Origin: Halobaculum marinum
GTDB lineage: Archaea; Halobacteriota; Halobacteria; Halobacteriales; Haloferacaceae
Length of the DNA stretch: 64,000 nucleotides
Reading direction: 5' to 3'
Assembly (NCBI RefSeq): GCF_029338555.1
Contig: NZ_CP119989.1
Span: forward strand, 2,294,001-2,358,000
A model generated the notes under the pieces. That model worked only from the letters and a program-made list of their open reading frames with translations, did no database searches and had not been told where the DNA came from. Positions 1 through 64,000 of this stretch are shown in pieces (within the stretch, counting starts at the first letter, position 1; every line of letters starts with the position of its first letter). A program made the translations under genes and the position numbers.

Positions 1-678
1 GTCCTCGGGGACACGACTGATCCGTCGGACGATGTTCGAGTTCTCGAAGGCGATTTTCTGGAGGACGACGCCGAAGTCCTTCCCCCACGCTTCGACGGTT
101 TCGGCCTTCTCTTCGAGTTGGGGGAGGAGTCGCTTGTCGAGACAACTCCGATAGTCCATCTGGCGCGACCCCACCGGCGGGTCGGGTGGGTGGCCGTCGT
201 CGATTTCGTCCATGTACTCGTTGAACTCCTCGCGGATGCTCCCCCCCGAGAAGTAGGAGGACTGGATCTCGACGGCCGCGAAGTCGGTGATCTCGCCGTC
301 GCGGTGGATCACCGGGATGAGGTCTATCCGCCCGGCCTCGCCGAGCGTGCGCTCTTCGAGGACGAAGAAGGACCCGTCGGCGTCGGGGAAGAGGTGTTCG
401 CGCATGTCGTCCCAGACGACGTCGGACTTGAACCGCTCGGGACAGGTGATGACGGCGTTGCCGTCGGGCCCGGAAGCACTACACACGCCGAGCGGGCGAG
501 TCTCTCCGTGCTCCTCGCTCACGTCGGTGGCTTTCGTGCACGCGTAGCCGTTGAACGGGCACGTCGACGAGTAGATGGGGCGCCCGCTTTTGGTCTCCAT
601 CACCTGTTCGCGACGCTCGGGGATGTCGTGTGTCGAGTTGAACCCGTACACTTCGCGAAACAGCGGTGTATCCGGCAT
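1..678 (-). CDS. NotI-family restriction endonuclease (N-terminal 226 aa, cut by window edge)
   Basis: Reading leftwards from the ATG at 676-678 gives an open frame of 226 codons that runs off the window. It matches the NotI endonuclease architecture. Four cysteines form the N-terminal metal-binding site (C40, C47 in CPFNGYAC, C66 in GVCS, C79 in ITCPERF), comparable to the iron-binding Cys4 site of NotI. They are followed by a PD-(D/E)XK core with D119 in GRIDLIPVI and E137/Q139 in AAVEIQSS; NotI itself uses an ELEIQ-type E-x-Q signature. It would cleave a rare GC-rich palindrome as a dimer. No methyltransferase is present to its right; a partner, if any, lies to the left beyond the window. 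The family assignment comes from recalled motifs, not a search. The C-terminal half is unseen. Confidence 0.8.
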   Translation of the reverse strand, partial: MPDTPLFREVYGFNSTHDIPERREQVMETKSGRPIYSSTCPFNGYACTKATDVSEEHGETRPLGVCSASGPDGNAVITCPERFKSDVVWDDMREHLFPDADGSFFVLEERTLGEAGRIDLIPVIHRDGEITDFAAVEIQSSYFSGGSIREEFNEYMDEIDDGHPPDPPVGSRQMDYRSCLDKRLLPQLEEKAETVEAWGKDFGVVLQKIAFENSNIVRRISRVPED

Positions 679-813
679 CGGTGACGATTTTGACGTGGTT
701 CTGATAAGTGTACTGTCCCGACTGTGGCGCCCGTCCAGTGGACGTAGCGCCCCCAATCTCATCGCGGATAACTGGGGAGTCACTCGTAAGTAACCGAACG
801 TCAAGGTGGGAGT

Positions 814-1005
814 ATGCACACGAACGACCGGCGTACCCAACTGGAGGGGGAGCGGCTCGAGGACCTGCCCGAGTTCGAGCTTCGGTACCTCTTCGACGAC
901 GGGGAGCGGCCGAGTTCGGTGACGATCTACGCGCCCGAGTCGCTGGAGACGACGTGGCTCACCGCCGACGCCGACGTGGCAGTGTCACTCGACGAACTCC
1001 GCTGA
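814..1005 (+). CDS. Small haloarchaeal protein, DUF7511-like
   Basis: This 63-aa acidic protein starts at the ATG at 814. Its tail (TTWLTADADVAVSLDELR) closely resembles the tail of the 70-aa protein at 47528-47740 (TTTWLSVNAECLVSLEDAR). The two are probably members of one small haloarchaeal family, which I associate with DUF7511. The pattern is a beta-rich core ending in a W-L-x-V/A-D motif. There is no signal peptide or membrane segment. The function is unknown. It stands alone between the NotI-like gene, which is divergent, and the stress-gene cluster. Confidence 0.7.
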   Translation: MHTNDRRTQLEGERLEDLPEFELRYLFDDGERPSSVTIYAPESLETTWLTADADVAVSLDELR

Positions 1006-1085
1006 GCAGACGGTAAGAGACGACGACCTGCCCGTCGGGAGGGCCGGTGACAGCGGAACCGCGAGACGCGGGCGCGAGGGGGAGC

Positions 1086-1094
1086 GCTTAATCC
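1086..1094 (+). promoter_or_regulatory. Candidate TATA box for the micro-ORF/USP/APC operon
   Basis: The stretch gcttaatcc lies 23-31 nt upstream of the ATG at 1117. This is the usual distance for a leaderless haloarchaeal transcript that begins at that ATG rather than at the USP start at 1221. Confidence 0.4.
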
Positions 1095-1116
1095 GCCTCG
1101 GTGAGTGCGGGGCCGT

Positions 1117-1224
1117 ATGGACGAACACGACGTCAGCGGTGCGACCGGGTATCGGCCCGGTCGCCTGCATACGCCGCCGCGACGCAGTGCAACCAGCGAT
1201 CCCGGCGGAGGTGGTCGCCAATGA
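1117..1224 (+). CDS. Putative 35-aa micro-ORF coupled to USP
   Basis: An ATG about 25 nt below a TATA-like sequence opens a 35-codon frame rich in Gly, Arg and Pro. It begins MDEHDVSGATGYRPGR and ends GGGGRQ. Its TGA overlaps the ATG of the following universal stress protein (ATGA at 1221-1224). The position directly after the promoter and the exact stop-start overlap suggest a translated leader or small protein that couples translation to the USP gene. The composition is unlike the acidic proteome, so it may instead be a chance frame. Confidence 0.4.
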   Translation: MDEHDVSGATGYRPGRLHTPPRRSATSDPGGGGRQ

Positions 1225-1646
1225 CCGGACTGCTCGCCCGCGCCGTCGTCCCCGTCGCCTCCGAGAAGGACGCCACCGCGACGGCTTCGGCGCTGGCGGC
1301 TCACGACGCCGAAGTCGGTGACGTGACGCTCGTGTACGTCGTCGAGAAGGCCGGCGGCGCCGCGGACAAGGCGGGTGTCGAACAGCGCGAGGAGGCCGCC
1401 CGGGAGGCGTTCGACGCTTTCGACGCCGTGCTCGGAGGCGCGGCCACCGACCATCGGATCGCGTACCACACCGACATCGTCGACGGGATTCTCGGCGTGG
1501 CCGACGACGTCGACGCCACGGCGGTCGTGTTCACGCCTCGCGATGGCGGTCGATTCATCCGTCTGCTCACCGGCGACGTGGCACTACGTCTCGTCACCGA
1601 CGCCGACCGACCCGTCGTGAGCCTCCCCCGGCACGTGGACGAATGA
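1221..1646 (+). CDS. Universal stress protein (UspA family), single domain
   Basis: This 141-aa protein has the UspA Rossmann-like fold pattern. It opens with the strand LLARAVVPVAS and carries VTLVYVVE in the second strand. It ends with a beta strand (RPVVSLPRHVDE). The canonical ATP-binding G-2x-G-9x-G-S/T motif is only weakly represented (around FTPRDGGRFIRLLTGDVALRLV). The start at 1221 matches the family; longer upstream readings are unlikely. Its stop overlaps the start of the APC-USP transporter (ATGA at 1643), so the two are co-transcribed. It probably acts as a cytoplasmic partner that senses or regulates transport. Confidence 0.85.
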   Translation: MTGLLARAVVPVASEKDATATASALAAHDAEVGDVTLVYVVEKAGGAADKAGVEQREEAAREAFDAFDAVLGGAATDHRIAYHTDIVDGILGVADDVDATAVVFTPRDGGRFIRLLTGDVALRLVTDADRPVVSLPRHVDE

Positions 1647-3901
1647 GCGGCGACGAGGAACTCGCGAAGGACCTCGGCCTGCTGTCGGCGCTGACCATCG
1701 GCGTCGGGACGATGATCGGCGCCGGCATCTTCGTGTTGCCCGGGCAAGCGGCCGCCGCCGCGGGCCCGGCCGTGGCGCTGTCGTTCGTCATCGGGGGCGT
1801 CATCTCGCTGTTCACGGCGCTGTCCGCCAGCGAGTTGGGGACAGCGATGCCGAAAGCGGGCGGCAGCTACTACTACGTCAACCACGCGCTCGGGCCGGTG
1901 TTCGGCTCCGTCGCGGGCTGGGGCAACTGGATGGGGCTGGCGTTCGCCTCGGCGTTCTACACACTCGGATTCGGCGAGTACCTCGCGACGTTCCTCCCGA
2001 TCCCGAGCGTCTCGCTTGGGCTGGTCACGCTGTCGTCGTTCCAGATCGGCGCGCTACTCGCCGGGGCCACGTTCATCCTGGTGAACTACGTCGGCGCGAA
2101 AGAGACCGGGCGACTCCAGGTCGTCATCGTCGTCGCGCTCGTGTCGATCCTCACCGCGTTCTCCGTTCTCGGATTCCTGCAGGCCGACCTCTCGACCCTG
2201 CGACCGTTCTTCCCAGCCGAGACGGGCGGTGCGTCCGCGATCCTCCCGGCGACGGGGCTGGTGTTCGTCTCCTTCCTCGGCTTCGCAAAGATCACGACGG
2301 TCGCCGAGGAACTGCGCAACCCCGGTCGGAACCTCCCGTTGGCGGTCGTCGGGAGCGTCGTCATCGTGACCGTGATGTACGCGATCATCATGGTCGTGCT
2401 GATGGGCGTGATCAACTGGCGCCAACTCGGCCCCGACTTCACCACGACGCCGGTGCTCGACGTGGCTGAGATCGCGTTCGGCACCGTCGGGCTGGCGGCG
2501 GTCGGCGTCGGCGTGCTGACGTTCGCGGGACTGCTCGCCACCGCCTCCTCGGCGAACGCGTCGATCCTCGCGTCGTCACGGATCAACTTCGCGATGGGGC
2601 GGGACAAACTGATCTCGGCGGCGCTGAACGACATCCACCCGCGCTTCGCTACGCCGTACCGCAGTATTGCGGTCACCGGCGCGCTGATCCTCCTGTTCAT
2701 CGTGATCGGCGACGTGAAGGTGCTCGCGAAGGCGGGCAGCGTGCTCCACCTCATCGTGTACGGCCTGCTCAACGTCGCGCTGATCGTGATGCGCGAGGCG
2801 TCGCCCGAGGAGTACGACCCCGACTTCGAGGTGCCGCTGTACCCGGTGGTGCCGATCCTCGGCGCGGTCACGTCGTTCGGCCTCATCGCGTTCATGGACA
2901 GAAACGAGATCGTACTCGCGTTACTGTTCGTCGCGGGCGGCCTCCTGTGGTACTTCCTGTACGCCCGGTCGCGCACCGACAAACAGGGCGTCCTCTCGGA
3001 GTACGTCCTCAGTCGGCGCGAGGAGTTCCCGGACACCGCTGTGTCGGCCGCGGCGGCAGCAAAGCCCGACAGCAATGACTACCGCGTGTTGGTCCCGCTG
3101 GCGAACCCCGCGAGCGAGGCCGACCTCATCGAGTTGGCGGCGAACATCGCTCGCGAGCGCGGCGGGTCGGTCGATGCCGTCCACATCGTCTCGGTGCCCG
3201 ACCAGACCTCGTTGGAGTACGCGGCCGAACACGTCCCCGAGTTCGACGACACGACCGACGAGTTGCTCGACCGCGCCCGCCTCGACGCCGAGGAGTTGGG
3301 CGTCCCGGTCGAGACGAGCACCGTCGTCTCCCACCAGTCGTTCGCGGAGGTGTTCGACGTGGCCCGCACCCACGACGCCGACCTCGTCGTGATGGGGTGG
3401 GGGCCGGAGGGGCACGGCGCGCCCGGTCGCGTCGAAGGGCGCATCGACGAACTCACGCAGGATCTGCCGTGCGACTTCCTCGTGCTCAAAGACCGCGGCT
3501 TCGACCCCGAGCGCGTGCTGGTGCCGACGGCGGGTGGGCCCGACTCGGACCTTTCTGCGGAGGTCGCCGGCTACCTCCGGTCCGCGTTCGACTCGCAGAT
3601 CAGCCTGCTGCACGTCGCCGACGATGTCGGCGCCGGCAAGGAGTTCCTCGCGACGTGGGCCAACGAGCACGGTCTCGGCGAGGCCGACCAGATCGTCGAG
3701 TCGGGCGAGGTCGAGGATGCGATCGCACGCCACGCCGCCGCCGCGTCGCTGGTGATCATCGGGGCGACCGAGCGCGGGATGCTCTCGCGACTCCTGAGCG
3801 GGGCGCTCGCGCTCGACGTCGTCGACGAGGTCGACTGCTCGGTGCTGCTGGCCGAGCGCCCGACGAACCGGAGCCTCCGCGACCGCCTGTTCGGTAGGTG
3901 A
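1643..3901 (+). CDS. APC-family amino acid permease fused to two USP domains
   Basis: This is a 752-aa membrane protein. Residues ~10-440 form about 12 hydrophobic segments of an amino acid/polyamine/organocation transporter. They begin with the diagnostic glycine-rich TM1 (GVGTMIGAGIFVLPGQAA). Two consecutive UspA-type cytoplasmic domains follow at ~475-610 (YRVLVPLANPASEADL) and ~619-745 (ERVLVPTAGGPDSDL). The last USP domain keeps a GATERGMLSRLLSG-like nucleotide-binding loop. This fusion is known in haloarchaea and is annotated as a cationic amino acid transporter-like protein. The substrate is uncertain. It is translationally coupled to the single-domain USP upstream, consistent with nucleotide- or stress-dependent control of uptake. 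Confidence 0.9.
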   Translation: MSGDEELAKDLGLLSALTIGVGTMIGAGIFVLPGQAAAAAGPAVALSFVIGGVISLFTALSASELGTAMPKAGGSYYYVNHALGPVFGSVAGWGNWMGLAFASAFYTLGFGEYLATFLPIPSVSLGLVTLSSFQIGALLAGATFILVNYVGAKETGRLQVVIVVALVSILTAFSVLGFLQADLSTLRPFFPAETGGASAILPATGLVFVSFLGFAKITTVAEELRNPGRNLPLAVVGSVVIVTVMYAIIMVVLMGVINWRQLGPDFTTTPVLDVAEIAFGTVGLAAVGVGVLTFAGLLATASSANASILASSRINFAMGRDKLISAALNDIHPRFATPYRSIAVTGALILLFIVIGDVKVLAKAGSVLHLIVYGLLNVALIVMREASPEEYDPDFEVPLYPVVPILGAVTSFGLIAFMDRNEIVLALLFVAGGLLWYFLYARSRTDKQGVLSEYVLSRREEFPDTAVSAAAAAKPDSNDYRVLVPLANPASEADLIELAANIARERGGSVDAVHIVSVPDQTSLEYAAEHVPEFDDTTDELLDRARLDAEELGVPVETSTVVSHQSFAEVFDVARTHDADLVVMGWGPEGHGAPGRVEGRIDELTQDLPCDFLVLKDRGFDPERVLVPTAGGPDSDLSAEVAGYLRSAFDSQISLLHVADDVGAGKEFLATWANEHGLGEADQIVESGEVEDAIARHAAAASLVIIGATERGMLSRLLSGALALDVVDEVDCSVLLAERPTNRSLRDRLFGR

Positions 3902-4013
3902 AGGGCGCGGGCGGCGGCGGACACCGACACCGGCGCCGGCGTCGCACCCGACCGGTTCCGGCAAGTCGACCGCCCAACGGCACCTACTTCTGGAGCGACC
4001 CGGAGTTCGGAAC

Positions 4014-6200
4014 GTGACCGACAGCGACGCCGACGCGAGGGCGCGACCGCCGGAGACGCCGCGACGACCCGAGACCGAGCAGTTGCACGGCGAGTCGATC
4101 ACGGACCCGTACCGGTGGCTGGAAGCCGACGACGACGAGGTCGCCGAGTGGACCGCCGCGCAAAACGAGTACGCGGAGACCGTCCTCGACACGCCCCAGC
4201 GCGCGGCGCTGGCTGAACGATTCGACTCGCTCGGGCGCGTCGACGAGTACGGCCCCGTCACCGTCGCGGGCGACCGTCTGTTCCAGGAGGTGAAGCGCCC
4301 CGACGACGAACAGCCAACGCTGTACGCGTACGACGACGCCGCGAGCGTCGGGAGCGACGACGGGCACGTCCTCGTCGACCCCAACGACTGGGACGGCGAC
4401 GGCACCGTCTCGGTGGACTGGTTCGTCCCCGGGCCGGACGGAAACTACCTCGCGTACGGCGTCGCGGAGGGCGGCGACGAGCAGTACGACGTCCGCGTCG
4501 TCGACGCCGCGACGGGCGCGGTCGTCGAGACCGTCGCCGACGCGGGTCGGACCCAGTCGAACGGGTTCGCGTGGGTCGACGGCGACGCAGATGGGGAACC
4601 GCGCGGGTTCTACTACGTGACGACGGGGGCAGCGGGCGTGGAGAGAGACGCAGACGCCGGCGACGAGGAGGCCAGCGACGACACCGACGCGAGCGCGAGC
4701 GACGACGGCGCCAGCGGCGACGGGCAACTCGACAAGGCGGTCCGGTTCCACGAGTTCGGCGCCGGCACGGCTCCCGCCGAGGACCACGTCGTCGCCGACG
4801 ACGTGGACGAGACGACGTGGCCAACGCTCGTCACCGACGGCGACGCACTCGTCGCGCAGTTCGCCACGGGGTGGGAGCGGTCGGACCTGTATGGCTACCG
4901 CGGCGACCCCGCGGAGGCGACGCTCGACCCCGTCCTCACGGGGTACGACGCCGTGTTCACGCCGACGGTCGACGGCGACCGCGGGCGTCTCCTGCTCACG
5001 ACCGAACACGGCGCCGACTTCGGGCGCGTACTCTCGACCCCCCTGGCGGACGCCCTCGCGGGCGACGCCGACGACCCCGAGGACTACACGGAACTGATCG
5101 GCGAGACGGATGCGGTGTTGCGCGAGGTCGAGGTGGCCGGCGACCGCATCGTCGCCCACTACCACCGCGACGCTAGTTCGGAGGTCGTCGTCCTCGACGC
5201 CGACGGCAGCCGCGAGCGGACGGTCGACCTCCCGGCGTTCCCGACCGTCCACGGCGTCGACGGGGCGAGTGACGCGCCGACGGCGTTCCTCGTCGTCCAG
5301 TCGTTCGCCGACCCTCCGTCGGTCCGCCGGGTCGACCTCGCGGACGGATCGACGGAGACGCTGTGTCGTCAGTCGACGGCGGTCGAGTTCGACGTCGAGG
5401 TGAGCCAGGAGCGGTTCGAGTCGGCAGACGGGACGACCGTCCCCGCCTTCGTCGTCCGCCGGAGCGACGTGGCTCCCGACGGCGACAACCCGGCGCTCGT
5501 GACGGGGTACGGCGGCTTCCGCGTGAACCGGACGCCGACGTTCGACCGGTTCCGCCTGCCGTTCCTCGCGGCCGGCGGCGTGTTCGTGCTCGCGACGCTG
5601 CGCGGCGGCACCGAGTACGGCGATCCGTGGCACGAGGCGGGACGCCGCGAGAACAAACAGCGCGTGTTCGACGACGCGCTCGCCGTCGCCGACGGCGTCG
5701 TCGACAGCGGGTGGGCCGACCCCGACCGAGTCGGCGTCAGCGGTGGCTCGAACGGGGGGTTGCTCGTCGGCGCGCTGATCACCCAGCGGCCCGAGCGGTT
5801 CGCCGTCGCGCTGTGTCACGTGCCGCTGCTCGACATGCTCCGGTTCCACCGCTTCCTGCTCGGTGCCTCGTGGACGACGGAGTACGGCCACCCGGAGGAG
5901 GACCCCGAAGCGTTCGCCTACATCCGCGACTACTCGCCGTACCACAACGCCCCCGAGGCGGCCTACCCGGCGACGATGTTCACCACCGCGCTTGGCGACA
6001 CGCGGGTCCACCCCTGCCACGCGCGCAAGATGACGGCGTTGGTGCAGGCGCGGCACACCGGCGACGACCCGGTGATCCTCCGGGTCGGGGACGACGCTGG
6101 CCACGGGGTCGGCAAGCCCACGTCGATGCAGGTGCGCGAGAACAGCGAACGGTGGGGGTTCGTGTTCGACCAGTTGGGGATGGACGTCGACGAACTGTGA
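4014..6200 (+). CDS. Prolyl oligopeptidase family serine peptidase (S9A)
   Basis: The 728-aa enzyme starts at GTG 4014. An N-terminal helical/beta-propeller region begins with the S9A signature region (YRWLEADDDEVAEWTAAQN). It precedes a C-terminal alpha/beta-hydrolase domain. The catalytic triad can be placed: S579 in GVSGGSNGGLLVG, D662 in LGDTRVHPCHA and H697 in DDAGHGVGKP, with spacing matching prolyl oligopeptidases. A strongly acidic low-complexity insert lies at about residues 200-240, a typical halophilic insertion in the propeller. There is no signal peptide, so it is probably a cytoplasmic peptidase that cuts short peptides after proline. It stands alone. Confidence 0.93.
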   Translation: MTDSDADARARPPETPRRPETEQLHGESITDPYRWLEADDDEVAEWTAAQNEYAETVLDTPQRAALAERFDSLGRVDEYGPVTVAGDRLFQEVKRPDDEQPTLYAYDDAASVGSDDGHVLVDPNDWDGDGTVSVDWFVPGPDGNYLAYGVAEGGDEQYDVRVVDAATGAVVETVADAGRTQSNGFAWVDGDADGEPRGFYYVTTGAAGVERDADAGDEEASDDTDASASDDGASGDGQLDKAVRFHEFGAGTAPAEDHVVADDVDETTWPTLVTDGDALVAQFATGWERSDLYGYRGDPAEATLDPVLTGYDAVFTPTVDGDRGRLLLTTEHGADFGRVLSTPLADALAGDADDPEDYTELIGETDAVLREVEVAGDRIVAHYHRDASSEVVVLDADGSRERTVDLPAFPTVHGVDGASDAPTAFLVVQSFADPPSVRRVDLADGSTETLCRQSTAVEFDVEVSQERFESADGTTVPAFVVRRSDVAPDGDNPALVTGYGGFRVNRTPTFDRFRLPFLAAGGVFVLATLRGGTEYGDPWHEAGRRENKQRVFDDALAVADGVVDSGWADPDRVGVSGGSNGGLLVGALITQRPERFAVALCHVPLLDMLRFHRFLLGASWTTEYGHPEEDPEAFAYIRDYSPYHNAPEAAYPATMFTTALGDTRVHPCHARKMTALVQARHTGDDPVILRVGDDAGHGVGKPTSMQVRENSERWGFVFDQLGMDVDEL

Positions 6201-6216
6201 GCCTACAGTCTGGTGG

Positions 6217-7098
6217 TTAGTCGTCGCTGCGTCGATCCCAGTCGGCGATATTCAGTTCCTCGTCCAGTTCGATGGCGAGCACGTCGCCGTCGATTTCGAA
6301 CCGGCCCGCAATCTGGAACGGCTCCACCTGGACGGCGTCGACGTGCCAGTCAACCTCGGTAGACCACGCTCGGTCGCGCCAGACGTCGATCCCGTGGTCG
6401 CGGTAGAACTCCGACACGACGCCGCGAAAGCGGAGGAGCGACGCGAGGTTGGCGTAGAGGAACCACGCGCAGTCGCGGCAAGCGGCGTGGACGAGCGCCT
6501 CCGCCGGCCGCATATCGGTGGCCTCCCAGTGGTCGGCCTCCTTGACCGGGGACAGATCCACACGCCCGGTACAGTACGGGCAAATCCCGTTGAACATCGA
6601 CGCGTAATCGCGCTTCATCCGCCGATCGAGCGCCTCGAGAACCGTCTCTGGAGAGTCTGGGTCTATCCGGTCGCCGTCTACCGGATACCTGATCTCGATG
6701 TCACCACACGAACGGCAGCCCAAGAACGCGCGACCGTCCTCGTACCAGCCGTATCGCGGTTTGCCACAGGAGTCACACGAGTCTGGGAGCTCGAACGGCT
6801 CGACGGACGTGTCCCTACCGCGACCCCGCGCGACGACGGCCTGGTACGCCCGGATGCCCGCGAGCGTCAGGCCGTAGCCGCGCTCCTTCTCCTCGACGAA
6901 CTCGCCGAGCAACTGCTTGAGGTGGTAGTTGAAGCGCCCGTTGTCCTCGGCGCCGACCGCCTCCTGCAACTCGCTGAACGCGAGCGTCGCGTACCCACCC
7001 TCACCGCTCGCGTCGCCCAGCGACGTGATGATCCCCAGCCGCGTCTCGTCGGCGAGGAGCTCGAAGGTCCGCCGTGTCGGCGACACGTCCTCGGTCAT
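6217..7098 (-). CDS. Winged-helix regulator with zinc-ribbon domain (ArsR-like, DUF7351 type)
   Basis: The 293-aa protein begins with a winged-helix domain (FELLADETRLGIITSLGD..., residues ~12-95). This is followed by a zinc-ribbon region with CDSC and CRSC pairs (~105-135), and a second set (CPYC ... CRDC, ~170-210), then a C-terminal beta-rich domain. This layout is common in haloarchaeal ArsR-like transcription regulators annotated DUF7347/DUF7351. The ligand is unknown. A TATA-like element (5'-CCTATATCAC on the - strand, ~7119-7128) sits ~25 nt upstream of the ATG. A perfect 16-bp palindrome lies farther upstream at 7155-7170. It converges on the S9 peptidase gene. Confidence 0.85.
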   Translation of the reverse strand: MTEDVSPTRRTFELLADETRLGIITSLGDASGEGGYATLAFSELQEAVGAEDNGRFNYHLKQLLGEFVEEKERGYGLTLAGIRAYQAVVARGRGRDTSVEPFELPDSCDSCGKPRYGWYEDGRAFLGCRSCGDIEIRYPVDGDRIDPDSPETVLEALDRRMKRDYASMFNGICPYCTGRVDLSPVKEADHWEATDMRPAEALVHAACRDCAWFLYANLASLLRFRGVVSEFYRDHGIDVWRDRAWSTEVDWHVDAVQVEPFQIAGRFEIDGDVLAIELDEELNIADWDRRSDD

Positions 7099-7154
7099 AC
7101 TCCAACGGTGAGACAGTCGGTGATATAGGTTCTTGTCGGGAGATCAGATACGAA

Positions 7155-7170
7155 GTGAACTGCAGTTCAC
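7155..7170. promoter_or_regulatory. Perfect 16-bp palindrome GTGAACTGCAGTTCAC
   Basis: This is a self-complementary 16-mer in the 219-bp gap between the winged-helix regulator (-, start 7098) and the gene at 7318 (+). It sits ~30-40 nt upstream of the regulator's TATA-like box. It has the symmetry expected of a site for a dimeric winged-helix protein, so autoregulation is a reasonable guess. The binding protein is not known. Confidence 0.6.
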
Positions 7171-7212
7171 CGAGTGGTTAATACGACGGATCACGATTAG
7201 CAAATCGGCGTC

Positions 7213-7260
7213 GGGACGGAGGGACCAGTGCCTCTGACATGGACTCCCACCCTCCGTCCC
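7213..7260. repeat. 11-bp perfect inverted repeat with 26-nt loop
   Basis: GGGACGGAGGG (7213-7223) and CCCTCCGTCCC (7250-7260) are exact reverse complements separated by 26 nt. The stem lies 58 bp or more upstream of the gene at 7318. It could be an RNA hairpin in a 5' leader, a terminator for antisense transcription, or a DNA element. No U-tract follows. Confidence 0.6.
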
Positions 7261-7317
7261 CGTCGTCCCGTTCTCGACCCCGGAACCAGTAAGTCCAGTG
7301 ACGCTGTACGGTCACGT

Positions 7318-7704
7318 ATGACAGCCGACGAGTCGAGGCTCGCCCGGGAGCTACGGACGAACGGCGTCGACGTCGAGGAGGTTCGCGTCACGCCCGAGCG
7401 GTTCGCCGTCGCCTACACCACGACGCTGCCGGGGGCTGAGCCTGACCACGCCGAGATGGGGCGCATCTGTAACACGTTCATCGACCTCGTCGAGGCCGAC
7501 GAGGTGGACGCCCGCCGTATCGAGGCGACTTCGCTCCGCTTCGAGAACGACGTACAGGCGACGTGGTGCGTCGAGCCCGACTGGATAGACGGGCTCACCA
7601 CCTACCGTCTCTCCGAGGAGGAGTTCTCCGCGCGTGTCCTCGACTCCGTCGAGGTCGACCCGGACGACACCCCGCTCGTCGACGCCGGCGGGGGCGGACG
7701 GTGA
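7318..7704 (+). CDS. Conserved haloarchaeal hypothetical protein
   Basis: The 128-aa acidic cytoplasmic protein starts at ATG 7318. I see no recognisable catalytic motif. It has an alternating strand/helix pattern (VEEVRVTPERFAVAYTTTLP; EMGRICNTFIDLVEADEVDARRIEAT) and a single conserved-looking Trp-Cys (TWCVEPDW). Its stop overlaps the GTG start of the downstream alpha/beta hydrolase (GTGA at 7701-7704), which indicates a two-gene operon. Confidence 0.75.
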   Translation: MTADESRLARELRTNGVDVEEVRVTPERFAVAYTTTLPGAEPDHAEMGRICNTFIDLVEADEVDARRIEATSLRFENDVQATWCVEPDWIDGLTTYRLSEEEFSARVLDSVEVDPDDTPLVDAGGGGR

Positions 7705-8642
7705 CCGAAGCGACCACGCTGCCCGACCGCGAGCCAGCGCGACGGATCGACGGCCGACGCCCCTCGCGTGAGCGCTTCTCGACCAGACGCCTCTCGTTCA
7801 CCGTCGACGGCGACACCTGCAGGGCGACGTTGTATCGCCCCCGCGACGTCGACCGCCCCGCGACGGTGGTCCTCGGGCACGGGTTCGCCGCCGAGGCGGC
7901 GTTCGGACTCGACCGAATCGCCGAGCGCATCGCCGCCGCCGGCTACGCGGCGGTGACGTTCGACTACCGCGGCTTCGGCGACTCCGAGGGCACCCCGTTG
8001 GTGCTTCCGGATCGACAGGTGGCCACCTGGGGGGGTGCCGTCGACCGCGTCCGAGGAATCGACAGCCTCGGTGGCGGCCTCGCCCTCTGGGGAGTGTCGC
8101 TGGCGGGCGGCCACGTCGTGCGCGTCGCCGCGGAGCGCCACGACGTGGACGCCGTCGTCGCGCGGACGCCGTTCGCCGACGGTCGCAAACTGCTGCGGAC
8201 GAAGTCTCCGCGGTACCTGCTGCGCGCGACGGTCGCGGGCGTCCGCGACCGGGTGGGCGGAGCCGTGGGACGCCCACACCACGTGAAGGTGTACGGCCGC
8301 CCCGAGGAGTTCGCGGCGCTGAACGAACCCGGGGCGCTCGACGGCTACGCGTCGCTGATCCCACGCGACTCGACGTGGCAAAACCGGACGCGCGCACGGT
8401 CGCTGCTCGCGCTCCCGCGGTACCGGCCGGTCACGCACGCTGCAGACGTGGACTGCCCCGCCCTCGTCGTGGCCGGCACCGAAGACGAGGTGGTGCCGTA
8501 CGCGGCCGCCGAGACGCTGGCCCACGAACTGCCGGAGTCGTCGCTGGTGGCGCTCCCGATGGGTCACTTCGACCCCTGGGGTGACCGATTCACCGAGGTG
8601 CTCGCTCACGAAGTCGCGTTCCTCGACGCCGTGTTCGAGTGA
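7701..8642 (+). CDS. Alpha/beta hydrolase
   Basis: The 313-aa protein starts at GTG 7701, overlapping the upstream stop. An oxyanion-hole-type HGF motif (VVLGHGFAAEAAFGLD) and the FDYRGFGDSEG strand are present. The nucleophile elbow is GVSLAGGH, so the Ser in G-x-S-x-G is the presumed nucleophile. The acid (GTEDEVVPY) and terminal His (PMGHFDPW) are visible. This resembles the serine hydrolase/acyl-peptidase-like S9-related group (Hydrolase_4). The substrate is unknown. It is coupled to the small unknown protein upstream. Confidence 0.88.
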   Translation: MTEATTLPDREPARRIDGRRPSRERFSTRRLSFTVDGDTCRATLYRPRDVDRPATVVLGHGFAAEAAFGLDRIAERIAAAGYAAVTFDYRGFGDSEGTPLVLPDRQVATWGGAVDRVRGIDSLGGGLALWGVSLAGGHVVRVAAERHDVDAVVARTPFADGRKLLRTKSPRYLLRATVAGVRDRVGGAVGRPHHVKVYGRPEEFAALNEPGALDGYASLIPRDSTWQNRTRARSLLALPRYRPVTHAADVDCPALVVAGTEDEVVPYAAAETLAHELPESSLVALPMGHFDPWGDRFTEVLAHEVAFLDAVFE

Positions 8643-8681
8643 GACGAGCGCGACACCAACGTGCAGCCAGCGTGGCCGAAA

Positions 8682-8694
8682 GATATATTTAATA
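8682..8694 (+). promoter_or_regulatory. TATA box for the secreted protein at 8717
   Basis: The AT-rich stretch gatatatttaata stands out in a very GC-rich background. It is centred ~28 nt upstream of the ATG at 8717, the standard archaeal TATA position for a transcript with little or no leader. Confidence 0.75.
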
Positions 8695-8716
8695 CTTGAC
8701 CTCGCGTTAGTGGAGT

Positions 8717-9211
8717 ATGATATCCCGATTCCTGACGGTTGCGGTCGTCGCGATGCTCGTGAGCGCCGGCGCAGTCGCACCCGTCGCCGCCCAGTCCGGC
8801 CAGCCGTCGTGGTCCGGCGAGGTGTTCGAGACGCTCCAGACGGGCTTCGATCTGTACAACGACAACAGCGGTGGCCTCGACCTGGGCCCGTTGTCGAGTC
8901 AGATCGAGAACAAGCGTGTGAACATCTACGTGAGCGACGCCGGCGAAACGGCCGTCTACTCGTTCCGGATGACGGGCGACGGTAAGGTGCGCGACCTCCA
9001 GCAGGGCGCCCACGAGGACGCCTCCATCCGGATGGAGACCGACCGCGCCACGATGGAATCCATCGCAGCCGCCAATAGTCCCCAGCAGGCGATGGACCGC
9101 TTCGAGACGGCCGTTCGCGACAACGACATCAGGATCAAAGGCGAGCAGGGACACCTCTTCGCGCAGGTCACCTGGACCGTGCTGAACACGCTGAAGGGCC
9201 TCCTGCTGTAG
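8717..9211 (+). CDS. Secreted small protein of unknown function
   Basis: The 164-aa protein has an N-terminal Sec-type signal peptide: a short positive start, a hydrophobic run to residue ~22, and a PVAAQ-S cleavage-like site. The mature domain contains an alpha/beta pattern (RVNIYVSDAGETAVYSFRM; ASIRMETDRATMESI; IRIKGEQGHLFAQVTWTVLNTLK) reminiscent of SCP2-like sterol-carrier folds. That similarity is only by eye. A strong TATA box lies just upstream. It is monocistronic. Confidence 0.75.
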   Translation: MISRFLTVAVVAMLVSAGAVAPVAAQSGQPSWSGEVFETLQTGFDLYNDNSGGLDLGPLSSQIENKRVNIYVSDAGETAVYSFRMTGDGKVRDLQQGAHEDASIRMETDRATMESIAAANSPQQAMDRFETAVRDNDIRIKGEQGHLFAQVTWTVLNTLKGLLL

Positions 9212-9331
9212 CCGCGCCAAGCGGCGGTCTGTAGAATCGACCGGACGAACACGCGGTTCGGAGCGGGCGTCGGTCGCGGCCGATACCGCGTCCACGGGTA
9301 GCTTTTCACCGACGGAGGGCGGACGACCGGT

Positions 9332-10561
9332 ATGACTGTCAGCGACGTGGTCGAGTTGGAGGGCCACATCATCGACTCCGGCCTGATGGAACGGGCGTTC
9401 ACCATCGTCATGGACCTGGGCGGGGAGTTCGACATCGAGGAGTTCGAGGTCGGTACCACCAAGACCGCCGAGTCGTACTGCCGGATGCGCGTCATCGCCG
9501 ACGACGAGGCGACGCTCGACCCCATCCTCCACGAGTTGCACCAGTCCGGCGCGACGCTCGCGTCGCCGACGGACGCGACCCTCGAACCGGCGCCAGCGGA
9601 CAACGTCGTCCCCGACGGCTTCTACTCGACGACGAACCACCCGACCGACGTCCGCATCGACGGGGAGTGGGTGCCAGTCGACGACATCGAGATGGACTGT
9701 GCGGTCGTGGTCGAGAACGGGGGCGTCGACGAGGTGACCGCTCGGACGAAGGTGCTCAACGCCATCGACGAGGGCGACCAGGTCGTCACGGGAGACGCCG
9801 GCATCCGGGTGCGTCCGCCGGAGCGCCCGCGCGACTCCTCCGGGCCGTTCGGGTTCATGCGCGGCGGCGTCTCCGCCGAGCGCCCCTCGCGGTCGCTCAT
9901 CCGCGACATCGCCGAGGCCGTCGCCGAGACGAAAGCGCAGGGCGGGCGGGTGCTGTGTGTCGCCGGCCCTGCAGTGATCCACGCGGGCGGCGGCCCCGGA
10001 TTGGCACGCCTCGTGGGCGAAGGGTACATCGACGCCATCTCGGCGGGCAACGGCTTCGCCGTCCACGACATGGAGCGGTCGATGTACGGCACCAGTCTCG
10101 GGATGGACGTGGAGACGATGGAGCACCCGCGGAAGGGCCACAAGCACCACATCTACACGATCAGTGAGGTGATCCGCGCGGGCGGCATCGAAGCCGCCGT
10201 CGAGGAGGGCCTCGTCGAGGAGGGCGTCATGTACGAGTGCGTCACGAACGACCGCGACTTCGTGCTCGCGGGCTCTATCCGCGACGACGGCCCGCTCCCG
10301 GACACGATCACAGACGCCGTCGAGGCTCAGAACGCCATCCGCGAGCAGGCCCACGAGGCCGACCTGGTGCTCATGCTGTCGTCGCTGCTGCACTCCGTGG
10401 CGGTGGGCAACTGCCTGCCGTCGACGACGCGCACCGTCTGCGTCGACATCAACCCCGCGACCGTCACGCAACTGCTCGACCGTGGCTCCGCGCAGGCGGT
10501 CGGGATGGTGACGGACGTGGGGACGTTCGTGCCGATGCTCGCCGAGGAGTTGCTGGAGTGA
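9332..10561 (+). CDS. Archaeal ornithine cyclodeaminase-type enzyme (TIGR00300 / LOR-SDH N-terminal domain)
   Basis: The 409-aa protein starts at ATG 9332. It has an N-terminal LOR/SDH-type domain (~1-110, VELEGHIIDSGLMERAFTIV) followed by a Rossmann-like domain with glycine-rich segments (VAGPAVIHAGGGPGLARLV; DAISAGNGFAVHDMERSMYG). This matches the TIGR00300 family. The methanogen member (MMP1218) was described as an archaeal ornithine cyclodeaminase converting ornithine to proline and ammonia, and cyanobacterial relatives are fused to arginine dihydrolase. A role in arginine/proline metabolism is therefore likely. No arg genes are adjacent. A TATA-like cttttcacc lies ~25-30 nt upstream. Confidence 0.88.
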   Translation: MTVSDVVELEGHIIDSGLMERAFTIVMDLGGEFDIEEFEVGTTKTAESYCRMRVIADDEATLDPILHELHQSGATLASPTDATLEPAPADNVVPDGFYSTTNHPTDVRIDGEWVPVDDIEMDCAVVVENGGVDEVTARTKVLNAIDEGDQVVTGDAGIRVRPPERPRDSSGPFGFMRGGVSAERPSRSLIRDIAEAVAETKAQGGRVLCVAGPAVIHAGGGPGLARLVGEGYIDAISAGNGFAVHDMERSMYGTSLGMDVETMEHPRKGHKHHIYTISEVIRAGGIEAAVEEGLVEEGVMYECVTNDRDFVLAGSIRDDGPLPDTITDAVEAQNAIREQAHEADLVLMLSSLLHSVAVGNCLPSTTRTVCVDINPATVTQLLDRGSAQAVGMVTDVGTFVPMLAEELLE

Positions 10562-10571
10562 CGACGACGGC

Positions 10572-11126
10572 TCAGGCGTCGCGACGGTAGCCGCTGTCGC
10601 TGTCTCTCCACTCACCTTCGAGCAGGCCGAACGCCAGCATGTCGACGTACTCGCCGTCGACGTACGCCTCCTCGCGGTGGCGCCCCTCATCGCGGAAGCC
10701 GACCTTCTCCAGCACGCGGGCCGACGCCGGATTCGTCTCGAACACGTACGCGAGCACCTTGTGGAAGCGTCGCTGCTGGAACGCGTACTCGCACAGCGTC
10801 TCGACGGCGTCGGTGGCGTACCCCTCACCCCAGTGGGCGGGCGCGAACTGGTAGCCGACCTCGACGGAGCCGAACGTCTCGTTGACGTGGTCGAGGCCGA
10901 CGACGCCGACGGGGTCACCGTCGACGCACGCGAGCAGGTGGACGTCACGTCCGTCGCCGATGCCGTCTATCCACGCTCGCTCGTCGGCGACGCTGTACGG
11001 CGTCGTGGTGGCGGTGCCGGCGCGCACCCGCGGGTCGTTCACCGTCTCGGCGAGGAACGCGGCGTCCTCGGCCTCGATCGTTCGCAACTCGACCGTCTCG
11101 CCCGTGGCGAACACCGACCCTGGCAT
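10572..11126 (-). CDS. GNAT N-acetyltransferase (RimJ/RimL type)
   Basis: The 184-aa protein starts at the ATG at 11126, read as MPGSVFATGETVELRTIEAEDA; a reading ten residues longer is possible but unlikely. It shows the RimJ/RimL pattern: LRTIEAEDAAFLAETVNDPRVR, an acceptor strand VGVVGLDHVNETFGSVEVGY, and the acetyl-CoA loop region HWGEGYATDAVETLCEYAF. It ends with NPASARVLEKVGFRDEGRHR. It probably acetylates a protein N-terminus or a small amine. It converges on the ornithine cyclodeaminase-like gene with an 11-bp gap. Confidence 0.88.
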   Translation of the reverse strand: MPGSVFATGETVELRTIEAEDAAFLAETVNDPRVRAGTATTTPYSVADERAWIDGIGDGRDVHLLACVDGDPVGVVGLDHVNETFGSVEVGYQFAPAHWGEGYATDAVETLCEYAFQQRRFHKVLAYVFETNPASARVLEKVGFRDEGRHREEAYVDGEYVDMLAFGLLEGEWRDSDSGYRRDA

Positions 11127-11208
11127 ACCCTGGCGGTGCCCCCCGCGGGGCTTCAATCGGTCGACGCCGTGTGAAGATGTGACGCAGTGAGCGTCTCGGG
11201 CCGCGGTG

Positions 11209-11613
11209 TCAGACTTCCTCGCGCGGGACGACGCGGAGGGGGAGGTTCGAGCCGAGGAGGATGTCCTGCGCGATGCTCCCGAACAGCGCCTTCCCGGTCG
11301 GCGACCGTTTCCGGATGCCGATCACGAACTCGTCGGCGTCGACGTCGTCACCGTACGCGAGCACCTCCTCCGCCGGGCGGTTCCCGCGGATGAACTGGTG
11401 CGTCTCGACGGTGACGCCGTCGACCGAGTCGAGTTCGGTCTCGACGGTCTTGAGGGCGTTCTCCCCCTCTCGGGCGTCCTCCGCGGTCGTCTCGTCGCCG
11501 CCGGGGTGGGCGTTGATCGCGTGGACTTCGTCGCCGGGCGCGAGGCGCTCGCGCAGGTAGTCTGACAGTTCCTCGCTGGTGTGCACCGAGTTGGTAGCAA
11601 GAACGAACAGCAC
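11209..11613 (-). CDS. Mini universal stress protein (USP-like), copy 1
   Basis: The 134-aa protein starts at GTG 11613; the start is fixed by alignment with the paralogue at 11702-12103. Both begin ML(F/Y)VLATNSV and end LP-LRVVP- or VPMRVVPVP-. Both carry the USP-type nucleotide loop region G-I/V-RKR(S/T)P-x-x-K-x-LFGS-(I/V)AQ(D/E)IL. A TATA-like GGGTTATACC sits ~28 nt upstream on the - strand, so it has its own promoter. It is probably a stress-linked nucleotide-binding protein. Confidence 0.85.
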   Translation of the reverse strand: MLFVLATNSVHTSEELSDYLRERLAPGDEVHAINAHPGGDETTAEDAREGENALKTVETELDSVDGVTVETHQFIRGNRPAEEVLAYGDDVDADEFVIGIRKRSPTGKALFGSIAQDILLGSNLPLRVVPREEV

Positions 11614-11636
11614 AATCGGATCGCGCGATCCGTCGT

Positions 11637-11646
11637 GGTATAACCC
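11637..11646 (-). promoter_or_regulatory. TATA box for mini-USP copy 1
   Basis: The - strand reads GGGTTATACC, ~24-33 nt upstream of the GTG at 11613. This supports the short start and a leaderless transcript. Confidence 0.6.
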
Positions 11647-11701
11647 TACCGCCGACCATGTGCGCGGGCGGGGACTGGGGGGGTCGGATATCGGGTGCCG
11701 A

Positions 11702-12103
11702 CTATCGGCCACCGGGCACCGGCACGACCCGCATCGGCACGGTCGAGTTCATTAGGATCTCCTGAGCGACGCTGCCGAACAGCAGTTTCGAGGCGGGCGT
11801 CCGCTTGCGCACGCCCATGACGATCTCGTCGGCCTCGTAGCGCTCGACGAACTCGAGCACGTCCTCGGCGGGCGAGTTCCCCCGGACGAGTTGGTGGGTC
11901 TCGACGGCGGTCACCGGCGAGAGCCGCCTGTTGACGACCGCGAGCGCGTCCTTCCCGCGGTCGAGTTGCTCCTGTGTGGTGTGGTCGCCGCCGCGCTGGG
12001 AGTTGACGGCGTGGACGGTGTCTCCCTCGGCGACGCGGGGGTCGAGGTACGCACACAGGGCCTCACTGCGCTCGACCGAGTTCGTGGCAAGGACGTACAG
12101 CAT
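11702..12103 (-). CDS. Mini universal stress protein (USP-like), copy 2
   Basis: The 133-aa tandem paralogue of the preceding gene starts at ATG 12103 (MLYVLATNSVERSEALC). It shares the GVRKRTPASKLLFGSVAQEI loop, the central D-E-I-V-M strand and the VETHQLVRGNSPAEDVLEF helix with copy 1. About half the positions look identical by eye, so an old tandem duplication is likely. It differs from classic UspA in the short N-terminal strand (LATNSV). Confidence 0.85.
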   Translation of the reverse strand: MLYVLATNSVERSEALCAYLDPRVAEGDTVHAVNSQRGGDHTTQEQLDRGKDALAVVNRRLSPVTAVETHQLVRGNSPAEDVLEFVERYEADEIVMGVRKRTPASKLLFGSVAQEILMNSTVPMRVVPVPGGR

Positions 12104-12221
12104 ACGCACCTGTTCGCGCCCGTCCGCCGTAACCGCCGCGTCGATCCCCACGACGCGAGGACGGTCGACGGTCCTGTCGCAACACAAAGTGTTTACCACA
12201 TGCCTGAGCAGTCGCGGACGC

Positions 12222-13229
12222 ATGTCACGAGAACGACGACTGGCCGCGGGTGCGGCCGCCGTCGTGCTCGTCGCCCTCCTCGGGGTCGCCGCGATACCCG
12301 GCGTCCTCGCGAACCCGGCCGCAGAGGACCTGACCAGACCCGGTCATGTCCACATCGCCGAGTCCCCGGCGATCGATCCGGGAGAGGTCGACGGCGCGAC
12401 GGCGACGCTGACGCTGCACACCCGCATCGGCCACGCCGGCAACCCGACCGACAACGTCTCCGTGCGCTACCGGGCGTACGACGCGGAGTCCGGGCTGTTG
12501 GCGACGGAGCGGACAGTCGAGTTGGACGAGTTGACCGGTGAGCGGAGCGTCCCCGTGAACACCACTATCGAGGTGCCCCGGGAGGGCGGCTACGTCATCG
12601 AGACAGTCGTGTTCCGCGACGGGCAGGTGGTCGACCGCGACCGGACCCAGATCTCCGGCCTGGAGGCGCTGGGCACCGAGGTTCGCTTCACCGACAGCGA
12701 CGCGGTGCCCCCGCTGGCGGTGTCGGTCGCCTCGGTCGACGCCGACGCGAACCGCACCACCCTCTCGGTGGCGGCGTCGCTGACGAACCGCGGCACCGAA
12801 CCCAGCGGCGACCTCCGCGTGGAGGTTATCCTCCGGCAGGCGGAGTCGAACCTGGTCGCCGCCCGCGAGGAGACGACCGCGAGCGGCATCGGCCCGGGTC
12901 GGACCGCCGACGCGACGACCGAACTGACGGTGCCGAGCGACTACAACTACTACGTGGACGCCGCGGTGTACCGCGACGGCGTCCTCGTCGACACGGCGCG
13001 CTCGGTGGCGAACCTCGACCCGACCGAGACCATCTCGGCCAACGAGACGCGCCGAGACGTCGAGTTCGAGGTCGGCGACTTCGCTGGCGACGACGACGGC
13101 GCGCAGGCACGGACGGAGGCGCCGGCGGCGACCGAGACGAGCACGGCGACGCCCGGGTTCGGGCCGGTCGTCGCGCTCGTCGCGCTGCTGGCGGCGGCGC
13201 TGCTGGCGGTACGGAGGACGCGATCATGA
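12222..13229 (+). CDS. Secreted, membrane-anchored beta-sandwich protein (DUF7490/PGF-CTERM type)
   Basis: The 335-aa protein has a hydrophobic signal sequence (residues ~8-30, ending GVLANPAAED) and two Ig-like beta domains rich in NTT/NVS-like potential N-glycosylation sites. An acidic/Thr-rich linker follows, then a C-terminal TPGFGPVVALVALLAAALLAVRRTRS-like tripartite tail. That tail (PGF-like motif, TM helix, Arg cluster) is the haloarchaeal PGF-CTERM sorting signal processed by archaeosortase. The TATA-like gtttacc at ~12191-12197 gives a short or absent leader. It is coupled by ATGA to the following small membrane gene. Confidence 0.85.
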   Translation: MSRERRLAAGAAAVVLVALLGVAAIPGVLANPAAEDLTRPGHVHIAESPAIDPGEVDGATATLTLHTRIGHAGNPTDNVSVRYRAYDAESGLLATERTVELDELTGERSVPVNTTIEVPREGGYVIETVVFRDGQVVDRDRTQISGLEALGTEVRFTDSDAVPPLAVSVASVDADANRTTLSVAASLTNRGTEPSGDLRVEVILRQAESNLVAAREETTASGIGPGRTADATTELTVPSDYNYYVDAAVYRDGVLVDTARSVANLDPTETISANETRRDVEFEVGDFAGDDDGAQARTEAPAATETSTATPGFGPVVALVALLAAALLAVRRTRS

Positions 13230-13519
13230 GCGAGGAACACGCATCTGGAACGACCACCGACGGGGTATCGACGACCGACGACGACGCGACTGGCGTGTTC
13301 TCCGGCGACGTGGCGCGCTACGTGAACTACGTCGTGCTGGCGGCGCTGGTGTTGCTCGCGCTCGTCGCGGGCGTCCAGTTCTACACGGGCGTCTCGCGGA
13401 CCATCTCGCAGTGGGTCACCTACGAGTACCGCTCGATCGTGCAGGCGGCGTTCAACCTCGCCGTACTGTTGATCGCCGCTTCGGGTATCTCGCTGCAGAT
13501 CCGTCGAATCGCCCGCTGA
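13226..13519 (+). CDS. Small two-TM membrane protein
   Basis: The 97-aa protein has a Ser/Thr/Asp-rich cytoplasmic or exterior N-terminus (~30 aa). Two hydrophobic helices follow (YVVLAALVLLALVAGVQFY and AAFNLAVLLIAASGISLQI), ending RRIAR. Its ATG overlaps the stop of the PGF-CTERM protein, so it is probably co-expressed with it. The function is unknown; similar haloarchaeal proteins are listed under DUF8060. Confidence 0.75.
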   Translation: MSEEHASGTTTDGVSTTDDDATGVFSGDVARYVNYVVLAALVLLALVAGVQFYTGVSRTISQWVTYEYRSIVQAAFNLAVLLIAASGISLQIRRIAR

Positions 13520-13573
13520 GGTTCCCGGTAGTCAATCATCCGTCGTCGAGACGGACCCCCGATTCTCGCTTCG

Positions 13574-14434
13574 TTACGCGATCGCGAGCCAGCCGAGGAA
13601 CACCGCCAGCGCGCCGAGGGCGGTGCTGGCGACCGCGTGGACGCGGAGGCGGTCGAGTAACTCGTGAGCGTCGCCCTCGTGGTCGAGCGACTCGTGGACC
13701 TCGCTGCCGATCTCACACTCGGGGAGGAAGTCCATCGCGACGTGGAGGAACACGCCGGTCGCGAAGCCGAAGACGACGCCGCGCACCGCCGCCGACGCCG
13801 GGAGCGCGAGGAACGACGAGGCGATGGCGGCGATGCCGACGCCCGCCGCCGGCAGGAGGATGGCGCTCCACTCGCCGCCACGCCCGGCGAACCGGTGGAC
13901 CGCGGCGTACCCCGCCGGCCCCTTGTGCGAGACGATTGCGAGGCCGAGCAGCAGCCCCAACTCGGGCATGTTGCCGTAGATGATGCCGATGATCGCGCCG
14001 GCGCTGAACGCGTGGGCGGTCAACTCTGCCAGCGAGCGGTCCAGCGGGAGGTCCATGTGCGCGAGACGGTGCCCCAGCGTGTGGGCACCGTAGCCGACGA
14101 GGAGGCCCAGCGCGACGCCGAATCCGCCGAACACCGCGCTCTGGCCCATCGCCTGCGGGAGGAGGAACACCGCCGCGCTCGTCACCATCGCGCCCGCAGC
14201 GAGGCCGTAGCCCCACACGAGCGTCCCGGTGTGGTGCCCCGGCGTCCGCCCGCCCAGCCACCCCGCGACGGCCATCGCCGCGAACGCGATCCACGCGATA
14301 CCGAACAGTTTGATCCGCCCGGTCGTCAACGCGAGCGCGCTCGCTGCCACCAGCACCGCCGTGGACACCACGCCCAGGAGGCGTCCGCGGTCGCCGATAT
14401 GAACGCCAGACGACTCGGTTATAATATCGGCCAT
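13574..14434 (-). CDS. ZIP-family-like metal/membrane transporter
   Basis: The 286-aa protein has ~8 hydrophobic segments. The region TAHAFSAGAIIGIIYG and AIVSHKGPAGYAAVHRF corresponds to ZIP TM4/TM5, where the family usually has HxxxDG and HExPEG. One His is kept in each helix, but the Asp/Glu pair is not. It ends with a helix containing GVFLHVAMDFLPECE, which resembles the last ZIP helices. It is therefore a ZIP-fold protein with an altered metal site, and the substrate is uncertain. The promoter region contains a palindrome between TATA and ATG (14449-14458). Confidence 0.75.
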   Translation of the reverse strand: MADIITESSGVHIGDRGRLLGVVSTAVLVAASALALTTGRIKLFGIAWIAFAAMAVAGWLGGRTPGHHTGTLVWGYGLAAGAMVTSAAVFLLPQAMGQSAVFGGFGVALGLLVGYGAHTLGHRLAHMDLPLDRSLAELTAHAFSAGAIIGIIYGNMPELGLLLGLAIVSHKGPAGYAAVHRFAGRGGEWSAILLPAAGVGIAAIASSFLALPASAAVRGVVFGFATGVFLHVAMDFLPECEIGSEVHESLDHEGDAHELLDRLRVHAVASTALGALAVFLGWLAIA

Positions 14435-14448
14435 GTTACTAACCTCGC

Positions 14449-14465
14449 AACCGCGGTTAATAATC
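14449..14465 (-). promoter_or_regulatory. Promoter with palindromic operator AACCGCGGTT for the ZIP-like gene
   Basis: On the - strand a TATA-like GATTATTAA (14457-14465) lies ~24-31 nt upstream of the ATG at 14434. A perfect 10-bp palindrome AACCGCGGTT (14449-14458) abuts it on the transcription-start side, where a bound repressor would block polymerase. Confidence 0.5.
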
Positions 14466-14476
14466 GCTCCGATCGT

Positions 14477-16006
14477 TCAGGGATCGACCGACCGCCGGAC
14501 CCACCCGGACGCACCCGAGGGGAACGGGTCCGTCTCCGCGCTCGGTTGGACGGTGCCGTCGCGTTCGACGGCCCGCACGACCACCTCGTGCTCGCCGTCG
14601 GCGACGTACTCGTGGCGCCACCCGCGCCAGGCGTCTACCGCCGCGCCGCCGACCGCCTCGGTCGACTCCGGGTCGGCGTCGGCGGGCGTCGCCCCCGGGA
14701 GACGCTCGGTCACCTCGGCGGTCGCCCACGTGTTGCCACCGTCGGTCGACACCTCGACCGCCGAGACACCGCGCGTGCCGGCGTAGGCGTGGCCGCCGAC
14801 GGTGACGGCGCCGTCCTCACGCGTCTCGACGTGGTGGATCTTCGCGACGGTCGACGCCGGGCCGGTGCCGTGCCACCCCTTCTGCTCCCAGTAGCCGGTC
14901 GCCTCCTCGGTCAGCACCTCGATCTCGGTGAGCCACTTCACGTTAATCTCGCCCCAGTGACCAGGGATCAGGGCTCTGACGGGCGCGCCGTGCCCCCGGG
15001 GGAGCGGGCGCCCGTTCATCCCCCACGCGAGGAGGCCGTCTTCGAGCGCCGACAGGGGGAACTCCTCGTAGTAGTCGTCCGCTGCGCGGAGCATCACGCA
15101 GCAGCCCTCGTCGTCGACGCCCGCCTCGGCCAACAGCGAGGAGACGGGGACGCCCGTCCAGAGGGCGGTGTCCATCTTCCGGCCGTTCACCGGGTCGCCG
15201 ACGCACCTGAGCGTCTCGAAGCGGTGCTGAGCCGTTCGGCTTCGCAGGTCGTCGAGGTTCACCTCGACCGCCTCGTCGACAGCGCCCGTCACCGACAGCG
15301 TCCACTCGTCGGCGTCCACGCGCGGGTCGGCGGGGTTCTTATCGACGACGTAGAACGACTCCGAGACGAGCGGCTCTGCGCCCGCGAGTTCGAACGACCG
15401 CTCCTCGGCGACCGCGAGCAGTCGCTCGACCAGCGGGTCCGGGTCGGCGTCGCCGCGGGTGTCCGCGGGCGTCGTCGCCGCCCGAACCGCTCGCGCGAGC
15501 GGACCGGCACCCGCCGCCGCGACGGCGACAGTCGCGACGCCCGCCGACCGGAGGAGGCCGCGCCGGTCGGGCCCCGAGACCGGGTCGGTGGCCCTCGCCC
15601 CGGCGAGACCGACGGTCGCGCCGCCGAGGGCGCCGCCGAGCACCGCCGCTCCGGGAGTGATCGTCAGGAGGAACGCCGCCAGCGTCTGGACGGCGGCGAC
15701 GAGGAAGACGGTCTCGGCTCGCTCGCGGTCGGCGCCACGCCCGAATCGCGTCGCGAGTAGGGCGATGGCGGCGAACAGCGCGACCGCGAGCAGCCCGGAG
15801 CCCGCCACCAACAGCGGTTGGGCAGTGCTCCCGAGCCCCTGGATGCCAGACGCGATGAGCGCGTCGGGGAGCAGGAGGATCACCGTCTGTGCGAGCGCGA
15901 CGACGACCCAGCGGGGCGTGAACCCCGTGAGCAGGAACGTCCCGGCGACGACCGCGACGCCGGAGGCGACGGCGACCGCGAGTCGGTCGGGGGCGGGAGA
16001 CTCCAT
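14477..16006 (-). CDS. Membrane-anchored sulfite-oxidase-type molybdopterin oxidoreductase
   Basis: The 509-aa protein starts at ATG 16006; upstream codons read through non-coding sequence. Residues ~8-140 form four or five TM helices. An RR-containing segment (DRRGLLRSAGVATVAVAAAG) and then a soluble molybdopterin domain follow. The Mo-ligating Cys is C268 in FETLRCVGDPVNG. Typical family segments follow: GVPVSSLLAEAG, PLPRGHGAPVRALIPGHWG, NVKWLTEIEV and WEQKGWHG. It ends with a Mo-co dimerisation Ig-like domain (VEVSTDGGNTWATAEV). The domain probably faces the outside. The substrate is unknown, since SuoX-family enzymes include sulfite and methionine-sulfoxide-type oxidoreductases. Confidence 0.9.
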   Translation of the reverse strand: MESPAPDRLAVAVASGVAVVAGTFLLTGFTPRWVVVALAQTVILLLPDALIASGIQGLGSTAQPLLVAGSGLLAVALFAAIALLATRFGRGADRERAETVFLVAAVQTLAAFLLTITPGAAVLGGALGGATVGLAGARATDPVSGPDRRGLLRSAGVATVAVAAAGAGPLARAVRAATTPADTRGDADPDPLVERLLAVAEERSFELAGAEPLVSESFYVVDKNPADPRVDADEWTLSVTGAVDEAVEVNLDDLRSRTAQHRFETLRCVGDPVNGRKMDTALWTGVPVSSLLAEAGVDDEGCCVMLRAADDYYEEFPLSALEDGLLAWGMNGRPLPRGHGAPVRALIPGHWGEINVKWLTEIEVLTEEATGYWEQKGWHGTGPASTVAKIHHVETREDGAVTVGGHAYAGTRGVSAVEVSTDGGNTWATAEVTERLPGATPADADPESTEAVGGAAVDAWRGWRHEYVADGEHEVVVRAVERDGTVQPSAETDPFPSGASGWVRRSVDP

Positions 16007-16112
16007 TCGTGTGTCCCACGGGTCGACGCGGTAAATCGATTCCGCGCTCGTGTGGGCCTGCGGACCGCGGGTGACCCGAATCGCTTTGTCGGGGGACCCC
16101 CACCGCTCCACC

Positions 16113-16289
16113 ATGAGCGACGCCGACGACGCGGACGGAGGGTCGACCGTCGACCGGGTGGACGGCGAGGCGGTCAAGCGGACCCGCCCGTGTCCCTACT
16201 GCGGGACGTCCATGGTCCACCGCCACTGCGAGTACGTCTGCCCACAGCACGGCGTCGTCTTCGACTGCTCGGATCCGTTCTACGGCTGA
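16113..16289 (+). CDS. Small zinc-finger protein (HVO_2523 type)
   Basis: The 58-aa protein begins at ATG 16113 (MSDADDADGGSTVDR). A treble Cys/His set, CPYCGTSMVHRHCEYVCPQHG, then FDCSDPFYG, can bind one or two zinc ions. This pattern and its position immediately before crtB match the HVO_2523 family that precedes crtB (HVO_2524) in Haloferax volcanii, as I recall. It could be a small regulator or an RNA/protein-binding factor. Confidence 0.85.
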   Translation: MSDADDADGGSTVDRVDGEAVKRTRPCPYCGTSMVHRHCEYVCPQHGVVFDCSDPFYG

Positions 16290-16373
16290 GGGGACGCACA
16301 CCAATCGCGACGCCTCAACCCCGAACTCTGTCGGTTCGCAGAGGGCGCAAAATCGCAAGCCGTGACCGGCACC

Positions 16374-16409
16374 AACTGTTATAGTGTGTGGTGCCGTACT
16401 AATTGTTAT
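16374..16409 (+). promoter_or_regulatory. crtB promoter region with 9-bp direct repeat
   Basis: AACTGTTAT (16374-16382) and AATTGTTAT (16401-16409) repeat with a 27-bp period in an AT-rich island upstream of crtB. The first contains a TATA-like TGTTATAG. Either copy can serve as TATA box; the spacing of about two and a half helical turns may also suit a regulator. Confidence 0.45.
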
Positions 16410-16413
16410 CCAG

Positions 16414-16470
16414 ATGCGTGGACGGCACAGTGCTGGCAGAGCGTGGGGTGCGCCGAACCAGCGATGGTAG
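16414..16470 (+). CDS. Candidate 18-codon upstream ORF overlapping the crtB start
   Basis: The ATG at 16414 opens an 18-codon frame (MRGRHSAGRAWGAPNQRW). Its TAG (16468-16470) overlaps the first codons of crtB, whose ATG is at 16464. If the TATA box is at ~16376-16386, transcription would begin near this ATG. It could couple or reduce crtB translation; it may also be chance. Confidence 0.25.
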   Translation: MRGRHSAGRAWGAPNQRW

Positions 16471-17423
16471 ACGACGACCAGATCGCCCGTAGCAAGCGCA
16501 TCCAGCAGCGCACCGGGAAGACGTTCCACTTCGCGACCCGCGTCCTCCCCGAACGGGTCCGCGAGCCGACGTACGTGCTGTACGCGTTCTTCCGCGTCGC
16601 CGACGAGGTCGTCGACGCCGAGGAGACGGCCCCGCCGGACGAACAGCGGCGCGAACTCGACCGTCTGTGCGACGCTGCACTCGGGCGTGTCGAGACGGAC
16701 GACCCCGTGCTATCGGCGTTCGCGGAGCTGTGTGAGACGCACGGCATCGCCGACGCGGACGTGGAGACGTTCGTCGACGCGATGCGGTCGGACATCGACA
16801 CCGAGCGCTACGAGACGTACGCCGACTTGGAGGCGTACATGGACGGCTCCGCCTCGGCGGTCGGTCGGATGATGACCGCCGTCATGGAGCCGGACGAACC
16901 CGACGCGGCGCTGCCGCACGCGACGGCGCTGGGCGACGCGTTCCAGTTGTCGAACTTCCTGCGCGACGTGCGCGAGGACATCGTCGACCTCGACCGCGTG
17001 TACCTCCCGCAGGAGACCCTCCGCGAGTACGGCGTCACCGAAGCCCAACTGAAGCGATTCGAGTTCGACGACGGCGTCGAGGCCGTGATGCGCCACGAAC
17101 TGCGTCGCGCCGAGTCGCTGTACAAGGAGGGTGTCGCGGGGATCAAGTACCTCCCCGAGGACTGCCAGTTCGCGGTGTTGCTCGCGGCGGTGCTGTACGC
17201 CGAACACCACGCGCTCATCCGCGAGCGCGGGTACGACACGCTCTCCGAGACGCCCTCGTTGAGCACGTTCCGCAAGCTGAAGCTGTTCGTGCGCACCCGA
17301 ATCGCGTGGTTCCGCTGTAAGGACCCCGAGACGGTGTTCCGCCGCGTCTCGTGTGTCGCCTACGGCGACAGCGAGCCGAACCGGTCGGGCGCCGGCCACG
17401 CGGACCGCGTCCCCGCTCGGTAG
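16464..17423 (+). CDS. crtB: Phytoene synthase
   Basis: The 319-aa enzyme joins two geranylgeranyl diphosphates to phytoene, the entry step to C40/C50 carotenoids. Both aspartate-rich motifs are present: YAFFRVADEVVD (~residues 40-51) and FLRDVREDIVDLDRVYLP (~165-185). The start at ATG 16464 (MVDDDQIARSKRIQQRTGKTFHF) gives the usual family length. It faces the crtI-lyeJ-cruF operon and converges on cruF with a 22-bp gap, so the two units are separately controlled. Confidence 0.95.
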   Translation: MVDDDQIARSKRIQQRTGKTFHFATRVLPERVREPTYVLYAFFRVADEVVDAEETAPPDEQRRELDRLCDAALGRVETDDPVLSAFAELCETHGIADADVETFVDAMRSDIDTERYETYADLEAYMDGSASAVGRMMTAVMEPDEPDAALPHATALGDAFQLSNFLRDVREDIVDLDRVYLPQETLREYGVTEAQLKRFEFDDGVEAVMRHELRRAESLYKEGVAGIKYLPEDCQFAVLLAAVLYAEHHALIRERGYDTLSETPSLSTFRKLKLFVRTRIAWFRCKDPETVFRRVSCVAYGDSEPNRSGAGHADRVPAR

Positions 17424-17445
17424 TCGGTCCGCGAGCGGTTCTCCC

Positions 17446-18363
17446 TCACGACGCCCGCCTGAACAGCGACGCGTCGAACCGGTCGGCGCGCAGCAGGCCG
17501 ACGCCGATACCGGCGGCGACGACCGCGGCGACGGGGTTCCAGAACCACAGGTTGACGCCGCCCCACAGTAGCACGAAGCTCACCATGTCGTCGAGCATGA
17601 ACTCGCAGTCGGCCAGGCGGCGACGCAGGTCGCGTCGGTCGAACGCGGCGTCGAGGACGACGACCGCGACCGTCGCGGAGACGACCCACCCCGCGTAGTT
17701 GGACAGCGGGACGCCGTAGAACCCCGCCCCCGACAGCACGCCGAGCGCGCCGACGTTCTCGACGCCCGTGTACGCCCAGAAGCCCAACGCGACGGCGCCG
17801 GGGTCGAGCACCACGTCCATCACGAGCACGAGGGCGATAACCGCCAGCAGGCGGACTGCAGTTCGGTCCGCACGGTCGCCGAGCAGGAGCAGACACAGGA
17901 GGTACGCGTTCGCGACGAGCGGGAGGAAGAACACCGGGAGGCCGAGCGGGACGCCGCCCAGTTCCGGCCCGAGCGCGACGAGGTACTCGAACTCGCCGTA
18001 CGGCCAGCCGGTGGTCACGCCGACGTACTCGATACCGTAGGCGTACGCCGACAGCAGGCCGATGCCCGCGAGTTCGCGACGACCGACCAGCGGCGCCAGG
18101 CCGACGACCAGCGGCGAGCGCATCACGAGCGTCCCCAGCAGGATCATGCCGCCGTTGAACGCCAGCGGTTCGAGCAGCGTCCCGTCGAAGACGCCCTCGG
18201 CGCTCGCGACGAGGAGGACCGCACCGACGAGCGGGAACACCACGGAGATCGTGAAGCGGTTCTCGCGCACGAGCGCGTCGAGCGCACCCTCCGCCTCGCG
18301 GCGGTCTGCGGGCAGCGCCTCGCGGAGGTCGCCGAGTCGGCCGATTCCGGCGTCGGAGCTCAC
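17446..18363 (-). CDS. cruF: Bisanhydrobacterioruberin hydratase (CruF, carotenoid biosynthesis protein)
   Basis: The 305-aa integral membrane protein starts at GTG 18363, overlapping the lyeJ stop (GTGA). It has ~7-8 TM helices. Family segments include YAYGIEYVGVTTGWPYGEFEY and MDVVLDPGAVALGFWAY, which carry acidic residues likely used for hydration of the terminal isopropenyl groups. It catalyses the last step to bacterioruberin in haloarchaea. It is the third gene of the crtI-lyeJ-cruF operon. Confidence 0.93.
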   Translation of the reverse strand: MSSDAGIGRLGDLREALPADRREAEGALDALVRENRFTISVVFPLVGAVLLVASAEGVFDGTLLEPLAFNGGMILLGTLVMRSPLVVGLAPLVGRRELAGIGLLSAYAYGIEYVGVTTGWPYGEFEYLVALGPELGGVPLGLPVFFLPLVANAYLLCLLLLGDRADRTAVRLLAVIALVLVMDVVLDPGAVALGFWAYTGVENVGALGVLSGAGFYGVPLSNYAGWVVSATVAVVVLDAAFDRRDLRRRLADCEFMLDDMVSFVLLWGGVNLWFWNPVAAVVAAGIGVGLLRADRFDASLFRRAS

Positions 18364-19229
18364 GGCAACACCGCCTCCGGGGGGACGATGCGGGTGAGCG
18401 CCCCCATCGTGAGGAGCGCGCCGACGGCAGTGTTGATGGCGGGGTACCACCAGTACGCGCGGTCGACGGCGACGCCCGACCAGTAGATGCCGAACACGAC
18501 CGCTGGGTACACGAGTAACAGCAGGCCGATGCGGATGTCGACGACCGCGAACGCGCCCGCCGACACAAGCCAGCAGGCGGCGCAGTACGCGTAGGTGCGC
18601 TCGGCGCCCAGCACGGTCGCGGTGGTGCGGATGCCGGCCTCGCGGTCCGGTTCGATGTCGGGGATGGCCGAGAACGTGTGCATCCCCATCGCCCACAGCC
18701 ACGCCCCGACGAGCGCCGCGACCGGCGGTGCCTCGCCGGCGACCAGCGCGAACGCGGCCGCGCCGGGGAGGACGTACAGCCCGTTCGACACGGAGTCGAG
18801 CACCGGCGTCGTCTTGAACCGGAACGGCGGGGCGGAGTACTCCGCGCCGAGGAGCAGAAAGCCCGCGAGGAACGGCCACGCGGCCCGCGGCGAGATGGCG
18901 AAGGTCCCGGCGCCGAGCGCCGCGCAGGCGACGACGACCGCCGGCACGAGCGGGCCGCCGTCGTAGCGCACTTCCCGCTCGTCTTTCTTCGGGTTCACCT
19001 CGTCGACGTCGCGGTCGAACACGTCGTTGACGCCGTACAAGAACAGGTTCGCCGGGAGTAGGAAGTAGCCGAACAGCAGGAAGTTGGCCGGGCGGAACAG
19101 CTCTGGGACGGTCGCGGCGCCGAAGGCGACGCCGACGACGACGGGGCCGGCGAGGTAGAACCAGAAGCGCGGGCGCGACAGCTTCAGGAGGTAGCGACCT
19201 CGTGCCGTGGCTCCGGCGTACGCCTCCAT
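18360..19229 (-). CDS. lyeJ: Lycopene elongase/hydratase, UbiA-type prenyltransferase
   Basis: The 289-aa membrane protein of the UbiA family has a first aspartate motif NDVFDRDVDEVNPKKDERE (~residues 67-86) and a second motif PDIEPDREAG. In haloarchaea LyeJ adds dimethylallyl units to both ends of lycopene, with hydration, on the path to C50 bacterioruberin. It starts only 4 bp after the crtI stop and its own stop overlaps the cruF start. Confidence 0.94.
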   Translation of the reverse strand: MEAYAGATARGRYLLKLSRPRFWFYLAGPVVVGVAFGAATVPELFRPANFLLFGYFLLPANLFLYGVNDVFDRDVDEVNPKKDEREVRYDGGPLVPAVVVACAALGAGTFAISPRAAWPFLAGFLLLGAEYSAPPFRFKTTPVLDSVSNGLYVLPGAAAFALVAGEAPPVAALVGAWLWAMGMHTFSAIPDIEPDREAGIRTTATVLGAERTYAYCAACWLVSAGAFAVVDIRIGLLLLVYPAVVFGIYWSGVAVDRAYWWYPAINTAVGALLTMGALTRIVPPEAVLP

Positions 19230-19233
19230 CCGT

Positions 19234-20748
19234 CTACGTGGACCCGCCCATCACTTCCGCCGTGAGCAGGCCGGAGATGAGACACATCGGCACCCCGATG
19301 CCGGGCGTCGTCGTCGACCCGGTGAAGTAGAGGCCGTCGACCTCGCTGGACTCGTGGCCGGGGCGGAACGGCGCGGTCTGGCGGAGCGTGTGCGCCAGCC
19401 CCAGCGCCGACCCCATCATCGAGTTGTAGCGGTCGGCGAAGTCGTCGACGCAGAACTCCTTCTCGTACACGAGGCGGTCGCGCAGGTCGACGCCCGTGTT
19501 GTCGGCGATGTCGTCGAGGACGAGCTGTCGGTACTGGCTCCGCAGTTCGGGCGTGTCCTCCAGTCCCGCCGCGATGGGCACGAGCACGAACAGGTTCGAG
19601 TGGCCCTCAGGCGCGACGGTGTCGTCGGTCTTCGAGGGCACACAGAGGTAGTACGCGGGGTCGTCGGGCCACGCCGGGTCGTCGAAGATGTCCTCGAAGT
19701 GGTCGTCCCAGTCGGTCGGGAGCACGAGCGTGTGGTGGGCGAGTTCTTCCACGTCGCCCTCGACGCCCATGTACAGGAGGTACGCCGACGGGGCGTACGT
19801 GCGCGACTCCCAGTAGTCGGCGTCGTACTGGCGCTTGCGCGGCGCGAGCAGTTCCTGCTCGGTGTGGGCGTAGTCGGCGTCGCTGACGACCAGGTCCGGG
19901 TAGTAGGTGTCGCCCGCGTCGCCGTCGGCGGTCGCCGTCTCCACTTTGAAGCCGCCGCGCTGACCCTTGATGGCGGTGACGGGCGTGTCCGTCTCGTAGG
20001 TGACGCCCAACTCCGCGCCCAACTCGACGATGCCGTCGACGACGGCGCCGATGCCGCCGTCGGGGTAGTAGACGCCGAGGTTGAAGTCGACGTGGCTCAT
20101 GAGGTTGTACAGCGCCGGCGTGTTGTGCGGCGACCCGCCGAGGAACACCAGCGTGTACTGCATGATCTGCTGGAGCTTCGGGTGGTCGAAGTAGTCCTCC
20201 ACGTGGTCTTGCATCGAGCCGATGAGCGACAGTCCCCACGAGTAGCGGAGCACGTCGAGGTCGACGAAGTCGCGGAGGTCGTCGCGGTGCTCGTACACGA
20301 AGTGCTCCATCCCGATGTCGTAGTTGCGCTCGGACTTCTGGAGGTAGTCGTCGAAGGCGTCGCCTGCGCCCGCCTCGTACGACTCGAACGTCTCGCGGTT
20401 CGCGTCCAGGTCCGGGACCATGTCGACCTGGTCGCCGTCCTTGAAGAAGATCCGATAGTGGGGGTCGAGTCGCGACAGCGTGTAGTAGTCCGACGGCTCG
20501 CGGTCGAAGTGGCCGAAGAACGTCTCGAACACGTCGGGCATCAGGTACCACGACGGCCCCATGTCGAAGCGAAAGCCGTCTTCCTCCAGCACCGAGGCGC
20601 GACCGCCGAGCTGTTCGTTCTTCTCGAGGAGGGTCACGTCCGCGCCGGCGTCGGCGAGGTAGCAGGCCGTCGAGAGCCCGCCGAAGCCGCCGCCGATCAC
20701 GACCACGTCCTCGCCGGCCAGCGAGGAGCGGTCTCGGGGTGTTCGCAT
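19234..20748 (-). CDS. crtI: Phytoene desaturase family FAD enzyme
   Basis: The 504-aa enzyme has an N-terminal dinucleotide-binding motif VVVIGGGFGGLSTACYLADAG and ends with the CrtI-type C-terminal FAD motif region (GLYFTGSTTTPGIGVPMC). It belongs to the CrtI/CrtD group, which desaturates phytoene to lycopene or acts at C-3,4 in the bacterioruberin pathway. One such gene is present here, so which step(s) it performs is inferred. The ATG at 20748 has a TATA box 23-32 nt upstream. It is the first gene of the carotenoid operon. Confidence 0.92.
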   Translation of the reverse strand: MRTPRDRSSLAGEDVVVIGGGFGGLSTACYLADAGADVTLLEKNEQLGGRASVLEEDGFRFDMGPSWYLMPDVFETFFGHFDREPSDYYTLSRLDPHYRIFFKDGDQVDMVPDLDANRETFESYEAGAGDAFDDYLQKSERNYDIGMEHFVYEHRDDLRDFVDLDVLRYSWGLSLIGSMQDHVEDYFDHPKLQQIMQYTLVFLGGSPHNTPALYNLMSHVDFNLGVYYPDGGIGAVVDGIVELGAELGVTYETDTPVTAIKGQRGGFKVETATADGDAGDTYYPDLVVSDADYAHTEQELLAPRKRQYDADYWESRTYAPSAYLLYMGVEGDVEELAHHTLVLPTDWDDHFEDIFDDPAWPDDPAYYLCVPSKTDDTVAPEGHSNLFVLVPIAAGLEDTPELRSQYRQLVLDDIADNTGVDLRDRLVYEKEFCVDDFADRYNSMMGSALGLAHTLRQTAPFRPGHESSEVDGLYFTGSTTTPGIGVPMCLISGLLTAEVMGGST

Positions 20749-20770
20749 TACACCGGCTACGACGGGGTCG

Positions 20771-20780
20771 TGTATAAAGG
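20771..20780 (-). promoter_or_regulatory. TATA box of the crtI-lyeJ-cruF operon
   Basis: The - strand reads CCTTTATACA, 23-32 nt upstream of the crtI ATG. This is a strong archaeal TATA and indicates a leaderless mRNA. Confidence 0.75.
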
Positions 20781-20888
20781 ATGGGCGGACGGGACGGGGG
20801 TCGCGTCCCCAGCCTGAGGACGGGAATCGCGAGCGGGCGGGTGCGCGCCCGCAACCCCTACGGTCGCGCCGCCCCTCCAGTCGGACAC

Positions 20889-21593
20889 ATGGACAACACA
20901 ACCGTCGTCGTGACCGGCGCGACTCGTGGGGTGGGTCGCGCGGTCGCCGAGGCGTTCGTCGCCGAGGGTGCACACGTGGTCGTCTGCTCGCGGTCTGGCG
21001 ACGATGTCGACCAGACGGTCGCCGCGCTGTCGGCGTCGGGGGCGGGGTCGGCCTCCGGACTGCGCGCCGACGTGCGCGACGAGTTCGACCTCGAACGACT
21101 GCTCCACCACGCCGACGGAGCGGGCGACGGCGCCGGCGTCGACGTGGTGGTCGCCAACGCCGCCGTCAACCACGGCACGCCCGGCGAGATGCCGCTCGAC
21201 GCGGAGCCGTACAGCCGGTTCGACGACACGGTCCGCACGAACGTCCGCGGCGTGTTCGCAACCATCCAGGAGGCGACCCCCTACCTCACCGACGACGCGC
21301 GGATCCTCGTCCCGTCGGGGTCGGTCGCCCGCGAGACGAAGCCGGGGATGGGCGCGTACGCGGTGTCGAAGGCCGCCGCCGAGGCAGTCGTCCGGCAGGC
21401 GAACGCGGACCTCGACGCGACGGTGTTCACACTGGACCTCGGGCTCGTGAACACCGCGCTCACCGGGAACACGGGCGGTCGCGACCCCGCGGACGTGGCG
21501 CCGATGTTCCTGTGGGCGGCGACGGAGGCGGACGCTGAGGAGTACGGCGGCGGGGTCGTCGGCCTCCGCGAGTGGAAGTCGGCGACGAGATAA
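20889..21593 (+). CDS. Short-chain dehydrogenase/reductase (SDR)
   Basis: The 234-aa classical SDR has an N-terminal TGATRGVGRAVAE cofactor loop, a VVANAAVNHG (NNAG-like) motif at ~85 and the catalytic serine in LVPSGSVARE. The Tyr/Lys pair is in AYAVSKAAAE (YxxxK). Cofactor and substrate cannot be told from the sequence. It starts at ATG 20889, divergent from crtI, and converges on the DUF106 gene. Confidence 0.9.
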   Translation: MDNTTVVVTGATRGVGRAVAEAFVAEGAHVVVCSRSGDDVDQTVAALSASGAGSASGLRADVRDEFDLERLLHHADGAGDGAGVDVVVANAAVNHGTPGEMPLDAEPYSRFDDTVRTNVRGVFATIQEATPYLTDDARILVPSGSVARETKPGMGAYAVSKAAAEAVVRQANADLDATVFTLDLGLVNTALTGNTGGRDPADVAPMFLWAATEADAEEYGGGVVGLREWKSATR

Positions 21594-21641
21594 CAGCGGC
21601 GAGAAGCGTCGGGCAGCCCGTGAGGGCGAGTCGCGGTCGCC

Positions 21642-22556
21642 TTACGAGGTCGACGGCGACATCGAGATGTTCAGCCCCTTCTGGATGATCTGGGTGAACG
21701 CCATCGAGCACAGGAAGTACCAGATAATCCACGTGGGCATGATGAACAGCGTCTCCGTCCACGTCACCTGTCCCCAGATGGGGACGACGATGGGCTGGAG
21801 GTCGGTCCAGACGCCCTCGGCGCCGCGGAAGCCGATCCCCCAGTACATCCACAGGAACGCGGGGATCGTGAACACCATGATCCACACCATCGGACGGAAC
21901 TGCTCTTTGAACATGCCGAGCTGGTCGCCCATGGCCTCCATCTGCTCTTCCTGGATCGCCTCCATCGCGGCGTCGTCGCCGCGCTCCTTCGCCTCCTTGC
22001 GGCGCTCTTGGATGTCCTTCATCCGCTCTTGGTAGGCGGCCATGCGGTCCATGTCCATCAGGTTCGCGCGCAAGAGCGTGGAGTACAGCCCCGTCAGCGT
22101 CGCGATCACGATAATCACGGCGTACAGCGGGAGCAGATCCTGCAGCGGACCGAGGACGAGGTCGATAGTGCTGCCGACGACGTTGCGAACCGGCCCGTAG
22201 GAGTAGCCGATGAAGAACAGCAGCGTCACCACGCCCGCCGCCTTGTCGTAGATGCTCCACGACGCGCCGTCGGAGTCAGGAAGCTCGACATCGCTCCCGG
22301 TCGAGGCGGCGCTGGACTCTTCCGGCGCCTCCAGTCCGGCCTCGATCTCCGCGCGGTCGGCCAGCGCGAAGCCCGTCTCGCCGTCTTCGAGGACGCCGCG
22401 CTCGATGAGGCGACCCCACTGGCCGCTCGTGAGCTCCTCGCGCACGTCGACCCACTGGATCTCGCCGTCCTCGGCGCGCTCGAGGACGATCTCGATCGCG
22501 TCGCGCATCTCGGGCTCTGCCGCGAGCTCCCGGACGCGCTTCTCGATTCGTGCCAT
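21642..22556 (-). CDS. DUF106 membrane protein (archaeal Oxa1/YidC/EMC3-superfamily insertase)
   Basis: The 304-aa protein starts at ATG 22556. A helical acidic N-terminal region (~1-105) precedes three or four TM helices. A long coiled, charged cytoplasmic segment (MAAYQERMKDIQERRKEAKE) lies between TM helices, as in the DUF106/Oxa1 superfamily that mediates insertion of membrane proteins. Its neighbour adk matches the conserved sec/ribosomal-gene neighbourhood I recall from haloarchaea. Confidence 0.9.
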   Translation of the reverse strand: MARIEKRVRELAAEPEMRDAIEIVLERAEDGEIQWVDVREELTSGQWGRLIERGVLEDGETGFALADRAEIEAGLEAPEESSAASTGSDVELPDSDGASWSIYDKAAGVVTLLFFIGYSYGPVRNVVGSTIDLVLGPLQDLLPLYAVIIVIATLTGLYSTLLRANLMDMDRMAAYQERMKDIQERRKEAKERGDDAAMEAIQEEQMEAMGDQLGMFKEQFRPMVWIMVFTIPAFLWMYWGIGFRGAEGVWTDLQPIVVPIWGQVTWTETLFIMPTWIIWYFLCSMAFTQIIQKGLNISMSPSTS

Positions 22557-22602
22557 TACCCGCCGTAGGCGACAGCCACGTAAGAAGGTTGTACTCTCGG
22601 CG

Positions 22603-22618
22603 CCGCCCGCGCGGGCGG
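22603..22618. repeat. 16-bp perfect GC palindrome between adk and DUF106
   Basis: CCGCCCGCGCGGGCGG is self-complementary and sits in the 85-bp gap between adk and the DUF106 gene. It can form a strong stem in RNA and might pause or terminate transcription after adk. No clear U-tract follows. Confidence 0.5.
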
Positions 22619-22641
22619 TGCGTGCGGTCGGTGTCGTCGCC

Positions 22642-23268
22642 TCAGGACTCGACGACGTCGCGGAGGTTCTCGAACACGTCGTCGGGCGTCCCCTCGCCGG
22701 AGACCTCGACGAGCGACCCCTCGTCGCGGTAGTGCTCGACGACGGGTTCGGTGTTCTCGCGGTACACCCGGAGGCGCTCGCGGACCGTCTCCTCGGTGTC
22801 GTCCTCGCGCTGGATCAACTCGGCGCCGCACTCGTCGCAGACGCCCTCCTCCTCGGGCTGGTCGAACTCGACGTGGTAGTTCGCGCCACACTCCGAACAG
22901 ACGCGCCGACCGGTGAGGCGCTCGACGAGCACGTCCTCGGGCACCGACAGGAAGACGACGTAGTCGAGGTCGGTCTCCTCGGTGAGGAACTCCGCCTGGT
23001 CGAGGTTGCGCGGGTAGCCGTCGAGCACGAAGCCGTCGGCGTCGGCCAGCGCCGCGACGACGATTTCGTTGACCACCGGGTCCGGCACGAGTTCGCCGGC
23101 GTCCATGAACTCGCCGGGCGTGCCGTACTCCGTCTCCATCTCCTTGTTCTGGCGAAGCGCGTCGCCCGTCGTGATGTGGTCGAGGTCGTACTCGGCGGTG
23201 AGGCGCTTCGCTTGCGTCCCCTTCCCCGCACCCGGTGGCCCGAGCAACAGGATTCGGTGGTCGCTCAT
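22642..23268 (-). CDS. adk: Adenylate kinase (zinc-LID type)
   Basis: The 208-aa enzyme catalyses AMP + ATP to 2 ADP. The P-loop [10 protein letters not shown] is at residues ~9-18. The LID carries a four-Cys zinc site (CSEC ... CDEC, ~128-153), found in Gram-positive-type and archaeal adenylate kinases. FVLDGYPRN and the catalytic arginines are present. The start is ATG 23268. It precedes the DUF106 gene. Confidence 0.96.
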
Positions 23269-23413
23269 ACCTCCTCGGTCCGGGGCCACGGTGAAAGGCG
23301 TGCGGATTCCGGCGCGGTTCGCGAGCACGACCCCCTCGGTCGGCGACCGCCAGCGTGCCACCCGCTCGGGGGCGACCGCCCGGTTTTTGCGTCGACCGCG
23401 AGAACGACACCCC

Positions 23414-23857
23414 ATGACCCGCTTCGACGCCGACACGGCAGCCGACCGCCGGAAGCTGTTCGCGGACGCCGTCACCGCCCACCGCGAGCGCGGGAGCGCG
23501 TTCCTCACGATCGAGGTGGAACCGCCGCGCGAGGAACTCCAGTTCGGCGAGTCAGACGAGGCTGGCGACGGCGACGCCGCAGACGACGAGAACTCGCCCC
23601 CGCCGTGGATTCAGTTCGCCGAGAAGACGTTCAACCTCGACTGCACTGACGAGGAACTGTCGCGGCTCCACGACCTGCTCGACGACTACCCGGAGTTCCG
23701 GGTCGACGAGCAGACCGAACCGGAGGAAGCCGAGGGGACGAACCTCCGCATCTCGGCGCGCTCGGACGCCAACCGGCTCGCGAGCTTCCTCGACCGCGCG
23801 TTCGCGGAGGTGTACGATCAGCCCGACGACTACCGGGCGTGGGTCGTCCAGATCTGA
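23414..23857 (+). CDS. Conserved haloarchaeal acidic protein of unknown function
   Basis: The 147-aa acidic protein starts at ATG 23414. It has an alpha/beta pattern ([62 protein letters not shown]) with an acidic internal loop at ~46-60. It may be a small regulatory or RNA-associated domain, but nothing is recognisable. It is divergent from adk with a 145-bp gap. Confidence 0.75.
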
Positions 23858-23891
23858 GGTCGGAGGCTGCGGCGACCCAGTCGAGCGGCCG

Positions 23892-24143
23892 TCACTCGCG
23901 ACCGACGAGCAGGTAGAGGATCAGGACGGCCCCGGCGCCGAATATCGAGACGAACAGGCCGGCGAGCATCGTCGCGAGCGCCCACAGCGTCGCGTCGTCG
24001 TTACCGCGCGACTGCGCGTCGCGGTACACCCAGTAGGCCATCCCGATCGGGATCAACAGCCCGAAGATCAGGACGAAGATGAAGAACACGATCAGCAGTT
24101 CGACACCGCCAGGTATCGCTCCGAACAGCGGGAGAGGGACCAT
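23892..24143 (-). CDS. Small two-TM membrane protein, tandem paralogue 1
   Basis: The ~83-aa protein starts with MVPLPLFGAIPGG; a GTG 15 nt upstream is possible. TM1 is ELLIVFFIFVLIFGLLIPIGMAYW, followed by a charged loop YRDAQSRGNDDATLWAL, then a second TM pair ending LYLLVGRE. The loop (Y/W-x-D-A-x-x-R...) and the ending (YL-V-x-R-D/E) recur in the next two genes, so the three are tandem paralogues. The function is unknown. Confidence 0.7.
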   Translation of the reverse strand: MVPLPLFGAIPGGVELLIVFFIFVLIFGLLIPIGMAYWVYRDAQSRGNDDATLWALATMLAGLFVSIFGAGAVLILYLLVGRE

Positions 24144-24183
24144 ACCGGCGGATGACACGTCTAGCTGATAGGTCTACCGACAG

Positions 24184-24426
24184 TCAGTCGCGGATGACGA
24201 CGAGGTAGTACACCGCGAACGCGAGCAGGAACCCGAGCAGGTTCAACAGGAGCGACGCCAGCGCCATCCCGCCGGCCCACAGTTTCGGCGAGTCCGTCCG
24301 CCGCGTCTTCGCGTCCTGGTAGGTGAAGTAGCCGACGACGACGGCCACGAGCACGTTGAGCAGGCCGAAGAGGCCGGGGTCGATCAGGCCGAACTGGAGC
24401 GGCACGAGCGCCGCGTCGGGGAGCAT
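24184..24426 (-). CDS. Small membrane protein, tandem paralogue 2
   Basis: The 80-aa protein begins MLPDAALVPLQFGLIDPGLFG and repeats the family features: a first helix, the loop TYQDAKTRRTDSPKLWAGG, and a C-terminal helix ending YYLVVIRD. It lies between the other two paralogues with 40-bp gaps. It was probably made by local duplication. Confidence 0.7.
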   Translation of the reverse strand: MLPDAALVPLQFGLIDPGLFGLLNVLVAVVVGYFTYQDAKTRRTDSPKLWAGGMALASLLLNLLGFLLAFAVYYLVVIRD

Positions 24427-24467
24427 ACCGCTTGGGACTCACGCCGGCGGAATAACTCCTCTGGCGG

Positions 24468-24767
24468 TCACGGGACGCCGCCGTCAGCGGCGTCGTCGTC
24501 GCGCCCGGCGACGAGGTACAGCGCGGCGACGACCACCAGCGCGGGGAGGCTGGCGACGCCGACGAGCACCGCCGCCGTCGGCCACGCGCGTGGGTTGGCG
24601 CTTTGGCGACCGGCGTCCCAGCCGACGAGGCCGGCGACGACGACGGTCGGGACGAGTCGAAGCAGGAGTGCGGTCGCGAGGGCGCCACCGCCCGGGAGTG
24701 ACCCGAACAGCGGGACGTCGGTCGCGAGGACGACACCGAACACCTGGAGGACGTCGATGGGAACCAC
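24468..24767 (-). CDS. Small membrane protein, tandem paralogue 3
   Basis: The ~99-aa protein shows the same pattern: VPLFGSLPGG, as in paralogue 1 (MVPLPLFGAIPGG), the loop GWDAGRQSANPRAW, and a C-terminal helix ending LYLVAGRDD. The most likely start is GTG 24767; earlier codons use TTG and are doubtful. Confidence 0.65.
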   Translation of the reverse strand: MVPIDVLQVFGVVLATDVPLFGSLPGGGALATALLLRLVPTVVVAGLVGWDAGRQSANPRAWPTAAVLVGVASLPALVVVAALYLVAGRDDDAADGGVP

Positions 24768-24808
24768 GCACGGGAGTCCCCGGCGCGGTGACAAAAGCGG
24801 GTCGCTCC

Positions 24809-25759
24809 TCAGAACAGCGAGTCGTCAGTGAGATCTGCGGCCATCACGAAGTCGGGTTGGTCGGAGACTGGCGTCCGCGTCGCGGCGGCGTCGGAGACGC
24901 ACTCGACGGTCTCTGGGATCAAGATTCGCGTGTCGTCGATGCCGCGGTCGGCGGCGTCGCGGGCGATGGCGTCCGTCAGCGCGTCCAGCGCGTCGGTGTC
25001 CGCCCACGCGGCGACTTGGTAGACGCCCCACGTGGTCTCGGTACCGCCCTCGTCCTCGCGGTCGTAGGTGTACGCCAACGCCGACATCGCGCGCGTCCCG
25101 CCGTCCGTGACGACGAACAGGCCGTCGCGGTCGGCCGCTGCGCGGAGGTCTGCCCGCGTCAACTCCGAGCAGGCCCACGACTCGTCGCCGTCGAGCGCGA
25201 GGCCGCCGAGGTGGTCGCGGGCGTCGCTCGCGGTCCAGAACGCCCACGCGGCGTCGGGGTCTGCGGTCACGTCGAGGTCCGGGTCGGCGTCGGCGTCCGG
25301 TTCCGGCTGGAGCCACCGGAACTCCGTCGCGGGACCGAAGCCGACCGCTCGCGACTGGCCGAGGCCGGCGACGTTCCACGAGAACACCATGTTCCGGCAG
25401 ACGACGGCGCCGTTGTCGCGGGCCCACTGGAAGCCGGCGCGCGAGAGGCCGGGCGAGAGGCCGTGCCCGCGGTAGTCGGGGTTGACTCGCATCGCCTGCG
25501 CCCACGCCTCCGTCTCCGACAGCATGACACACTGGAGGACGCCCGCCACGTCGTCGCCGTCGTCGACGTCGACGACCATCGTGTGCTGTCGTTCGTCGTC
25601 GCTGGCGACCATGTCGGCGAACACGTCCGGGAGGTAGTCGCCGTGGCGCTCGCCCCACGTGTCCTGTGTGAAGCGGACGACGTGCTCCACGTCCGACTCC
25701 CGAGCCTGCCGGATCGTGAACTCGTGGTCGGAGGCGGTGCCGGAGTCGCCGTCGCTCAT
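24809..25759 (-). CDS. GNAT family acetyltransferase-like protein (two-domain)
   Basis: The 316-aa protein starts at ATG 25759. The N-terminal GNAT domain has FTIRQARESDVEHVVRFTQDTW and the acetyl-CoA loop AMRVNPDYRGHGLSPGLSRAG. A second region (~150-316) looks like a second divergent GNAT fold. Its ATG overlaps the gatD stop (4 bp), so it is co-transcribed with gatD. The substrate is unknown. Confidence 0.82.
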   Translation of the reverse strand: MSDGDSGTASDHEFTIRQARESDVEHVVRFTQDTWGERHGDYLPDVFADMVASDDERQHTMVVDVDDGDDVAGVLQCVMLSETEAWAQAMRVNPDYRGHGLSPGLSRAGFQWARDNGAVVCRNMVFSWNVAGLGQSRAVGFGPATEFRWLQPEPDADADPDLDVTADPDAAWAFWTASDARDHLGGLALDGDESWACSELTRADLRAAADRDGLFVVTDGGTRAMSALAYTYDREDEGGTETTWGVYQVAAWADTDALDALTDAIARDAADRGIDDTRILIPETVECVSDAAATRTPVSDQPDFVMAADLTDDSLF

Positions 25760-27024
25760 GTCCAGGGCTTGGACTCCTCGGTGAGTTCGCCCGCGAGGTC
25801 GCGACCCATCGCGTCGTCGGCGTCGGCGACGTTCGCGAGCGCCCACATCAGCTTCACCTTCGCCGTGCCGGGGAGCGTGTCGCCCGCCTCGACGACGCCT
25901 GCGTCGAGCAGGTCGCGCCCGGTGTCGTACACGCGGTCGCAGACGCGCCCCTCCAGACACTGGCTCGTCATCACGACGGTCGTGCCGTCGTCGACCAGTT
26001 CCTCAAACCGCGGGATCAGGTCGGTGTGGACGTGCCCGAGGCCCGTCCCTTCGATCACGACGCCGGACTTCCCGTCGAGGTAGTCGAGCGCTGCGGGGTC
26101 CATCCCGGGCGTGAACTTCACCAACTCCACGTCCTCGACGAGGTCTGGCGCGATGTCGAGGTCGGCGTCGCCACGACGGGCGTACGTCTTCCCCTCGCGG
26201 AAGGAGACGGCGATGTCGTCCTCGTCGGTGCCGTAGTCGACGCGACCCAGCGGTTCGGCGCCGACCGTCTGGAAGGCGTCGCGACGGGAGGTGTGGTTCT
26301 TGCGGACGCGGGTGCCGCGGTGGAGCGCACAGTAGTCGTCTGAGGGGGTGCCGTGCATGCACACCATCACCTCCGCGCAGTCGGACTTGGCCGCCTCGAC
26401 GGCACAGACGGCGTTCATCACGTTGTCCGAGGAGGGGCGGTCCGCAGAGCGCTGGCTCCCGGTGAACACGATGGGGACGGGCGTGTCGAGCATGAACGAC
26501 AGCGCCGACGCCGAGTACTGCATCGTGTCGGTGCCGTGCATGACGACGACGCCGTCGGCGCCGGCTTCGACCTCTTCGCGGACGGCCTCCGCGAGGTCCG
26601 TCCAGATCTCGGGGTTCATGTTCTCCGAGAGGATGTTGGCGACGACACGCCCGCGGTAGTTCGCGCGGCCCGCCAGGTCGGGGACGGCGCGCAGCACGTC
26701 CTCGGCGTCGAAGCGGGCGGTGACGGCGCCGGTGCGGTAGTCGACGGTGGAGGCGATGGTGCCGCCGGTCGAGATGAGCGCGACCGTCGGGAGGTCGTCG
26801 TCGAACGACACCGCGGAGGCGTCGCCGTCGGCGTCGTCGTCGCCGACCTCGCGGGCGCCGCGTTCGAGCACTTCGACGCTCGCGTCGGCGCGGTCGACGC
26901 CGACGTTGTAGCCGCCCTCGAGCTTAAGCACGAGGTGGTCCTCGTCGCTCGACGGCATCAACACGCCCTCGTCGGTGACGGCCGCGTGCTCCACGCGGAC
27001 GCGGTCTCCGGGGCTCGGGGTCAT
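25756..27024 (-). CDS. gatD: Glutamyl-tRNA(Gln) amidotransferase subunit D
   Basis: The 422-aa protein starts at ATG 27024 (MTPSPGDRVRVEHAAVTDEG). It has an N-terminal SH3-like beta domain and then an asparaginase-type domain with both catalytic motifs: ALISTGGTIASTVDYRTGAV and VVMHGTDTMQYSASALS. With GatE it forms archaeal GatDE, which converts Glu-tRNA(Gln) to Gln-tRNA(Gln). gatE is not in this window. An acidic linker at ~60-75 joins the domains. Confidence 0.95.
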   Translation of the reverse strand: MTPSPGDRVRVEHAAVTDEGVLMPSSDEDHLVLKLEGGYNVGVDRADASVEVLERGAREVGDDDADGDASAVSFDDDLPTVALISTGGTIASTVDYRTGAVTARFDAEDVLRAVPDLAGRANYRGRVVANILSENMNPEIWTDLAEAVREEVEAGADGVVVMHGTDTMQYSASALSFMLDTPVPIVFTGSQRSADRPSSDNVMNAVCAVEAAKSDCAEVMVCMHGTPSDDYCALHRGTRVRKNHTSRRDAFQTVGAEPLGRVDYGTDEDDIAVSFREGKTYARRGDADLDIAPDLVEDVELVKFTPGMDPAALDYLDGKSGVVIEGTGLGHVHTDLIPRFEELVDDGTTVVMTSQCLEGRVCDRVYDTGRDLLDAGVVEAGDTLPGTAKVKLMWALANVADADDAMGRDLAGELTEESKPWT

Positions 27025-27183
27025 ACGTGGCGATAGCGGTCGGGGCGAACTTGAACTTGCCCGTCCGCGGTTCCCCCCGCCGCCCTCGCCGCGAGCGATC
27101 TGGTGCCGTCCAGCGGTCTCACTCGTGACCGTCCGAGGCGACCCGACACAAGAACCATACCCTCGGGTCGCCCACTCACAGCT

Positions 27184-27714
27184 ATGTCGAAGAGTCTGGA
27201 GGAACTGCAAGAGCTCGCCGAACGTGACGTGGGGAGCGACGACACCGGCGACGCCAGCGGCACCGACGCCACGGAGGAGGCTACCGGTACGGGCCACGAC
27301 GCCGACGACTCGGGTGACGGCTCTCGCGCCCTCCTCGGTCGCTCGCCGTTCTCGGTGAAGGGGTTCGGCGTCACGCTCCTCGTGCTCGTCGCGGGCCTCG
27401 TCGCCGGCTCTGCGGTGCCCATCGTCGGCGGCCTCGCGCGGTACGTCGGATTGTTCGCGGCGGCGTTCGCCCTCGGGCTCGCCCGCTCGCGCCGCGCGTA
27501 CCTCGAAACCGCTGTCGCGGGCGCGCTCGCCGCCGGCGGCGCGTTCCTGCTCGGCACGCTCACCACCGGGACGCTGGTGCTCGGAACGAACCTACTCGCA
27601 GACTACGGGGTTCCCATCGCGGGTGTGGGCGTCACGGTCGGGGTGCTCCTGTCGGTCGCGGGGGTCTACTTCGGGCGCGACCTGCGCGACGGGCTGACGC
27701 GCGACGTGGAGTGA
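27184..27714 (+). CDS. Membrane protein, unknown (DUF456-like)
   Basis: The 176-aa protein has an acidic, disordered N-terminal segment (~1-50, Asp/Gly/Thr-rich). Three or four TM helices follow (VTLLVLVAGLVAGSAVPIVGG; YVGLFAAAFALGLA; AVAGALAAGGAFLLGTL; GVGVTVGVLLSVAGVYFG). The start is ATG 27184. It may resemble DUF456-type proteins, but this is weak. It is convergent with the ArsR-like gene, with only 1 bp between the two stops. Confidence 0.7.
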   Translation: MSKSLEELQELAERDVGSDDTGDASGTDATEEATGTGHDADDSGDGSRALLGRSPFSVKGFGVTLLVLVAGLVAGSAVPIVGGLARYVGLFAAAFALGLARSRRAYLETAVAGALAAGGAFLLGTLTTGTLVLGTNLLADYGVPIAGVGVTVGVLLSVAGVYFGRDLRDGLTRDVE

Positions 27715-27715
27715 C

Positions 27716-28393
27716 CTACGCCGAGAGCCGCCATCGCTTGCCCTCCCGGACGACGAGGTCGGCCTCCGACAGGCGATGGAGCCCCTCCTCCACGGCCTCC
27801 GGCTCCACGTTCACCTCCTCGACGACCGATCGCAGCGAGCCGTCGGTCGACGACACTGCCGCCAGTAACTTGGCGTAGAACCGAGAGTCTGCGTCGGCGC
27901 CGAGCCGGTCGTTGAGGCGGTCGAGCACGTCGGTGATCCGACCGTGGACCCACCGTTGCGCCAGGGACAACTCGTTCTCCAAGTCTTGAAGGCGGTCGAA
28001 CTCGGCGGCCAACTCCGCCGCCTCGCCGTCGTCGTCCTCGCCGTCTTCGGTCGTCCAGAACTCCAGGTCGATGTGCATGTGCGGGCACCGTCCCTGGATG
28101 TCGAGGTTCGGGTTCGCGGGGTACGCCGACTTCGTGCCGAAGCCGTGCCGAGAGACGTTCACTTCGAGGCGCACGTCGCGGGCGATGTGGAAGTACTTGC
28201 GCCGCCGGTCGTCGGTGTGGCTCTCGATGAGCCCCGCGTCCTCCAGTTTCCGGAGGTGGTCGATGACGGCCTTCGGCGACACGCCGAGGTACTCGCTGAT
28301 CTCGGTCACGTAGCAGGGTTTGTGCGAGAGCAGCCGGAGAATGCGCCGGCGGTTCTCGTTCCCGAGGAGATCGAGCAGTACCGCGGAGTCCAT
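27716..28393 (-). CDS. ArsR-type winged-helix transcription regulator
   Basis: The 225-aa protein has an N-terminal winged helix (LLGNENRRRILRLLSHKPCYVTEISEYLGVSPKAVIDHL, given here as a span from residue ~8). A ligand or dimerisation region and a C-terminal helical segment with a second helix-turn-helix-like stretch (LRSVVEEVNVEPEAVEEGLHRL) follow. The ATG at 28393 has a TATA-like GGTTAAATAGCC 22-33 nt upstream, inside the 38-bp gap. So it has its own promoter despite following the DUF1405 gene on the same strand. Confidence 0.87.
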   Translation of the reverse strand: MDSAVLLDLLGNENRRRILRLLSHKPCYVTEISEYLGVSPKAVIDHLRKLEDAGLIESHTDDRRRKYFHIARDVRLEVNVSRHGFGTKSAYPANPNLDIQGRCPHMHIDLEFWTTEDGEDDDGEAAELAAEFDRLQDLENELSLAQRWVHGRITDVLDRLNDRLGADADSRFYAKLLAAVSSTDGSLRSVVEEVNVEPEAVEEGLHRLSEADLVVREGKRWRLSA

Positions 28394-28414
28394 ACACCTG
28401 TGGTAACCGCTCCG

Positions 28415-28426
28415 GCTATTTAACCT
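28415..28426 (-). promoter_or_regulatory. TATA box for the ArsR-type regulator
   Basis: The - strand GGTTAAATAGCC lies 22-33 nt upstream of the ATG at 28393, so the transcript is probably leaderless. Confidence 0.65.
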
Positions 28427-28431
28427 CCGCG

Positions 28432-29130
28432 TCAGCGAGCAGTAGATTCGCCAGACGGCAACACGGTGGCTGCGACCGCGACCGCGACGACCGTCGCCGC
28501 GAGACTCCCCACCGCGAGCGTCCACCCGGGGTCGTAGCGCACCGGCGGGTGGTTCGCGAACGGCAGGCCGAGGAGGAAGCCGTAGTCGAACACGTCGTTC
28601 GCGAGCGCGAGGAGTGCGACCGCCGCGAGCGTCCGCCGGGAGGTGTGACCGACGCGAGCGAGCAGCAGCGCCTCCCCGAGGAACGCGGCGTGGGTGAGGA
28701 GGATGCCCCAGTAGGCCCACAGCGAGTCTGCGTCGAAGCCGACGTACAGGTCGTTCGGAAGGTCGCCACGGACGAAGGGGATGTTGAGCGCGACGAACGT
28801 CCACAGCCCCATCTTCACGAGCCAGACGACTGCGAGCGTCGTCAGCACAGACAGGAGTGTCGTCCGCGTGACCGACGAGAGACGCCGCCCGGCGAACGGT
28901 ACGAGCGCCGCGAGCACGAGCGTCCCGAGCGCGATGGCGGTGGGGGAGTCGCCGTACAACGGCCACAGGTACGTCGCGACCGCGGGCATCGTCTCGACGT
29001 AGTAGCGCACGCCGACGAGGAACGCGAGCCCGTTCGCGAGCAGGAGGAGCGCGAGCGTGAACGGCGTCGTCAGGTAGAACTCCGCGAGCGACGCGGGCAG
29101 GGGGTTACGGGTCGCGGTGTCGTCGGCCAC
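28432..29130 (-). CDS. DUF1405 membrane protein, paralogue A
   Basis: The 232-aa integral membrane protein starts at GTG 29130 (MADDTATRNPLPASLAEFYL). It has ~6 TM helices. It shares with the gene at 29431 a W-K-x-G-L-W-(T)-P/F-region, a HAAFLGEALLLARVG-like helix and a final LANDVFDYGFLLG motif matching NDVVDYFLP. The function is unknown. Confidence 0.85.
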   Translation of the reverse strand: MADDTATRNPLPASLAEFYLTTPFTLALLLLANGLAFLVGVRYYVETMPAVATYLWPLYGDSPTAIALGTLVLAALVPFAGRRLSSVTRTTLLSVLTTLAVVWLVKMGLWTFVALNIPFVRGDLPNDLYVGFDADSLWAYWGILLTHAAFLGEALLLARVGHTSRRTLAAVALLALANDVFDYGFLLGLPFANHPPVRYDPGWTLAVGSLAATVVAVAVAATVLPSGESTAR

Positions 29131-29430
29131 GTCTGTCCGTCGTCTCGTACGCCTCCGGCATAACGGCGCGTGGTTCGCGACGGGACCACACCGCGCCCCC
29201 GACACCCCGAAGCAGCGCAGGCGGGTGTCGGGGACGGACCGGCTCCCGACCAGCCGCCGGCGATGATCGCCGACACACCGCGGGGTGGGACTTTCGCGGT
29301 CTTCGTGTTCGTCGCGGTCTTCGCAACCGCTCTCGTGGGGACGGCAGCAGTCGTTCGGTCGATCTACCACCGATCCCGTATCGATCATCGCCACCGCTAA
29401 GCCCCGAAGCCCCCAGCGACGACTAACGGA
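29131..29430. other. Intergenic region between divergent DUF1405 paralogues
   Basis: This 300-bp region separates the two DUF1405 genes. It contains at most a 45-aa frame (ATG 29263) with one TM stretch (FAVFVFVAVFATALVGTAAVV). No RNA gene or strong repeat is visible. Confidence 0.5.
29263..29400 (+). CDS. Possible 45-aa single-TM protein
   Basis: The frame begins MIADTPRGGTFAVFVF. It has one hydrophobic helix followed by a basic tail (RSIYHRSRIDHRHR). It may be a small membrane protein next to the DUF1405 gene. I see no coding homologue, so confidence is low. Confidence 0.35.
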   Translation: MIADTPRGGTFAVFVFVAVFATALVGTAAVVRSIYHRSRIDHRHR

Positions 29431-30204
29431 ATGAGCCTCCTCGCCGACCTCACGTCCGACGACGGTCTCCCCGAGCGGCCGGACCTCCCGTGGTACGTCG
29501 CGCCGCTCCCGCGGGCGGTGGAGAACTTCGGCCTCCACGTCGCCGCGCTCGTCGTCGCGGTCAACCTCGTCGGGACCGCCTTCGGCTTCTGGTACTACGG
29601 CTTCCACCCGCTCCCGCTGTCGGACCCGCTGATCACCTGGCAGTTGGGCGGGACGCCGCCGTCGATGTGGGTGTTCGTCCCCGACTCGCCCGTGGCGACG
29701 CTGTTCATCGCGCTCGCGCTCGGCCTGTGGAAACTGGGGCGCTCGAACGAGTACGTGAACGCGCTGGCGTTCTTCGGCTGCTGGAAACTCGGGCTGTGGA
29801 CGCCGTTCGTCCTCCTCGCGTTCGCCGACGGCTTCACCGCGACGACGCCGCTCCCGATGTATCTGTTCCTGCTGTTCTCGCACCTCGCGATGACCGTCGA
29901 GGGGTTCCTCCTGTACCGCATCGCCGACTTCCCGGTGAAGGCGGTCGCCGTCGCGCTGGCGTGGTACGGCCTCAACGACGTGGTCGACTACTTCCTGCCG
30001 ATCGTCGGGACGCCACACCACACGCTGATGCCCGGGCAGGTGGCGCTGGAGGGGACGCTGGGGTTCACCCATCCGTCGCCGACCCACGAAATCGCCGCTG
30101 CAGGTGCGGTCGTGCTCACGCTCACGGCGACGTTCCTCGTGCTCGCCACCCGGGTGAAGAAGTTCGAGGTCGGCGCGCTCCGGTCGGGCGAACCGGGCGA
30201 GTAG
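29431..30204 (+). CDS. DUF1405 membrane protein, paralogue B
   Basis: The 257-aa protein has ~6 TM helices. Shared features with paralogue A are WKLGLWTPFVLLAFADG, HLAMTVEGFLLYRIADFP and YGLNDVVDYFLPIVGTPHH. The ATG is at 29431. It is followed after 28 bp by the enolase-like gene. Members of this family are membrane proteins of unknown role. Confidence 0.87.
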   Translation: MSLLADLTSDDGLPERPDLPWYVAPLPRAVENFGLHVAALVVAVNLVGTAFGFWYYGFHPLPLSDPLITWQLGGTPPSMWVFVPDSPVATLFIALALGLWKLGRSNEYVNALAFFGCWKLGLWTPFVLLAFADGFTATTPLPMYLFLLFSHLAMTVEGFLLYRIADFPVKAVAVALAWYGLNDVVDYFLPIVGTPHHTLMPGQVALEGTLGFTHPSPTHEIAAAGAVVLTLTATFLVLATRVKKFEVGALRSGEPGE

Positions 30205-30232
30205 TTATGATTCGTCGGGGCGACGTTGTCCC

Positions 30233-31324
30233 GTGAGCAAACCCACCCTCTTTCGCGCGCTCGCGGACCTCCCGCTGACGGTCGAGTCCGCGGGACTGCG
30301 TCGCCGGTCGCGCGACACCTCCTCCGGGTTCGAGCGCGTCTCCACGACGGTCCGACTCCGTGGGGCGGGCGAACTCGGGCGCGGCGAGGACGTGACCTAC
30401 GACGCCCCCGACCACGACGCGCTGTTCGCCGACCCCGGACGCGACCCCCGCACGCCCGCCGACGGTGTCGACTTCCTCGACGCGTTCGCCGGCGAGTGGA
30501 CGGTTCGTGAGTTCTCCGCCCACCTCGACAACGTCGACCTATTCCCGATGGGCGACCCCGAACGGGAGACGGCCCACCACTACCGGCGCTGGGCGGTGGA
30601 GTCCGCGGCGGCGGACCTGGCGCTCCGGCAGTCGGACACCGACCTCGCGAGCCTGCTCGACCGCGACCGCGACCCGGTGACGTTCGCGGCGTCGACGCGA
30701 CTGGGGGATCCGCCGACCGCCGACCGGGTGACCGCCATCGCCGAACGGGTGCCCGGCATCGAGTTCAAACTCGACCCGACCCCCGAGTGGACAGACGAGG
30801 TGGTCGCCGCGCTCCCCACGAGCCAGGTGCGCGTGCTCGACCTCAAGGGCCTGTACGAGGGGACCGAGGTGGACGTCGAACCGGACGCCGACTTCTACCA
30901 GTGGGTGCTCGACTCGTTCCCGAACGCGGTGATCGAGGACCCAGCGATCACCGACGAGACGCGCCACGTGTTCGAGGGCGAAGCGCACAGAGTGTCGTGG
31001 GACTACCCGATCACCGGCGTCGACAGCGTCGAGGCGCTCCCGTGGGAACCCGAGTGGCTGAACGTGAAGCCGTCTCGGTTCGGCACGATAGAGTCGTTGT
31101 CGGACACGCTGGAGTGGGCCCGCGAGCACGAGGTCACGCTGTACGGCGGCGGCCAGTTCGAGTTGGGCGTCGGTCGCGACCAACTGCACGCGCTCGCGTC
31201 GGTGTTCTACCCGGACGCCCCGAACGACGTGGCCCCCGGCGTGTTCAACCTCCCCGCGGTGTCGGACCGACTCCCCGGAACCCCGCTGGCGCCACGGGCG
31301 GCGCCGCGCGGGTTCGAGTTCTGA
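30233..31324 (+). CDS. Enolase-superfamily protein (o-succinylbenzoate-synthase-like), divergent
   Basis: The 363-aa protein starts at GTG 30233. It matches the mandelate-racemase/enolase fold in its C-terminal half: HHYRRWAVESAAADLAL, then FKLDPTPEW (K region), VRVLDLKGLYEG (D), AVIEDPAI (E/D), RVSWDYPIT (D), and LNVKPSRFGTIE (K). The usual KxK and DxN residues are only partly kept. It may be catalytically distinct from OSBS or a dipeptide epimerase. Haloarchaeal relatives are annotated as enolase-like proteins of unknown role. Confidence 0.8.
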   Translation: MSKPTLFRALADLPLTVESAGLRRRSRDTSSGFERVSTTVRLRGAGELGRGEDVTYDAPDHDALFADPGRDPRTPADGVDFLDAFAGEWTVREFSAHLDNVDLFPMGDPERETAHHYRRWAVESAAADLALRQSDTDLASLLDRDRDPVTFAASTRLGDPPTADRVTAIAERVPGIEFKLDPTPEWTDEVVAALPTSQVRVLDLKGLYEGTEVDVEPDADFYQWVLDSFPNAVIEDPAITDETRHVFEGEAHRVSWDYPITGVDSVEALPWEPEWLNVKPSRFGTIESLSDTLEWAREHEVTLYGGGQFELGVGRDQLHALASVFYPDAPNDVAPGVFNLPAVSDRLPGTPLAPRAAPRGFEF

Positions 31325-31349
31325 CTCGTCGTCCCTCGACGGTCTCGCG

Positions 31350-31381
31350 CCGTTCGACGTCGCTCCCGCAGGGTCGAACGG
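31350..31381. terminator. 9-bp inverted repeat between convergent genes
   Basis: CCGTTCGAC (31350-31358) and GTCGAACGG (31373-31381) pair exactly around a 14-nt loop. They lie in the 134-bp gap between two convergent genes, so this may be a bidirectional terminator hairpin, although no U-run is visible. Confidence 0.4.
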
Positions 31382-31458
31382 TGCCCCGATTCACGCGCGC
31401 GGACGTTACTCGGTGATGTCCGACGACCCCGGGGTACCGTAACTCCCTCCGCAGGTGG

Positions 31459-32142
31459 TTACGAGACCACGGTTCCGCTGAAGCGGGCCTCCATCGCCGC
31501 CGACCCCGGGTAGATGTACCCGATGCCACCGAAGAGTAGCTCTCCCTCGATAGTGGACGCGTCATCGGAGAAGCGCAGGTTCATCCCCCCCTGGTAGATC
31601 TGATACACGTTCGCCGTGAGTCCGGACAGGGCGTTGAACGAGTTCAACAGTGCCGTGCGGGCGATCCCCCCTGGGTCACCGTCGAGGCGGATCGCGATGC
31701 TGTTCGAGTCGGGTTGCGTGACCGACGCGATGTCGATCTGTGCGGTCCGGGAGGTGGTGTCTGCGGGAATGCCGACCGCGGGGTAGAGCCCGGTGTTCGT
31801 CGCGAACCAGACCGAACCGGCCTGGGGCGCGCTCCCGGGTGAGCCCGACCGAATGGCGACGTCCCGTGCGTTGACACCCGTTCCGGAGGCACCGCTTCGG
31901 TCGATGGTGGGAGCGACCACGAGGAGTGCCGGCCGGGTGAACGTGACGCCACTCGACGTTCTGCCGGTCATCGTGATCAGGTAGGCCGTCTGCGACACCG
32001 GCACGTCGGCGCTCGCGCGCCCGGTGACAGCGCGGAGCCCAGCGAGGCCGACCGCGGTCGCACCGAGCGCCTTCACGGCGGTGCGACGTGAGATCTGATT
32101 CGACGGGGGATCGATACTGGAGGCGCGAGTGCGTGAGTTCAC
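31459..32142 (-). CDS. Tat-exported protein of unknown function
   Basis: The 227-aa protein starts at GTG 32142. The Tat signal SRRTAVKALGATAVGLAGL (residues ~18-36) ends near GRASADVP. The mature part is Thr/Ser/Gly-rich with predicted beta strands and no enzymatic motif. A TATA-like AGATATGTTAG lies ~20-30 nt upstream. It is monocistronic. Confidence 0.75.
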   Translation of the reverse strand: MNSRTRASSIDPPSNQISRRTAVKALGATAVGLAGLRAVTGRASADVPVSQTAYLITMTGRTSSGVTFTRPALLVVAPTIDRSGASGTGVNARDVAIRSGSPGSAPQAGSVWFATNTGLYPAVGIPADTTSRTAQIDIASVTQPDSNSIAIRLDGDPGGIARTALLNSFNALSGLTANVYQIYQGGMNLRFSDDASTIEGELLFGGIGYIYPGSAAMEARFSGTVVS

Positions 32143-32423
32143 GAACGTAGTACGCTAGATGCTAACATATCTGTGCGTTCAGAACGAGTACACGATCGAC
32201 TCCGATGTGGCTAGATTGATCTGCGCCGTGGAGACGGACACAGACTAGCCTCGGGTGGGAACGCCAAACTGAGTCTCGCGGCGGTCGGGACGCGTCACCA
32301 TCCGTGGGGCTATCGAGCCTGGCATCTCCCCGAGGATCCGCTCAGTTTCCGTCACTCACCCTCTCCATCGTCGAGACGGGGGCGATGCGAACGCTTACTA
32401 CACACCTCTCGCACGCTTGCGCC
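32143..32423. other. Intergenic region between the Tat protein and the ABC permease
   Basis: This region holds the promoter of the - strand Tat-protein gene (TATA-like AGATATGTTAG near 32160-32172) and presumably that of the + strand permease. No RNA gene or additional ORF could be supported. Confidence 0.5.
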
Positions 32424-33320
32424 ATGTCGACGGACGACGGTCGGATCGCTCGCGCGGTCGACAACGCGCTCAGGTATCCCGGAGCCGCCTACCGACTCCT
32501 GTTCGCCGTCGTGGTGGGATTCTTCCTCGTGTTCGCGGGGTTCCCCATCTACTGGCTGCTCGTCGTCGCGGTGACGCCGACCGGGGCGGCGCCCGGACTC
32601 GTCCCCGAGTCGGTGACGGCGACGAACGTGCTCGTCGTCGTGGTCGGCTCGGAGTTCCTCCGGTACGTGTTCAACAGCCTCGTGATCGCGGCGTGCACGA
32701 CGGTCGCCGTGGTCGTCGTCGCGAGCCTCGCGGGCTACGCGTTCGGGCGACTGGAGTTCCCCGGGAAGCGAGCCCTCCTGATCGTGACGCTGTGTGTGGC
32801 GTACTTCCCGCCGGTTGCGTTCGTCATCCCGTTGTTCCGCTTGCTCTCTGGGGCGCTGGAGGTGTCGGTCTTCGGCGTCACCGCCACGAGTCCCGACCTG
32901 TTCAACACGCCCGCCGGTCCCGGCATCCCGCTGACGGGGTTGACGATGCCGCTGGCCATCTTCATCCTCACAACGTTCTTCGAGCGCATTCCGGACACCC
33001 TGGAGGACGCCGCCCGCGTCGAGGGGACGACTCGCCTCGGTGCGCTCGTCCGGGTGATCGTCCCGCTGTCGCGCCCGGGCATCGCGACTGCTGCGGTGCT
33101 CACCTTCCTCCAGGTGTACACGGAGTTCTTCTTCTCGCTGCTCATGACCAACGGCGACCCGCAGGACTGGGCGCCGATCGTCCCGGTTATTCGGGGGCTC
33201 CGGAACGCCAACGCCTCGTTCGCCGCCGCGGCTGCGGTGATCGCACTCGTGCCCGTCGTGCTCCTGCTGGCGCTGGCAGACGACCACGTGGTGGCGGGGT
33301 TGACCGCTGGCTACCGGTGA
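32424..33320 (+). CDS. Orphan ABC transporter permease (MalG/carbohydrate type)
   Basis: The 298-aa protein starts at ATG 32424. Six TM helices and the cytoplasmic EAA loop (LEDAARVEGTTRLGALVRVI) mark it as a MalG-type permease that couples to an ATP-binding subunit. No partner permease, solute-binding protein or ATPase lies nearby. It may work with a distant system or be a relic of a lost operon. Confidence 0.88.
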   Translation: MSTDDGRIARAVDNALRYPGAAYRLLFAVVVGFFLVFAGFPIYWLLVVAVTPTGAAPGLVPESVTATNVLVVVVGSEFLRYVFNSLVIAACTTVAVVVVASLAGYAFGRLEFPGKRALLIVTLCVAYFPPVAFVIPLFRLLSGALEVSVFGVTATSPDLFNTPAGPGIPLTGLTMPLAIFILTTFFERIPDTLEDAARVEGTTRLGALVRVIVPLSRPGIATAAVLTFLQVYTEFFFSLLMTNGDPQDWAPIVPVIRGLRNANASFAAAAAVIALVPVVLLLALADDHVVAGLTAGYR

Positions 33321-33347
33321 ACGCCGGGCGTGGCGGAGCGAGTGCGC

Positions 33348-34295
33348 TCACCACTCGTAGTCGGAGGCGTCCTCGGCGGCGTGGGCGCGCACCCACAACT
33401 CCCCGATGCGCGAGAGGCGCGTCCGGTAGGACTTTCCGTGGGCCTCCTGCTCGACGTACCCTTTCCCGCCCGGCCCGAGGCGGTCGACGTTGTAGATCAC
33501 TTTCGAGCGGAACGAGTCGGTGTACTCCTCGTCGAGTGTGCCCGCGAGCGCCTTCGCCAACTCGCTGACCGACTCGAACTCGCCCGCCTCGCCGAGTTTG
33601 AACAGGATCACCTCCTCGAACGGCTTCACGTTCGAGAAGGAGGCGACGGGGAGTTCGATGATGTGGCGCCCGTCGACCTCCTTGGCGCCGATGGTGGTGC
33701 CGCGCTCGTCGAACTCCGCGAGCAGGTCGGTCGCGGTGTCGAGGCGCTCGCGCACGCGGTCTGCGTCGACGCCCGCGACCGTCTTGGCCTCCTCGTCGGC
33801 GTCTCCCTCCGCACCGTCCAAGAGGTCGCGCAGCAGGTCGCGGTCCGCCCGCAGTTCCTCCGCCAATTCGGTCTCGAGGTACTTCTCGGGCGCCGTGTAG
33901 TACGTGTGGATGCGGTCGCGGTCGGCCTGCCGCTCGAGCGTGACGGAGTGGGCGGCAGTCGCGAACGCGAACGAGACGGGCCGCGGCATCGACGAGACGT
34001 TCACCCACACCTCGCGGTCGGCGTCCAACTCGGCGTTGATCAGGTCGTACGCCTGCTCGAAGGCGGCGTCGTAGTCGTACACGTCCGCGACGGCGACGCG
34101 CTCGGTCTCGGCGCCGAGCAGGTTCCGAAAGTCCGTCTCCAACTTCTTCGAGAGGTTCCGCGAGTACTCGACGTTCGCCTCGCTCCCGACGGCGCCCTCC
34201 AGCAGGACGACGCGGTCCACGTCGAACTGGTCGCGGACCAGCGGCGCGATGAGCCGGTCGTAGTCGAAGCCGACCGGGACGACGTGTGTCTGCAT
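33348..34295 (-). CDS. CARF-like transcription regulator (HFX_2341 family, DUF6293)
   Basis: The 315-aa protein starts at ATG 34295 (MQTHVVPVGFDYDRLIAPLV). The N-terminal half looks like the CARF Rossmann-type fold (VVLLEGAVGSEANVEYSRNL; EVWVNVSSMPRPVSFAFATA). The C-terminal half carries a winged-helix region (SELAKALAGTLDEEYTDSFRSKVIYNVDRL). Similar proteins in Haloferax are annotated HFX_2341 family regulators. CARF domains often bind cyclic oligoadenylates or related ligands; no CRISPR or cas gene is in this window. Confidence 0.82.
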   Translation of the reverse strand: MQTHVVPVGFDYDRLIAPLVRDQFDVDRVVLLEGAVGSEANVEYSRNLSKKLETDFRNLLGAETERVAVADVYDYDAAFEQAYDLINAELDADREVWVNVSSMPRPVSFAFATAAHSVTLERQADRDRIHTYYTAPEKYLETELAEELRADRDLLRDLLDGAEGDADEEAKTVAGVDADRVRERLDTATDLLAEFDERGTTIGAKEVDGRHIIELPVASFSNVKPFEEVILFKLGEAGEFESVSELAKALAGTLDEEYTDSFRSKVIYNVDRLGPGGKGYVEQEAHGKSYRTRLSRIGELWVRAHAAEDASDYEW

Positions 34296-34343
34296 TCGTT
34301 CGACAGGTGCGGGCGGGCGTGGCAAAAGGGTGCCGTGGTCGGG

Positions 34344-35837
34344 TCAGTCCGCGCTCACGCCGAACTTCTCGGCGTTCTCGCCCGGCGAAGCCGTCGTCAC
34401 GGCGGAGACGCCGACGGTCACCACCAGCGAGAGGAGCATACACCACAGCGCGTAGTCCCACGTCAGGTACGTCGTCGAGAGGAACGCCACGTCGCTGACG
34501 AACAGCGCGTGTGGGATGTACACGGCCTCGGCGGCGACGATTCCGGCGATCATCCCGGACTTCGTCGTCCGCGACCAGTAGAGCGCGAGGATGAGGGGAA
34601 TGGTCAACTGGGCGTACCCGCCGAACGCCGTGTCGCCGAGCGTGACGAGCACGTCGAGCCCACCCCCGCCGCCGACAAGGAGGGAAGCCGCGAACGTCGA
34701 CGCCGCGAACACGGCGACGCCGACGCGTGCGATCCACCCCTCGCGGTCGTCGCTCACGTCGGGGTCGACGAACGGGCGGTACAGGTCCCGCGTGAAGTAC
34801 GACGACCCCGAGAGGAGCATCGAGTCCGATGAGGACATCATCGCCGCCAGCGCGCCAGCGATGACGAGCGCCGCGAACCACGCCGGCGTGTACTCGTTCA
34901 ACAGGACCGGGAGGACGTTGCTCCCGTCGGGCACCGTGATGCCGAGGCCGACCGCCCACGACCCGAGCAGGAACGCGGGGACGAACAGCAGCAGGACGAG
35001 GACGGGCCACAGCGCGAACGATCGCTTCAGCGTCCGCGCGTCGTCGGCCATGAAGAACCGCTGGTTCACCTGCGGGAACGCCGCGACGCCGAACGCGATG
35101 ACCACTGCGGTGCCGATCATCCACTGTGGCGAGTAGAGCCCGCCGCCCAGCGACGCGAACTCGGGGTTCGCCTGCGCCATCCCCGCGGTGAGCGCGGAGA
35201 CACCGCCGGCGGCTGAGGCGACCCACGCGACCGCCAGCCAGACGACGCCGAGCATGAACACGCCCTGCAGTGTGTCGGTCCACGCGACGCCCCGGAGTCC
35301 CGAGAGGGCGACGTACGCGACCATGAACACCGTGATCAGCGCCGCGCCGGCCCAGTACGGCACCGCGCCGTCGGTCAGCCCCACGAGCGCCTGCCCGGCG
35401 CCGATCTGCTGGAGCATCACGTACGGGAACAGCCACAGGAGGCTCACGCCTGCGACCAGTCCGCGGAGACCGCGCGAGCCGAAGCGGTCGCCGAGCATCT
35501 CGCCCAGCGTCACGTAGCCGTGAGCCTTCCCGACGAGCCACTGCTTGTAACCGATGGCGTACCACAGGAGCGCGAACAGGATGCCGTCCATCAGCCCCAT
35601 CACGAGGATCCACTCCGGCCCCGCGGCGAACGCGAGGTTGGGGCCGCCGAAGAAGGTGAACGCCGACAGCAGGGTCGCGAACGTCGTGAACAGGAGCACG
35701 ACGGTCCCCACCGACCGCGACGCGAGGTAGTAGTCCTCCGCCGAGCGGTCCGTCAACCGGTAGGCGACCAACCCGATTGCCAGCGTGATCAGCAGGTAGC
35801 CGAGCACGACCACCACCGAGGTGCCCAACTCAGCCAC
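34344..35837 (-). CDS. Sodium:solute symporter (SSS family)
   Basis: The 497-aa membrane protein starts at GTG 35837. It has ~13 TM helices. The SSS core motif YYLASRSVGTVVLLFTTFA and later GLRGVAWTDTLQGVFML are typical. The substrate is unknown; the family includes pantothenate, acetate and amino acid carriers. Its start overlaps the upstream DUF3311 gene by 8 bp, a pairing seen often for these symporters. Confidence 0.9.
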   Translation of the reverse strand: MAELGTSVVVVLGYLLITLAIGLVAYRLTDRSAEDYYLASRSVGTVVLLFTTFATLLSAFTFFGGPNLAFAAGPEWILVMGLMDGILFALLWYAIGYKQWLVGKAHGYVTLGEMLGDRFGSRGLRGLVAGVSLLWLFPYVMLQQIGAGQALVGLTDGAVPYWAGAALITVFMVAYVALSGLRGVAWTDTLQGVFMLGVVWLAVAWVASAAGGVSALTAGMAQANPEFASLGGGLYSPQWMIGTAVVIAFGVAAFPQVNQRFFMADDARTLKRSFALWPVLVLLLFVPAFLLGSWAVGLGITVPDGSNVLPVLLNEYTPAWFAALVIAGALAAMMSSSDSMLLSGSSYFTRDLYRPFVDPDVSDDREGWIARVGVAVFAASTFAASLLVGGGGGLDVLVTLGDTAFGGYAQLTIPLILALYWSRTTKSGMIAGIVAAEAVYIPHALFVSDVAFLSTTYLTWDYALWCMLLSLVVTVGVSAVTTASPGENAEKFGVSAD

Positions 35838-36057
35838 GGCGGATCACCTCGGCGTCGACGCCGCGGTCCCAGCCGCCGGTGCGCGTGAACGCGTAGAACG
35901 CGACGGTCGCCAGCACCATCCAGCCGACGTGCCACCACAGCCAGAGGGGGAGGCCAGCGACGACGGTCGCGTCGCCCCACAGGAACCACGGGATCGCGAA
36001 CGCCACGAGCACGGCGAACACGAGTACCCACAGCAGGTCCGATCGAGTGCGCGTCAT
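35830..36057 (-). CDS. DUF3311 small membrane partner of the symporter
   Basis: The ~75-aa protein starts at MTRTRSDLLWVLVFAVLVAFA. Longer starts at 36078 (ATG) or 36102 (GTG) are possible. Two TM helices flank a W-rich segment PLWLWWHVGWMVL. DUF3311 genes are commonly adjacent to SSS symporters and may be a small subunit or assembly factor. The reading frame overlaps the symporter start. Confidence 0.8.
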   Translation of the reverse strand: MTRTRSDLLWVLVFAVLVAFAIPWFLWGDATVVAGLPLWLWWHVGWMVLATVAFYAFTRTGGWDRGVDAEVIRRG

Positions 36058-36073
36058 CCCTCGGTGGTAGTAG

Positions 36074-36088
36074 TTCATGAACCATGAA
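36074..36088. promoter_or_regulatory. Inverted repeat TTCATG-aac-CATGAA
   Basis: This is a 15-bp inverted repeat in an AT-rich patch upstream of the DUF3311-symporter unit. It lies 17-31 nt before the ATG at 36057. It may be an operator, although it would fall inside the coding region if a longer start is used. A related gttcttcaatgaac lies at 36131-36144. Confidence 0.35.
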
Positions 36089-36193
36089 TGTTGTTCAATC
36101 ACTCGTCGGTTCGAGGTATCGAAGAGAATAGTTCTTCAATGAACGTGGGGCCGGTCACGCCGCTGTTGGGAGGGCCAGGACGCGCGACCACCC

Positions 36194-36202
36194 GGCTTTA
36201 TT
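36194..36202 (+). promoter_or_regulatory. TATA box for the GT81 gene
   Basis: gctttattc lies 26-34 nt upstream of the ATG at 36228, in otherwise GC-rich sequence. It suggests a leaderless transcript. Confidence 0.55.
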
Positions 36203-36227
36203 CGCGGCGCCGCCGTGCGATCTGAGG

Positions 36228-37349
36228 ATGGAGTACGTGCAGGAGCGCGTCGCGACGCTCCACTCGTTCGGTGACGCCGCACCGGATGCGCCGACCGACC
36301 GAGCGGCGGTCGTCGTTCCGATGACCGAGCGGGAGTACGCCGGCCTCGCCGCCGAACGCGTGCTGTCGGAGTTGGAGTCGCTCGACCCCGCCCGCGTCGT
36401 CGTCCCCCTGCGCGCCCCCGCCGAGCGCGTCGGCGCATTCCGCGAGTGGCTCGACGGCTTCGACCTGCCGTTGGAGACGCTGTGGTGTGACGGCCCCCGC
36501 GTGGACGGCCTGCTCTCGGACGCCGGACTGGACGGCGAGCGCGGGAAGGGGCGCGACGTGTGGCTGGCCCTCGGCAGGGCGCTTCGCGAAGAGTACGTCG
36601 TCGTCCACGACGCGGACACGAAGTCGTACTCACGGAACTACGTCCGCCGCCTGCTGTTCCCCCTGGCGAACGGCTTCGACTTCTCGAAGGGATACTACGC
36701 CCGCGTCGAGAACGGGCAGTTGTACGGGCGACTGTTCCGCCTGTTCTACTCCCCGCTCGTGCGGGCGTTACACGACGCGAACCCCGGGTCGGAGTTCCTG
36801 GCGTACATGGCGTCGTTCCGCTACGCGCTCGCGGGTGAGTTCGCCGCGACGAGCGACGTGGTCGGGTCGCTCCCGCTCCAGCGCACCTGGGGGCTGGAGG
36901 TGGGGACGCTCGCGGCGGCGTACGACGCGGTCGGCGTCGACGGCGCGGCGCAGGTCGACCTCGGGAGTTACGAGCACGACCACCGCGCGGTGTCGGGGCC
37001 GACCGGACTCTCCGACATGAGTCGCTCCGTCGGCGCCGCGCTGTTGCGGGCCGCCGAGGACCACGGCGTGCGGGTCGACTACGACGCGTTGCCCGAGGCG
37101 TACCGACGGACGGGGGAGTCGTTCATCGACCGATACGCGGCGGACGCGGCGTTCAACGGGCTCTCGTACGACCGCAGCGGCGAGCGTCGACAAGTGCGGA
37201 CGTACGCGGAGTCCATCGCGCCGCCGGGGCCGGACACGCGCCTGCCGTCGTGGGACGGGGTGGACCTGTCGCCGGCGGCAGTCGCGGAGGCCGCCGACGC
37301 CGACGCCCGCGACGCCGCCAACGGGGACGTGAAAGACGCCGACGGGTGA
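36228..37349 (+). CDS. gpgS: Glucosyl-3-phosphoglycerate synthase family glycosyltransferase (GT81)
   Basis: The 373-aa protein shows the GpgS pattern. A GKGRDVWLALG segment at ~108-118 is followed by the DXD-type VVVHDADTKSYSRNYVRRLL, which binds the nucleotide sugar and metal. Then come KGYYARVENGQLYGRLFRLF and FLAYMASFRYALAGEFA. GpgS transfers glucose from a nucleotide sugar to 3-phosphoglycerate, on the route to glucosylglycerate, a compatible solute or polymethylated polysaccharide primer. No cognate phosphatase (GpgP) is adjacent. The acidic C-terminal tail of ~50 aa is unusual. Confidence 0.87.
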   Translation: MEYVQERVATLHSFGDAAPDAPTDRAAVVVPMTEREYAGLAAERVLSELESLDPARVVVPLRAPAERVGAFREWLDGFDLPLETLWCDGPRVDGLLSDAGLDGERGKGRDVWLALGRALREEYVVVHDADTKSYSRNYVRRLLFPLANGFDFSKGYYARVENGQLYGRLFRLFYSPLVRALHDANPGSEFLAYMASFRYALAGEFAATSDVVGSLPLQRTWGLEVGTLAAAYDAVGVDGAAQVDLGSYEHDHRAVSGPTGLSDMSRSVGAALLRAAEDHGVRVDYDALPEAYRRTGESFIDRYAADAAFNGLSYDRSGERRQVRTYAESIAPPGPDTRLPSWDGVDLSPAAVAEAADADARDAANGDVKDADG

Positions 37350-37419
37350 CGCCCGCACGCGATGAGGTCACGTCTGACACGACCGCACCGTTGAAGCCAG
37401 CCGGCGCGCGATAGGGGGT

Positions 37420-38019
37420 ATGGAGTTCGAGCGCGTCCGTCGCCACACGCCCGTCCGGGTGACGGACGCCGAGCGGCGCGCGGCCGTGCTCGCACCGATC
37501 ATCGACCGCAGCGGTGAGCCGCACGTCCTGTTCACGAAGCGCGCCGACCACCTCGGGAGCCACCCCGGACAGATGAGCTTCCCCGGGGGCGGCGTCGAGA
37601 CCATAGACTCGGATCTGACGGCGACGGCGCTGCGCGAAGCTGACGAAGAGATCGGGCTCCGCGCCTCGGAGGTAGACGTGATCGGGCGACTCGACGACAT
37701 CCAGACCGTCTCCGAGTACGCGGTCACGCCGTTCGTTGGCACCGCACCGGACCGGGAGTACGTCCCCAGCGACGACGAGGTCGCCGAAATCGCGATCCTT
37801 GCGGTCGCCGACCTCACCGCGCGCGAGAACTACGAGTCCGAGCGCCGCGACCACCCGCACTACGGCGACATCCGTCTCCACTTCTTCCACGTCGACGGCT
37901 ACACTGTCTGGGGCGCGACCGGGCGGATGCTCGTGCAGTTGCTCGAACTGCTCACCGACTGGGAGATGCCCGCCGAGGTCGACCGCGTCGTGGACCCCGA
38001 CGCCGACCTCCCGGTGTAG
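37420..38019 (+). CDS. Nudix hydrolase, CoA pyrophosphatase type
   Basis: The 199-aa protein has the CoA-pyrophosphatase signature before the Nudix box (TKRADHLGSHPGQMSFPGGG) and a Nudix box ending LREADEEIGL. The predicted reaction hydrolyses CoA to 4'-phosphopantetheine and 3',5'-ADP, but relatives act on other nucleoside diphosphates. It starts at ATG 37420. Confidence 0.87.
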   Translation: MEFERVRRHTPVRVTDAERRAAVLAPIIDRSGEPHVLFTKRADHLGSHPGQMSFPGGGVETIDSDLTATALREADEEIGLRASEVDVIGRLDDIQTVSEYAVTPFVGTAPDREYVPSDDEVAEIAILAVADLTARENYESERRDHPHYGDIRLHFFHVDGYTVWGATGRMLVQLLELLTDWEMPAEVDRVVDPDADLPV

Positions 38020-38052
38020 GTGCGCCCACCACACCTGACACCTGCCTCCCAA

Positions 38053-38220
38053 TCAGACGTAGCTCACGACGACGAGTGCGAGGAAGAACAGCACCAGGAA
38101 CGTCGCCATAACGATGCCGGTCTTCACCCACCCGTCGACGCCGCTCCCGTGCCACCCCTCGGCGGCGTTGCGCGCCGTCGAGACGATCCCACCTCTGTCT
38201 GCGCCGCCTCCGCCGTCCAT
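38053..38220 (-). CDS. Small single-TM protein
   Basis: The 55-aa protein begins MDGGGGADRGGIVSTARNA, with one hydrophobic helix at its C-terminus (TGIVMATFLVLFFLALVVVSYV). It converges on the Nudix gene. Similar short proteins occur in haloarchaea (DUF7550-like); the function is unknown. Confidence 0.6.
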   Translation of the reverse strand: MDGGGGADRGGIVSTARNAAEGWHGSGVDGWVKTGIVMATFLVLFFLALVVVSYV

Positions 38221-38324
38221 AGCGGTCGTTCCCGACGCCGTCAGGTACGTCTGCTGACCGATCGAACAGCGCGGGCCGATACTGTCGCGAACACCACGTT
38301 TATCGTCCTCAGCGATTTCCTGAG

Positions 38325-38384
38325 ATGTATGGCCGCACAGGCGATGGATCGCGTTCCGCGACGGTCCTAGTTCTCTCTCAGTAG
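38325..38384 (+). CDS. Possible 19-codon micro-ORF upstream of 38455
   Basis: An ATG 20-29 nt below a TATA-like acgtttatcg (38296-38305) opens a 19-codon frame (MYGRTGDGSRSATVLVLSQ). The distance suits a leaderless start. It might be a leader peptide for the gene at 38455, or that transcript may simply have a ~130-nt leader. Confidence 0.25.
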   Translation: MYGRTGDGSRSATVLVLSQ

Positions 38385-38454
38385 CGTCGTCGCCGCTCGC
38401 GACGACTCGACAGCACCGCACCGACCCCGCCGACCAGCCCCCGCTCTACCACCG

Positions 38455-39261
38455 ATGACACACTCCGTATCCACAGCCCCCGACAGCGTCGCCGCCGAAA
38501 CGAACCTCGACGGGGTCGCGCTCAAGCCGACCGAGTGCGACGTGCGCGTCGCCGCCGACCTCCCGGTCGACCTCGTGTGCGTCGACTACGAGGGTCGCGA
38601 CGCGATGCCGGACACCGAGACGCTGGCCGCCCTCGCTGAGTCGGTCGACCTCCGCGTGACGACGCCCGTCCGCGCCGACGGGTTCGACCCTCGCGGCGAC
38701 GACTCGCTGGTCGACGAGCTCCCGCCGGCGGCGAGACGCGTGCTCGTGGCGGGTCACGGCGCCTACCTTACGGACGACGAGCGCCGCCGCGCGGTCGCGC
38801 CGCGCCTCGGCGACGCCGTCCGCGCGGTCCGGGCGTCCGGCGACGAACCGTGGGTCGGCACCGAGGGCATCGAGCGCGTCGCGCTCGCCGCCGGCGGCGT
38901 CCAGTACGACCTACTGTCGCGGACGACCGAGCGCGACGTACGGGCGTTGCGGGCCGCCGGTTTCGAGGGCGAGGTCGCGCTGTACGCGCCGGTCGTCCCC
39001 AGCGACGACGAGGACGCGATCCTTGACGCCGTCGGCGCGTACGCCGCGCGCCGCAGGCCCGTCCGGGAGGCGCTCCCCGACGACGCCGAGACGGACGCCG
39101 CGGCGACGGGACGCGCTCGCGAGGTGCTGTCGGCGGCCGTCCGCGACTACGCGCTCGTGGGCGACCCCGAGACGGTGGCCGAGCGCGTCGCCGACCTCCA
39201 CGCTGTCGGTGTCGACCACGTGGTCGGCTACCCCGCCGCCGGCGTCGACACACTCCGGTAA
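38455..39261 (+). CDS. DUF7388-type protein with TIM-barrel-like features
   Basis: The 268-aa protein starts at ATG 38455. It has repeating beta/alpha segments (VDLVCVDYEGRDAMPDTETL; RRVLVAGHGAYLTDDER) and ends GDPETVAERVADLHAVGVDHVVGYPA, which resembles the cofactor-end region of luciferase-like F420-dependent (LLM) enzymes. It is shorter than those enzymes, so it may be a degenerate barrel. It is listed as DUF7388 in haloarchaea to my recollection. The function is unknown. Confidence 0.7.
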   Translation: MTHSVSTAPDSVAAETNLDGVALKPTECDVRVAADLPVDLVCVDYEGRDAMPDTETLAALAESVDLRVTTPVRADGFDPRGDDSLVDELPPAARRVLVAGHGAYLTDDERRRAVAPRLGDAVRAVRASGDEPWVGTEGIERVALAAGGVQYDLLSRTTERDVRALRAAGFEGEVALYAPVVPSDDEDAILDAVGAYAARRRPVREALPDDAETDAAATGRAREVLSAAVRDYALVGDPETVAERVADLHAVGVDHVVGYPAAGVDTLR

Positions 39262-39321
39262 TCCCGTCACGGATCCGCACGCGACCCCAACCGGTTTGAA
39301 CCGCGACTCACAGTCGGCGGT

Positions 39322-40350
39322 ATGGACGGCGCCCTCCGATCCGCCCTCGACGCCGCGGCTCCCGACCGGGAGGTCCGAGACGTCGCCGCGACCGGGCCGT
39401 CGTGGAACGACGACAACGAGACGGTTCGCGTGACCTTCGCCGATGACGACGACCCGAGCGCGCTGTTCTGTAAGGTCGCGCTCGACGGCGACGGGAGCCG
39501 CATCGCTCGTGAGCGGGCGGCGCTTGCGGCCGTCAGCGCGGCCGACCGGGTTCCCGTTCCGCGCGTCGTCGCCGCCGACCCGACGGCGTCGGTGCCGTAC
39601 CTCCTGACGGCCCCGGTGGAGGGCGAGACGCTGTTGGACCGCGGCGCAGACGCCGACGCCGCGACACGGCGTGACCTCGCCCGCGCCGTCGGCCGATCAC
39701 TCGCGGACCTGCACGACCTGTACGCCGACTCGCTCGACTTCCACGGCGAGATACGCGGCGTGGTCCGCGACGGCGACGGTCGTGTGTCCGGAGTCGACGT
39801 TCGGGGCGACCCGTGGACCGACGTGCTCCTCGCCCGGATCGAGTGGATACGGACGGCCTCGCCGTCCGACCGGTTCGACGACCACTTCCGCCGCGTCGCG
39901 GAGGTGGTGGCTGCGAACCGCGACCGCCTCGACGACGCGGTGGCGGCGCTGTGTCACTTCGACCTCGCGAAGCCGAACTGCTTCGTCTTGGACGGCGATG
40001 GTGACGGCGGGGACGGCGGAGACGACCCACCGACTGCGGGGTTGCTCGACTGGGAACGAGCGTGCGTGGGCGACCCAGTTCGGGACCTCGTTCGAGGGCT
40101 TGAACAGGGGTTCGAACCGATGCGCGGGGACGACGAGCAACGGCTGGGCGATGCGTTCCTCGACGGCTACCGGGAGCAGGTCGGCGGCCTCCCGGCCGGC
40201 TACGAGGAGCGTGAGCCGATCTATCGCGCGGTTCGCCATCTCGGCGTCTCCGGCTACTTCGAGAACTACGTCCGGTTCGTCGACGAGGACAGCGCGGCGT
40301 TCGCGGAGTGGACGGAGGCGGAACTCGACCGTCGACTCGCGCGGGTCTGA
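39322..40350 (+). CDS. Aminoglycoside-phosphotransferase-like kinase
   Basis: The 342-aa protein has the APH/choline kinase-fold catalytic loop CHFDLAKPNCFVLDG (H-x-D-x-x-x-x-N, residues ~213-227) and the metal site LLDWERACVGDP (~243-254). An acidic insert separates the two. Such proteins phosphorylate small alcohols or sugars; drug resistance is not implied. The ATG is at 39322. Confidence 0.87.
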   Translation: MDGALRSALDAAAPDREVRDVAATGPSWNDDNETVRVTFADDDDPSALFCKVALDGDGSRIARERAALAAVSAADRVPVPRVVAADPTASVPYLLTAPVEGETLLDRGADADAATRRDLARAVGRSLADLHDLYADSLDFHGEIRGVVRDGDGRVSGVDVRGDPWTDVLLARIEWIRTASPSDRFDDHFRRVAEVVAANRDRLDDAVAALCHFDLAKPNCFVLDGDGDGGDGGDDPPTAGLLDWERACVGDPVRDLVRGLEQGFEPMRGDDEQRLGDAFLDGYREQVGGLPAGYEEREPIYRAVRHLGVSGYFENYVRFVDEDSAAFAEWTEAELDRRLARV

Positions 40351-40374
40351 GCGCTTCACCCTCTGGCCGGCCTG

Positions 40375-40395
40375 CCCGCATCCCGCATCCCGCAT
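40375..40395. repeat. Three tandem CCCGCAT heptamers
   Basis: CCCGCAT occurs at 40375-40381, 40382-40388 and 40389-40395 without gaps, just after the kinase gene stop. It is a small microsatellite-like array. Confidence 0.6.
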
Positions 40396-40423
40396 CGCCG
40401 CCCGCACGCCACCGTCACCGTAT

Positions 40424-40452
40424 GCTACCGCCACCCCACGCTACCGCCACCC
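40424..40452. repeat. 13-bp tandem repeat GCTACCGCCACCC
   Basis: The 13-mer is at 40424-40436 and 40440-40452 (16-bp period), 35 nt before the creatininase-family start. With the heptamer array it makes this 136-bp gap unusually repetitive. Confidence 0.6.
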
Positions 40453-40486
40453 GAACGCCTACGTGGGCTCACGCGGACGCGCCCGT

Positions 40487-41254
40487 ATGCAACTACTCCA
40501 CGAGGAGACGACGACGAGCGCGGGCGACGCGTTCGACGACGACGTCGAGGTGGCGATTCTACCGACCGGGTCGGTCGAACAGCACGGCCCCGCGCTCCCG
40601 TTGGGGACGGACTTCCTCGCCGCCGAGGCCGTCGCCCGCGGCGTCGACCGCGACGACGCCGTCGTGCTCCCGACGGTACCGGTGGGCGTGTCGGCGCACC
40701 ACCGCCAGTTCGACGGGACGCTGTGGGCCGAACCCGAGACGTTCGAAGACTACGTCGGCGAGATAGCGGCGTCGGTCGCGAGCCACGGCGTCGACAAACT
40801 CGTCTTCTGCAACGGGCACGGCGGCAACTCGGACGCGCTCCAGCGGGCCGCCCGCCGACTCCGCGGCGACCGCATCGCGTACGCCGTGCCGTGGAACTGG
40901 TGGGCGAGTCTCGACGGACTCGACGAGGAGTTGTTCGACCAGTCGGGTATCGGCCACGCCGACGCGATGGAGACGAGCATGGTCGCCCACGTCGCGGGCG
41001 ACCTCGTGCGCGAGGCGCTGCTGGCGGACGCGGAGGCCGGCGCCGCCGACTCCTGGGGGAAGACTGTCCACGGGGCCGAGGTCGGGTTCGACACGGCGGA
41101 CTTCTCCGAGTCTGGCGCAGTGGGGTCGCCGACACAGGGGACCGCCGAGAAGGGTGAGCGACTGTTCGAGCAGGCGACGAGCGAACTCGACGCGCTGGTC
41201 GACTGGCTGGCCGACCAGCCGTTCGACGCGCTCATGCCGGAACCACACCGCTGA
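40487..41254 (+). CDS. Creatininase-family amidohydrolase (ArfB-like)
   Basis: The 255-aa protein starts at ATG 40487. It shows metal-binding family motifs: PTGSVEQHGPALPLGTD near residue 27, FCNGHGGNSDALQ at ~107, and HADAMETSM with the conserved Glu. Archaeal members include ArfB, the FAPy deformylase of riboflavin/F420 synthesis, and creatininases, so ArfB is a plausible role. The FAD oxidoreductase follows after 6 bp, so they form an operon. Confidence 0.85.
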   Translation: MQLLHEETTTSAGDAFDDDVEVAILPTGSVEQHGPALPLGTDFLAAEAVARGVDRDDAVVLPTVPVGVSAHHRQFDGTLWAEPETFEDYVGEIAASVASHGVDKLVFCNGHGGNSDALQRAARRLRGDRIAYAVPWNWWASLDGLDEELFDQSGIGHADAMETSMVAHVAGDLVREALLADAEAGAADSWGKTVHGAEVGFDTADFSESGAVGSPTQGTAEKGERLFEQATSELDALVDWLADQPFDALMPEPHR

Positions 41255-41260
41255 TCGGCC

Positions 41261-42412
41261 ATGGCAGGCACACGAGTCGCGGTCGTCGGCGGCGGCGCGG
41301 TCGGCGTGACAGCCGCCCACGACCTGGCGGTCGCCGGCGCGGACGTGACGCTGTTCGAGAAGGGCGACATCGCCTCCGGCGCGTCGGGACGCGCTGCCGG
41401 TGTGCTGTACGACGCCTACGCCGAGGACGTCGACGCCGCGCTCGGCGCGCGGGCGCTGGAGCGCTTCCGGGAGTTCTCCGGGACGGGTGACTTCGGGTTC
41501 GTCGACTGCCCGTACGTGATGCTCGCCCGCGAGGGCGACGACCATCTCGCGGAGGCCGTCGAGGGCGCCGCCGAACGGATGCGTGTCCACGACCGACCCG
41601 TCGAGACGCTCACGGGCGCGGAGTTGGGCGAACGGTTCCCGACGCTCCGGAGCGACGACGTGGCGGTCGCGGCGGTCGCGAGCAACGCGGGGTGGACCGA
41701 CCCCGGGAGCTACGTGTCGATGCTGGCCGACCGCGCCGCCGACGCCGGCGTCGAGATTCGGACCGACAGCGAGGTGTCGGTGACGACGACGCCCCCGGGA
41801 GTCGCCGTCGCCGACGAGGCGCCCGTCACCCGTCGGTTCGAGGCGGTCGTCGTCGCGGCGGGGGCGCACACGAAACGGGTGCTCGCCGACGCCGGGATAC
41901 AGATCCCGCTGAAGCCCTACCGGGTGCAGGCGCTCGTTTCGGACCGCCCGTACGACGGGCCGATGTGGTACGACGCGTCGGCGGGCGTGTACGCGCGTCC
42001 GCACCCCGCGGGGCTGCTCGCGGGCGACGGCACCGTGCCGGTCGAGGCCGACCCCGACGAGTGGGAGCGCGACGCCGACGACTGGTTCGTCGACGACGTG
42101 CGCGACACGCTGGTCGAGCGAGCAGAGTACGACGCCACCGTGGAGCGCGCGTGGGCGGGACTGTGTACGGCGACGCCAGACGGCGACCCGTTGGTCGGCG
42201 AAGTCGCAGACGGCGTGTTCGTCGCCGCCGGCTGGCAGGGCCACGGCTTCATGCGCGCGCCGGCGACGGGCGAACTCGTCGCGCGACAGGTGCTCGGCGC
42301 GAGCGAGGGTGTCGACCAGTTCGACCCGGCGCGGTTCGACGGCGACGAGGCGTTCGAGATCAGCGAGGGGATGGCCGTCGAGACGGACCGCGGCGAGAAT
42401 GAGACGGGCTGA
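41261..42412 (+). CDS. FAD-dependent oxidoreductase (D-amino-acid/glycine oxidase family)
   Basis: The 383-aa protein has the N-terminal FAD motif VAVVGGGAVGVTAAHDLAVAGADV. It also has the DAO-type motif VVVAAGAHTKRVLADAGIQIPLKPY and the C-terminal GVFVAAGWQGHGFMRAPATGE segment. The substrate is unknown; relatives oxidise glycine, sarcosine or similar amines. It follows the creatininase-family gene by 6 bp. Its 3' end lies in a triple 10-bp tandem repeat. Confidence 0.9.
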   Translation: MAGTRVAVVGGGAVGVTAAHDLAVAGADVTLFEKGDIASGASGRAAGVLYDAYAEDVDAALGARALERFREFSGTGDFGFVDCPYVMLAREGDDHLAEAVEGAAERMRVHDRPVETLTGAELGERFPTLRSDDVAVAAVASNAGWTDPGSYVSMLADRAADAGVEIRTDSEVSVTTTPPGVAVADEAPVTRRFEAVVVAAGAHTKRVLADAGIQIPLKPYRVQALVSDRPYDGPMWYDASAGVYARPHPAGLLAGDGTVPVEADPDEWERDADDWFVDDVRDTLVERAEYDATVERAWAGLCTATPDGDPLVGEVADGVFVAAGWQGHGFMRAPATGELVARQVLGASEGVDQFDPARFDGDEAFEISEGMAVETDRGENETG

Positions 42413-42430
42413 AGCGGGCTGAAACGGGCT
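42401..42430. repeat. Triple 10-bp tandem repeat across convergent stop codons
   Basis: Three adjacent decamers (GAGACGGGCT, GAAGCGGGCT, GAAACGGGCT) cover the last codon and TGA of the FAD oxidoreductase and end in the complement of the Hsp20 stop codon. Variation is limited to positions 3-4 of each unit. Confidence 0.75.
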
Positions 42431-43004
42431 ACTCTTCGTCGGCGTCGTCGTCCGCCGTCTCAGCGTCGGCGGAGTCGTCTTCGGCGCCGTCCGCGTCGGC
42501 ATCGCCCTCGTTCAGGTCGAGGTGGACGGGTTCGTCGTCGGTCTCCTCGTCGGCCTCGTCGGCCTCGTCGGCGTCCGCGACGGCGACGGTGCCACCCTCC
42601 TCCTTCGGGACGCGGACGCGGAGCGTCCCGTGGTCGGTGAGCGTCGAGGTGGCACCCTCGGGGTCGACGGCGGCACCAGCGGGGAGTTTCGCGCGCCCGT
42701 CGAGCGCGAGGCCGCGACCGGGGAAGCGCATCTCGAACCCCTCGTGGAAGTCGCGGAAGCGGTCGACGCGCACCTCGACGGCGCCGTCGTTGAACCGCAC
42801 TTGCACGTCGCTGCGCTCGGTCCCGGGTGCGTCGAAGACGACCAGGAACGCGTCTTCGGACTCCAGCAGGTCGTACGCGAGCGGCGACTTCTCTTGCACC
42901 TTCGCGACGCCGCGACCGACGCGGTCGAGCACGGAGTTGACCGCCGACTCGCCGACGTCTTTCAGGCGCTTGGCGCCGTCGGCGGGAGGTGTTCGGTCGC
43001 TCAT
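42429..43004 (-). CDS. Hsp20/alpha-crystallin family small heat-shock protein
   Basis: The 191-aa protein starts at ATG 43004. The alpha-crystallin domain (~45-130) includes DAFLVVFDAPGTERSDVQVRF and ends with the family motif LTDHGTLRVRVPKE. A long acidic C-terminal tail (~55 aa of Asp/Glu/Ala) is typical of halophiles and resembles GvpH-like or Hsp20 proteins. It follows the zinc-ribbon gene with a 2-bp gap and is probably co-transcribed. Confidence 0.88.
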   Translation of the reverse strand: MSDRTPPADGAKRLKDVGESAVNSVLDRVGRGVAKVQEKSPLAYDLLESEDAFLVVFDAPGTERSDVQVRFNDGAVEVRVDRFRDFHEGFEMRFPGRGLALDGRAKLPAGAAVDPEGATSTLTDHGTLRVRVPKEEGGTVAVADADEADEADEETDDEPVHLDLNEGDADADGAEDDSADAETADDDADEE

Positions 43005-43006
43005 GG

Positions 43007-43162
43007 TCACAGTTCGATCTCTTCGAGCTCGCCGCCCCCGCACAGCGGACACGAGAGGTCAGCGACCGTGTGGTCGTCGGCGATGTCGTACGTGTAGTGG
43101 TTCTCGAACATGTCCAGTTCGCAGTCGGCGCTGACGCACTTGACTTCCTTCGTGGCGGGCAT
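43007..43162 (-). CDS. Small zinc-ribbon protein (DUF7559-like)
   Basis: The 51-aa protein starts at ATG 43162 (MPATKEVKCVSADCELDMFE). Cys pairs CVSADC and CPLC make one zinc ribbon. It lies directly upstream of Hsp20 on the same strand. The family label is from memory; the function is unknown. Confidence 0.75.
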   Translation of the reverse strand: MPATKEVKCVSADCELDMFENHYTYDIADDHTVADLSCPLCGGGELEEIEL

Positions 43163-43281
43163 ACCGTCCCGTTGGTCCGCGCGCGGCATAAACGCCGTGG
43201 GGCGATGCGGGGCTTGCCGACACCGACGCCGCCCTGCGGGCCGAACGCGGGTGCTAAATCGACGGCGACCCTGCTTCGACC

Positions 43282-44136
43282 GTGACCACCGATCCGACCC
43301 CCACGGCGGTGTACGGCGTCGACCTCAGCGCCGCCGCGAAGTCGGCGGGCGCGTCGACGTGGGTGGCGCGCTGTGTCCCCGACGGGGACACGCTCGTCGT
43401 CGAGACGCTCGCCTCCGCCTCGGAGTTCCTCGGTCTCGACTCCACTGCCCGCGCCGACGTGCTCCCCGCGTTAGCCGACCACCTAGCGACCGTCGAGGGC
43501 CCCGCCGTCGCCGGTCTCGACTTCCCGTTCTCGCTCCCGGCGTGGACGCTCGGGGGCGACGACTGGCGGGCGTTCGTCGAGGCCACCCCCGAGGAGTGGG
43601 GCGCGTTGGCCGGCGTCGACGACCCGCGCGACCTGTACGAGGCGGTCCGGGCGGGCGCCGACGAGGGGCGACCGATCCGCCGGGCCACCGACGACGAACA
43701 CGGTGGACAGGACCCCGCGGGCTTCCGGATCAAGACCCAGACGTACTACGGTATCTCGGTGCTCCTCAGCCGATTGATCGCTCGCGACGGCGTCTGCGTC
43801 CCACCGGTGTTGTCGGTCCCCGACCCCCGCCTCACGGTGCTTGAGACGTACCCCGCGTCGGTGTTCGACCGCCTCGACGACGCCGCGCGGACGGGGTACA
43901 AGAAGGCACAACGCCGGCACGTTGAGGCCCGACGACGGAACGTCGAGGCGCTCCGCGCGGCCGGCGTCCGGTTCGGTCGCGACGACGCGGCGAGGACCCT
44001 CGTCGACTGTGCGGTGGCGACCGACGACGCGCTCGACGCCGTCGCCGCCGCGTACGCCGCCCACCGGAACTACCCCGACGCGCTGGACCGCGAGTACGAC
44101 GCGGAGGAGCGACGGGAGGCACGCATCTTCGCCTGA
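43282..44136 (+). CDS. DUF429 protein (RNase H-fold, predicted nuclease)
   Basis: The 284-aa protein starts at GTG 43282. Acidic residues at RNase H-fold positions are visible: VYGVDLSAAAK (first strand), VAGLDFPFSLP, LETYPASVF, and DDALDAVAAAYAA at the end. DUF429 proteins are predicted metal-dependent nucleases of unknown target. The gene stands alone. Confidence 0.82.
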   Translation: MTTDPTPTAVYGVDLSAAAKSAGASTWVARCVPDGDTLVVETLASASEFLGLDSTARADVLPALADHLATVEGPAVAGLDFPFSLPAWTLGGDDWRAFVEATPEEWGALAGVDDPRDLYEAVRAGADEGRPIRRATDDEHGGQDPAGFRIKTQTYYGISVLLSRLIARDGVCVPPVLSVPDPRLTVLETYPASVFDRLDDAARTGYKKAQRRHVEARRRNVEALRAAGVRFGRDDAARTLVDCAVATDDALDAVAAAYAAHRNYPDALDREYDAEERREARIFA

Positions 44137-44214
44137 GTCGTCGCCGACCCAGCCGATTCCCGCGACGCTGTGGTGGCGACGACGGTTTTTGCGGAGTGGT
44201 ACCGTAGCGCACGC

Positions 44215-44550
44215 ATGACCACGGACGGTCGTGAACTCGACGACAGGGCGTTCGGACTAGCGTGTGGACTGCTCTGGGCGGTCGCCGTCGTCTCGCTCGG
44301 CGTGCTCGCCCGGTTCGGGTGGGGCGAACGGTGGGAGCACCTGTTGGCGGACCTGTATCGCGGGTACGGAGAGTCGACGTCGGGGCTCGCCATCGGGGGA
44401 CTGTGGGCGTTCCTCGACGGCCTCGTCGGCGGGTACGTCTTCGCGTGGCTGTACAACGCGCTGGTCCGCGCGGGTGAGACGATGCGAGCCCCGATCGACG
44501 AGGACGGGGTGACGGAAGTCGTGCCGTCACCCCGACACAACACTGAATAG
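44215..44550 (+). CDS. Small membrane protein (haloarchaeal 'holin-like')
   Basis: The 111-aa protein starts at ATG 44215. Two TM segments (FGLACGLLWAVAVVSLGVLA; GLAIGGLWAFLDGLVGGYVFAWLY) flank a loop with RFGWGERWEHLLADLYRGYGES. Similar proteins are called bacteriophage holin in haloarchaeal genomes, but there is no phage context here, so the name should not be taken literally. Confidence 0.75.
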   Translation: MTTDGRELDDRAFGLACGLLWAVAVVSLGVLARFGWGERWEHLLADLYRGYGESTSGLAIGGLWAFLDGLVGGYVFAWLYNALVRAGETMRAPIDEDGVTEVVPSPRHNTE

Positions 44551-44584
44551 TCGAGGCGTCGCACACGCGTGTGAGGTGTCACCA

Positions 44585-44830
44585 ATGCGCACGAGGCGGC
44601 GGGAGCACGAGCGGGACAGACGCGCCCGGGAAGAGGCTGACCGGACCGAACGGCGCGAGACCGAGGAGACGGTCGCCGACCCACCGCGGACGGTCGACGA
44701 CCTGCTCGACACCCTCGCCGACGGCGACGGCCTCACCTACGAGGAGGCAGCGCTCGTCGGCGGCATCGAGGAGTCCGTCGGCGGCTTCGAGGCCGACGAC
44801 GACGACGACCGTGAGCGGGCCACCTGGTAG
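44585..44830 (+). CDS. Small charged protein, unknown
   Basis: An 81-aa frame starts at ATG 44585 (MRTRRREHERDRRAREEADR); a GTG at 44576 is possible. It has a basic N-terminal stretch followed by an acidic segment with TVDDLLDTLADGDGLTYEEAALVGGIEE. It could be a small nucleic-acid-associated protein. Coding status is moderate. Confidence 0.45.
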   Translation: MRTRRREHERDRRAREEADRTERRETEETVADPPRTVDDLLDTLADGDGLTYEEAALVGGIEESVGGFEADDDDDRERATW

Positions 44831-44927
44831 CCGTCGGCGGGGTCGCGACCGGACCCCTCGCCCGACGCGCTCCCCGGAGCGTCCCCGGACCGTACGTCTT
44901 TAGCCGCTCGCCGCGCCAGTTACTGCT

Positions 44928-46709
44928 ATGACCGCGCCGGATCCGAGCGACCTCGCCGTCACCATCGTCGACGGCTACGTGGACGAACCGGCGCACTTCG
45001 GCGTCCCGCCGTACATCTCGACGTACCCGCGCTTCACCGCGGGTGCGCTCGTCGACGCGGGCGTCCCGGAGTCGCAGATCACCTACCACACCATCGACGA
45101 ACTCCGCGACGAGCGGCGCAAGTGGGCAGACGTCGCCGACGCCGACCTCATGGTCTACGTCGGCGGGATGACCGTCCCCGGGAAGTACGTCGGTGGCACG
45201 CCCGCCGAACCGGACGAAGTGCGCGAACTCGCGTGGACCGCCGACGGCGTCACCCTCCTCGGCGGCCCGGTGCGCTTCGGCGTCGGCGAGGAGAACGCCG
45301 GTGCCCAGGAGATGCAGCGCGACGACCTCGACTTCGACTTCCTCGCGATGGGCGACGTGGAGGCCGCCGCCTACGACATCGTCGAGAGCGGCCTGGAGGG
45401 GTTCGGCAACCGCATCCGCGACTACGACGAGGTCGCGCGCTGGTCGAGCATGGGCGCGTTCGTCGTCGAACAGCACCCGAACCACCCCGACTACCTCATC
45501 GCCGAGTTGGAGACCTCCCGCGGGTGTGCGTACCGCTGTTCGTTCTGCACGGAGCCGATGTACGGCGACCCGGACTTCCGCACCGCACCCGACGTGGTGT
45601 CGGAGGTCGACGCGCTCTCGGACGCGGGCGTCCGCCACTTCCGCCTCGGTCGGCAGGCCGACATCCTCGCGTTCGGCGGCGACGGCGAGGCGCCGAATCC
45701 CGACGCCCTCCGCCAACTGTACGGCGGCATCCGCGAGGTTGCGCCCGACCTGCGCACGCTCCACCTCGACAACATGAATCCCGTGACCATCACGGACTAC
45801 CCGGAGGCGTCGCGGGAGGCCATCGAGGTCATCGCACGCCACAACACGCCCGGAGACACAGCGGCGTTCGGCCTCGAATCCGCGGACCCCGACGTTCGAG
45901 AGCAGAACAACCTCCTCGTCAGCGCCGAAGAGTGCCTGGAGGCCGTCCGCGTCGTCAACGAGGCTGGCGGCTGGCGCCCCGGCGAGGACCCGGCGAACGC
46001 GCCGAGTTTCGGCGACGACGCCCCGCGTCGCCTCCCCAAACTCCTGCCCGGGATCAACCTCGTCCACGGCTTGGAGGGAGAGACGGCGGACACCTTCGAG
46101 CACAACAAGAACTTCCTCGACTCGGTGATGGACGAGGGGCTGATGCTCCGCCGGGTGAACGTCCGGCAGGTGATGGCGTTCGAGGGGACCGAGATGGCCG
46201 AGACGGGCGCCCGCCTCGCGCGCGAGCACAAGAAGGAGTTCCAGCAGTACAAACGCGAGGTGCGCGAGACGGTCGACCGCCCGATGCTGGAGCGCGTGAT
46301 GCCCACGGGCACCGTCCTCCCCGACGTGTACCTGGAGTACCACGAAGACGGCACCACGTTCGGTCGCCAGTTGGGCACGTATCCGATCCTCGTCGGCATC
46401 CCCGGCGAGCACGACCTCGGGCGGACGGTCGACGTGGCGGTCGTCGACTGGGGCTACCGCTCGGTGACGGGCGTCCCCTACCCGCTCGACGTCAACGGCG
46501 CGTCGATGCACGAACTGCGCGCCATCCCCGGCATCGGCAAGTCCGCCGCGGGTGACCTCGTCGTCAACCGCCCGTACGCGAACGCCGCCGAGGCCGCCGA
46601 AGTGGTCGGCGCCGACGCCTCCCTCGAACGGTTTGCAGACGCGGGCGTCCCCGGTGTGGACAGCGACGCCGACTACCCGGGTGCGCCAGCACCGCGGAGC
46701 GCCGACTGA
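44928..46709 (+). CDS. Radical SAM enzyme with C-terminal helix-hairpin-helix domain
   Basis: The 593-aa protein has three parts: an N-terminal B12-binding-like Rossmann region (~10-180), the radical SAM cysteine motif SRGCAYRCSFCTEPMYGD (~199-216) and a large barrel. The C-terminus has a HhH segment ELRAIPGIGKSAAGDLVVNRPY that could bind nucleic acid. This combination suggests modification of RNA or a nucleic-acid-linked substrate, but the reaction is unknown. The next gene, an MBL hydrolase, overlaps its stop by one base (TGATG). Confidence 0.87.
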   Translation: MTAPDPSDLAVTIVDGYVDEPAHFGVPPYISTYPRFTAGALVDAGVPESQITYHTIDELRDERRKWADVADADLMVYVGGMTVPGKYVGGTPAEPDEVRELAWTADGVTLLGGPVRFGVGEENAGAQEMQRDDLDFDFLAMGDVEAAAYDIVESGLEGFGNRIRDYDEVARWSSMGAFVVEQHPNHPDYLIAELETSRGCAYRCSFCTEPMYGDPDFRTAPDVVSEVDALSDAGVRHFRLGRQADILAFGGDGEAPNPDALRQLYGGIREVAPDLRTLHLDNMNPVTITDYPEASREAIEVIARHNTPGDTAAFGLESADPDVREQNNLLVSAEECLEAVRVVNEAGGWRPGEDPANAPSFGDDAPRRLPKLLPGINLVHGLEGETADTFEHNKNFLDSVMDEGLMLRRVNVRQVMAFEGTEMAETGARLAREHKKEFQQYKREVRETVDRPMLERVMPTGTVLPDVYLEYHEDGTTFGRQLGTYPILVGIPGEHDLGRTVDVAVVDWGYRSVTGVPYPLDVNGASMHELRAIPGIGKSAAGDLVVNRPYANAAEAAEVVGADASLERFADAGVPGVDSDADYPGAPAPRSAD

Positions 46710-47521
46710 TGGCTCGTGGCGGCGACGGTGATCGGTCGCCCGCGGCGGACACGCACGTCGACCGCTTCGCCATCCCCGTCGAGACCCGCGCACCCGGCGG
46801 AACGACCAACGCCTACGTCGTCGGGACGGACGAGACGCTGCTCGTCGACCCGGCGGCGCGCACCGACACGCTCGACACCGTCGTCCGCGAGAAGGTCGCC
46901 GACCACGTCGCCGTCACGCACACCCACCCCGACCACGTGGGCGCCGTCGCCGCCTACGCCGCCGAGACGGGCGCGACCGTCTGGGCGCGGCGAGGCTACG
47001 AGGACCGCTTCGTCGAGGCGACTGGTGTGGAACCGGACCGCACGTTCTCTCCCGGCGACCGCGTCGGGCCGACGACCGTCGTCGACCTCCCGGGCCACGC
47101 GCCAGACGGCGTCGGCTTCGAGACGGGCAACGGCGTCGTCTGCGGCGACGTGGCGGTCGCCGAGGGGAGCGTCGTCGTCGCCGCGCCGGAGGGTGATATG
47201 CGGGCGTACCTCACCGCGCTCCGTCGGCTCCACGCCCGGAACCCGCCGGCGCTGTTCCCCGGGCACGGCCCCCGCATCGACGACGCGCGGGCGACGTGTG
47301 CGAGGCTGGTCGACCACCGACTCGGGCGCGAACGGCGCGTCGTCGACGCCGTGGAAGGCGGCACACGAGCGGTCGACGCCCTGCTCGAGGCCGCCTACGA
47401 CAAGGACCTCACTGGCGTCGAGGACCTCGCGCGGGCGACGCTAGTCGCGCACGTCGAGAAGGTGGCGCGGGCGGGTCGCATCCGGTGGGACCGCCAGACA
47501 GGGCGCGTCGCGCCGCGGTGA
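46709..47521 (+). CDS. MBL-fold metallo-hydrolase
   Basis: The 270-aa protein carries the metallo-beta-lactamase zinc motif THTHPDHVGAVAAY and later LFPGHGPRID. It belongs to the general hydrolase group. It starts at ATG 46709 right after the radical SAM gene, so both belong to one operon and may act on the same pathway. Confidence 0.88.
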   Translation: MARGGDGDRSPAADTHVDRFAIPVETRAPGGTTNAYVVGTDETLLVDPAARTDTLDTVVREKVADHVAVTHTHPDHVGAVAAYAAETGATVWARRGYEDRFVEATGVEPDRTFSPGDRVGPTTVVDLPGHAPDGVGFETGNGVVCGDVAVAEGSVVVAAPEGDMRAYLTALRRLHARNPPALFPGHGPRIDDARATCARLVDHRLGRERRVVDAVEGGTRAVDALLEAAYDKDLTGVEDLARATLVAHVEKVARAGRIRWDRQTGRVAPR

Positions 47522-47527
47522 GCGTCG

Positions 47528-47740
47528 TCAGCGGGCGTCTTCCAGCGACACGAGACACTCGGCGTTGACCGACAGCCACGTCGTCGTCAGCGTGTCGTCG
47601 TCCGCGCCGTTGGGGTACACCGTACAGCGGTCTGGCTCGCCGTCGTAGCGGACGACCGCAGCCGTGAGGCCGGAGGGGGCGGCGAAGCGGGGGTCGGGCG
47701 TGTGCACGTCCTCGGGTGACCGATCGGGTGCAACCGACAT
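47528..47740 (-). CDS. DUF7511-like small protein
   Basis: The 70-aa protein starts at ATG 47740. A C-terminal VVRYDGEPDRCTVYP ... TTTWLSVNAECLVSLEDAR segment matches the small protein at 814-1005. A TATA-like GTTTAAGTG lies ~24-32 nt upstream on the - strand. The function is unknown. Confidence 0.75.
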   Translation of the reverse strand: MSVAPDRSPEDVHTPDPRFAAPSGLTAAVVRYDGEPDRCTVYPNGADDDTLTTTWLSVNAECLVSLEDAR

Positions 47741-47763
47741 ACACGTGTCACCCACCCGACCAC

Positions 47764-47772
47764 ACTTAAACG
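47764..47772 (-). promoter_or_regulatory. TATA-like element for the DUF7511-like gene
   Basis: The - strand GTTTAAGTG lies 24-32 nt upstream of the ATG at 47740, supporting the short start. Confidence 0.45.
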
Positions 47773-47896
47773 TCGCTAAGTTTCCTCCCGGCCGGTACCG
47801 AGCGCTCCGGAGCGGAGTCGAGACGGGCGTGCGGTCTTGGGGTGGTGTGGTCGGAAACCCGACGGCGTTTAGTCGCTGAGCGTACGACCTCCGACC

Positions 47897-48625
47897 GTGC
47901 AGTCACTCGAAGCCGAGTTGGCGGAGGCGCGTTCGCTCGCGGTCGACGAGTTGGCCGACGCCATCGAGACGATCGGATTCGAGTGCACCCGCTGTGGCGC
48001 GTGCTGCAAGAGCGAGGCGGACGACCCCCACACCGCGACCGTGTTCCCCGACGAGGTGCGGCGCCTCCAGGGCGCTGGTGACGCCGACGGCCCGACTGCC
48101 GACACGGAGGAGTCCGACGCCGAGGGGGCGCGTGACTGGCGCGATGTCGCCCGCCCGATGCCGTACGGCCTGACCGACGGCCCGGACGGCCCGGAAGGCG
48201 AGACGTTCGAGTGGGCGCTCCAGACGGACGCATGCGGCGACTGCGTCTTCTACGAGGAGGACGACGACGGCGTCGGCGCCTGCGGCGTCCACGCGGACCG
48301 CCCGCTCATCTGCGAGACGTACCCGTTCTCGGTCGCGCTCGGCGGCACCAGCCAGCCGATGGGCGAGGCCGTCGACGAGGAGGGCGTCGTCCGCGCACAC
48401 GAGTGCGAGGGACTCGGCCGCGACATCGACCGCGCCGACGCCGAGTCGCTCGCGGCGGCGCTGAAGGAACGAGCCGTCCGTGAGTTGGAGGAGGCCATCG
48501 GCGTGCGCGACAGCTACGAACCCCGGACGGTCGACGCCGGCACGGTCGTCGTCCACGACTCCGAGGGGGCGAAAGACGCCGACGGCCGCCCCCTCGACGC
48601 CGCTGGGCGGGACGACGAGCGGTAG
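47897..48625 (+). CDS. YkgJ-type cysteine-cluster protein
   Basis: The 242-aa protein starts at GTG 47897. The Cys signature FECTRCGACCKS (residues ~30-41) plus later Cys residues (ACGDCVF, ACGVHADRPLICETYP, HECEG) define the YkgJ/CxxCxxCC family, which probably binds zinc or an Fe-S cluster. A long acidic insert lies between ~65 and 95. The function is unknown. Confidence 0.82.
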   Translation: MQSLEAELAEARSLAVDELADAIETIGFECTRCGACCKSEADDPHTATVFPDEVRRLQGAGDADGPTADTEESDAEGARDWRDVARPMPYGLTDGPDGPEGETFEWALQTDACGDCVFYEEDDDGVGACGVHADRPLICETYPFSVALGGTSQPMGEAVDEEGVVRAHECEGLGRDIDRADAESLAAALKERAVRELEEAIGVRDSYEPRTVDAGTVVVHDSEGAKDADGRPLDAAGRDDER

Positions 48626-48765
48626 CGACGACCGGTGTCGACGACCGGGCCCGGTCGCGACGCCGCCGACCGGTAACGATGCCGACACCACGGGTCGAGC
48701 GGGCGCTCCCTGCGGCGGTAGGTATATGTCACAGCCGCCGAACGTGCCGGTGGAGGTCTATATCC

Positions 48766-49170
48766 GTGGAAATCTCCGACGAACTCCTCTGTCTGTTCAG
48801 CGCCGAGGTCCGTGACGACGGCGACCGCTACACCGTAGAGATCCCCAAACGGGAGGTCGACACCGGCAGCGTCGAACCGGGCACGGTGTACCGCGTCGCG
48901 CTCATCGAGCGCGAGGGCGCTGCCGCGGCCGACACCGCGTCCGCCGACACCCCCGCGTCCACCGACGGCCCGCAGCCGCCGGTCGAGCGCGGCGAGATCC
49001 GCTACGTCGAGATCGAAGACCTCGGGAAACAGGGTGACGGCATCGCCCGCGTCGAACGGGGCTACGTGATCATCGTCCCCGACACCGAGGTGGGCGAGCG
49101 CGTCAAGATCGAGATCACCGAGGTGAAGTCCAACTTCGCCGTCGGCGAGGTCATCGACGACGCACTCTGA
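48766..49170 (+). CDS. TRAM-domain protein
   Basis: The 134-aa protein starts at GTG 48766 (MEISDELLCLFSAEV). The N-terminal ~55-aa part is a small beta/alpha unit. It is followed by a TRAM domain (EIRYVEIEDLGKQGDGIARV ... EVGERVKIEITEVKSNFAVG) that binds RNA. Haloarchaea encode several TRAM proteins that may act in RNA turnover or cold adaptation. A TATA-like ggtatatg lies ~45 nt upstream, so a ~20-nt leader is possible. Confidence 0.85.
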   Translation: MEISDELLCLFSAEVRDDGDRYTVEIPKREVDTGSVEPGTVYRVALIEREGAAAADTASADTPASTDGPQPPVERGEIRYVEIEDLGKQGDGIARVERGYVIIVPDTEVGERVKIEITEVKSNFAVGEVIDDAL

Positions 49171-49227
49171 GGCACACTCGTTCTTTGGCGGGAGAAGGCC
49201 TACAAGCGATAGCGTCGGCGACTACTC

Positions 49228-49533
49228 GTGCTCGACTCGTTGTGCCGCGGGGCGTGGGGCGGGTTCGCTGGAATCCCCGGTGCACCGCCGAACGTGTACG
49301 AAGCGGTGGGAATAGCCGCCGGTGCGTTCGTCGCACTTCTGTACGTCGTCGTGCGGCGCCGACACGCGAGCGGACGGCGTCGGTCGTCGCTCGCGCTCGT
49401 GGCCTCCGTGGTCGTTGCGTCAGTGGTCGTCTCCGCCGGTCGTCTAGAGTGTCCGCACGGCGTTACGGGTGTCGTCGCGGTCGTCCTCGGGACCGCCACG
49501 GCGCTCCCCCTGGGATGGCTCGTGATGCGGTGA
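49228..49533 (+). CDS. Possible small membrane protein
   Basis: A 101-aa frame starts at GTG 49228. It has three hydrophobic segments (GIAAGAFVALLYVVV; LALVASVVVASVVVSA; GVTGVVAVVLGTATALPLGW) separated by basic loops (RRRHASGRRR). No homologue is recognised. The opposite-strand frame looks like a shadow. Confidence 0.45.
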   Translation: MLDSLCRGAWGGFAGIPGAPPNVYEAVGIAAGAFVALLYVVVRRRHASGRRRSSLALVASVVVASVVVSAGRLECPHGVTGVVAVVLGTATALPLGWLVMR

Positions 49534-49563
49534 GGGAACCGACCGAGATCCACCAGCGGTGAC

Positions 49564-50268
49564 TCAGACCTCGGTCGTCCAGTACGACACCGACGACAGT
49601 TTCTCGCCGACGGCGTTGCCGCCGATGGCCTGGTCGAGCGCCCAGAAGGGGTCGGCGACGCTGTTGGGCACTTCGCGGTAGAAGCCGTACGGGAACACGA
49701 AGTCGTGGTCGTCCTGGCGCAGGCTGAGGCCGGCGCCGTCGATGAGTCGTTCGACCTCCTCTCTGGAGTACAGCCGCGACCCCATCGGGAGCGCCCAGTT
49801 GTAGAGCGTGCGGAACGACGCGCCACGGAAGGTGTCGAAGAAGACGACGTCCTTCGAGACGCGGGCCATCTCCGCGAGGAACTTCGCCGGCGTGTCCGCG
49901 AGGTGGAAAAAGCGCATCGCGAACACGGCGTCGAAGTGGTCGTCCGGGAACGGGAGGCGGGCGGCGTCGCCGCGCATGAACTCGACCGTCGAGGCGAGGC
50001 CGGCGCTGCGCGCCTTCTCACGGCCCTGCGCGAGCATCGCGTCGGAGATGTCGAGTCCGACGATGTCGGCGCCGCGCTCGGCGAGCATCACGGTGAACCG
50101 TCCGGTCCCGCAGGCGATCTCCAACACGCGCTCGCCCTCGACGGGTCCGAGCGCCTCCAACACGGCACGCTTCTCGCGTCGGTCGATGAGCCGTCCGCCC
50201 TTCGAGAACCGCTTGGCGTCGTACTCCTCGGCGACTGAGTCGGCCTGGTACCACTCCTGGCCCTTCAC
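49564..50268 (-). CDS. SAM-dependent methyltransferase (class I)
   Basis: The 234-aa protein starts at GTG 50268. It has motif I VLEIACGTGRFTVMLAERGAD, a VGLDISDAMLAQGREKA acidic loop, and motif IV DDHFDAVFAMRFFHL. The substrate is unknown; UbiE/COQ5-like and glycine-type methyltransferases share the pattern. It is divergent from the genes to its right. Confidence 0.9.
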   Translation of the reverse strand: MKGQEWYQADSVAEEYDAKRFSKGGRLIDRREKRAVLEALGPVEGERVLEIACGTGRFTVMLAERGADIVGLDISDAMLAQGREKARSAGLASTVEFMRGDAARLPFPDDHFDAVFAMRFFHLADTPAKFLAEMARVSKDVVFFDTFRGASFRTLYNWALPMGSRLYSREEVERLIDGAGLSLRQDDHDFVFPYGFYREVPNSVADPFWALDQAIGGNAVGEKLSSVSYWTTEV

Positions 50269-50347
50269 ACTACCTCGGGGTGCACGGGCGACCCCTAAAA
50301 CGATACTGATAGCCCGCCGGGATCGCCCGCCTCCGCCGACCCCCCAC

Positions 50348-50740
50348 TCACCCGCTCGTGACGATCCGGTCGGTCGGGACGCGGACGATCACGCGCGGCC
50401 CCGACTCCTCGCCGTGGTGCGGGTACTCGTCGACGTCGAAGTACCGCTTCGCGAGTTTGTCGATGTGCTCGACGGCGCCCTCCTCGGTCAACTCCGCCTC
50501 GCCCAACACGGAGACGTACCGGTACGGGTCCTCGGGGTCCGTCACAGACAGACCGACCTTCGGATTGTTGCGGATGTTGCGCTCCTTGCGGCGCCCGCGA
50601 GCAGTGTTCACGAGGACGTACTCACCGTCCTCGTGGTCGACCCAGACAGGGGTCACCTGCGGCGTCCCGTCGGGCATGACCGTCGAGAGGTGGGCGAACG
50701 ACTTCGACTCGAAGATGTCGCGGTGTGACTCGGGGATCAC
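50348..50740 (-). CDS. PPOX-fold flavin/F420-dependent enzyme
   Basis: The ~130-aa protein starts at GTG 50740 (MIPESHRDIFESKSFAHLST), which matches the family. The split-barrel pattern includes FAHLSTVMPDGTPQVTPVWVDHEDGEYVLVN and the KERNIRNNPKVGLSV segment. It belongs to the pyridoxamine-5'-phosphate oxidase-like group, often F420-binding in haloarchaea. Its upstream region carries two palindromes and a TATA-like stretch, shared in part with the MarR-like gene. Confidence 0.82.
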   Translation of the reverse strand: MIPESHRDIFESKSFAHLSTVMPDGTPQVTPVWVDHEDGEYVLVNTARGRRKERNIRNNPKVGLSVTDPEDPYRYVSVLGEAELTEEGAVEHIDKLAKRYFDVDEYPHHGEESGPRVIVRVPTDRIVTSG

Positions 50741-50778
50741 GCCCGTCCGCTCGCGGGGGGTCCACTTGGTCGTTCCCG

Positions 50779-50792
50779 CGATCGAACGATCG
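50779..50792. promoter_or_regulatory. Inverted repeat CGATCG-aa-CGATCG
   Basis: This 14-bp inverted repeat lies 39-52 nt upstream of the PPOX-fold gene start (GTG 50740). It is next to a TATA-like ATAAAA on the - strand (around 50793-50799), so it overlaps the likely transcription start. Confidence 0.5.
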
Positions 50793-50838
50793 GTTTTATC
50801 CGAGCATCCGGCAGTGAAAACGGGCACTCGTGCAGTTC

Positions 50839-50850
50839 ACGATCGATCGT
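50839..50850. promoter_or_regulatory. Perfect 12-bp palindrome ACGATCGATCGT
   Basis: This self-complementary 12-mer sits between the two divergent genes. It shares the CGATCG core with the inverted repeat at 50779-50792, which suggests a common binding protein, though CGATCG is also a frequent word in GC-rich DNA. Confidence 0.45.
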
Positions 50851-50867
50851 CCGAGAACCTGATATAA

Positions 50868-50886
50868 TGCATATAAGGGATATGCA
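50868..50886. promoter_or_regulatory. Inverted repeat TGCATAT-aaggg-ATATGCA
   Basis: Two exact 7-bp half-sites flank a 5-bp spacer in the AT-rich promoter region upstream of the MarR-like gene (ATG 50943). This is the kind of site a winged-helix dimer binds, so autoregulation is likely. Confidence 0.6.
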
Positions 50887-50942
50887 CGACTTGCACTTGT
50901 ATTGAGGCAACCTTTACCACCACCCTCCTGCTCGGCTGTGGT

Positions 50943-51215
50943 ATGAGCACCAGTACCGCGGACCCGGACGCCACTGACGCACTCACCGAAGCCGAATACC
51001 GCGATCTCCTCAGCGACCTGCCGCCGAGCGCGAAGCTCGTCGCGAAGGTCCTCGAAGGCGACGCCCCCCTCTCGCAGGGGCAACTCGCCGAGGAGTCGCT
51101 GCTGCCCGACCGCACCGTGCGCTACGCGCTCAATCGCCTGGAGGAGCAGGGGCTCGTCGGGTCGCGCTACTCGTTCAAGGACGCGCGCAAGCAGGTCTAC
51201 TACCTCAACCGGTAA
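50943..51215 (+). CDS. MarR-like winged-helix regulator (90 aa)
   Basis: The 90-aa protein has a winged helix spanning ~26-80: LPPSAKLVAKVLEGDAPLSQ, then LAEESLLPDRTVRYALNRLE with a wing (VGSRYSFKDARKQVYY). It is close to the minimal size for a DNA-binding domain, with no ligand domain. It lies opposite the PPOX-fold gene, and the shared gap contains three palindromic elements. Confidence 0.88.
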   Translation: MSTSTADPDATDALTEAEYRDLLSDLPPSAKLVAKVLEGDAPLSQGQLAEESLLPDRTVRYALNRLEEQGLVGSRYSFKDARKQVYYLNR

Positions 51216-51264
51216 CGCGACCCCTCGCGCCGGCCGCGGCACGTGACGACCGATCGGAAACCCC

Positions 51265-51273
51265 CGTTTTAAG
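51265..51273 (+). promoter_or_regulatory. TATA box for the GT2 gene
   Basis: cgttttaag lies 24-32 nt upstream of the ATG at 51297, so the transcript is likely leaderless. Confidence 0.6.
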
Positions 51274-51296
51274 TCCCACACTCGCTACGGACCGGT

Positions 51297-52208
51297 ATGC
51301 ACCTCTCGGTGGTCGTCCCCACCCTCAACGGACGGGAGAGACTGGCGGCCAGCCTCGACTCGCTGGCAGCCGTCGCCCCGGACGCCGAGGTGCTCGTCGT
51401 CAATGGGCCCTCCGCAGACGGCACCACCGGGATGGTACGAGAGCGCGACGACGTCGACGTGCTCGTCGAGATCGCCGCGCGCAACGTGAACGTCGCCCGC
51501 AACGCGGGCATCGAGGTCGCCGACGGCGACGCGGTGGCGTTCCTCGGTTACGACTACCGTCTCGAACCGGGCTGGTTCGACGCCGCGACCGACGCGTTCG
51601 ACTCCGGCGCCGCCGTCGTCACCGGGCCGCTCCGACGGTCCGTCCGCGGGGGCGCGACCAGCGACGGACCCGAGCGACGCCAGATCGCCGACCGCGAGGT
51701 GACGTACGTCAACGGTCGCAACGTCATCTTCGCGAGACGCGTGCTCGACGAACTCGACGGGTTCGACGAGTACCTGGAGACGGGCGGCGCCCGCGACGCC
51801 GCTCACCGCCTCGCCGGCATGGACGTCGAGGTCGAGTGGCGCTCCGACCTGGCCGTCGAGCGACGCTCGGAGGCGACCGACGGCGGCATCGAGGCGCGCG
51901 ACCTCGGGTGGAAGTACCGCTCGCTGGCGTACCGCCTCGTGAAGAACTACGGGCTCCGCCCGACCGTCGTCTCGCGGACGCTCCGCCACGCCGTCGCCGA
52001 CGCCGCCGGCACGTTCCGCGACGTGCTCGGGGGGGAGGCGACGCCGTCATCGTGGGCCAGCAACGGGCGCGACGTGGTCCACGGCATCTCTGCGGGCACC
52101 TCGGAAGGGCTGGTCGCGCGGACGCGCGACCGCTCGGTCCGGCGCAACCCGAACGGTGTCTCCGCGCGGGCCGACCGCGCCGTCGCTCGGTACGACCGCA
52201 GAGACTGA
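51297..52208 (+). CDS. Glycosyltransferase family 2
   Basis: The 303-aa protein opens with the GT2 strand LSVVVPTLNGRERLAASLDS and has VLVVNGPSADGTTGMV. An NVARNAGIEVADGDAVAFLGYDYRL segment stands where the DXD metal site usually is; here it reads GYDY. The C-terminal ~100 aa are helical and basic (KYRSLAYRLVKNYGLRPTV). The acceptor is unknown; it may act on surface glycans or lipids. Confidence 0.85.
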   Translation: MHLSVVVPTLNGRERLAASLDSLAAVAPDAEVLVVNGPSADGTTGMVRERDDVDVLVEIAARNVNVARNAGIEVADGDAVAFLGYDYRLEPGWFDAATDAFDSGAAVVTGPLRRSVRGGATSDGPERRQIADREVTYVNGRNVIFARRVLDELDGFDEYLETGGARDAAHRLAGMDVEVEWRSDLAVERRSEATDGGIEARDLGWKYRSLAYRLVKNYGLRPTVVSRTLRHAVADAAGTFRDVLGGEATPSSWASNGRDVVHGISAGTSEGLVARTRDRSVRRNPNGVSARADRAVARYDRRD

Positions 52209-52226
52209 TCCGGCCGACGGCGTCGG

Positions 52227-53060
52227 CTACGCGTCTGCGCCGGGAGCGAGTCCCTCGATGACCCGCGCGGCGTTCTTCGACAGCGCGCGGTCGAGCAGGT
52301 CCTCGGACACGTCGAGCGTCAGCACCTCCATCACGCCCACGTCCGGGTGCGTGTCCGGGGCACCCGAGCCGAACATGACGCGGTCCGGGTGTTCGAGCAG
52401 CCCCGTCTCCAGCACGTCGCGGAAGCGGACGAACGCTGTGTCGAGGTAGAGGTGGTCGTAGGAGTCGAGCAGCTCCATCGCCTCCCCCATCAGCGCGCGG
52501 TCGAGCGGGTAGCCACCGAACGACGAGAGGATCACGGGGAACCCGTACTCCAAGAGCGCGTCCGCGACGGCGCTCGGTGGGAACCCCCGGCCCCCGTGGA
52601 CGAGCACCGGCTCCCCGGCGTCCGCCACCTGTTCGAGCGTCTCTTCGGTCGGGAGGCCGTCGTTCACGGGGTCGAGCACGAAGCCGTGGAGGCGGCTGTC
52701 GTAGGCGTACTGCTCGACGTCGCCGGGGTCGGTGTGGTGGTCGGCGGGCGCCGCCGCGAGGTTCCGCAGGCGCGAGACGGGCGACTCGCCGGGGTCGCGC
52801 GGCCCGTTCAGCCGCGCGAACGCGCAAAACGGCCGGTCGACCGAGAGGCGCGCGACCGCGTTGTTCGCCCGGAGGTACCCCTCGCCGGCGGGGCGAGACC
52901 CGGGCGCGACCGCCGACTGCACGACGCCCGCCTGGTGCATCTCCCGCTGGAGGCGTTCGGGCGAGACCTCTCGCCCGCGCGAGGCGACGACCGCCCCGTC
53001 GTCGGGGTCGAGCCGGGCGTGCACGTCGACGACGCGGAACCCGTGCTCCAGTTCCAGCAT
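52227..53060 (-). CDS. Amidohydrolase-like metal-dependent hydrolase
   Basis: The 277-aa protein starts at ATG 53060. An early VVDVHARLDP stands where the family has DxHxH. Then HGGRGFPPSAVADALLEYGFPVIL is followed by LYLDTAFVRFRDVLETG and MFGSGAPDTHPDVG with a late Asp, matching amidohydrolase_2 folds. The second His of the first motif is replaced by Arg, so metal binding may be altered. It converges on the GT2 gene. Confidence 0.82.
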   Translation of the reverse strand: MLELEHGFRVVDVHARLDPDDGAVVASRGREVSPERLQREMHQAGVVQSAVAPGSRPAGEGYLRANNAVARLSVDRPFCAFARLNGPRDPGESPVSRLRNLAAAPADHHTDPGDVEQYAYDSRLHGFVLDPVNDGLPTEETLEQVADAGEPVLVHGGRGFPPSAVADALLEYGFPVILSSFGGYPLDRALMGEAMELLDSYDHLYLDTAFVRFRDVLETGLLEHPDRVMFGSGAPDTHPDVGVMEVLTLDVSEDLLDRALSKNAARVIEGLAPGADA

Positions 53061-53210
53061 CTACCCGTCCGGAGCGACTCCCCCGACTTGAGTGTTGTAG
53101 TCTCTCAGCCGCCACCCTCGGTGGCCGACAGCGCTTTAGGCCGACCGCCAGGCGAGTGTGCAGTCTGTCAGCCGATATCACGCCGCTGTCTGCCAGTTTT
53201 CGGTGCCTGA

Positions 53211-53230
53211 GCGGAGAAAACTTGATATAG
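53211..53230 (+). promoter_or_regulatory. Thermosome promoter (BRE/TATA region)
   Basis: A purine-rich cggagaaaa (53211-53219) followed by cttgatatag (53221-53230) lies ~32-50 nt upstream of the ATG at 53262. This is where BRE and TATA are expected if the mRNA has a ~10-nt leader. Confidence 0.55.
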
Positions 53231-53261
53231 AACCGCGACCATTCTACTCGTTGATCATTCC

Positions 53262-54830
53262 ATGAGTTACATGCAGCAGCCCCTCTACATCCTGGCGGAG
53301 TCGACCCAGCGCACCAGCGGTCTCGACGCCCGACGGTCGAACGTCGCCGCCGGACGGGCCGTAGCCAGCGCGGTCCGAACGACACTCGGGCCGCGCGGCA
53401 TGGACAAGATGCTCGTCGACTCCTCGGGTGAGGTCGTCGTCACCAACGACGGCGCGACGATCCTCAAGGAGATGGACATCGAGCACCCCGCCGCCCAGAT
53501 GCTCGTCGAGGTGGCCGAGTCCCAGGAGGCCGAAGTCGGTGACGGCACGACGACGGCGGCCGTCCTCGCGGGCGAACTCCTCGCGCGCGCAGAGGACCTC
53601 CTCGACGACGACGTCCACGCGACCGCCGTGGTCGAGGGCTACCACGAGGCGCTCCGCCTCGCGCTCGACGCCGTCGACGGGATGCTCGTCGAGGGCGCCG
53701 TCGACCGCGACGTTCTCCTCACGGTCGCCGAGTCCGCGATGACGGGCAAGGGAACCGGCGACATCGCGACCCACGTGCTCGCCGAAATCGTCGTCGACGC
53801 CGTCCTCCAGGTCGCCGACGACGACCGCCGCGTCGACCGCGACGACATCCGCGTGTTCACCCGCACGGGCGCCTCCGCGGCGGCCACGGAACTGGTCCGC
53901 GGCGTCGTCTTCGAGAAGGAACCCGCCAACGACAACATGCCCCGCGAGGTGACGGACGCGACCGTCGCCGTCCTCGACATGAAGCTCGACGTGCGCTCGG
54001 GTGAAGTCGACACGGAGTACACGATCACCTCCGTCGAGCAGCTCGACGCCGCCCTCTCCGCCGAGGACGCCGAGCGCCGCGCGATCGCCGAGTCCCTCAC
54101 TGACGCCGGCGTCGACGTGGTGTTCTGCTCGAAGAAGATCAGCGACCCCGTCGCCGCCTACCTCGCGGACGCGGGCATCCTCGCGTTCTCGAACGTGAAG
54201 AAGTCCGACGCCCGCGCGTTCGCCCGCGCCACCGGCGCCCGCCGCCTCGGGACGCTCGACGGCATGGAGTCGAGCGACCTCGGCACCGCCGCCTCGGTCC
54301 GCGTCGAGAAGCAGTCCGGCGACGACGTGGTGTTCGTCGAGGGCAGCGACGACTCCCGTACCGTGACGCTGTACGTGCGCGGCTCGACCGACCACGTGGT
54401 CGACGAGACCGAGCGCGCCATCGACGACGCCCTCGGCGTGGTCGTGGCGGCCCACGAGGACGGTGAAATCGTGCCCGGCGCCGGCGCCGTGGAGATCGCG
54501 ATCGCCGACCGCCTCCGCGCGGGCGCCAACGCCGTGACCGGTCGCAAGGCCCTCGCGGTCGAGGCGTTCGCTGACGCGGTCGACGCAATCCCGCGCACGC
54601 TCGCGGAGAACGCCGGCCTCGACCCCATCGACGCGCTGGTCGACCTGCGCGCCCGCCACGACCGCGACGGCGTCGCCGGCATCGTGATCGACGGGCCGTC
54701 CGTCGAGATCACGAACCCGACCGACGAGCACGTGGTCGACCCCGCGGCCGTCAAGCGCGAGGCGCTCGAGTCCGCTACTGAGGCGGCGACGATGATCCTC
54801 CGCATCGACGACGTCATCGCGGCGAACTGA
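53262..54830 (+). CDS. Thermosome (group II chaperonin) subunit, CCT3/ThsC-like
   Basis: The 522-aa ATP-dependent chaperonin folds proteins in a double-ring complex. Nucleotide motifs [12 protein letters not shown] (61-72) and [15 protein letters not shown] (~91-105), and the late [14 protein letters not shown] segment, are present. The C-terminus ends RIDDVIAAN, without the GGM-rich tail of ThsA/ThsB, so it resembles the third haloarchaeal subunit (CCT3/ThsC). The assignment to that subunit is by the missing tail only. Confidence 0.92.
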
Positions 54831-54967
54831 CGGCGTATCGAGCGCCCGAGCGCCCTCGGATTTTCTCGACCGATCGCCCGACGAGCGCGGGCTTCGACGC
54901 CGCGCAGACGGGTGCACAGACGAGCTGGCCGTCCGACTTTTCCGCGTGAATCGTGACAGCCCCGGCC

Positions 54968-56329
54968 ATGGGTGAGACCTCCGACGACGGACGACTCGGG
55001 TTGTTCGGAGCGGTCTCGATCTCAGTGGGCGGCATGATCGGCGGCGGCGTGTTCGCCGTGCTCGGGGTGGTGGCGACCATCGCGGGCGCCGCCTCGTGGG
55101 CGGCGTTCACGCTCGCGAGCCTCGTGTCGCTGTGTGTGGCGTACTCGTACCTCAAGCTGAACGCGATGGGCGACAACCGCGGCGGGTCGGTGTCGCAACT
55201 GGAGGAGTACCTCGACGACGCCTCCGTCGCGGGGATGGTGGGCTGGACGCTCCTCGTGGGGTACGTCGGCGCGATGGCGATGTACGCGTACGCGTTCGGG
55301 AGTTTCTCGGTCGCGTTGACGCCGCCGTCGCTGGTCGACGCGGTCCCGCTCGGTGAGGGGCTGTTGCGGCCGGTGTTCTCCGTGCTCGCGGTCGTGCTGT
55401 TCGTCGTGTTGAACGTCCTCGGCGCCCGCGCGACGGGTCTCTCCGAGGAGGTGCTGGTGGTCGCGAAGGTCGCCGTGTTGCTCGCGTTCGGCGGACTCGG
55501 CCTCTGGTACGGCGTCCAGCAAGGGTCGATGGAGTACGGATTCGAGCAGATCCGCAGCGTCACGCCGGTCGTGATGGCGACGGCGGTGTCGTTCGTCTCC
55601 TTCCAAGGGTGGCAACTGCTCATGTACGACCAGGACAGCATCCGGGACGTGGAGACGACGCTCCCGCGTGCCATCTACGCGTCTATCCTGATCACCATCC
55701 TCGTCGACGGACTGATCGCGGTCGTCGTCACCAGCCTCGCAGCGCCCGACGTGATCCAGCAACACCCAGAGCGGGCGCTGGCACTGGCCGTCGAACCGGT
55801 GGTCGGCGGGATCGGGTTCACCGTCGTCGCGGTCGCGGCGCTGTTCTCGACGGGGTCGGCGATCAACGGGACGCTGTTCTCGGCGGCCAACTTCGCGAAG
55901 GGGATGGTGGGCGACGGACTGCTCCCCGACGAGACGGGGCGAGCGAGCGCCGACGGCGCGCCACAGCGGACGGTCCTCCTCCTCGGCGTCGTCGCGGCGG
56001 TGTTCACCGCCTACGGCAGCCTAGACGCGATCACCTCGTTCGGCTCGCTGGCGTTCATGAGCGTGTTCGGCGCGATGTGCGCGCTGGCAGTCAGCGAGCG
56101 CGACCACGAGTCGGTGCACCCGCTCCCACCCGCCGTGGGCGCGGTCGGCTGTGCGGCTTTCGCGGTTCTGTTGGGGGTCCACCTGTGGAACGCCGAACGC
56201 GGGACGTTCTGGGCCGTGCTCCTGCTCGCAGTCGCCGTCCACGCCGTCGAACTCCTCTACTTCGAGCGTGAGAGCATCGTCGACGGCGTCGAACACGCCG
56301 AGGACCTGCTGGTCCCCGGCAGTGGGTGA
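54968..56329 (+). CDS. APC superfamily amino acid permease
   Basis: The ~453-aa protein has ~12 TM helices. TM1 carries the family glycine motif SISVGGMIGGGVFAVLGVVA. The most likely start is ATG 54968; GTG 54953 is possible. It lacks the USP domains of the transporter at 1643. It lies 137 bp after the thermosome and converges on the TRIC-family gene. Confidence 0.88.
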   Translation: MGETSDDGRLGLFGAVSISVGGMIGGGVFAVLGVVATIAGAASWAAFTLASLVSLCVAYSYLKLNAMGDNRGGSVSQLEEYLDDASVAGMVGWTLLVGYVGAMAMYAYAFGSFSVALTPPSLVDAVPLGEGLLRPVFSVLAVVLFVVLNVLGARATGLSEEVLVVAKVAVLLAFGGLGLWYGVQQGSMEYGFEQIRSVTPVVMATAVSFVSFQGWQLLMYDQDSIRDVETTLPRAIYASILITILVDGLIAVVVTSLAAPDVIQQHPERALALAVEPVVGGIGFTVVAVAALFSTGSAINGTLFSAANFAKGMVGDGLLPDETGRASADGAPQRTVLLLGVVAAVFTAYGSLDAITSFGSLAFMSVFGAMCALAVSERDHESVHPLPPAVGAVGCAAFAVLLGVHLWNAERGTFWAVLLLAVAVHAVELLYFERESIVDGVEHAEDLLVPGSG

Positions 56330-56338
56330 GGGGCGCGG

Positions 56339-56971
56339 TCACAGGTTCGGCAACGACCACTCGCGCCGCACCGCGACCAGCCGAAGCACGAACACGCCGA
56401 GTGCGACTCCCAGGGTCGCGGTCGCTCCGCGGACGCCGACCGCGCCGGCGACGACGTAGGCGACACCACCGAGGAGCGCGGGCGTCGCGTAGAAGTCCTC
56501 CCGGAGCACGACCGGCGTCCGGGTGAGCAACAGGTCGGACAGCGACCCACCGCCGACGCCGGTGAGCGTCGCGGTGACGACGACGCCGAACGCCGAGAGG
56601 CCGGCGTCGGCGCCGACGGCGGCACCCGAGGCGGCGAAGGCGGCGAGTCCCACTGCGTCGGCGACGAGGAACGCCGGGTGGTCGCGGACGCGACCGGTCC
56701 CACCGGAGAGGGCACCCGCGACGAGCAAGCCGACGGCGACGCCCGCCAGCACCACCAGCACGTCACCCGTCGAGCGGAGCGCCGCGGGCACGCGACCGAC
56801 GAGTACGTCGCGGATGGTGCCGCCGCCCAGCGCCGTGAGGACGCCGAGCGTGGCGACGCCGAACGGGTCGAGGTCGGCGTCCGCACCCTTGAGCGCGCCC
56901 GCGACGGCGAACGCGAGCAGGCCGACGAGGTTCATCGCCGCCACCGCGGCGCCGGCGGTGACGAGCGCCAC
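56339..56971 (-). CDS. TRIC-family cation channel (UPF0126)
   Basis: The 210-aa protein starts at GTG 56971. It has seven TM helices with the repeat motif GGGTIRDVLVGR (~residues 49-60) and its counterpart GVGGGSLSDLLLTR. This is the two-repeat architecture of prokaryotic TRIC homologues. It lies 2 bp after the SAM-hydrolase stop, so it is the third gene of a nadM-led operon. Confidence 0.88.
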   Translation of the reverse strand: MALVTAGAAVAAMNLVGLLAFAVAGALKGADADLDPFGVATLGVLTALGGGTIRDVLVGRVPAALRSTGDVLVVLAGVAVGLLVAGALSGGTGRVRDHPAFLVADAVGLAAFAASGAAVGADAGLSAFGVVVTATLTGVGGGSLSDLLLTRTPVVLREDFYATPALLGGVAYVVAGAVGVRGATATLGVALGVFVLRLVAVRREWSLPNL

Positions 56972-56973
56972 TG

Positions 56974-57780
56974 TCAGAAGGTGGGGACGGTCGCGGCGAC
57001 CGACTCCTCGAACGAGAACGTCACCGACCGGCCGGGGGCGAGGTCGAACGCCTCGTCGCCGCGACCCTGGTTCACGTCACACTCGACGAAGCCGTGACTG
57101 CCGACGGTGACGAGCGGGTCGTGTTTCGGCACCTCGGCGAACGTCTCGACGACGGGCACGGCCTCCCGTCCGGCGGCGGTCTCGACGACGACGGACTCGC
57201 CGACGTGGCCGTCGAGGAACTCGCCGGGGACGTTCGTGACGCTGTTGCCGAAGTCGTCGACGACGAGCACCTCGCCAGCGGCGGTGGCCGTCTCGATCCA
57301 CGCGCTCGGCAGGTCGTAGTCGTCGTAGTCGTCGACGCGGGTGAAGCCGTCGAGGTCGTCGATCCGGTCGACGCCGGCCTCGTGGACGGCGGCGGCCGCA
57401 GGGGCGAACACGTCTCGTCCGTGGAACGTGCTGGAGCGCGGGTCGCCGCCGTCGACGGCGAACACGTCGACCTCGTCGTCGCCGGTGAGCGCCCGCGCGG
57501 GCGGGAGGAGACAGCCGTTGTCCGGGCCGACGAGCGCGTGGTCGCCGGCGCGGACGCAGATCGCCGCGCGGTCGGTGCCGACGCCGGGGTCGACGACGAC
57601 GAGGTGGACCGCCGGCGGGAACTCGGGCAGGACGAAGCGGAGCCAGAACGCCGCCGCCCGCGGGTCGCCCTGCGGGAGGTCGTGGGCCACGTCGACGAGG
57701 TCGGCGACGCCGTGGGAGCGGAGGACGCCCTTCATCGCGGCGGGGTACGGGGAGCCGAAGTCGGAGGCGAGCGTCAACAT
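56974..57780 (-). CDS. S-adenosyl-L-methionine hydroxide adenosyltransferase (SAM hydrolase, DUF62)
   Basis: The 268-aa protein starts at ATG 57780. Family motifs are LTLASDFGSPYPAAMKGVL, HLVVVDPGVGTDRA, LVGPDNGCLLP and VLVVDDFGNSVTNV. Archaeal members hydrolyse SAM to adenosine and methionine. It lies 5 bp after nadM and probably salvages SAM in the same operon. Confidence 0.92.
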   Translation of the reverse strand: MLTLASDFGSPYPAAMKGVLRSHGVADLVDVAHDLPQGDPRAAAFWLRFVLPEFPPAVHLVVVDPGVGTDRAAICVRAGDHALVGPDNGCLLPPARALTGDDEVDVFAVDGGDPRSSTFHGRDVFAPAAAAVHEAGVDRIDDLDGFTRVDDYDDYDLPSAWIETATAAGEVLVVDDFGNSVTNVPGEFLDGHVGESVVVETAAGREAVPVVETFAEVPKHDPLVTVGSHGFVECDVNQGRGDEAFDLAPGRSVTFSFEESVAATVPTF

Positions 57781-57785
57781 TGGGG

Positions 57786-58361
57786 TCAGGCGGGGTCCGG
57801 CGTCTCGCCGTCGGCGTCCGCGTCGCGCTCGGTGTCTACGCTCCCGGCGGCGCCGTTGGCGTCCGACGAGGCGACCTGTCGGATCCGGGAGACGCCGTCG
57901 ATCTCCTCGATCGTCTCGACCACTTCGTCGGGGACGAGGTCGCGCCAACCGTCGCCGCGGATCATCCGCCCCCGGAGTTCGCTCCCTTCGAGCACCTCGC
58001 GCTTGAACATCGGCGAGGAGCGCACCTCGACACCGGCCTCCTCGAACAGACGGACGACGAGGGGGTTGTTCGAGTAGGCCACGTCGAAGTGTGGCGACAT
58101 GGACTGGACGTGGCTGACCCACACCGAGTTCCGTTCGAGGTCCTCGATGGGGACGACGTACGTGCGCACGTCGAGGTCGTCGAGCGCCTTCGTCACCATC
58201 ATGACGCGCTCGCCGGCGGTGAAGGGATTGCGCCGGGTGTGTGAGTCGCCGGCCGAGCCGATGCCGAGGACGAGTTCGTCGACCTCCCCCGCGATCTCCT
58301 CGACCATGTGTTGGTGGCCGTTGTGGTAGGGCTGGAACCGCCCGATGTAGAACCCCCGCAT
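57786..58361 (-). CDS. nadM: Nicotinamide-nucleotide adenylyltransferase
   Basis: The 191-aa enzyme condenses NMN with ATP to NAD+. The nucleotidyltransferase motif GRFQPYHNGHQHMVEEIAGE (~residues 8-27), the NPFTAGERVMM segment and the late LEGSELRGRMIRGDGWRDL motif fit archaeal NadM. The start is ATG 58361. A TATA-like gcttttaaac lies ~25-33 nt upstream on the - strand. Confidence 0.94.
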   Translation of the reverse strand: MRGFYIGRFQPYHNGHQHMVEEIAGEVDELVLGIGSAGDSHTRRNPFTAGERVMMVTKALDDLDVRTYVVPIEDLERNSVWVSHVQSMSPHFDVAYSNNPLVVRLFEEAGVEVRSSPMFKREVLEGSELRGRMIRGDGWRDLVPDEVVETIEEIDGVSRIRQVASSDANGAAGSVDTERDADADGETPDPA

Positions 58362-58483
58362 ACGAACAGGTATCTCACGGGGAGTTTAAAAGCCCGGCGA
58401 GTCCAGCAGAGCCAGGTATCGGGTAGGTATACGGTCGCTATCGACCGTTCTCGCTCTGACGGAGACGACTCACAGGGGGAGAA

Positions 58484-58491
58484 AGTATATG
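58484..58491 (+). promoter_or_regulatory. TATA box for lonB
   Basis: aagtatat lies 37-44 nt upstream of the ATG at 58528. It overlaps the next upstream ATG (58489), so the protein most likely starts at 58528 with a short leader. Confidence 0.65.
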
Positions 58492-58527
58492 AATCGACGG
58501 ACCCTGTTTCTCGGTAGCGACGATTCT

Positions 58528-60642
58528 ATGAGCAACGACCGAAACGACAGCCGGGACGGTGGCGATGTCCTGGATCGAGAGGACGCCCCCGTCGTGGACG
58601 ACCCCGGGTCGAACGGCGCCGGTGGCGACCCGACCGGCGGCCGCTCCGTGGGCGCGTCGAACGACCCCTCCGAGCAGGACGCCGACATCGACGATCTGGG
58701 GAGTGACGTCGAGATCGACGCCGAGATCGACGAGGAGATCGCCGAGGACCACCTCCTCGGCGGCCTGCTGATCGACTCGACCGACGACATCGAGGTTCCC
58801 GAGCGCCTGGTCGACCAGGTGATCGGGCAAGAACACGCCCGGGACGTGGTGATGAAGGCGGCCAAACAGCGCCGCCACGTGATGATGATCGGCTCGCCCG
58901 GGACGGGCAAGTCGATGCTCGCGAAGGCGATGTCCGAGCTGCTCCCGAAAGAGGAGCTCCAGGACGTCCTCGTCTACCACAACCCCGACGACGGCAACAA
59001 CCCGAAGGTGCGGACGGTGCCCGCCGGGAAGGGCGAACAGATCGTGGAGGCGCACAAGGAGGAGGCCCGCAAGCGCAACCAGATGCGCAGCTTCCTCATG
59101 TGGATCATCATCGCGGTGGTGCTGGGCTACGCACTCCTCGTGGCGAACAACGTGCTGCTGGGCATCCTCGCGGCGGGTATCATCTACCTCGCGTTCCGCT
59201 ACGGTTCGCGCGGCTCCGACTCGATGATCCCGAACCTCCTCGTCAACAACGCCGACGAGAAGTCGGCGCCGTTCGAGGACGCCACGGGCGCCCACGCCGG
59301 TGCGCTGCTGGGCGACGTCCGCCACGACCCGTTCCAGTCCGGTGGGATGGAGACGCCGAGCCACGACCGCGTCGAGGCCGGCGCCATCCACAAGGCGAAC
59401 AAGGGCGTGCTGTTCATCGACGAGATCAACACCCTCGACATCCGCTCCCAGCAGAAGCTGATGACGGCGATCCAGGAGGGCGAGTTCTCCATCACGGGTC
59501 AGTCCGAGCGCTCCTCGGGCGCGATGGTCCAGACGGAGCCCGTCCCGACGGACTTCATCATGATCGCGGCGGGGAACCTCGACGCGATGGAGAACATGCA
59601 CCCGGCGCTTCGCTCGCGCATCAAGGGGTACGGGTATGAGGTGTACATGGACGACACCATCGACGACACCCCCGAGATGCGGCGCAAGTACGCCCGCTTC
59701 GTGGCCCAGGAGGTCGCGAAGGACGGTCGGCTCCCCTCGTTCGACGGCGAGGCCATCGAGGAGGTCATCCTCGAGGCACGCCGCCGCGCGGGCCGCAAGG
59801 GCCACCTCACCCTCGAACTGCGTAACCTCGGCGGCCTCGTCCGCGTGTCGGGCGACATCGCCCGCTCGCAGGACGCGGACCTGGTCACGCGCGAGCACGT
59901 GCTGGAGGCGAAGGGCCGGAGCCGGTCCATCGAACAGCAGCTCGCCGACGACTACATCGAGCGCCGCAAGGACTACGAACTGCAGGTCGCCGACGGCTAC
60001 GAGACCGGTCGCGTGAACGGACTCGCCGTCATGGGCGAGGACTCGGGCATCATGCTCCCCGTCATGGCCGAGGTCACCCCCTCGCAGGGGCCCGGCCAGG
60101 TCATCGCCACCGGGCAGCTTCAGGAGATGGCCGAGGAGGCCGTCCAGAACGTCTCGGCGATCATCAAGAAGTTCTCCGACGAGGACATCACCGAGAAGGA
60201 CATCCACATCCAGTTCGTCCAGACGGGCGGCTCCGGCGTCGACGGCGACTCCGCGTCCATCACGGTCGCGACCGCCGTCATCTCCGCGCTGGAGGACGTC
60301 GGCGTCGACCAGAGCCTCGCGATGACGGGCTCGCTGTCGGTCCGGGGCGACGTGCTCCCGGTCGGCGGCGTCACCCACAAGATCGAGGCCGCCGCCAAGT
60401 CGGGCTGCACGCGCGTCATCATCCCGAAGGCGAACGAGCAGGACGTGATGATCGAGGACGAGTACAAGGAGATGGTCGAGATCATCCCGGTCTCGCACAT
60501 CTCGGAGGTGCTCGACATCGCGCTCGAGGGCGAGGCCGAGAAGGACTCGCTCGTCGACCGCCTCAAGAGCATCACCGGCTCTGCGCTGGAGAAGACCGGC
60601 GAGGGCGCCGGCGCTGGCCCGACCAGCCCCAGCCCGCAGTAA
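58528..60642 (+). CDS. lonB: Membrane-anchored ATP-dependent protease LonB
   Basis: The 704-aa protein starts with MSNDRNDSRDGGDVL. An acidic N-terminal tail leads into an AAA+ domain with Walker A GSPGTGKS at residues ~122-129. Two TM helices are inserted at ~190-230 (MWIIIAVVLGYALLVANNVL), followed by Walker B GVLFIDEIN. The protease domain has the Ser-Lys dyad S575 (GDSASI) and K618 (HKIEAAAKSG), 43 residues apart as in other Lon proteases. It degrades membrane and misfolded proteins and is essential in several haloarchaea. Confidence 0.96.
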   Translation: MSNDRNDSRDGGDVLDREDAPVVDDPGSNGAGGDPTGGRSVGASNDPSEQDADIDDLGSDVEIDAEIDEEIAEDHLLGGLLIDSTDDIEVPERLVDQVIGQEHARDVVMKAAKQRRHVMMIGSPGTGKSMLAKAMSELLPKEELQDVLVYHNPDDGNNPKVRTVPAGKGEQIVEAHKEEARKRNQMRSFLMWIIIAVVLGYALLVANNVLLGILAAGIIYLAFRYGSRGSDSMIPNLLVNNADEKSAPFEDATGAHAGALLGDVRHDPFQSGGMETPSHDRVEAGAIHKANKGVLFIDEINTLDIRSQQKLMTAIQEGEFSITGQSERSSGAMVQTEPVPTDFIMIAAGNLDAMENMHPALRSRIKGYGYEVYMDDTIDDTPEMRRKYARFVAQEVAKDGRLPSFDGEAIEEVILEARRRAGRKGHLTLELRNLGGLVRVSGDIARSQDADLVTREHVLEAKGRSRSIEQQLADDYIERRKDYELQVADGYETGRVNGLAVMGEDSGIMLPVMAEVTPSQGPGQVIATGQLQEMAEEAVQNVSAIIKKFSDEDITEKDIHIQFVQTGGSGVDGDSASITVATAVISALEDVGVDQSLAMTGSLSVRGDVLPVGGVTHKIEAAAKSGCTRVIIPKANEQDVMIEDEYKEMVEIIPVSHISEVLDIALEGEAEKDSLVDRLKSITGSALEKTGEGAGAGPTSPSPQ

Positions 60643-60673
60643 CGACCGACACTCCCTTTCTCTCCACGACACA

Positions 60674-61519
60674 GTGACGCGCTGGACGGCGTTCGTCGGA
60701 CTGAGCGGCGTCGTTCTCGCGCTGTTGCTCGGCCTCGCGCGACTCTCTGAGGCGCAGTTCTCTTCGACACCAGAGCCGGCGGCTCGCACTCCCGACACGC
60801 CCAGCGCCCCCGAGGACACTGGTCCGGCGACGACGACCCCGTACCACCCGGCCGCGGACCACGACCCCGGACTGGCGACGCCGGAGCGCAGCCCCGTTGC
60901 CGACAGGGAGGCGGTCACGGCGATGTCCGCCGGCACCCTGTTGGCCAACGTCGCCATCTCGCAGGGCACCTTCGGCGCGCTGCTCGTCGCCGCGGCGGTG
61001 TGGGCCAGCGTGCCCGCCGACGCGTTGGGACTCGTTCCGCTCGTCACGCCCGCGACCCTCGCGCTGGGCGTCGCGCTCGGCGTCGCGCTGTGGCTCGCCA
61101 GCGAAGCCGGCGGTCGCCTCGCCGAGCGGTGGGGCGTGGCGGTGAACGAGGAGATGCGCGGCGCGCTCGCGCCGCGTTCGCGGGTCGGCTGGGCCGTCCT
61201 CCTGCTGGCGGTGTTGCCGACAGTGGCGCTGTTCGAGGAGTTCCTCTTCCGGGCGGTGCTCGTCGGCGCGTTCTCGACCGCCGCCGCCGCGACCGGCGTG
61301 CCCGCCTCCCCGTGGCTGCTCGCGGCGCTGTCGTCGGTCGCGTTCGCGCTCGGCCACGGCGCCCAGGGCCGCGCGGGCGTCGTCGCTACGGGGACGCTCG
61401 GGTTCGTGCTCGCGGCGGCGTTCCTCCTCTCCGGGAGTTTCGCCCTCGTCGCCGTCGCGCACTACCTCGTGAACGCGCTCACCTTCGTCATCCACGAGGG
61501 ACTCGGGGTCGACTGGTGA
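60674..61519 (+). CDS. CPBP-family intramembrane metalloprotease (CAAX-protease-like)
   Basis: The 281-aa protein starts at GTG 60674. After a signal-like N-terminal helix and a Pro/Thr/Asp-rich loop, 5-6 TM helices carry the family motifs LFEEFLFRAVL (EExxxR) and FALGHGAQGRAG, then VAHYLVNALTFV. It follows lonB by 31 bp on the same strand. The substrate is unknown. Confidence 0.88.
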   Translation: MTRWTAFVGLSGVVLALLLGLARLSEAQFSSTPEPAARTPDTPSAPEDTGPATTTPYHPAADHDPGLATPERSPVADREAVTAMSAGTLLANVAISQGTFGALLVAAAVWASVPADALGLVPLVTPATLALGVALGVALWLASEAGGRLAERWGVAVNEEMRGALAPRSRVGWAVLLLAVLPTVALFEEFLFRAVLVGAFSTAAAATGVPASPWLLAALSSVAFALGHGAQGRAGVVATGTLGFVLAAAFLLSGSFALVAVAHYLVNALTFVIHEGLGVDW

Positions 61520-61587
61520 CGCCGGGCGACCACCGACCACGCCAGATCCGGCGGTAGTTCTATCCCGTCTGGTCGCTCGCATCCGGT

Positions 61588-62028
61588 ATGCGAGAACTCG
61601 ACGACCACGCGTGGGACATGGCCGCGGCGGCGGAGGAGCACGTCGAGGTGCTGAGCGTCGAGGCCGCCCACGAGGAGTGGGCGGCCCGCGAGGACGGAGG
61701 GAGCGACGACGACGACGCCATCTTCCTCGACGTGCGCGACGTGCGCGAGCGGTGGATCGAGGGTGCGATCCCAGACGACACGCACGCGCCGCGGGGGATG
61801 CTGGAGTTCTGGGCCGACCCGGAGACAACGTACTACCGCGACTACTTCGACCCCGACCGACGGTTCGTGCTGTACTGCAACGAGGGGGGCCGGTCGGCGC
61901 TCGCGGCGAAGGTGCTCCAGGACATGGGGTTCGCCGACGTGGCCCACGTCGAGGGTGGCTTCACCGCGTGGCAGGAGGCAGGGTACGACCAGGCCGACGT
62001 CGACCAACCGGACTACAGCGGGCGATAG
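61588..62028 (+). CDS. Rhodanese-like sulfurtransferase
   Basis: The 146-aa rhodanese domain has the active-site Cys in LYCNEGGRSALAAKVLQDM and ends VEGGFTAWQEAGY. It transfers sulfane sulfur or serves as a signalling domain. The ATG is at 61588. The last ~18 bp repeat once just after the stop. Confidence 0.88.
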   Translation: MRELDDHAWDMAAAAEEHVEVLSVEAAHEEWAAREDGGSDDDDAIFLDVRDVRERWIEGAIPDDTHAPRGMLEFWADPETTYYRDYFDPDRRFVLYCNEGGRSALAAKVLQDMGFADVAHVEGGFTAWQEAGYDQADVDQPDYSGR

Positions 62029-62061
62029 TCTGGCCGCATACAACGGGCGATAGTCGGGCCG
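62019..62061. repeat. 25-bp tandem duplication over the rhodanese stop
   Basis: CGGGCGATAGTC(T/G)GGCCG is present at 62019-62036, including the rhodanese TAG, and again at 62044-62061. The period is 25 bp with one internal mismatch over the shared core. Confidence 0.6.
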
Positions 62062-62116
62062 AAGCTACAGACGGGAACGCCACCGGCGACGGACGACAAC
62101 TGCGCGTCATCCGTCG

Positions 62117-63034
62117 TCAGACCCAAATCGACGGGCCGAGCGTCACCAGCGCCGTTCCCAGAACCACGAGCACGGCGCCGGCGACGATGCCACGGGTGAC
62201 GCGCTCGATGTCGCGAAGGAAGACGTACACGAACACCGTGGTGAACAGCGGTGCCGTAGAGGCCAGCGACTCGACGATGGCGACGCGTCCCGCGGGCATC
62301 GACAGCGCGCTGAACAACGCGATCAGGGCGAGGGCGGTGAGCCCGCCGCTGACCGCGAAGTAGCCGTACGAGCGGCGCTCGGCCGACCGAAACCCAGCGG
62401 ATCCCCTGACGGCAGCGTACCCGAGGAAGACGGCCAGTGCACCGGCCTCGTTCAGCGCGACCGCCTGCAGTACGTCCGCACCACCGGTCCCGAGTCCGAA
62501 CCGTCGGAGGACGTTCCCGAACGCGAACAGCGCTCCCGAGGCGAGGGGGTAGATCAGGTCACGGGTCGTCCACCCGGACACGTCACCGCCCTTGGAGAGG
62601 CTGAGGACGACCAGTCCGGTCACGAGGACGACGACGCCGGCCCCAGTCGTCGCCGAGACGGGTTCGGCGAGGAGCCCGAAGCCGAACGCGGTCGCGAACA
62701 GAGGTCGGGCGCTGACGACGGCGCTGTTGACGCTGGCACCGACACGGTCGACGCCGACGAAGATGGCCAACCGACCGACTGCGGTTCCGGTCGCACCCGC
62801 GAACAGGAACAGTCCGGCGACGGCTGGGTCGATCTCCGCGAACGCGTCGGCCCCCCGAGAGGCGAGGAGCGCGACGAGGAATATCGTGAGGTCGACCACG
62901 ACGACGACAAGCGACGCCTGGAGGGCGGTCCCGTCGAGCGCCATCCCCCGCTTGTCGAGGACGGGGGTGAGTCCCCAGATGACGGCGGGCACGAGCGCGA
63001 GCAGGTACACCGTTGCATCGGGAGACAGTTCCAT
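62117..63034 (-). CDS. EamA-family (DMT) transporter
   Basis: The 305-aa protein starts at ATG 63034 (MELSPDATVYLLALVPAVIW). Ten TM helices form two EamA repeats (PAVIWGLTPVLDKRG at the start of the first; RDLIYPLASGALFAFGN at the second). The substrate is unknown; the drug/metabolite transporter group exports diverse compounds. Confidence 0.88.
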   Translation of the reverse strand: MELSPDATVYLLALVPAVIWGLTPVLDKRGMALDGTALQASLVVVVVDLTIFLVALLASRGADAFAEIDPAVAGLFLFAGATGTAVGRLAIFVGVDRVGASVNSAVVSARPLFATAFGFGLLAEPVSATTGAGVVVLVTGLVVLSLSKGGDVSGWTTRDLIYPLASGALFAFGNVLRRFGLGTGGADVLQAVALNEAGALAVFLGYAAVRGSAGFRSAERRSYGYFAVSGGLTALALIALFSALSMPAGRVAIVESLASTAPLFTTVFVYVFLRDIERVTRGIVAGAVLVVLGTALVTLGPSIWV

Positions 63035-63116
63035 GGCACCAGTCACAGTCGCCGTCACATCAACGTGGTCGATCAGCCTGGTCGCGTGAGGCGGTCACCC
63101 ACTCCGTCCACCCGAC

Positions 63117-63608
63117 TTAGAACTCGCGGATCCCTTCGATCTCTCGGAGTCGCTTCGCGACCGCGGCCGGCGTCGCACCGTCGACCCCGCGCACGCGGTG
63201 GTCCGGGACGACGATCGGAATCGGGTTCGCGCGCAACGCTTGGCGAGCAGTCTGCAGATCCGACTCGTCCTCGTGGTCGAGTCCCGAGGTCATCCGGACG
63301 ATCAGCTCCAGGTCCGCTTCGTCGCCGTACGGGAGCGTCCGCACGGACTCTAACACCTCCCGCTGGACCGTCGGGACGGTGATCGCGACCGCCACGTCGG
63401 CGAAGTCGTCCTCGGCGCCGTCGAAGTAGTCGTGGAGTCGGTCCAACAGCGCGTGAACGCCGTCGGCGTCGTCCGAGAGCGTCTCCGGGAACGACACCGA
63501 GAGGAGACGACCGCTGGCGGTCCCAAGCTCCACCGGACTGTCGATCGCGGCGTAGTCGCGACCGAACACACCCGTCTCCGGAACGCCTGCGTCTGTGCCT
63601 GCGGGCAT
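63117..63608 (-). CDS. MGMT-fold protein with Asp in place of catalytic Cys
   Basis: The 163-aa protein starts at ATG 63608. The C-terminal half is the DNA-binding domain of O6-alkylguanine-DNA alkyltransferases: PTVQREVLESVRTLPYGDEA, then the arginine-finger segment ARQALRANPIPIVVP. The usual P-C-H-R-V reads PDHRV here (D136; codon GAC). It therefore cannot transfer an alkyl group to Cys and may act as an ATL-like damage-binding protein. It is divergent from trpC. Confidence 0.82.
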   Translation of the reverse strand: MPAGTDAGVPETGVFGRDYAAIDSPVELGTASGRLLSVSFPETLSDDADGVHALLDRLHDYFDGAEDDFADVAVAITVPTVQREVLESVRTLPYGDEADLELIVRMTSGLDHEDESDLQTARQALRANPIPIVVPDHRVRGVDGATPAAVAKRLREIEGIREF

Positions 63609-63689
63609 GGCCCACCTTCGGTCGGGCACGCGTTTCAATCCTCGCCGACGAGTCGACCGCAGCCGTCGTTGGCGGGGAGGCGACGCAAC

Positions 63690-63698
63690 GCTTTTGAA
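63690..63698 (+). promoter_or_regulatory. TATA-like element for trpC
   Basis: gcttttgaa lies 26-34 nt upstream of the trpC ATG at 63724, typical of a leaderless haloarchaeal promoter. Confidence 0.5.
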
Positions 63699-63723
63699 CG
63701 GAAGGGGCCATCGATGTACATAG

Positions 63724-64000
63724 ATGAACACTACTTCGGACGACCTCGCGCCGGCGGTGCGCTCCATCTTGGAGTCCGCAGCCGAGCGGCCCGGGGGCGA
63801 CGAGCGGGTGGCCGTCTCGGCGCGGTCGCTCTCCGAGGCGTTCGCCGCGGCGGAGGCCGACGGTCGCGTGCCGGTGATCGCCGAGGTCAAACCGACGAGT
63901 CCGACGACCGACGGCGCTCGCGAGGACGACCCCGTCGAGTTGGCCGAGGCGATGGTCGCGGGCGGTGCGGCGGCGCTGTCGGTGCTCACCGAACCGGACC
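63724..64000 (+). CDS. trpC: Indole-3-glycerol-phosphate synthase (N-terminal part, cut by window edge)
   Basis: The first 92 codons match TrpC: an N-terminal helix [22 protein letters not shown], then [16 protein letters not shown], which contains the substrate-binding Lys of the first barrel strand, and [15 protein letters not shown]. The enzyme converts CdRP to indole-3-glycerol phosphate in tryptophan synthesis. In haloarchaea trpC usually starts the trpCBA operon, so trpB would lie beyond the right edge; that is inference. Confidence 0.93.

What the first reader, a model, noticed from the sequence alone, without database searches (positions are those of the whole stretch)
1..678. NotI-family restriction endonuclease at the window edge, with no visible methyltransferase partner to its right
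The visible 226 codons hold the Cys4 metal site (C40, C47, C66, C79) and a D119...E137-x-Q139 core that parallels NotI. NotI-type 8-bp cutters are uncommon in archaea. In a genome this GC-rich, an 8-bp GC site would be abundant, so protection or an altered specificity would matter. No DNA methyltransferase lies within 63 kb to the right.
Basis: partly seen in the sequence, partly recalled or inferred. Interest (0 to 1): 0.65.

Follow-up and report, generated by a model that had tools for sequence, protein, structure and literature searches.

The report
Archaeal NotI-type enzyme beside its methylase
A salt-loving archaeon carries a complete restriction-modification pair, a NotI-like DNA cutter and the DNA methylase that lies next to it just outside the window, and the scarcity of one six-letter word in its genome suggests that the pair reads CGGCCG rather than NotI's eight-letter site.

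Summary
Window 1-678 (minus strand) is the first 226 codons of a complete 286-aa NotI-family endonuclease; its stop lies 183 bases left of the edge. All metal-site and catalytic residues align with NotI, and NotI is the only significant fold match for a relative's model. The "missing" methyltransferase is an edge artefact: a convergent 710-aa DUF1156-type methyltransferase ends 47 bp from the endonuclease stop. The pair, plus a histidine kinase, is a ~4.8 kb insert between secY and a small gene that are neighbours in two congeners. The same convergent pair occurs in one other of 391 Halobacteria, from another family. The 8-bp reading is not supported. CGGCCG is jointly the most depleted of 1613 hexamers in these two genomes against congeners, whatever the outer bases. 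By CGGCCG/GCCGGC ratio they are the two lowest of 367 site-rich genomes. Neither has a C5 methyltransferase. Predicted: an orthodox Type II system reading CGGCCG (EagI-like), protected by N4-methylcytosine. Specificity and modification are inferred, not measured. Relatives of the endonuclease pair with three other methyltransferase classes, so their sites must differ. Ordinary as a kind of system; the methyltransferase pairing and predicted site are the new parts.

The parts
1..678 (-). NotI-family restriction endonuclease, codons 1-226 (N-terminal Cys4 domain and D119...E137-x-Q139 core). The gene continues 183 bases left of the window to G000:C1:2293818, 286 aa in all. Its partner methyltransferase (710 aa, plus strand, G000:C1:2291638-2293770 = L003:1638-3770) and a PAS histidine kinase (G000:C1:2290140-2291528) lie wholly left of the window, so they cannot be listed as parts in window coordinates.
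   Evidence: PF12183 85 bits E 6e-24; ORF and frame; invariant residues; fold of a 36%-identical relative matches NotI 3c25; methyltransferase PF01555 57 bits, motif I DPFMGGGTT at 90, motif IV DPPY at 489
702..709 (-). TATA-like box ACTTATCA 24-31 bases before the endonuclease start codon, as expected for a leaderless haloarchaeal transcript; weak evidence
   Evidence: read from the sequence
774..1005 (+). Right flank of the ~4.8 kb insert: similarity to congeners resumes at 774 (G385) or 812 (G109); conserved 63-aa gene 814-1005 that directly follows secY in G109 and G385

Best explanation
A complete, horizontally acquired orthodox Type II restriction-modification system in a haloarchaeon. 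The endonuclease has the NotI fold: an N-terminal Cys4 metal domain (iron in NotI) and a PD-(D/E)xK-like core with D119, E137 and Q139, so it should cut as a dimer with Mg2+. The convergent 710-aa DUF1156-type amino-methyltransferase protects the host. The most likely recognition site is CGGCCG (EagI-like, 6 bp) and not GCGGCCGC. As this site holds no adenine, protection should be N4-methylcytosine. Unmodified CGGCCG in incoming viral or plasmid DNA would be cut. Shown: gene content, family and fold relation, intact active-site residues, conserved pairing in two families, insertion against an empty site, and selective depletion of CGGCCG in both carriers. Inferred: catalytic activity, the exact site, the modified base and the defence role.
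For: Complete 286-aa ORF with PF12183 at 85 bits. Relatives keep C40 C47 K49 G64 C66 C79 P80 R82 D119 E137 Q139 invariant, and these align with NotI C42 C55 K57 G63 C65 C81 P82 R84 D160 E182 Q184. AlphaFold2 model of the full-length relative L036 (pLDDT 82, pTM 0.84) matches NotI 3c25 at E 4.8e-8, probability 1.0; the best non-NotI match is E 0.28. Methyltransferase 47 bp away, convergent; same arrangement in G290, endonuclease 64% and methyltransferase 73% identical; no other of 391 genomes has this methyltransferase above 39% identity over its length. Empty site in two congeners; insert GC3 0.81-0.87 against 0.93 for secY and the permease. CGGCCG observed/expected 0.60 in G000 and 0.52 in G290 against 0.81-0.92 in seven congeners; first of 1613 hexamers, combined z -11.2, runner-up -4.7; whole-genome CGGCCG/GCCGGC 0.57 and 0.39 against 1.04-1.70 in ten congeners of G000, the two lowest of 367 site-rich genomes; depleted with all four outer bases, single-change hexamers not depleted. 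No C5 methyltransferase in either genome. Host avoidance of orthodox Type II sites is a documented effect (PMC4687349).
Against: Specificity rests on correlation in two carrier genomes; no third carrier was found. Depletion can be a trace of a lost system (PMC4687349), and CGGCCG-type C5 methylases are predicted in many haloarchaea (PMC6471742). G123, which has a distant relative of the endonuclease with an SPPY-type methyltransferase family partner, also shows CGGCCG depletion (0.45 against 0.74 in one congener), so the signal is not unique to the pair. AGGCCT is mildly co-depleted. The motif IV DPPY is more usual in adenine methyltransferases (own knowledge), whereas CGGCCG requires cytosine modification. 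The structure model is of a relative; the model of the window fragment was poor (pLDDT 54).
Confidence: 0.77

Rival explanations
1. The pair is a true NotI isoschizomer reading GCGGCCGC, as the family name suggests.
For: NotI fold and identical active-site residues; CGGCCG is the core of the NotI site; GCGGCCGC itself is about 0.4-fold against congeners when scored against its reversed word.
Against: ACGGCCG, CCGGCCG and TCGGCCG are depleted too (0.37, 0.63, 0.66 of congeners) and GCGGCCGC is not depleted beyond its inner hexamer (O/E 1.03), so selection acts on six bases. Relatives paired with Dam-type adenine methyltransferases cannot read an A-free site, so the family name does not fix the site.
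Confidence: 0.08
2. A Type II pair with some other specificity; the CGGCCG depletion comes from a lost or unrelated system, or from composition.
For: Only two carriers; avoidance can outlive systems (PMC4687349); AGCT also tops the 4-mer list in the joint test.
Against: AGCT depletion is stronger in congener G109, which lacks the pair (0.38), and G290 lies near its congeners. Congeners of similar GC do not lack CGGCCG. The two carriers are from different families and neither has a C5 methyltransferase.
Confidence: 0.13
3. The endonuclease is inactive or orphaned and the methyltransferase acts alone or in a BREX-related (Hma/DUF499) system.
For: The methyltransferase resembles DUF1156 proteins of DUF499 systems; many haloarchaeal methyltransferases are orphans (PMC10609329).
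Against: No DUF499 ATPase or helicase beside it; neighbours are a kinase, secY and unrelated genes. The endonuclease ORF is intact with all active-site residues, and the pair is conserved across families. Sites of non-orthodox systems are rarely avoided (PMC4687349).
Confidence: 0.06

Closest known systems
NotI (Nocardia otitidis-caviarum, PDB 3bvq/3c25)
   Same: Fold, Cys4 metal site, D...E-x-Q core; part of a restriction-modification system
   Different: Shorter (286 against 383 aa); sequence link only by profile, alignment and fold; predicted 6-bp site CGGCCG instead of GCGGCCGC
EagI / XmaIII specificity group (C^GGCCG; own knowledge)
   Same: Predicted recognition site CGGCCG
   Different: No EagI sequence was available here, so kinship is untested
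PF12183 endonucleases of bacterial plasmids (e.g. pEST4011, Aeromonas 4-kb plasmid, Thermus pTbrSNM4-1c)
   Same: Same family, 28-33% identity, beside a methyltransferase in each of the plasmids looked at
   Different: Partners are C5 or Dam-type methyltransferases, so their sites must differ at least in part
HmaB / DUF1156 methyltransferases of DUF499-centred BREX-related systems (PMC12839542)
   Same: Permuted order of motifs, partial profile matches
   Different: Partner here is a Type II endonuclease, no ATPase or helicase; shorter (710 against about 880 aa)

Membership tests
NotI-family restriction endonuclease (PF12183 and NotI fold) | Match to PF12183 above the curated cut-off | tested here: met
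   85 bits against 22
NotI-family restriction endonuclease (PF12183 and NotI fold) | Four-cysteine metal site | tested here: met
   C40 C47 C66 C79 invariant, aligned with NotI C42 C55 C65 C81
NotI-family restriction endonuclease (PF12183 and NotI fold) | Catalytic D...E-x-Q | tested here: met
   D119, E137, Q139 aligned with NotI D160, E182, Q184
NotI-family restriction endonuclease (PF12183 and NotI fold) | NotI three-dimensional fold | tested here: met
   Shown for the full-length relative L036, 36% identical to the window fragment; only NotI entries significant. The window fragment's own model was too poor
NotI isoschizomer (8-bp GCGGCCGC) | Selection on GCGGCCGC rather than a shorter site | tested here: not met
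   Avoidance is of CGGCCG in all outer contexts; 8-mer O/E 1.03
Orthodox Type II restriction-modification system | Separate endonuclease and methyltransferase genes side by side | tested here: met
   Convergent genes 47 bp apart; conserved in G290
Orthodox Type II restriction-modification system | Both enzymes act on the same site | not testable with these tools
   Only indirect: genome avoidance of CGGCCG
DUF499-centred BREX-related / Hma system | DUF499 ATPase and helicase beside the methyltransferase | tested here: not met
   Neighbouring genes are secY, a PAS kinase, the endonuclease and a permease

The most novel reading that the evidence does not exclude
A DUF1156-type methyltransferase, a kind known from multi-gene BREX-related defence, serves here as a stand-alone Type II partner that makes N4-methylcytosine at CGGCCG. 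The NotI-type nuclease would then be a portable cutter that has exchanged among four unrelated methyltransferase classes while changing its site.
Probability: 0.4. Interest if true: 0.55.

Novelty: new variant of a known kind. Interest (0 to 1): 0.42.

Why it matters
Type II endonuclease genes in archaea are hard to recognise and under-counted (PMC10609329). This one comes with a testable site prediction made from genome avoidance in two unrelated carriers, and with a methyltransferase class not expected in a simple Type II pair. If right, the name 'NotI family' should not be read as 'cuts GCGGCCGC', and DUF1156-type enzymes can be m4C Type II methyltransferases. It also shows how the window edge created an apparent orphan.

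Tried and rejected
Single-protein searches of PDB and of genome contigs found nothing; a five-sequence profile against PDB found no NotI. PF12183 does not hit NotI even at E 10, so it was not used as proof of kinship. Structure of the window fragment was too poor to use (pLDDT 54). AGCT as the site: rejected because congener G109 without the pair is lower. No phage record holds the endonuclease. No direct repeats or tRNA at the insert edges. Avoidance in carriers of the distant SPPY-paired relatives (G082, G123, G257) gave no clean shared word; CTCGAG was the clearest hexamer down in all three, but it is low in many genomes. The G297 hit (21 bits) was set aside: it is below the cut-off and overlaps a better-scoring gene on the other strand.

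Full report
OBSERVATION. Window bases 1-678 on the minus strand are an open frame that runs off the left edge. The window lies at G000:C1:2294001-2358000. With the sequence to the left the frame is a 286-aa ORF that ends 183 bases left of the window. It matches Pfam NotI (PF12183) with 85 bits, cut-off 22.

PARTNER. The gene to the left, L003:1638-3770 on the plus strand (G000:C1:2291638-2293770), encodes a 710-aa DNA methyltransferase and converges on the endonuclease with 47 bp between the stops. It has motif I DPFMGGGTT at 90 and motif IV DPPY at 489, the permuted order of DUF1156-type enzymes, with matches to N6_N4_Mtase (57 bits), weakly to DUF1156 (20.7 bits, below its cut-off) and partly to NF042963 and HmaB. 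The apparent absence of a methyltransferase is thus an effect of where the window was cut.

INSERTION. In congeners G109 and G385 secY is followed within about 85-140 bp by the 63-aa gene at window 814-1005; in G000 the interval is about 4.8 kb and holds a PAS histidine kinase, the methyltransferase and the endonuclease. Several other congeners carry other genes in the same interval. The inserted genes have GC3 0.81-0.87 against 0.93 for secY and the permease. No tRNA or direct repeats mark the edges.

CONSERVED PAIR. Of 391 Halobacteria genomes five exceed the PF12183 cut-off, and only G000 and G290 strongly. G290, in another family, has the same convergent pair: endonuclease 64%, methyltransferase 73% identical. 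The other long methyltransferase matches in the class sample are at most 39% identical and most come from longer frames. So endonuclease and methyltransferase track each other. Wider searches of the two families found no third carrier.

IS IT REALLY NotI-LIKE? The Pfam model named NotI does not detect the NotI enzyme (the NotI sequence used was confirmed 383/383 against PDB 3bvq). Direct and profile searches of PDB sequences also missed it. Three other tests make the link. A profile of ten relatives against NotI gives P 2.7e-7 over the Cys4 region. A MAFFT alignment puts NotI C42, C55, K57, G63, C65, C81, P82, R84, D160, E182, Q184 and G190 opposite residues invariant in the family. The predicted structure of the full-length relative L036 (pLDDT 82, pTM 0.84) has NotI 3c25/3bvq as its only significant match, E 4.8e-8 to 5.1e-7, the next being E 0.28.

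PARTNERS OF RELATIVES. Where a neighbourhood was inspected, PF12183 relatives sit beside methyltransferases of different classes: C5 (Novosphingobium, Paraburkholderia with Vsr, Sedimenticola), Dam/D12 (Rhodobacteraceae, Aeromonas, pEST4011, Thermus), SPPY beta-class (Chitinophagaceae, Burarchaeum, Gammaproteobacteria, Halapricum, Haloprofundus) and the DUF1156 type here. An adenine methyltransferase cannot protect an A-free site, so specificity varies within the family and cannot be read off its name. In turn, compact DUF1156-type methyltransferases of Tabrizicola, Acidiphilium and Rhodococcus plasmids follow a different, unannotated ORF with a PD...E-x-K-like stretch.

SPECIFICITY. Orthodox Type II sites are avoided in about half of the host genomes studied, more so with long residence (PMC4687349). 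In 400 kb of G000 and 200 kb of G290, CGGCCG has observed/expected 0.60 and 0.52, against 0.81-0.92 in five congeners of G000 and 0.81 and 0.85 in two of G290. Among 1613 hexamers tested without choosing any beforehand, CGGCCG is the most depleted in both carriers jointly, combined z -11.2, the next -4.7. In whole genomes the ratio to the reversed word GCCGGC is 0.57 in G000 and 1.04-1.70 in ten congeners. Over 391 genomes G290 (0.39) and G000 (0.57) are the two lowest of the 367 with at least 1000 GCCGGC sites, the next being 0.67 (ranks read from the table by eye). Six genomes with at most 223 CGGCCG sites are lower than G000 and were set aside as site-poor. All four outer bases show the depletion and no single-change hexamer does, so the selected word is six bases long. 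Neither carrier has a C5 methyltransferase, and G000's other PF01555 enzyme is an SPPY enzyme with counterparts in G290, G143 and G091. As CGGCCG holds no adenine, the partner should make N4-methylcytosine; this is inference. A 4-mer, AGCT, led the 4-mer list but was rejected because a congener without the pair is lower still.

LIMITS. Two carriers; correlation only. G123, with a distant relative of the endonuclease, also has low CGGCCG (0.45 against 0.74 in its one sampled congener), and the ratio to GCCGGC misses such genomes because GCCGGC is itself nearly absent there. C5 methylases predicted for CGGCCG occur in many haloarchaea (PMC6471742). REBASE was not available, so an existing automatic entry for this locus cannot be excluded.

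VERDICT. An intact, horizontally moving Type II pair of a known kind, with a methyltransferase class unusual for such a pair and a predicted EagI-like site.

Noticed in passing
L009:5765-5920 (G290), just upstream of the methyltransferase: A small ORF (about 47 aa, VSDRKTTIRVAESTKERLKERG...) ends at the methyltransferase start and looks like a ribbon-helix-helix regulator; nothing like it was seen before the methyltransferase in G000. It could be a controller of the pair.
   Followed up: no
L079:1543-2370, L080:3129-3947, L083:3214-3963: Unannotated proteins directly before compact DUF1156-type methyltransferases on bacterial plasmids share YPDF..V...EGYE(I/V)KGL, a possible PD-(D/E)xK endonuclease family without a Pfam model.
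   Followed up: partly
G172, G176, G147, G273, G325, G123 (genera g32, g58), whole genomes: GCCGGC is almost absent (53-334 copies) while its reversed word CGGCCG is common (1388-5665 copies), suggesting long-resident systems reading GCCGGC.
   Followed up: no
Genus g1 samples (G000, G385, G109, G296, G146, G340): CTCGAG is strongly depleted in the whole genus (O/E 0.25-0.48) while G290 has an excess (1.48); not linked to the pair studied here.
   Followed up: no
G082 (Haloprofundus marisrubri), L183-L187: GATC is nearly absent (O/E 0.03 against 0.42 in two congeners), with TCGCGA also low.
   Followed up: no
L172-L177 (IMG/VR contigs): Relatives of the NotI-type endonuclease occur on viral contigs; L172-L174 have C5 or DPPY-type methyltransferase frames nearby.
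   Followed up: partly
Pfam PF12183, against window 1-678 and NotI: The model named after NotI does not detect the NotI enzyme itself even at E 10.
   Followed up: yes

Follow-up and report, generated by a model that had tools for sequence, protein, structure and literature searches.

The gene at positions 33348..34295 (minus strand) of the window, a 64,000-nucleotide stretch of the Halobaculum marinum contig NZ_CP119989.1, is the Halobaculum-type orthologue of Haloferax mediterranei HFX_2341 (Crr), a CARF-winged-helix regulator of known family. Its 315 amino acid product represents a near-universal haloarchaeal regulator with a CARF-DUF7776-winged-helix architecture, which is likely to act as a dimeric repressor tuned by a host-made and probably non-CRISPR ligand. 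The family, fold, distribution and pocket substitutions of the regulator are documented by the present analysis.

HFX_2341 of H. mediterranei was characterised in 2024, when HHpred indicated kinship with Csa3a and the family was also reported from CRISPR-negative species (PMC11434293). As described there, deletion altered the expression of many genes by RNA-seq; the change in cas genes was not significant by this method, cas1 and cas3 were elevated by qPCR, and overexpression resulted in cas gene repression. The authors caution that these effects are possibly indirect, and propose cAMP or c-di-AMP as the ligand, citing the essential c-di-AMP of H. volcanii. The core idea of our initial annotation, a CARF regulator with a ligand from outside CRISPR systems, is right in outline but not new, as it already appears in that study. 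New here are the class-wide distribution independent of cas1, the pocket substitutions and a recurrent insertion point at the gene start. The window protein shares with HFX_2341/Crr the equivalog family (NF051475), the CARF-wHTH architecture and the presence in CRISPR-negative species, and differs in the species of origin. To our knowledge, the window's own protein has not been the subject of an experiment.

Family assignment and predicted fold

The open reading frame begins with an ATG at position 34295 of the minus strand and was assigned by profile matches. The protein scores 579.4 bits against the NCBIfam model NF051475 (HFX_2341 family transcriptional regulator; curated equivalog cut-off 500), 97 bits against PF19810 (HFX_2341_N; cut-off 30) and 104.6 bits against PF24989 (DUF7776; cut-off 27), and since all three scores exceed the curated cut-offs the family match is far beyond chance. 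The PADLOC profile CARF3--CARF matches at 517 bits, and the closest named relative is from Halobaculum gomorrense (92%).

The CARF domain comprises residues 1–139 (33879..34295, minus strand), with PF19810 covering residues 3–139, and its predicted fold resembles those of Csa3, Cam1, Can2 and Csm6. It is followed by the DUF7776 linker region (residues 140–221; 33633..33878, minus strand), defined by the PF24989 match, and by a winged helix (residues 223–305; 33381..33629, minus strand) for which VIA-align returned a Z-score of 12.9 to Halobacterium RosR over model residues 217–312. Conservation is highest in the winged helix, with a mean column identity of 0.92 versus 0.89 in the CARF part, in an alignment of 63 sequences drawn from 62 of the 80 relatives' loci and the window.

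An AlphaFold2 model was built from the 63 aligned orthologues (mean pLDDT 70.9, pTM 0.59), in which the stretches of low confidence correspond to residues 102–104, 135–140, 197–221, 275–277 and 308–315. The top Foldseek match of the model is Csa3 (PDB code: 2wte), with an E-value of 1.9e-5 and TM-scores of 0.32 by query and 0.46 by target. With VIA-align, the Z-scores are 14.3 to cA4-bound Can2, 13.7 to Cam1 and 11.4–11.5 to Csa3; many CARF chains match approximately residues 1–136 of the model (Z 10–14), and RosR/MarR-like matches over residues 217–312 fall within the same range. The rmsd between the model and Csa3 over both domains amounts to 13–15, and the whole-model TM-score is low (0.32 by query), because the two domains are placed differently. 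The modelled structure supports a CARF Rossmann-like fold for the window protein. The initial annotation had proposed a member of the HFX_2341/DUF6293 family with a CARF-like half linked to a winged helix, and had named structure prediction as its test; the PADLOC CARF3 profile, Foldseek and VIA-align all bear this out, and the predicted structure does contain a CARF fold, with Csa3 as its best Foldseek match.

A search of PDB sequences with the window protein alone returned nothing at E 1. A profile of 33 diverse homologues gave only weak matches to the same sequences, the best being a MarR-like regulator and the CRISPR-associated 3qyf (both E 0.0012), with yeast ribosomal eS10 chains scoring close behind. 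Profile-profile comparison of the orthologue set with seven Csa3 proteins was likewise weak (probability 2%, E 0.024), and the Csa3 model TIGR01884 scored 17.4 bits against the window protein, below its cut-off of 60.2.

The CARF pocket and the distribution of the regulator

Binding of cA4 by Csa3Sso is abolished by the substitutions F10A, F14A, G96A and R98A, and cA4 motifs have been defined in the same work (PMC8844856). The first pocket motif of the window protein is V-G-F-D-Y-D-R (residues 8–14; 34254..34274, minus strand); G9, F10 and D/N11 are common to the regulator and Csa3, and Csa3 F14 is replaced by R14 in 63/63 sequences. In the second motif, N-V-S-S-M-P-R (residues 99–105; 33981..34001, minus strand), M103 and P104 stand in place of Csa3 G96 and M97, and R98 is kept as R105, again in all 63 sequences. 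Residues 9–11 (G-F-D) and 105 (R) are therefore invariantly much as in Csa3 (G-F-N/D and R), and invariance in 63/63 sequences extends over positions 9–14, 99, 103–105 and 137. E137 may be the counterpart of Csa3 E122.

The residue register was obtained by alignment to seven archaeal Csa3 proteins after checking the Csa3 chain's own numbering, and this comparison, weak overall (probability 2%), still aligns both motifs. Given the weak profile-profile score and a TIGR01884 score below its cut-off, support for the register comes from the two motifs together with two alignments and the fold match. The model is of low confidence at residues 102–104, which include the substituted M103 and P104. The CARF pattern (D/N)-X-(S/T)-X3-(R/K) of the beta4-alpha4 loop, as given in PMC8844856, is present in the window protein as N99-V-S101-S-M-P-R105. 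Residue 101 is S in 42 sequences, C in 15 and A in 6, so that the full pattern occurs in 42/63, and distant archaeal family members carry other versions of the loop (SSAPR/K, DAPR and STGxK). The GxS/T catalytic motif described for ring nucleases in PMC8844856 is absent, the loop that would correspond to it in the Csa3 register being G9-F10-D11 in 63/63 sequences. As R105 and the CARF pattern are kept, some cyclic oligonucleotide could still bind. The comparison supports a pocket that departs from the cA4-binding pattern of Csa3. In comparison to Csa3 (TIGR01884; Saccharolobus solfataricus, PDB codes: 2wte, 6w11 and 6wxq), the window protein has in common the CARF and winged-helix domains, G9-F10-D/N11 and the arginine R98/R105, and finds in it its best structural match; it differs in the changes F14 to R, G96 to M and M97 to P, in the extra DUF7776 linker, in its origin from a genome without Cas1 and in a TIGR01884 score below the cut-off.

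A protein search returned a match in 188 of 194 genomes of the class and in 65/65 genera (weakest best E-value 6.3e-81), a count of search matches and not of orthology established genome by genome. Cas1 was found in 77/194 of these genomes. The regulator was matched in 76/77 Cas1-positive and 112/117 Cas1-negative genomes (Fisher p 0.41), and there is no statistical association between the two across the 194; among the six genomes without a match to the regulator, only one (G171) carries Cas1. In a wider draw from the phylum, 56/295 genomes had a match over the family cut-off, all labelled as the window's own order. The Cas10 palm model PF22335 matched 0/194 class genomes and 5/14 control genomes. 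The Csm1 model TIGR02578 gave no match over its cut-off in the 194 genomes and weak matches (E 0.001 or better) in 120 of them, those listed lying in the N-terminal part; a divergent Cas10 could have escaped detection. The diadenylate cyclase (DAC) domain PF02457 is found over its cut-off in 194/194 genomes, including the six without an orthologue match.

Searches of the window's own genome yielded no Cas1 match, no Cas10 palm match and no Csm1 match over the cut-off, with a single 22-bit match to the N-terminal part of the Csm1 model. The initial description of a solitary regulator without CRISPR genes is accurate for this genome with respect to Cas1 and the Cas10 palm, but in H. mediterranei the orthologue represses cas genes when overexpressed. 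A PF19810 search of eight genomes, of which six had been picked as orthologue-negative, left only G108 without any match. HFX_2341-like homologues annotated as DUF6293 also occur on plasmids of Salinigranum rubrum (L239; NZ_CP026312.1), where the gene runs near or across the record start, and of Haloplanus sp. GX21 (L241; NZ_CP147875.1).

Gene neighbourhood, promoter and inserts at the gene start

The regulator gene lies 48 bp downstream of a sodium:solute symporter gene (34344..35837, minus strand; PF00474), with a DUF3311 small protein encoded further upstream on the same strand (35830..36102, minus strand; PF11755), and tail to tail with an ABC transporter permease gene (32304..33320, plus strand; PF00528); the profile matches confirm the transporter and ABC permease noted as neighbours at the outset. 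Of 71 loci with 5 kb or more of upstream DNA (70 relatives and the window), 37 have the symporter near the regulator, and the spacing between the two ranges from approximately 39 bp to more than 5 kb. In Haloarcula rara (L081) the symporter lies downstream instead of upstream, a possible rearrangement. Within the Halobaculum group, the upstream DNA of the window is collinear with 6/7 relatives to within 11–47 bp of the window ATG, H. gomorrense being the exception.

A TTTT at -32 to -29 of the ATG (34324..34327, minus strand) occupies the TATA position of a probable leaderless promoter and is kept in 5/7 Halobaculum-group relatives; it overlaps a T/A-rich peak that a set of 68 non-redundant upstream sequences shows at -30 to -26, along with CGT before the ATG. 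The 48 bp between symporter and regulator (34296-34343) contain CGGCACCCTTTT. The element CGGCAC, C or G, CTT upstream of the regulator is kept in 6/7 Halobaculum-group relatives; other genera have the CTGGT type instead.

Of 40 TATA-bearing promoters, 20 carry a dyad that spans the TATA box (GGT, TATA, ACC), versus 16/271 control sites. CTGGT is located upstream of TATA in 18/40 target sites versus 5/271 control sites and 0/44 leaderless-like control starts, counts in which related species are not independent and to which 40/80 loci, having no match to the TATA pattern applied, did not contribute. These sequences may mark a CTGGT-type autoregulatory operator, a reading that stays tentative because CTGGT is not present in the window's own promoter. 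When 17 genomes were scanned for the candidate operator pattern, six perfect sites were found, four at the regulator promoter and two in front of second copies of the gene start that are truncated. Allowing two mismatches gave 49 sites versus 77 for the reversed control, so that no wider regulon can be read from the pattern. Promoters may diverge where genes do not: H. gibbonsii and H. marisrubri share an identity of 0.99 over the first 300 nt of the gene versus 0.36 over the preceding 45 nt. Similar promoters also occur across genera, with values up to 0.76 outside the sister pair Haloarcula/Halomicroarcula in 66 named loci, drawn from 1956 pairs with no shuffled control.

The truncated second copies were first encountered in two genomes in the site scan; one further clear case, H. 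sulfurifontis (L044), and a weak second copy in L047 (33 nt at 88%) emerged when the named loci and the window were searched. A survey was made of 11–20 kb of DNA ending in the gene from 80 genomes, selected for where the gene lies on its contig and for coverage of genera; the three clear cases known beforehand were among them. In 5/80 genomes (L219, L229, L230, L284 and L305), the first 90-nt segment of the gene recurs upstream on the same strand (at least 40 nt and at least 90% identity), and each of the nine other 90-nt segments does so in 0/80. Treating segments as independent, the Fisher p is 9e-6 with all five cases and 0.0099 without the three known ones (2/77 versus 0/693). The exact overlaps of the repeats extend 39–58 nt into the gene and over 0–41 nt of promoter; the shortest repeated stretch corresponds to the first 39 nt of the window gene (34257..34295, minus strand), which is here a single copy and thus an empty site. 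Short direct repeats (36–150 nt, 1–12 kb apart) were also sought across these 80 stretches with a seed search, which returned 20 pairs in 10 loci; among these, the gene start is the only repeat recurring in more than one genome; the count was taken from the seed search because a strict BLAST filter recovers 2/5 of the gene-start repeats.

The copies lie 1.6–7.3 kb upstream of the intact gene and bracket AT-richer inserts, with a GC content of 0.45–0.60 versus 0.60–0.71 in their stretches. Comparison with uninterrupted relatives covered three of the five, L219, L229 and L230; in each, the sequence leading to the distal copy aligns collinearly with that of the relative as far as the relative's ATG (94%, 91% and 93%, respectively, over 3 kb). 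The inserts are flanked by direct repeats and, in the three cases compared, absent from close relatives, as would be expected of an integrated mobile element at the gene start. In 4/5 insert genomes the promoter of the intact gene differs from the displaced promoter, the exception being L230, where the repeat takes in the promoter as well.

Cargo frames were picked by hand. Their family matches comprise an FkbM methyltransferase in the L229 and L305 inserts, a weak sulfatase match in L229 (below cut-off), an ISH3 transposase in L305 and a histidine-kinase-like frame in L230 (all below family cut-offs); frames of the L219 insert have no family match. The 7.3 kb insert of L284 (L284:11755-19052; G114) holds a MAD2-like N6-DNA methylase (346 bits, short of the model cut-off), an extra TATA-binding protein (TBP) gene and two transposases, with weak matches to MAD5 (S-subunit) in two frames flanking an IS701 transposase.

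No integrase was found among insert frames of at least 80 aa with a home-made profile (18 frames of integrase loci). In 13 genomes, a set with three of the five insert-bearing ones (all but G114 and G016), there are 116 PF00589 matches, the nearest on the gene's contig being 17–18 kb downstream (G106). Separately, the Haloarcula rara locus L081 encodes a tyrosine recombinase (1935-3068) approximately 3–4 kb upstream of the regulator, with no second gene-start copy in the DNA examined. A viral origin of the inserts was also considered and rejected: no viral contig contained the gene start (two patterns) or a relative of the protein, no phage record matched one 63-base gene start, and of four matched plasmid records the two haloarchaeal ones hold homologous genes instead of attachment fragments, one across the record start, the other two being from Streptomyces.

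As no integrase was found in the inserts, site-specific integration at the gene start is a reading of these data and not a result; homologous exchange of cassettes via the shared gene start is the alternative. A review describes pTN3-like integrases acting on tRNA genes, where integration takes place in the 5' half and expression comes from the element, and also mentions att sites in archaeal protein-coding genes, including an AsnC-family regulator (PMC8371274). The inserts resemble the pTN3-like case in that the element brings a new promoter and start and the target gene stays intact, and differ in that the target is a protein-coding regulator gene and no integrase was found. Our literature searches turned up no publication that describes an insertion site at this gene.

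Proposed function and its alternatives

In H. marinum the regulator is most likely dimeric and would bind DNA near promoters, where it would mainly repress nutrient-transport and other genes, and occupancy of the CARF pocket by a small ligand made by the host would alter this binding. This ligand is unlikely to be a CRISPR cyclic oligoadenylate, because no Cas10 palm was found in the sampled class genomes and two residues required for cA4 binding by Csa3 are invariantly replaced. It is very unlikely that the protein is a Csa3-like cyclic-oligoadenylate sensor with the job of controlling CRISPR-Cas. Such a role would agree with Csa3 as the best Foldseek match, with the retention of G9-F10-D11 and R105 of the cA4 site and with the repression of cas genes by overexpressed HFX_2341 in H. 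mediterranei (PMC11434293), but the gene is matched in 112/117 Cas1-negative genomes, its own genome lacks Cas1, the Cas10 palm is found in 0/194 sampled genomes, and Csa3 F14 and G96 are replaced. That cyclic di-AMP is the ligand, linking osmotic state to the repression of transport genes, was proposed in PMC11434293 with reference to the essential c-di-AMP of H. volcanii, and the diadenylate cyclase domain is present in 194/194 genomes. However, a universal cyclase would fit any host ligand and does not single out this one, and the six genomes without an orthologue match carry the domain as well; we regard this assignment as somewhat unlikely.

A CARF half that serves dimerisation only and senses no ligand, in a repressor that is constitutively active and present at a level dictated by its promoter, would account for the loss of the phosphate-binding glycine, for the differing promoters of close relatives and for published cas effects that are dose-dependent, modest upon deletion versus strong upon overexpression (PMC11434293). 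We consider it unlikely nonetheless, as the invariance of positions 9–14, 99, 103–105 and 137 in 63/63 sequences is seemingly more than dimer packing needs. A local regulator of the adjoining symporter or permease is highly improbable: the symporter accompanies the gene in 37 of the 71 loci whose upstream DNA spans 5 kb or more, but it was not found within approximately 6 kb on each side in the other 34, its distance ranges from approximately 39 bp to more than 5 kb, it lies downstream in L081, and deletion of the orthologue changes many genes (PMC11434293). A repressor responding to a host-made ligand is the reading that we favour.

Mobile cassettes equipped with a promoter and first codons may in addition insert recurrently at the gene start, repeatedly resetting the expression of the global repressor, its cas repression included; the TATA dyad, seen in native and some acquired promoters, may be its own operator. 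This is a tentative proposal, to which we give somewhat less than even weight. The HFX_2341 locus, with a putative transposable element, has been published as the hottest site of self-spacer acquisition in H. mediterranei. A recurrent landing site, as suggested by inserts in other genomes, would explain that hotspot.

The pocket substitutions make a sharp prediction, namely that the protein does not bind cA4 in the manner of Csa3. A near-universal CARF protein, in a class in which no cyclic-oligoadenylate synthase domain was detected, makes the haloarchaea a good place to study CARF signalling outside CRISPR. If the gene start is a promoter-swapping insertion site, mobile DNA can shift the level of a global repressor without breaking its gene, and the published spacer-acquisition hotspot would receive a simple explanation.
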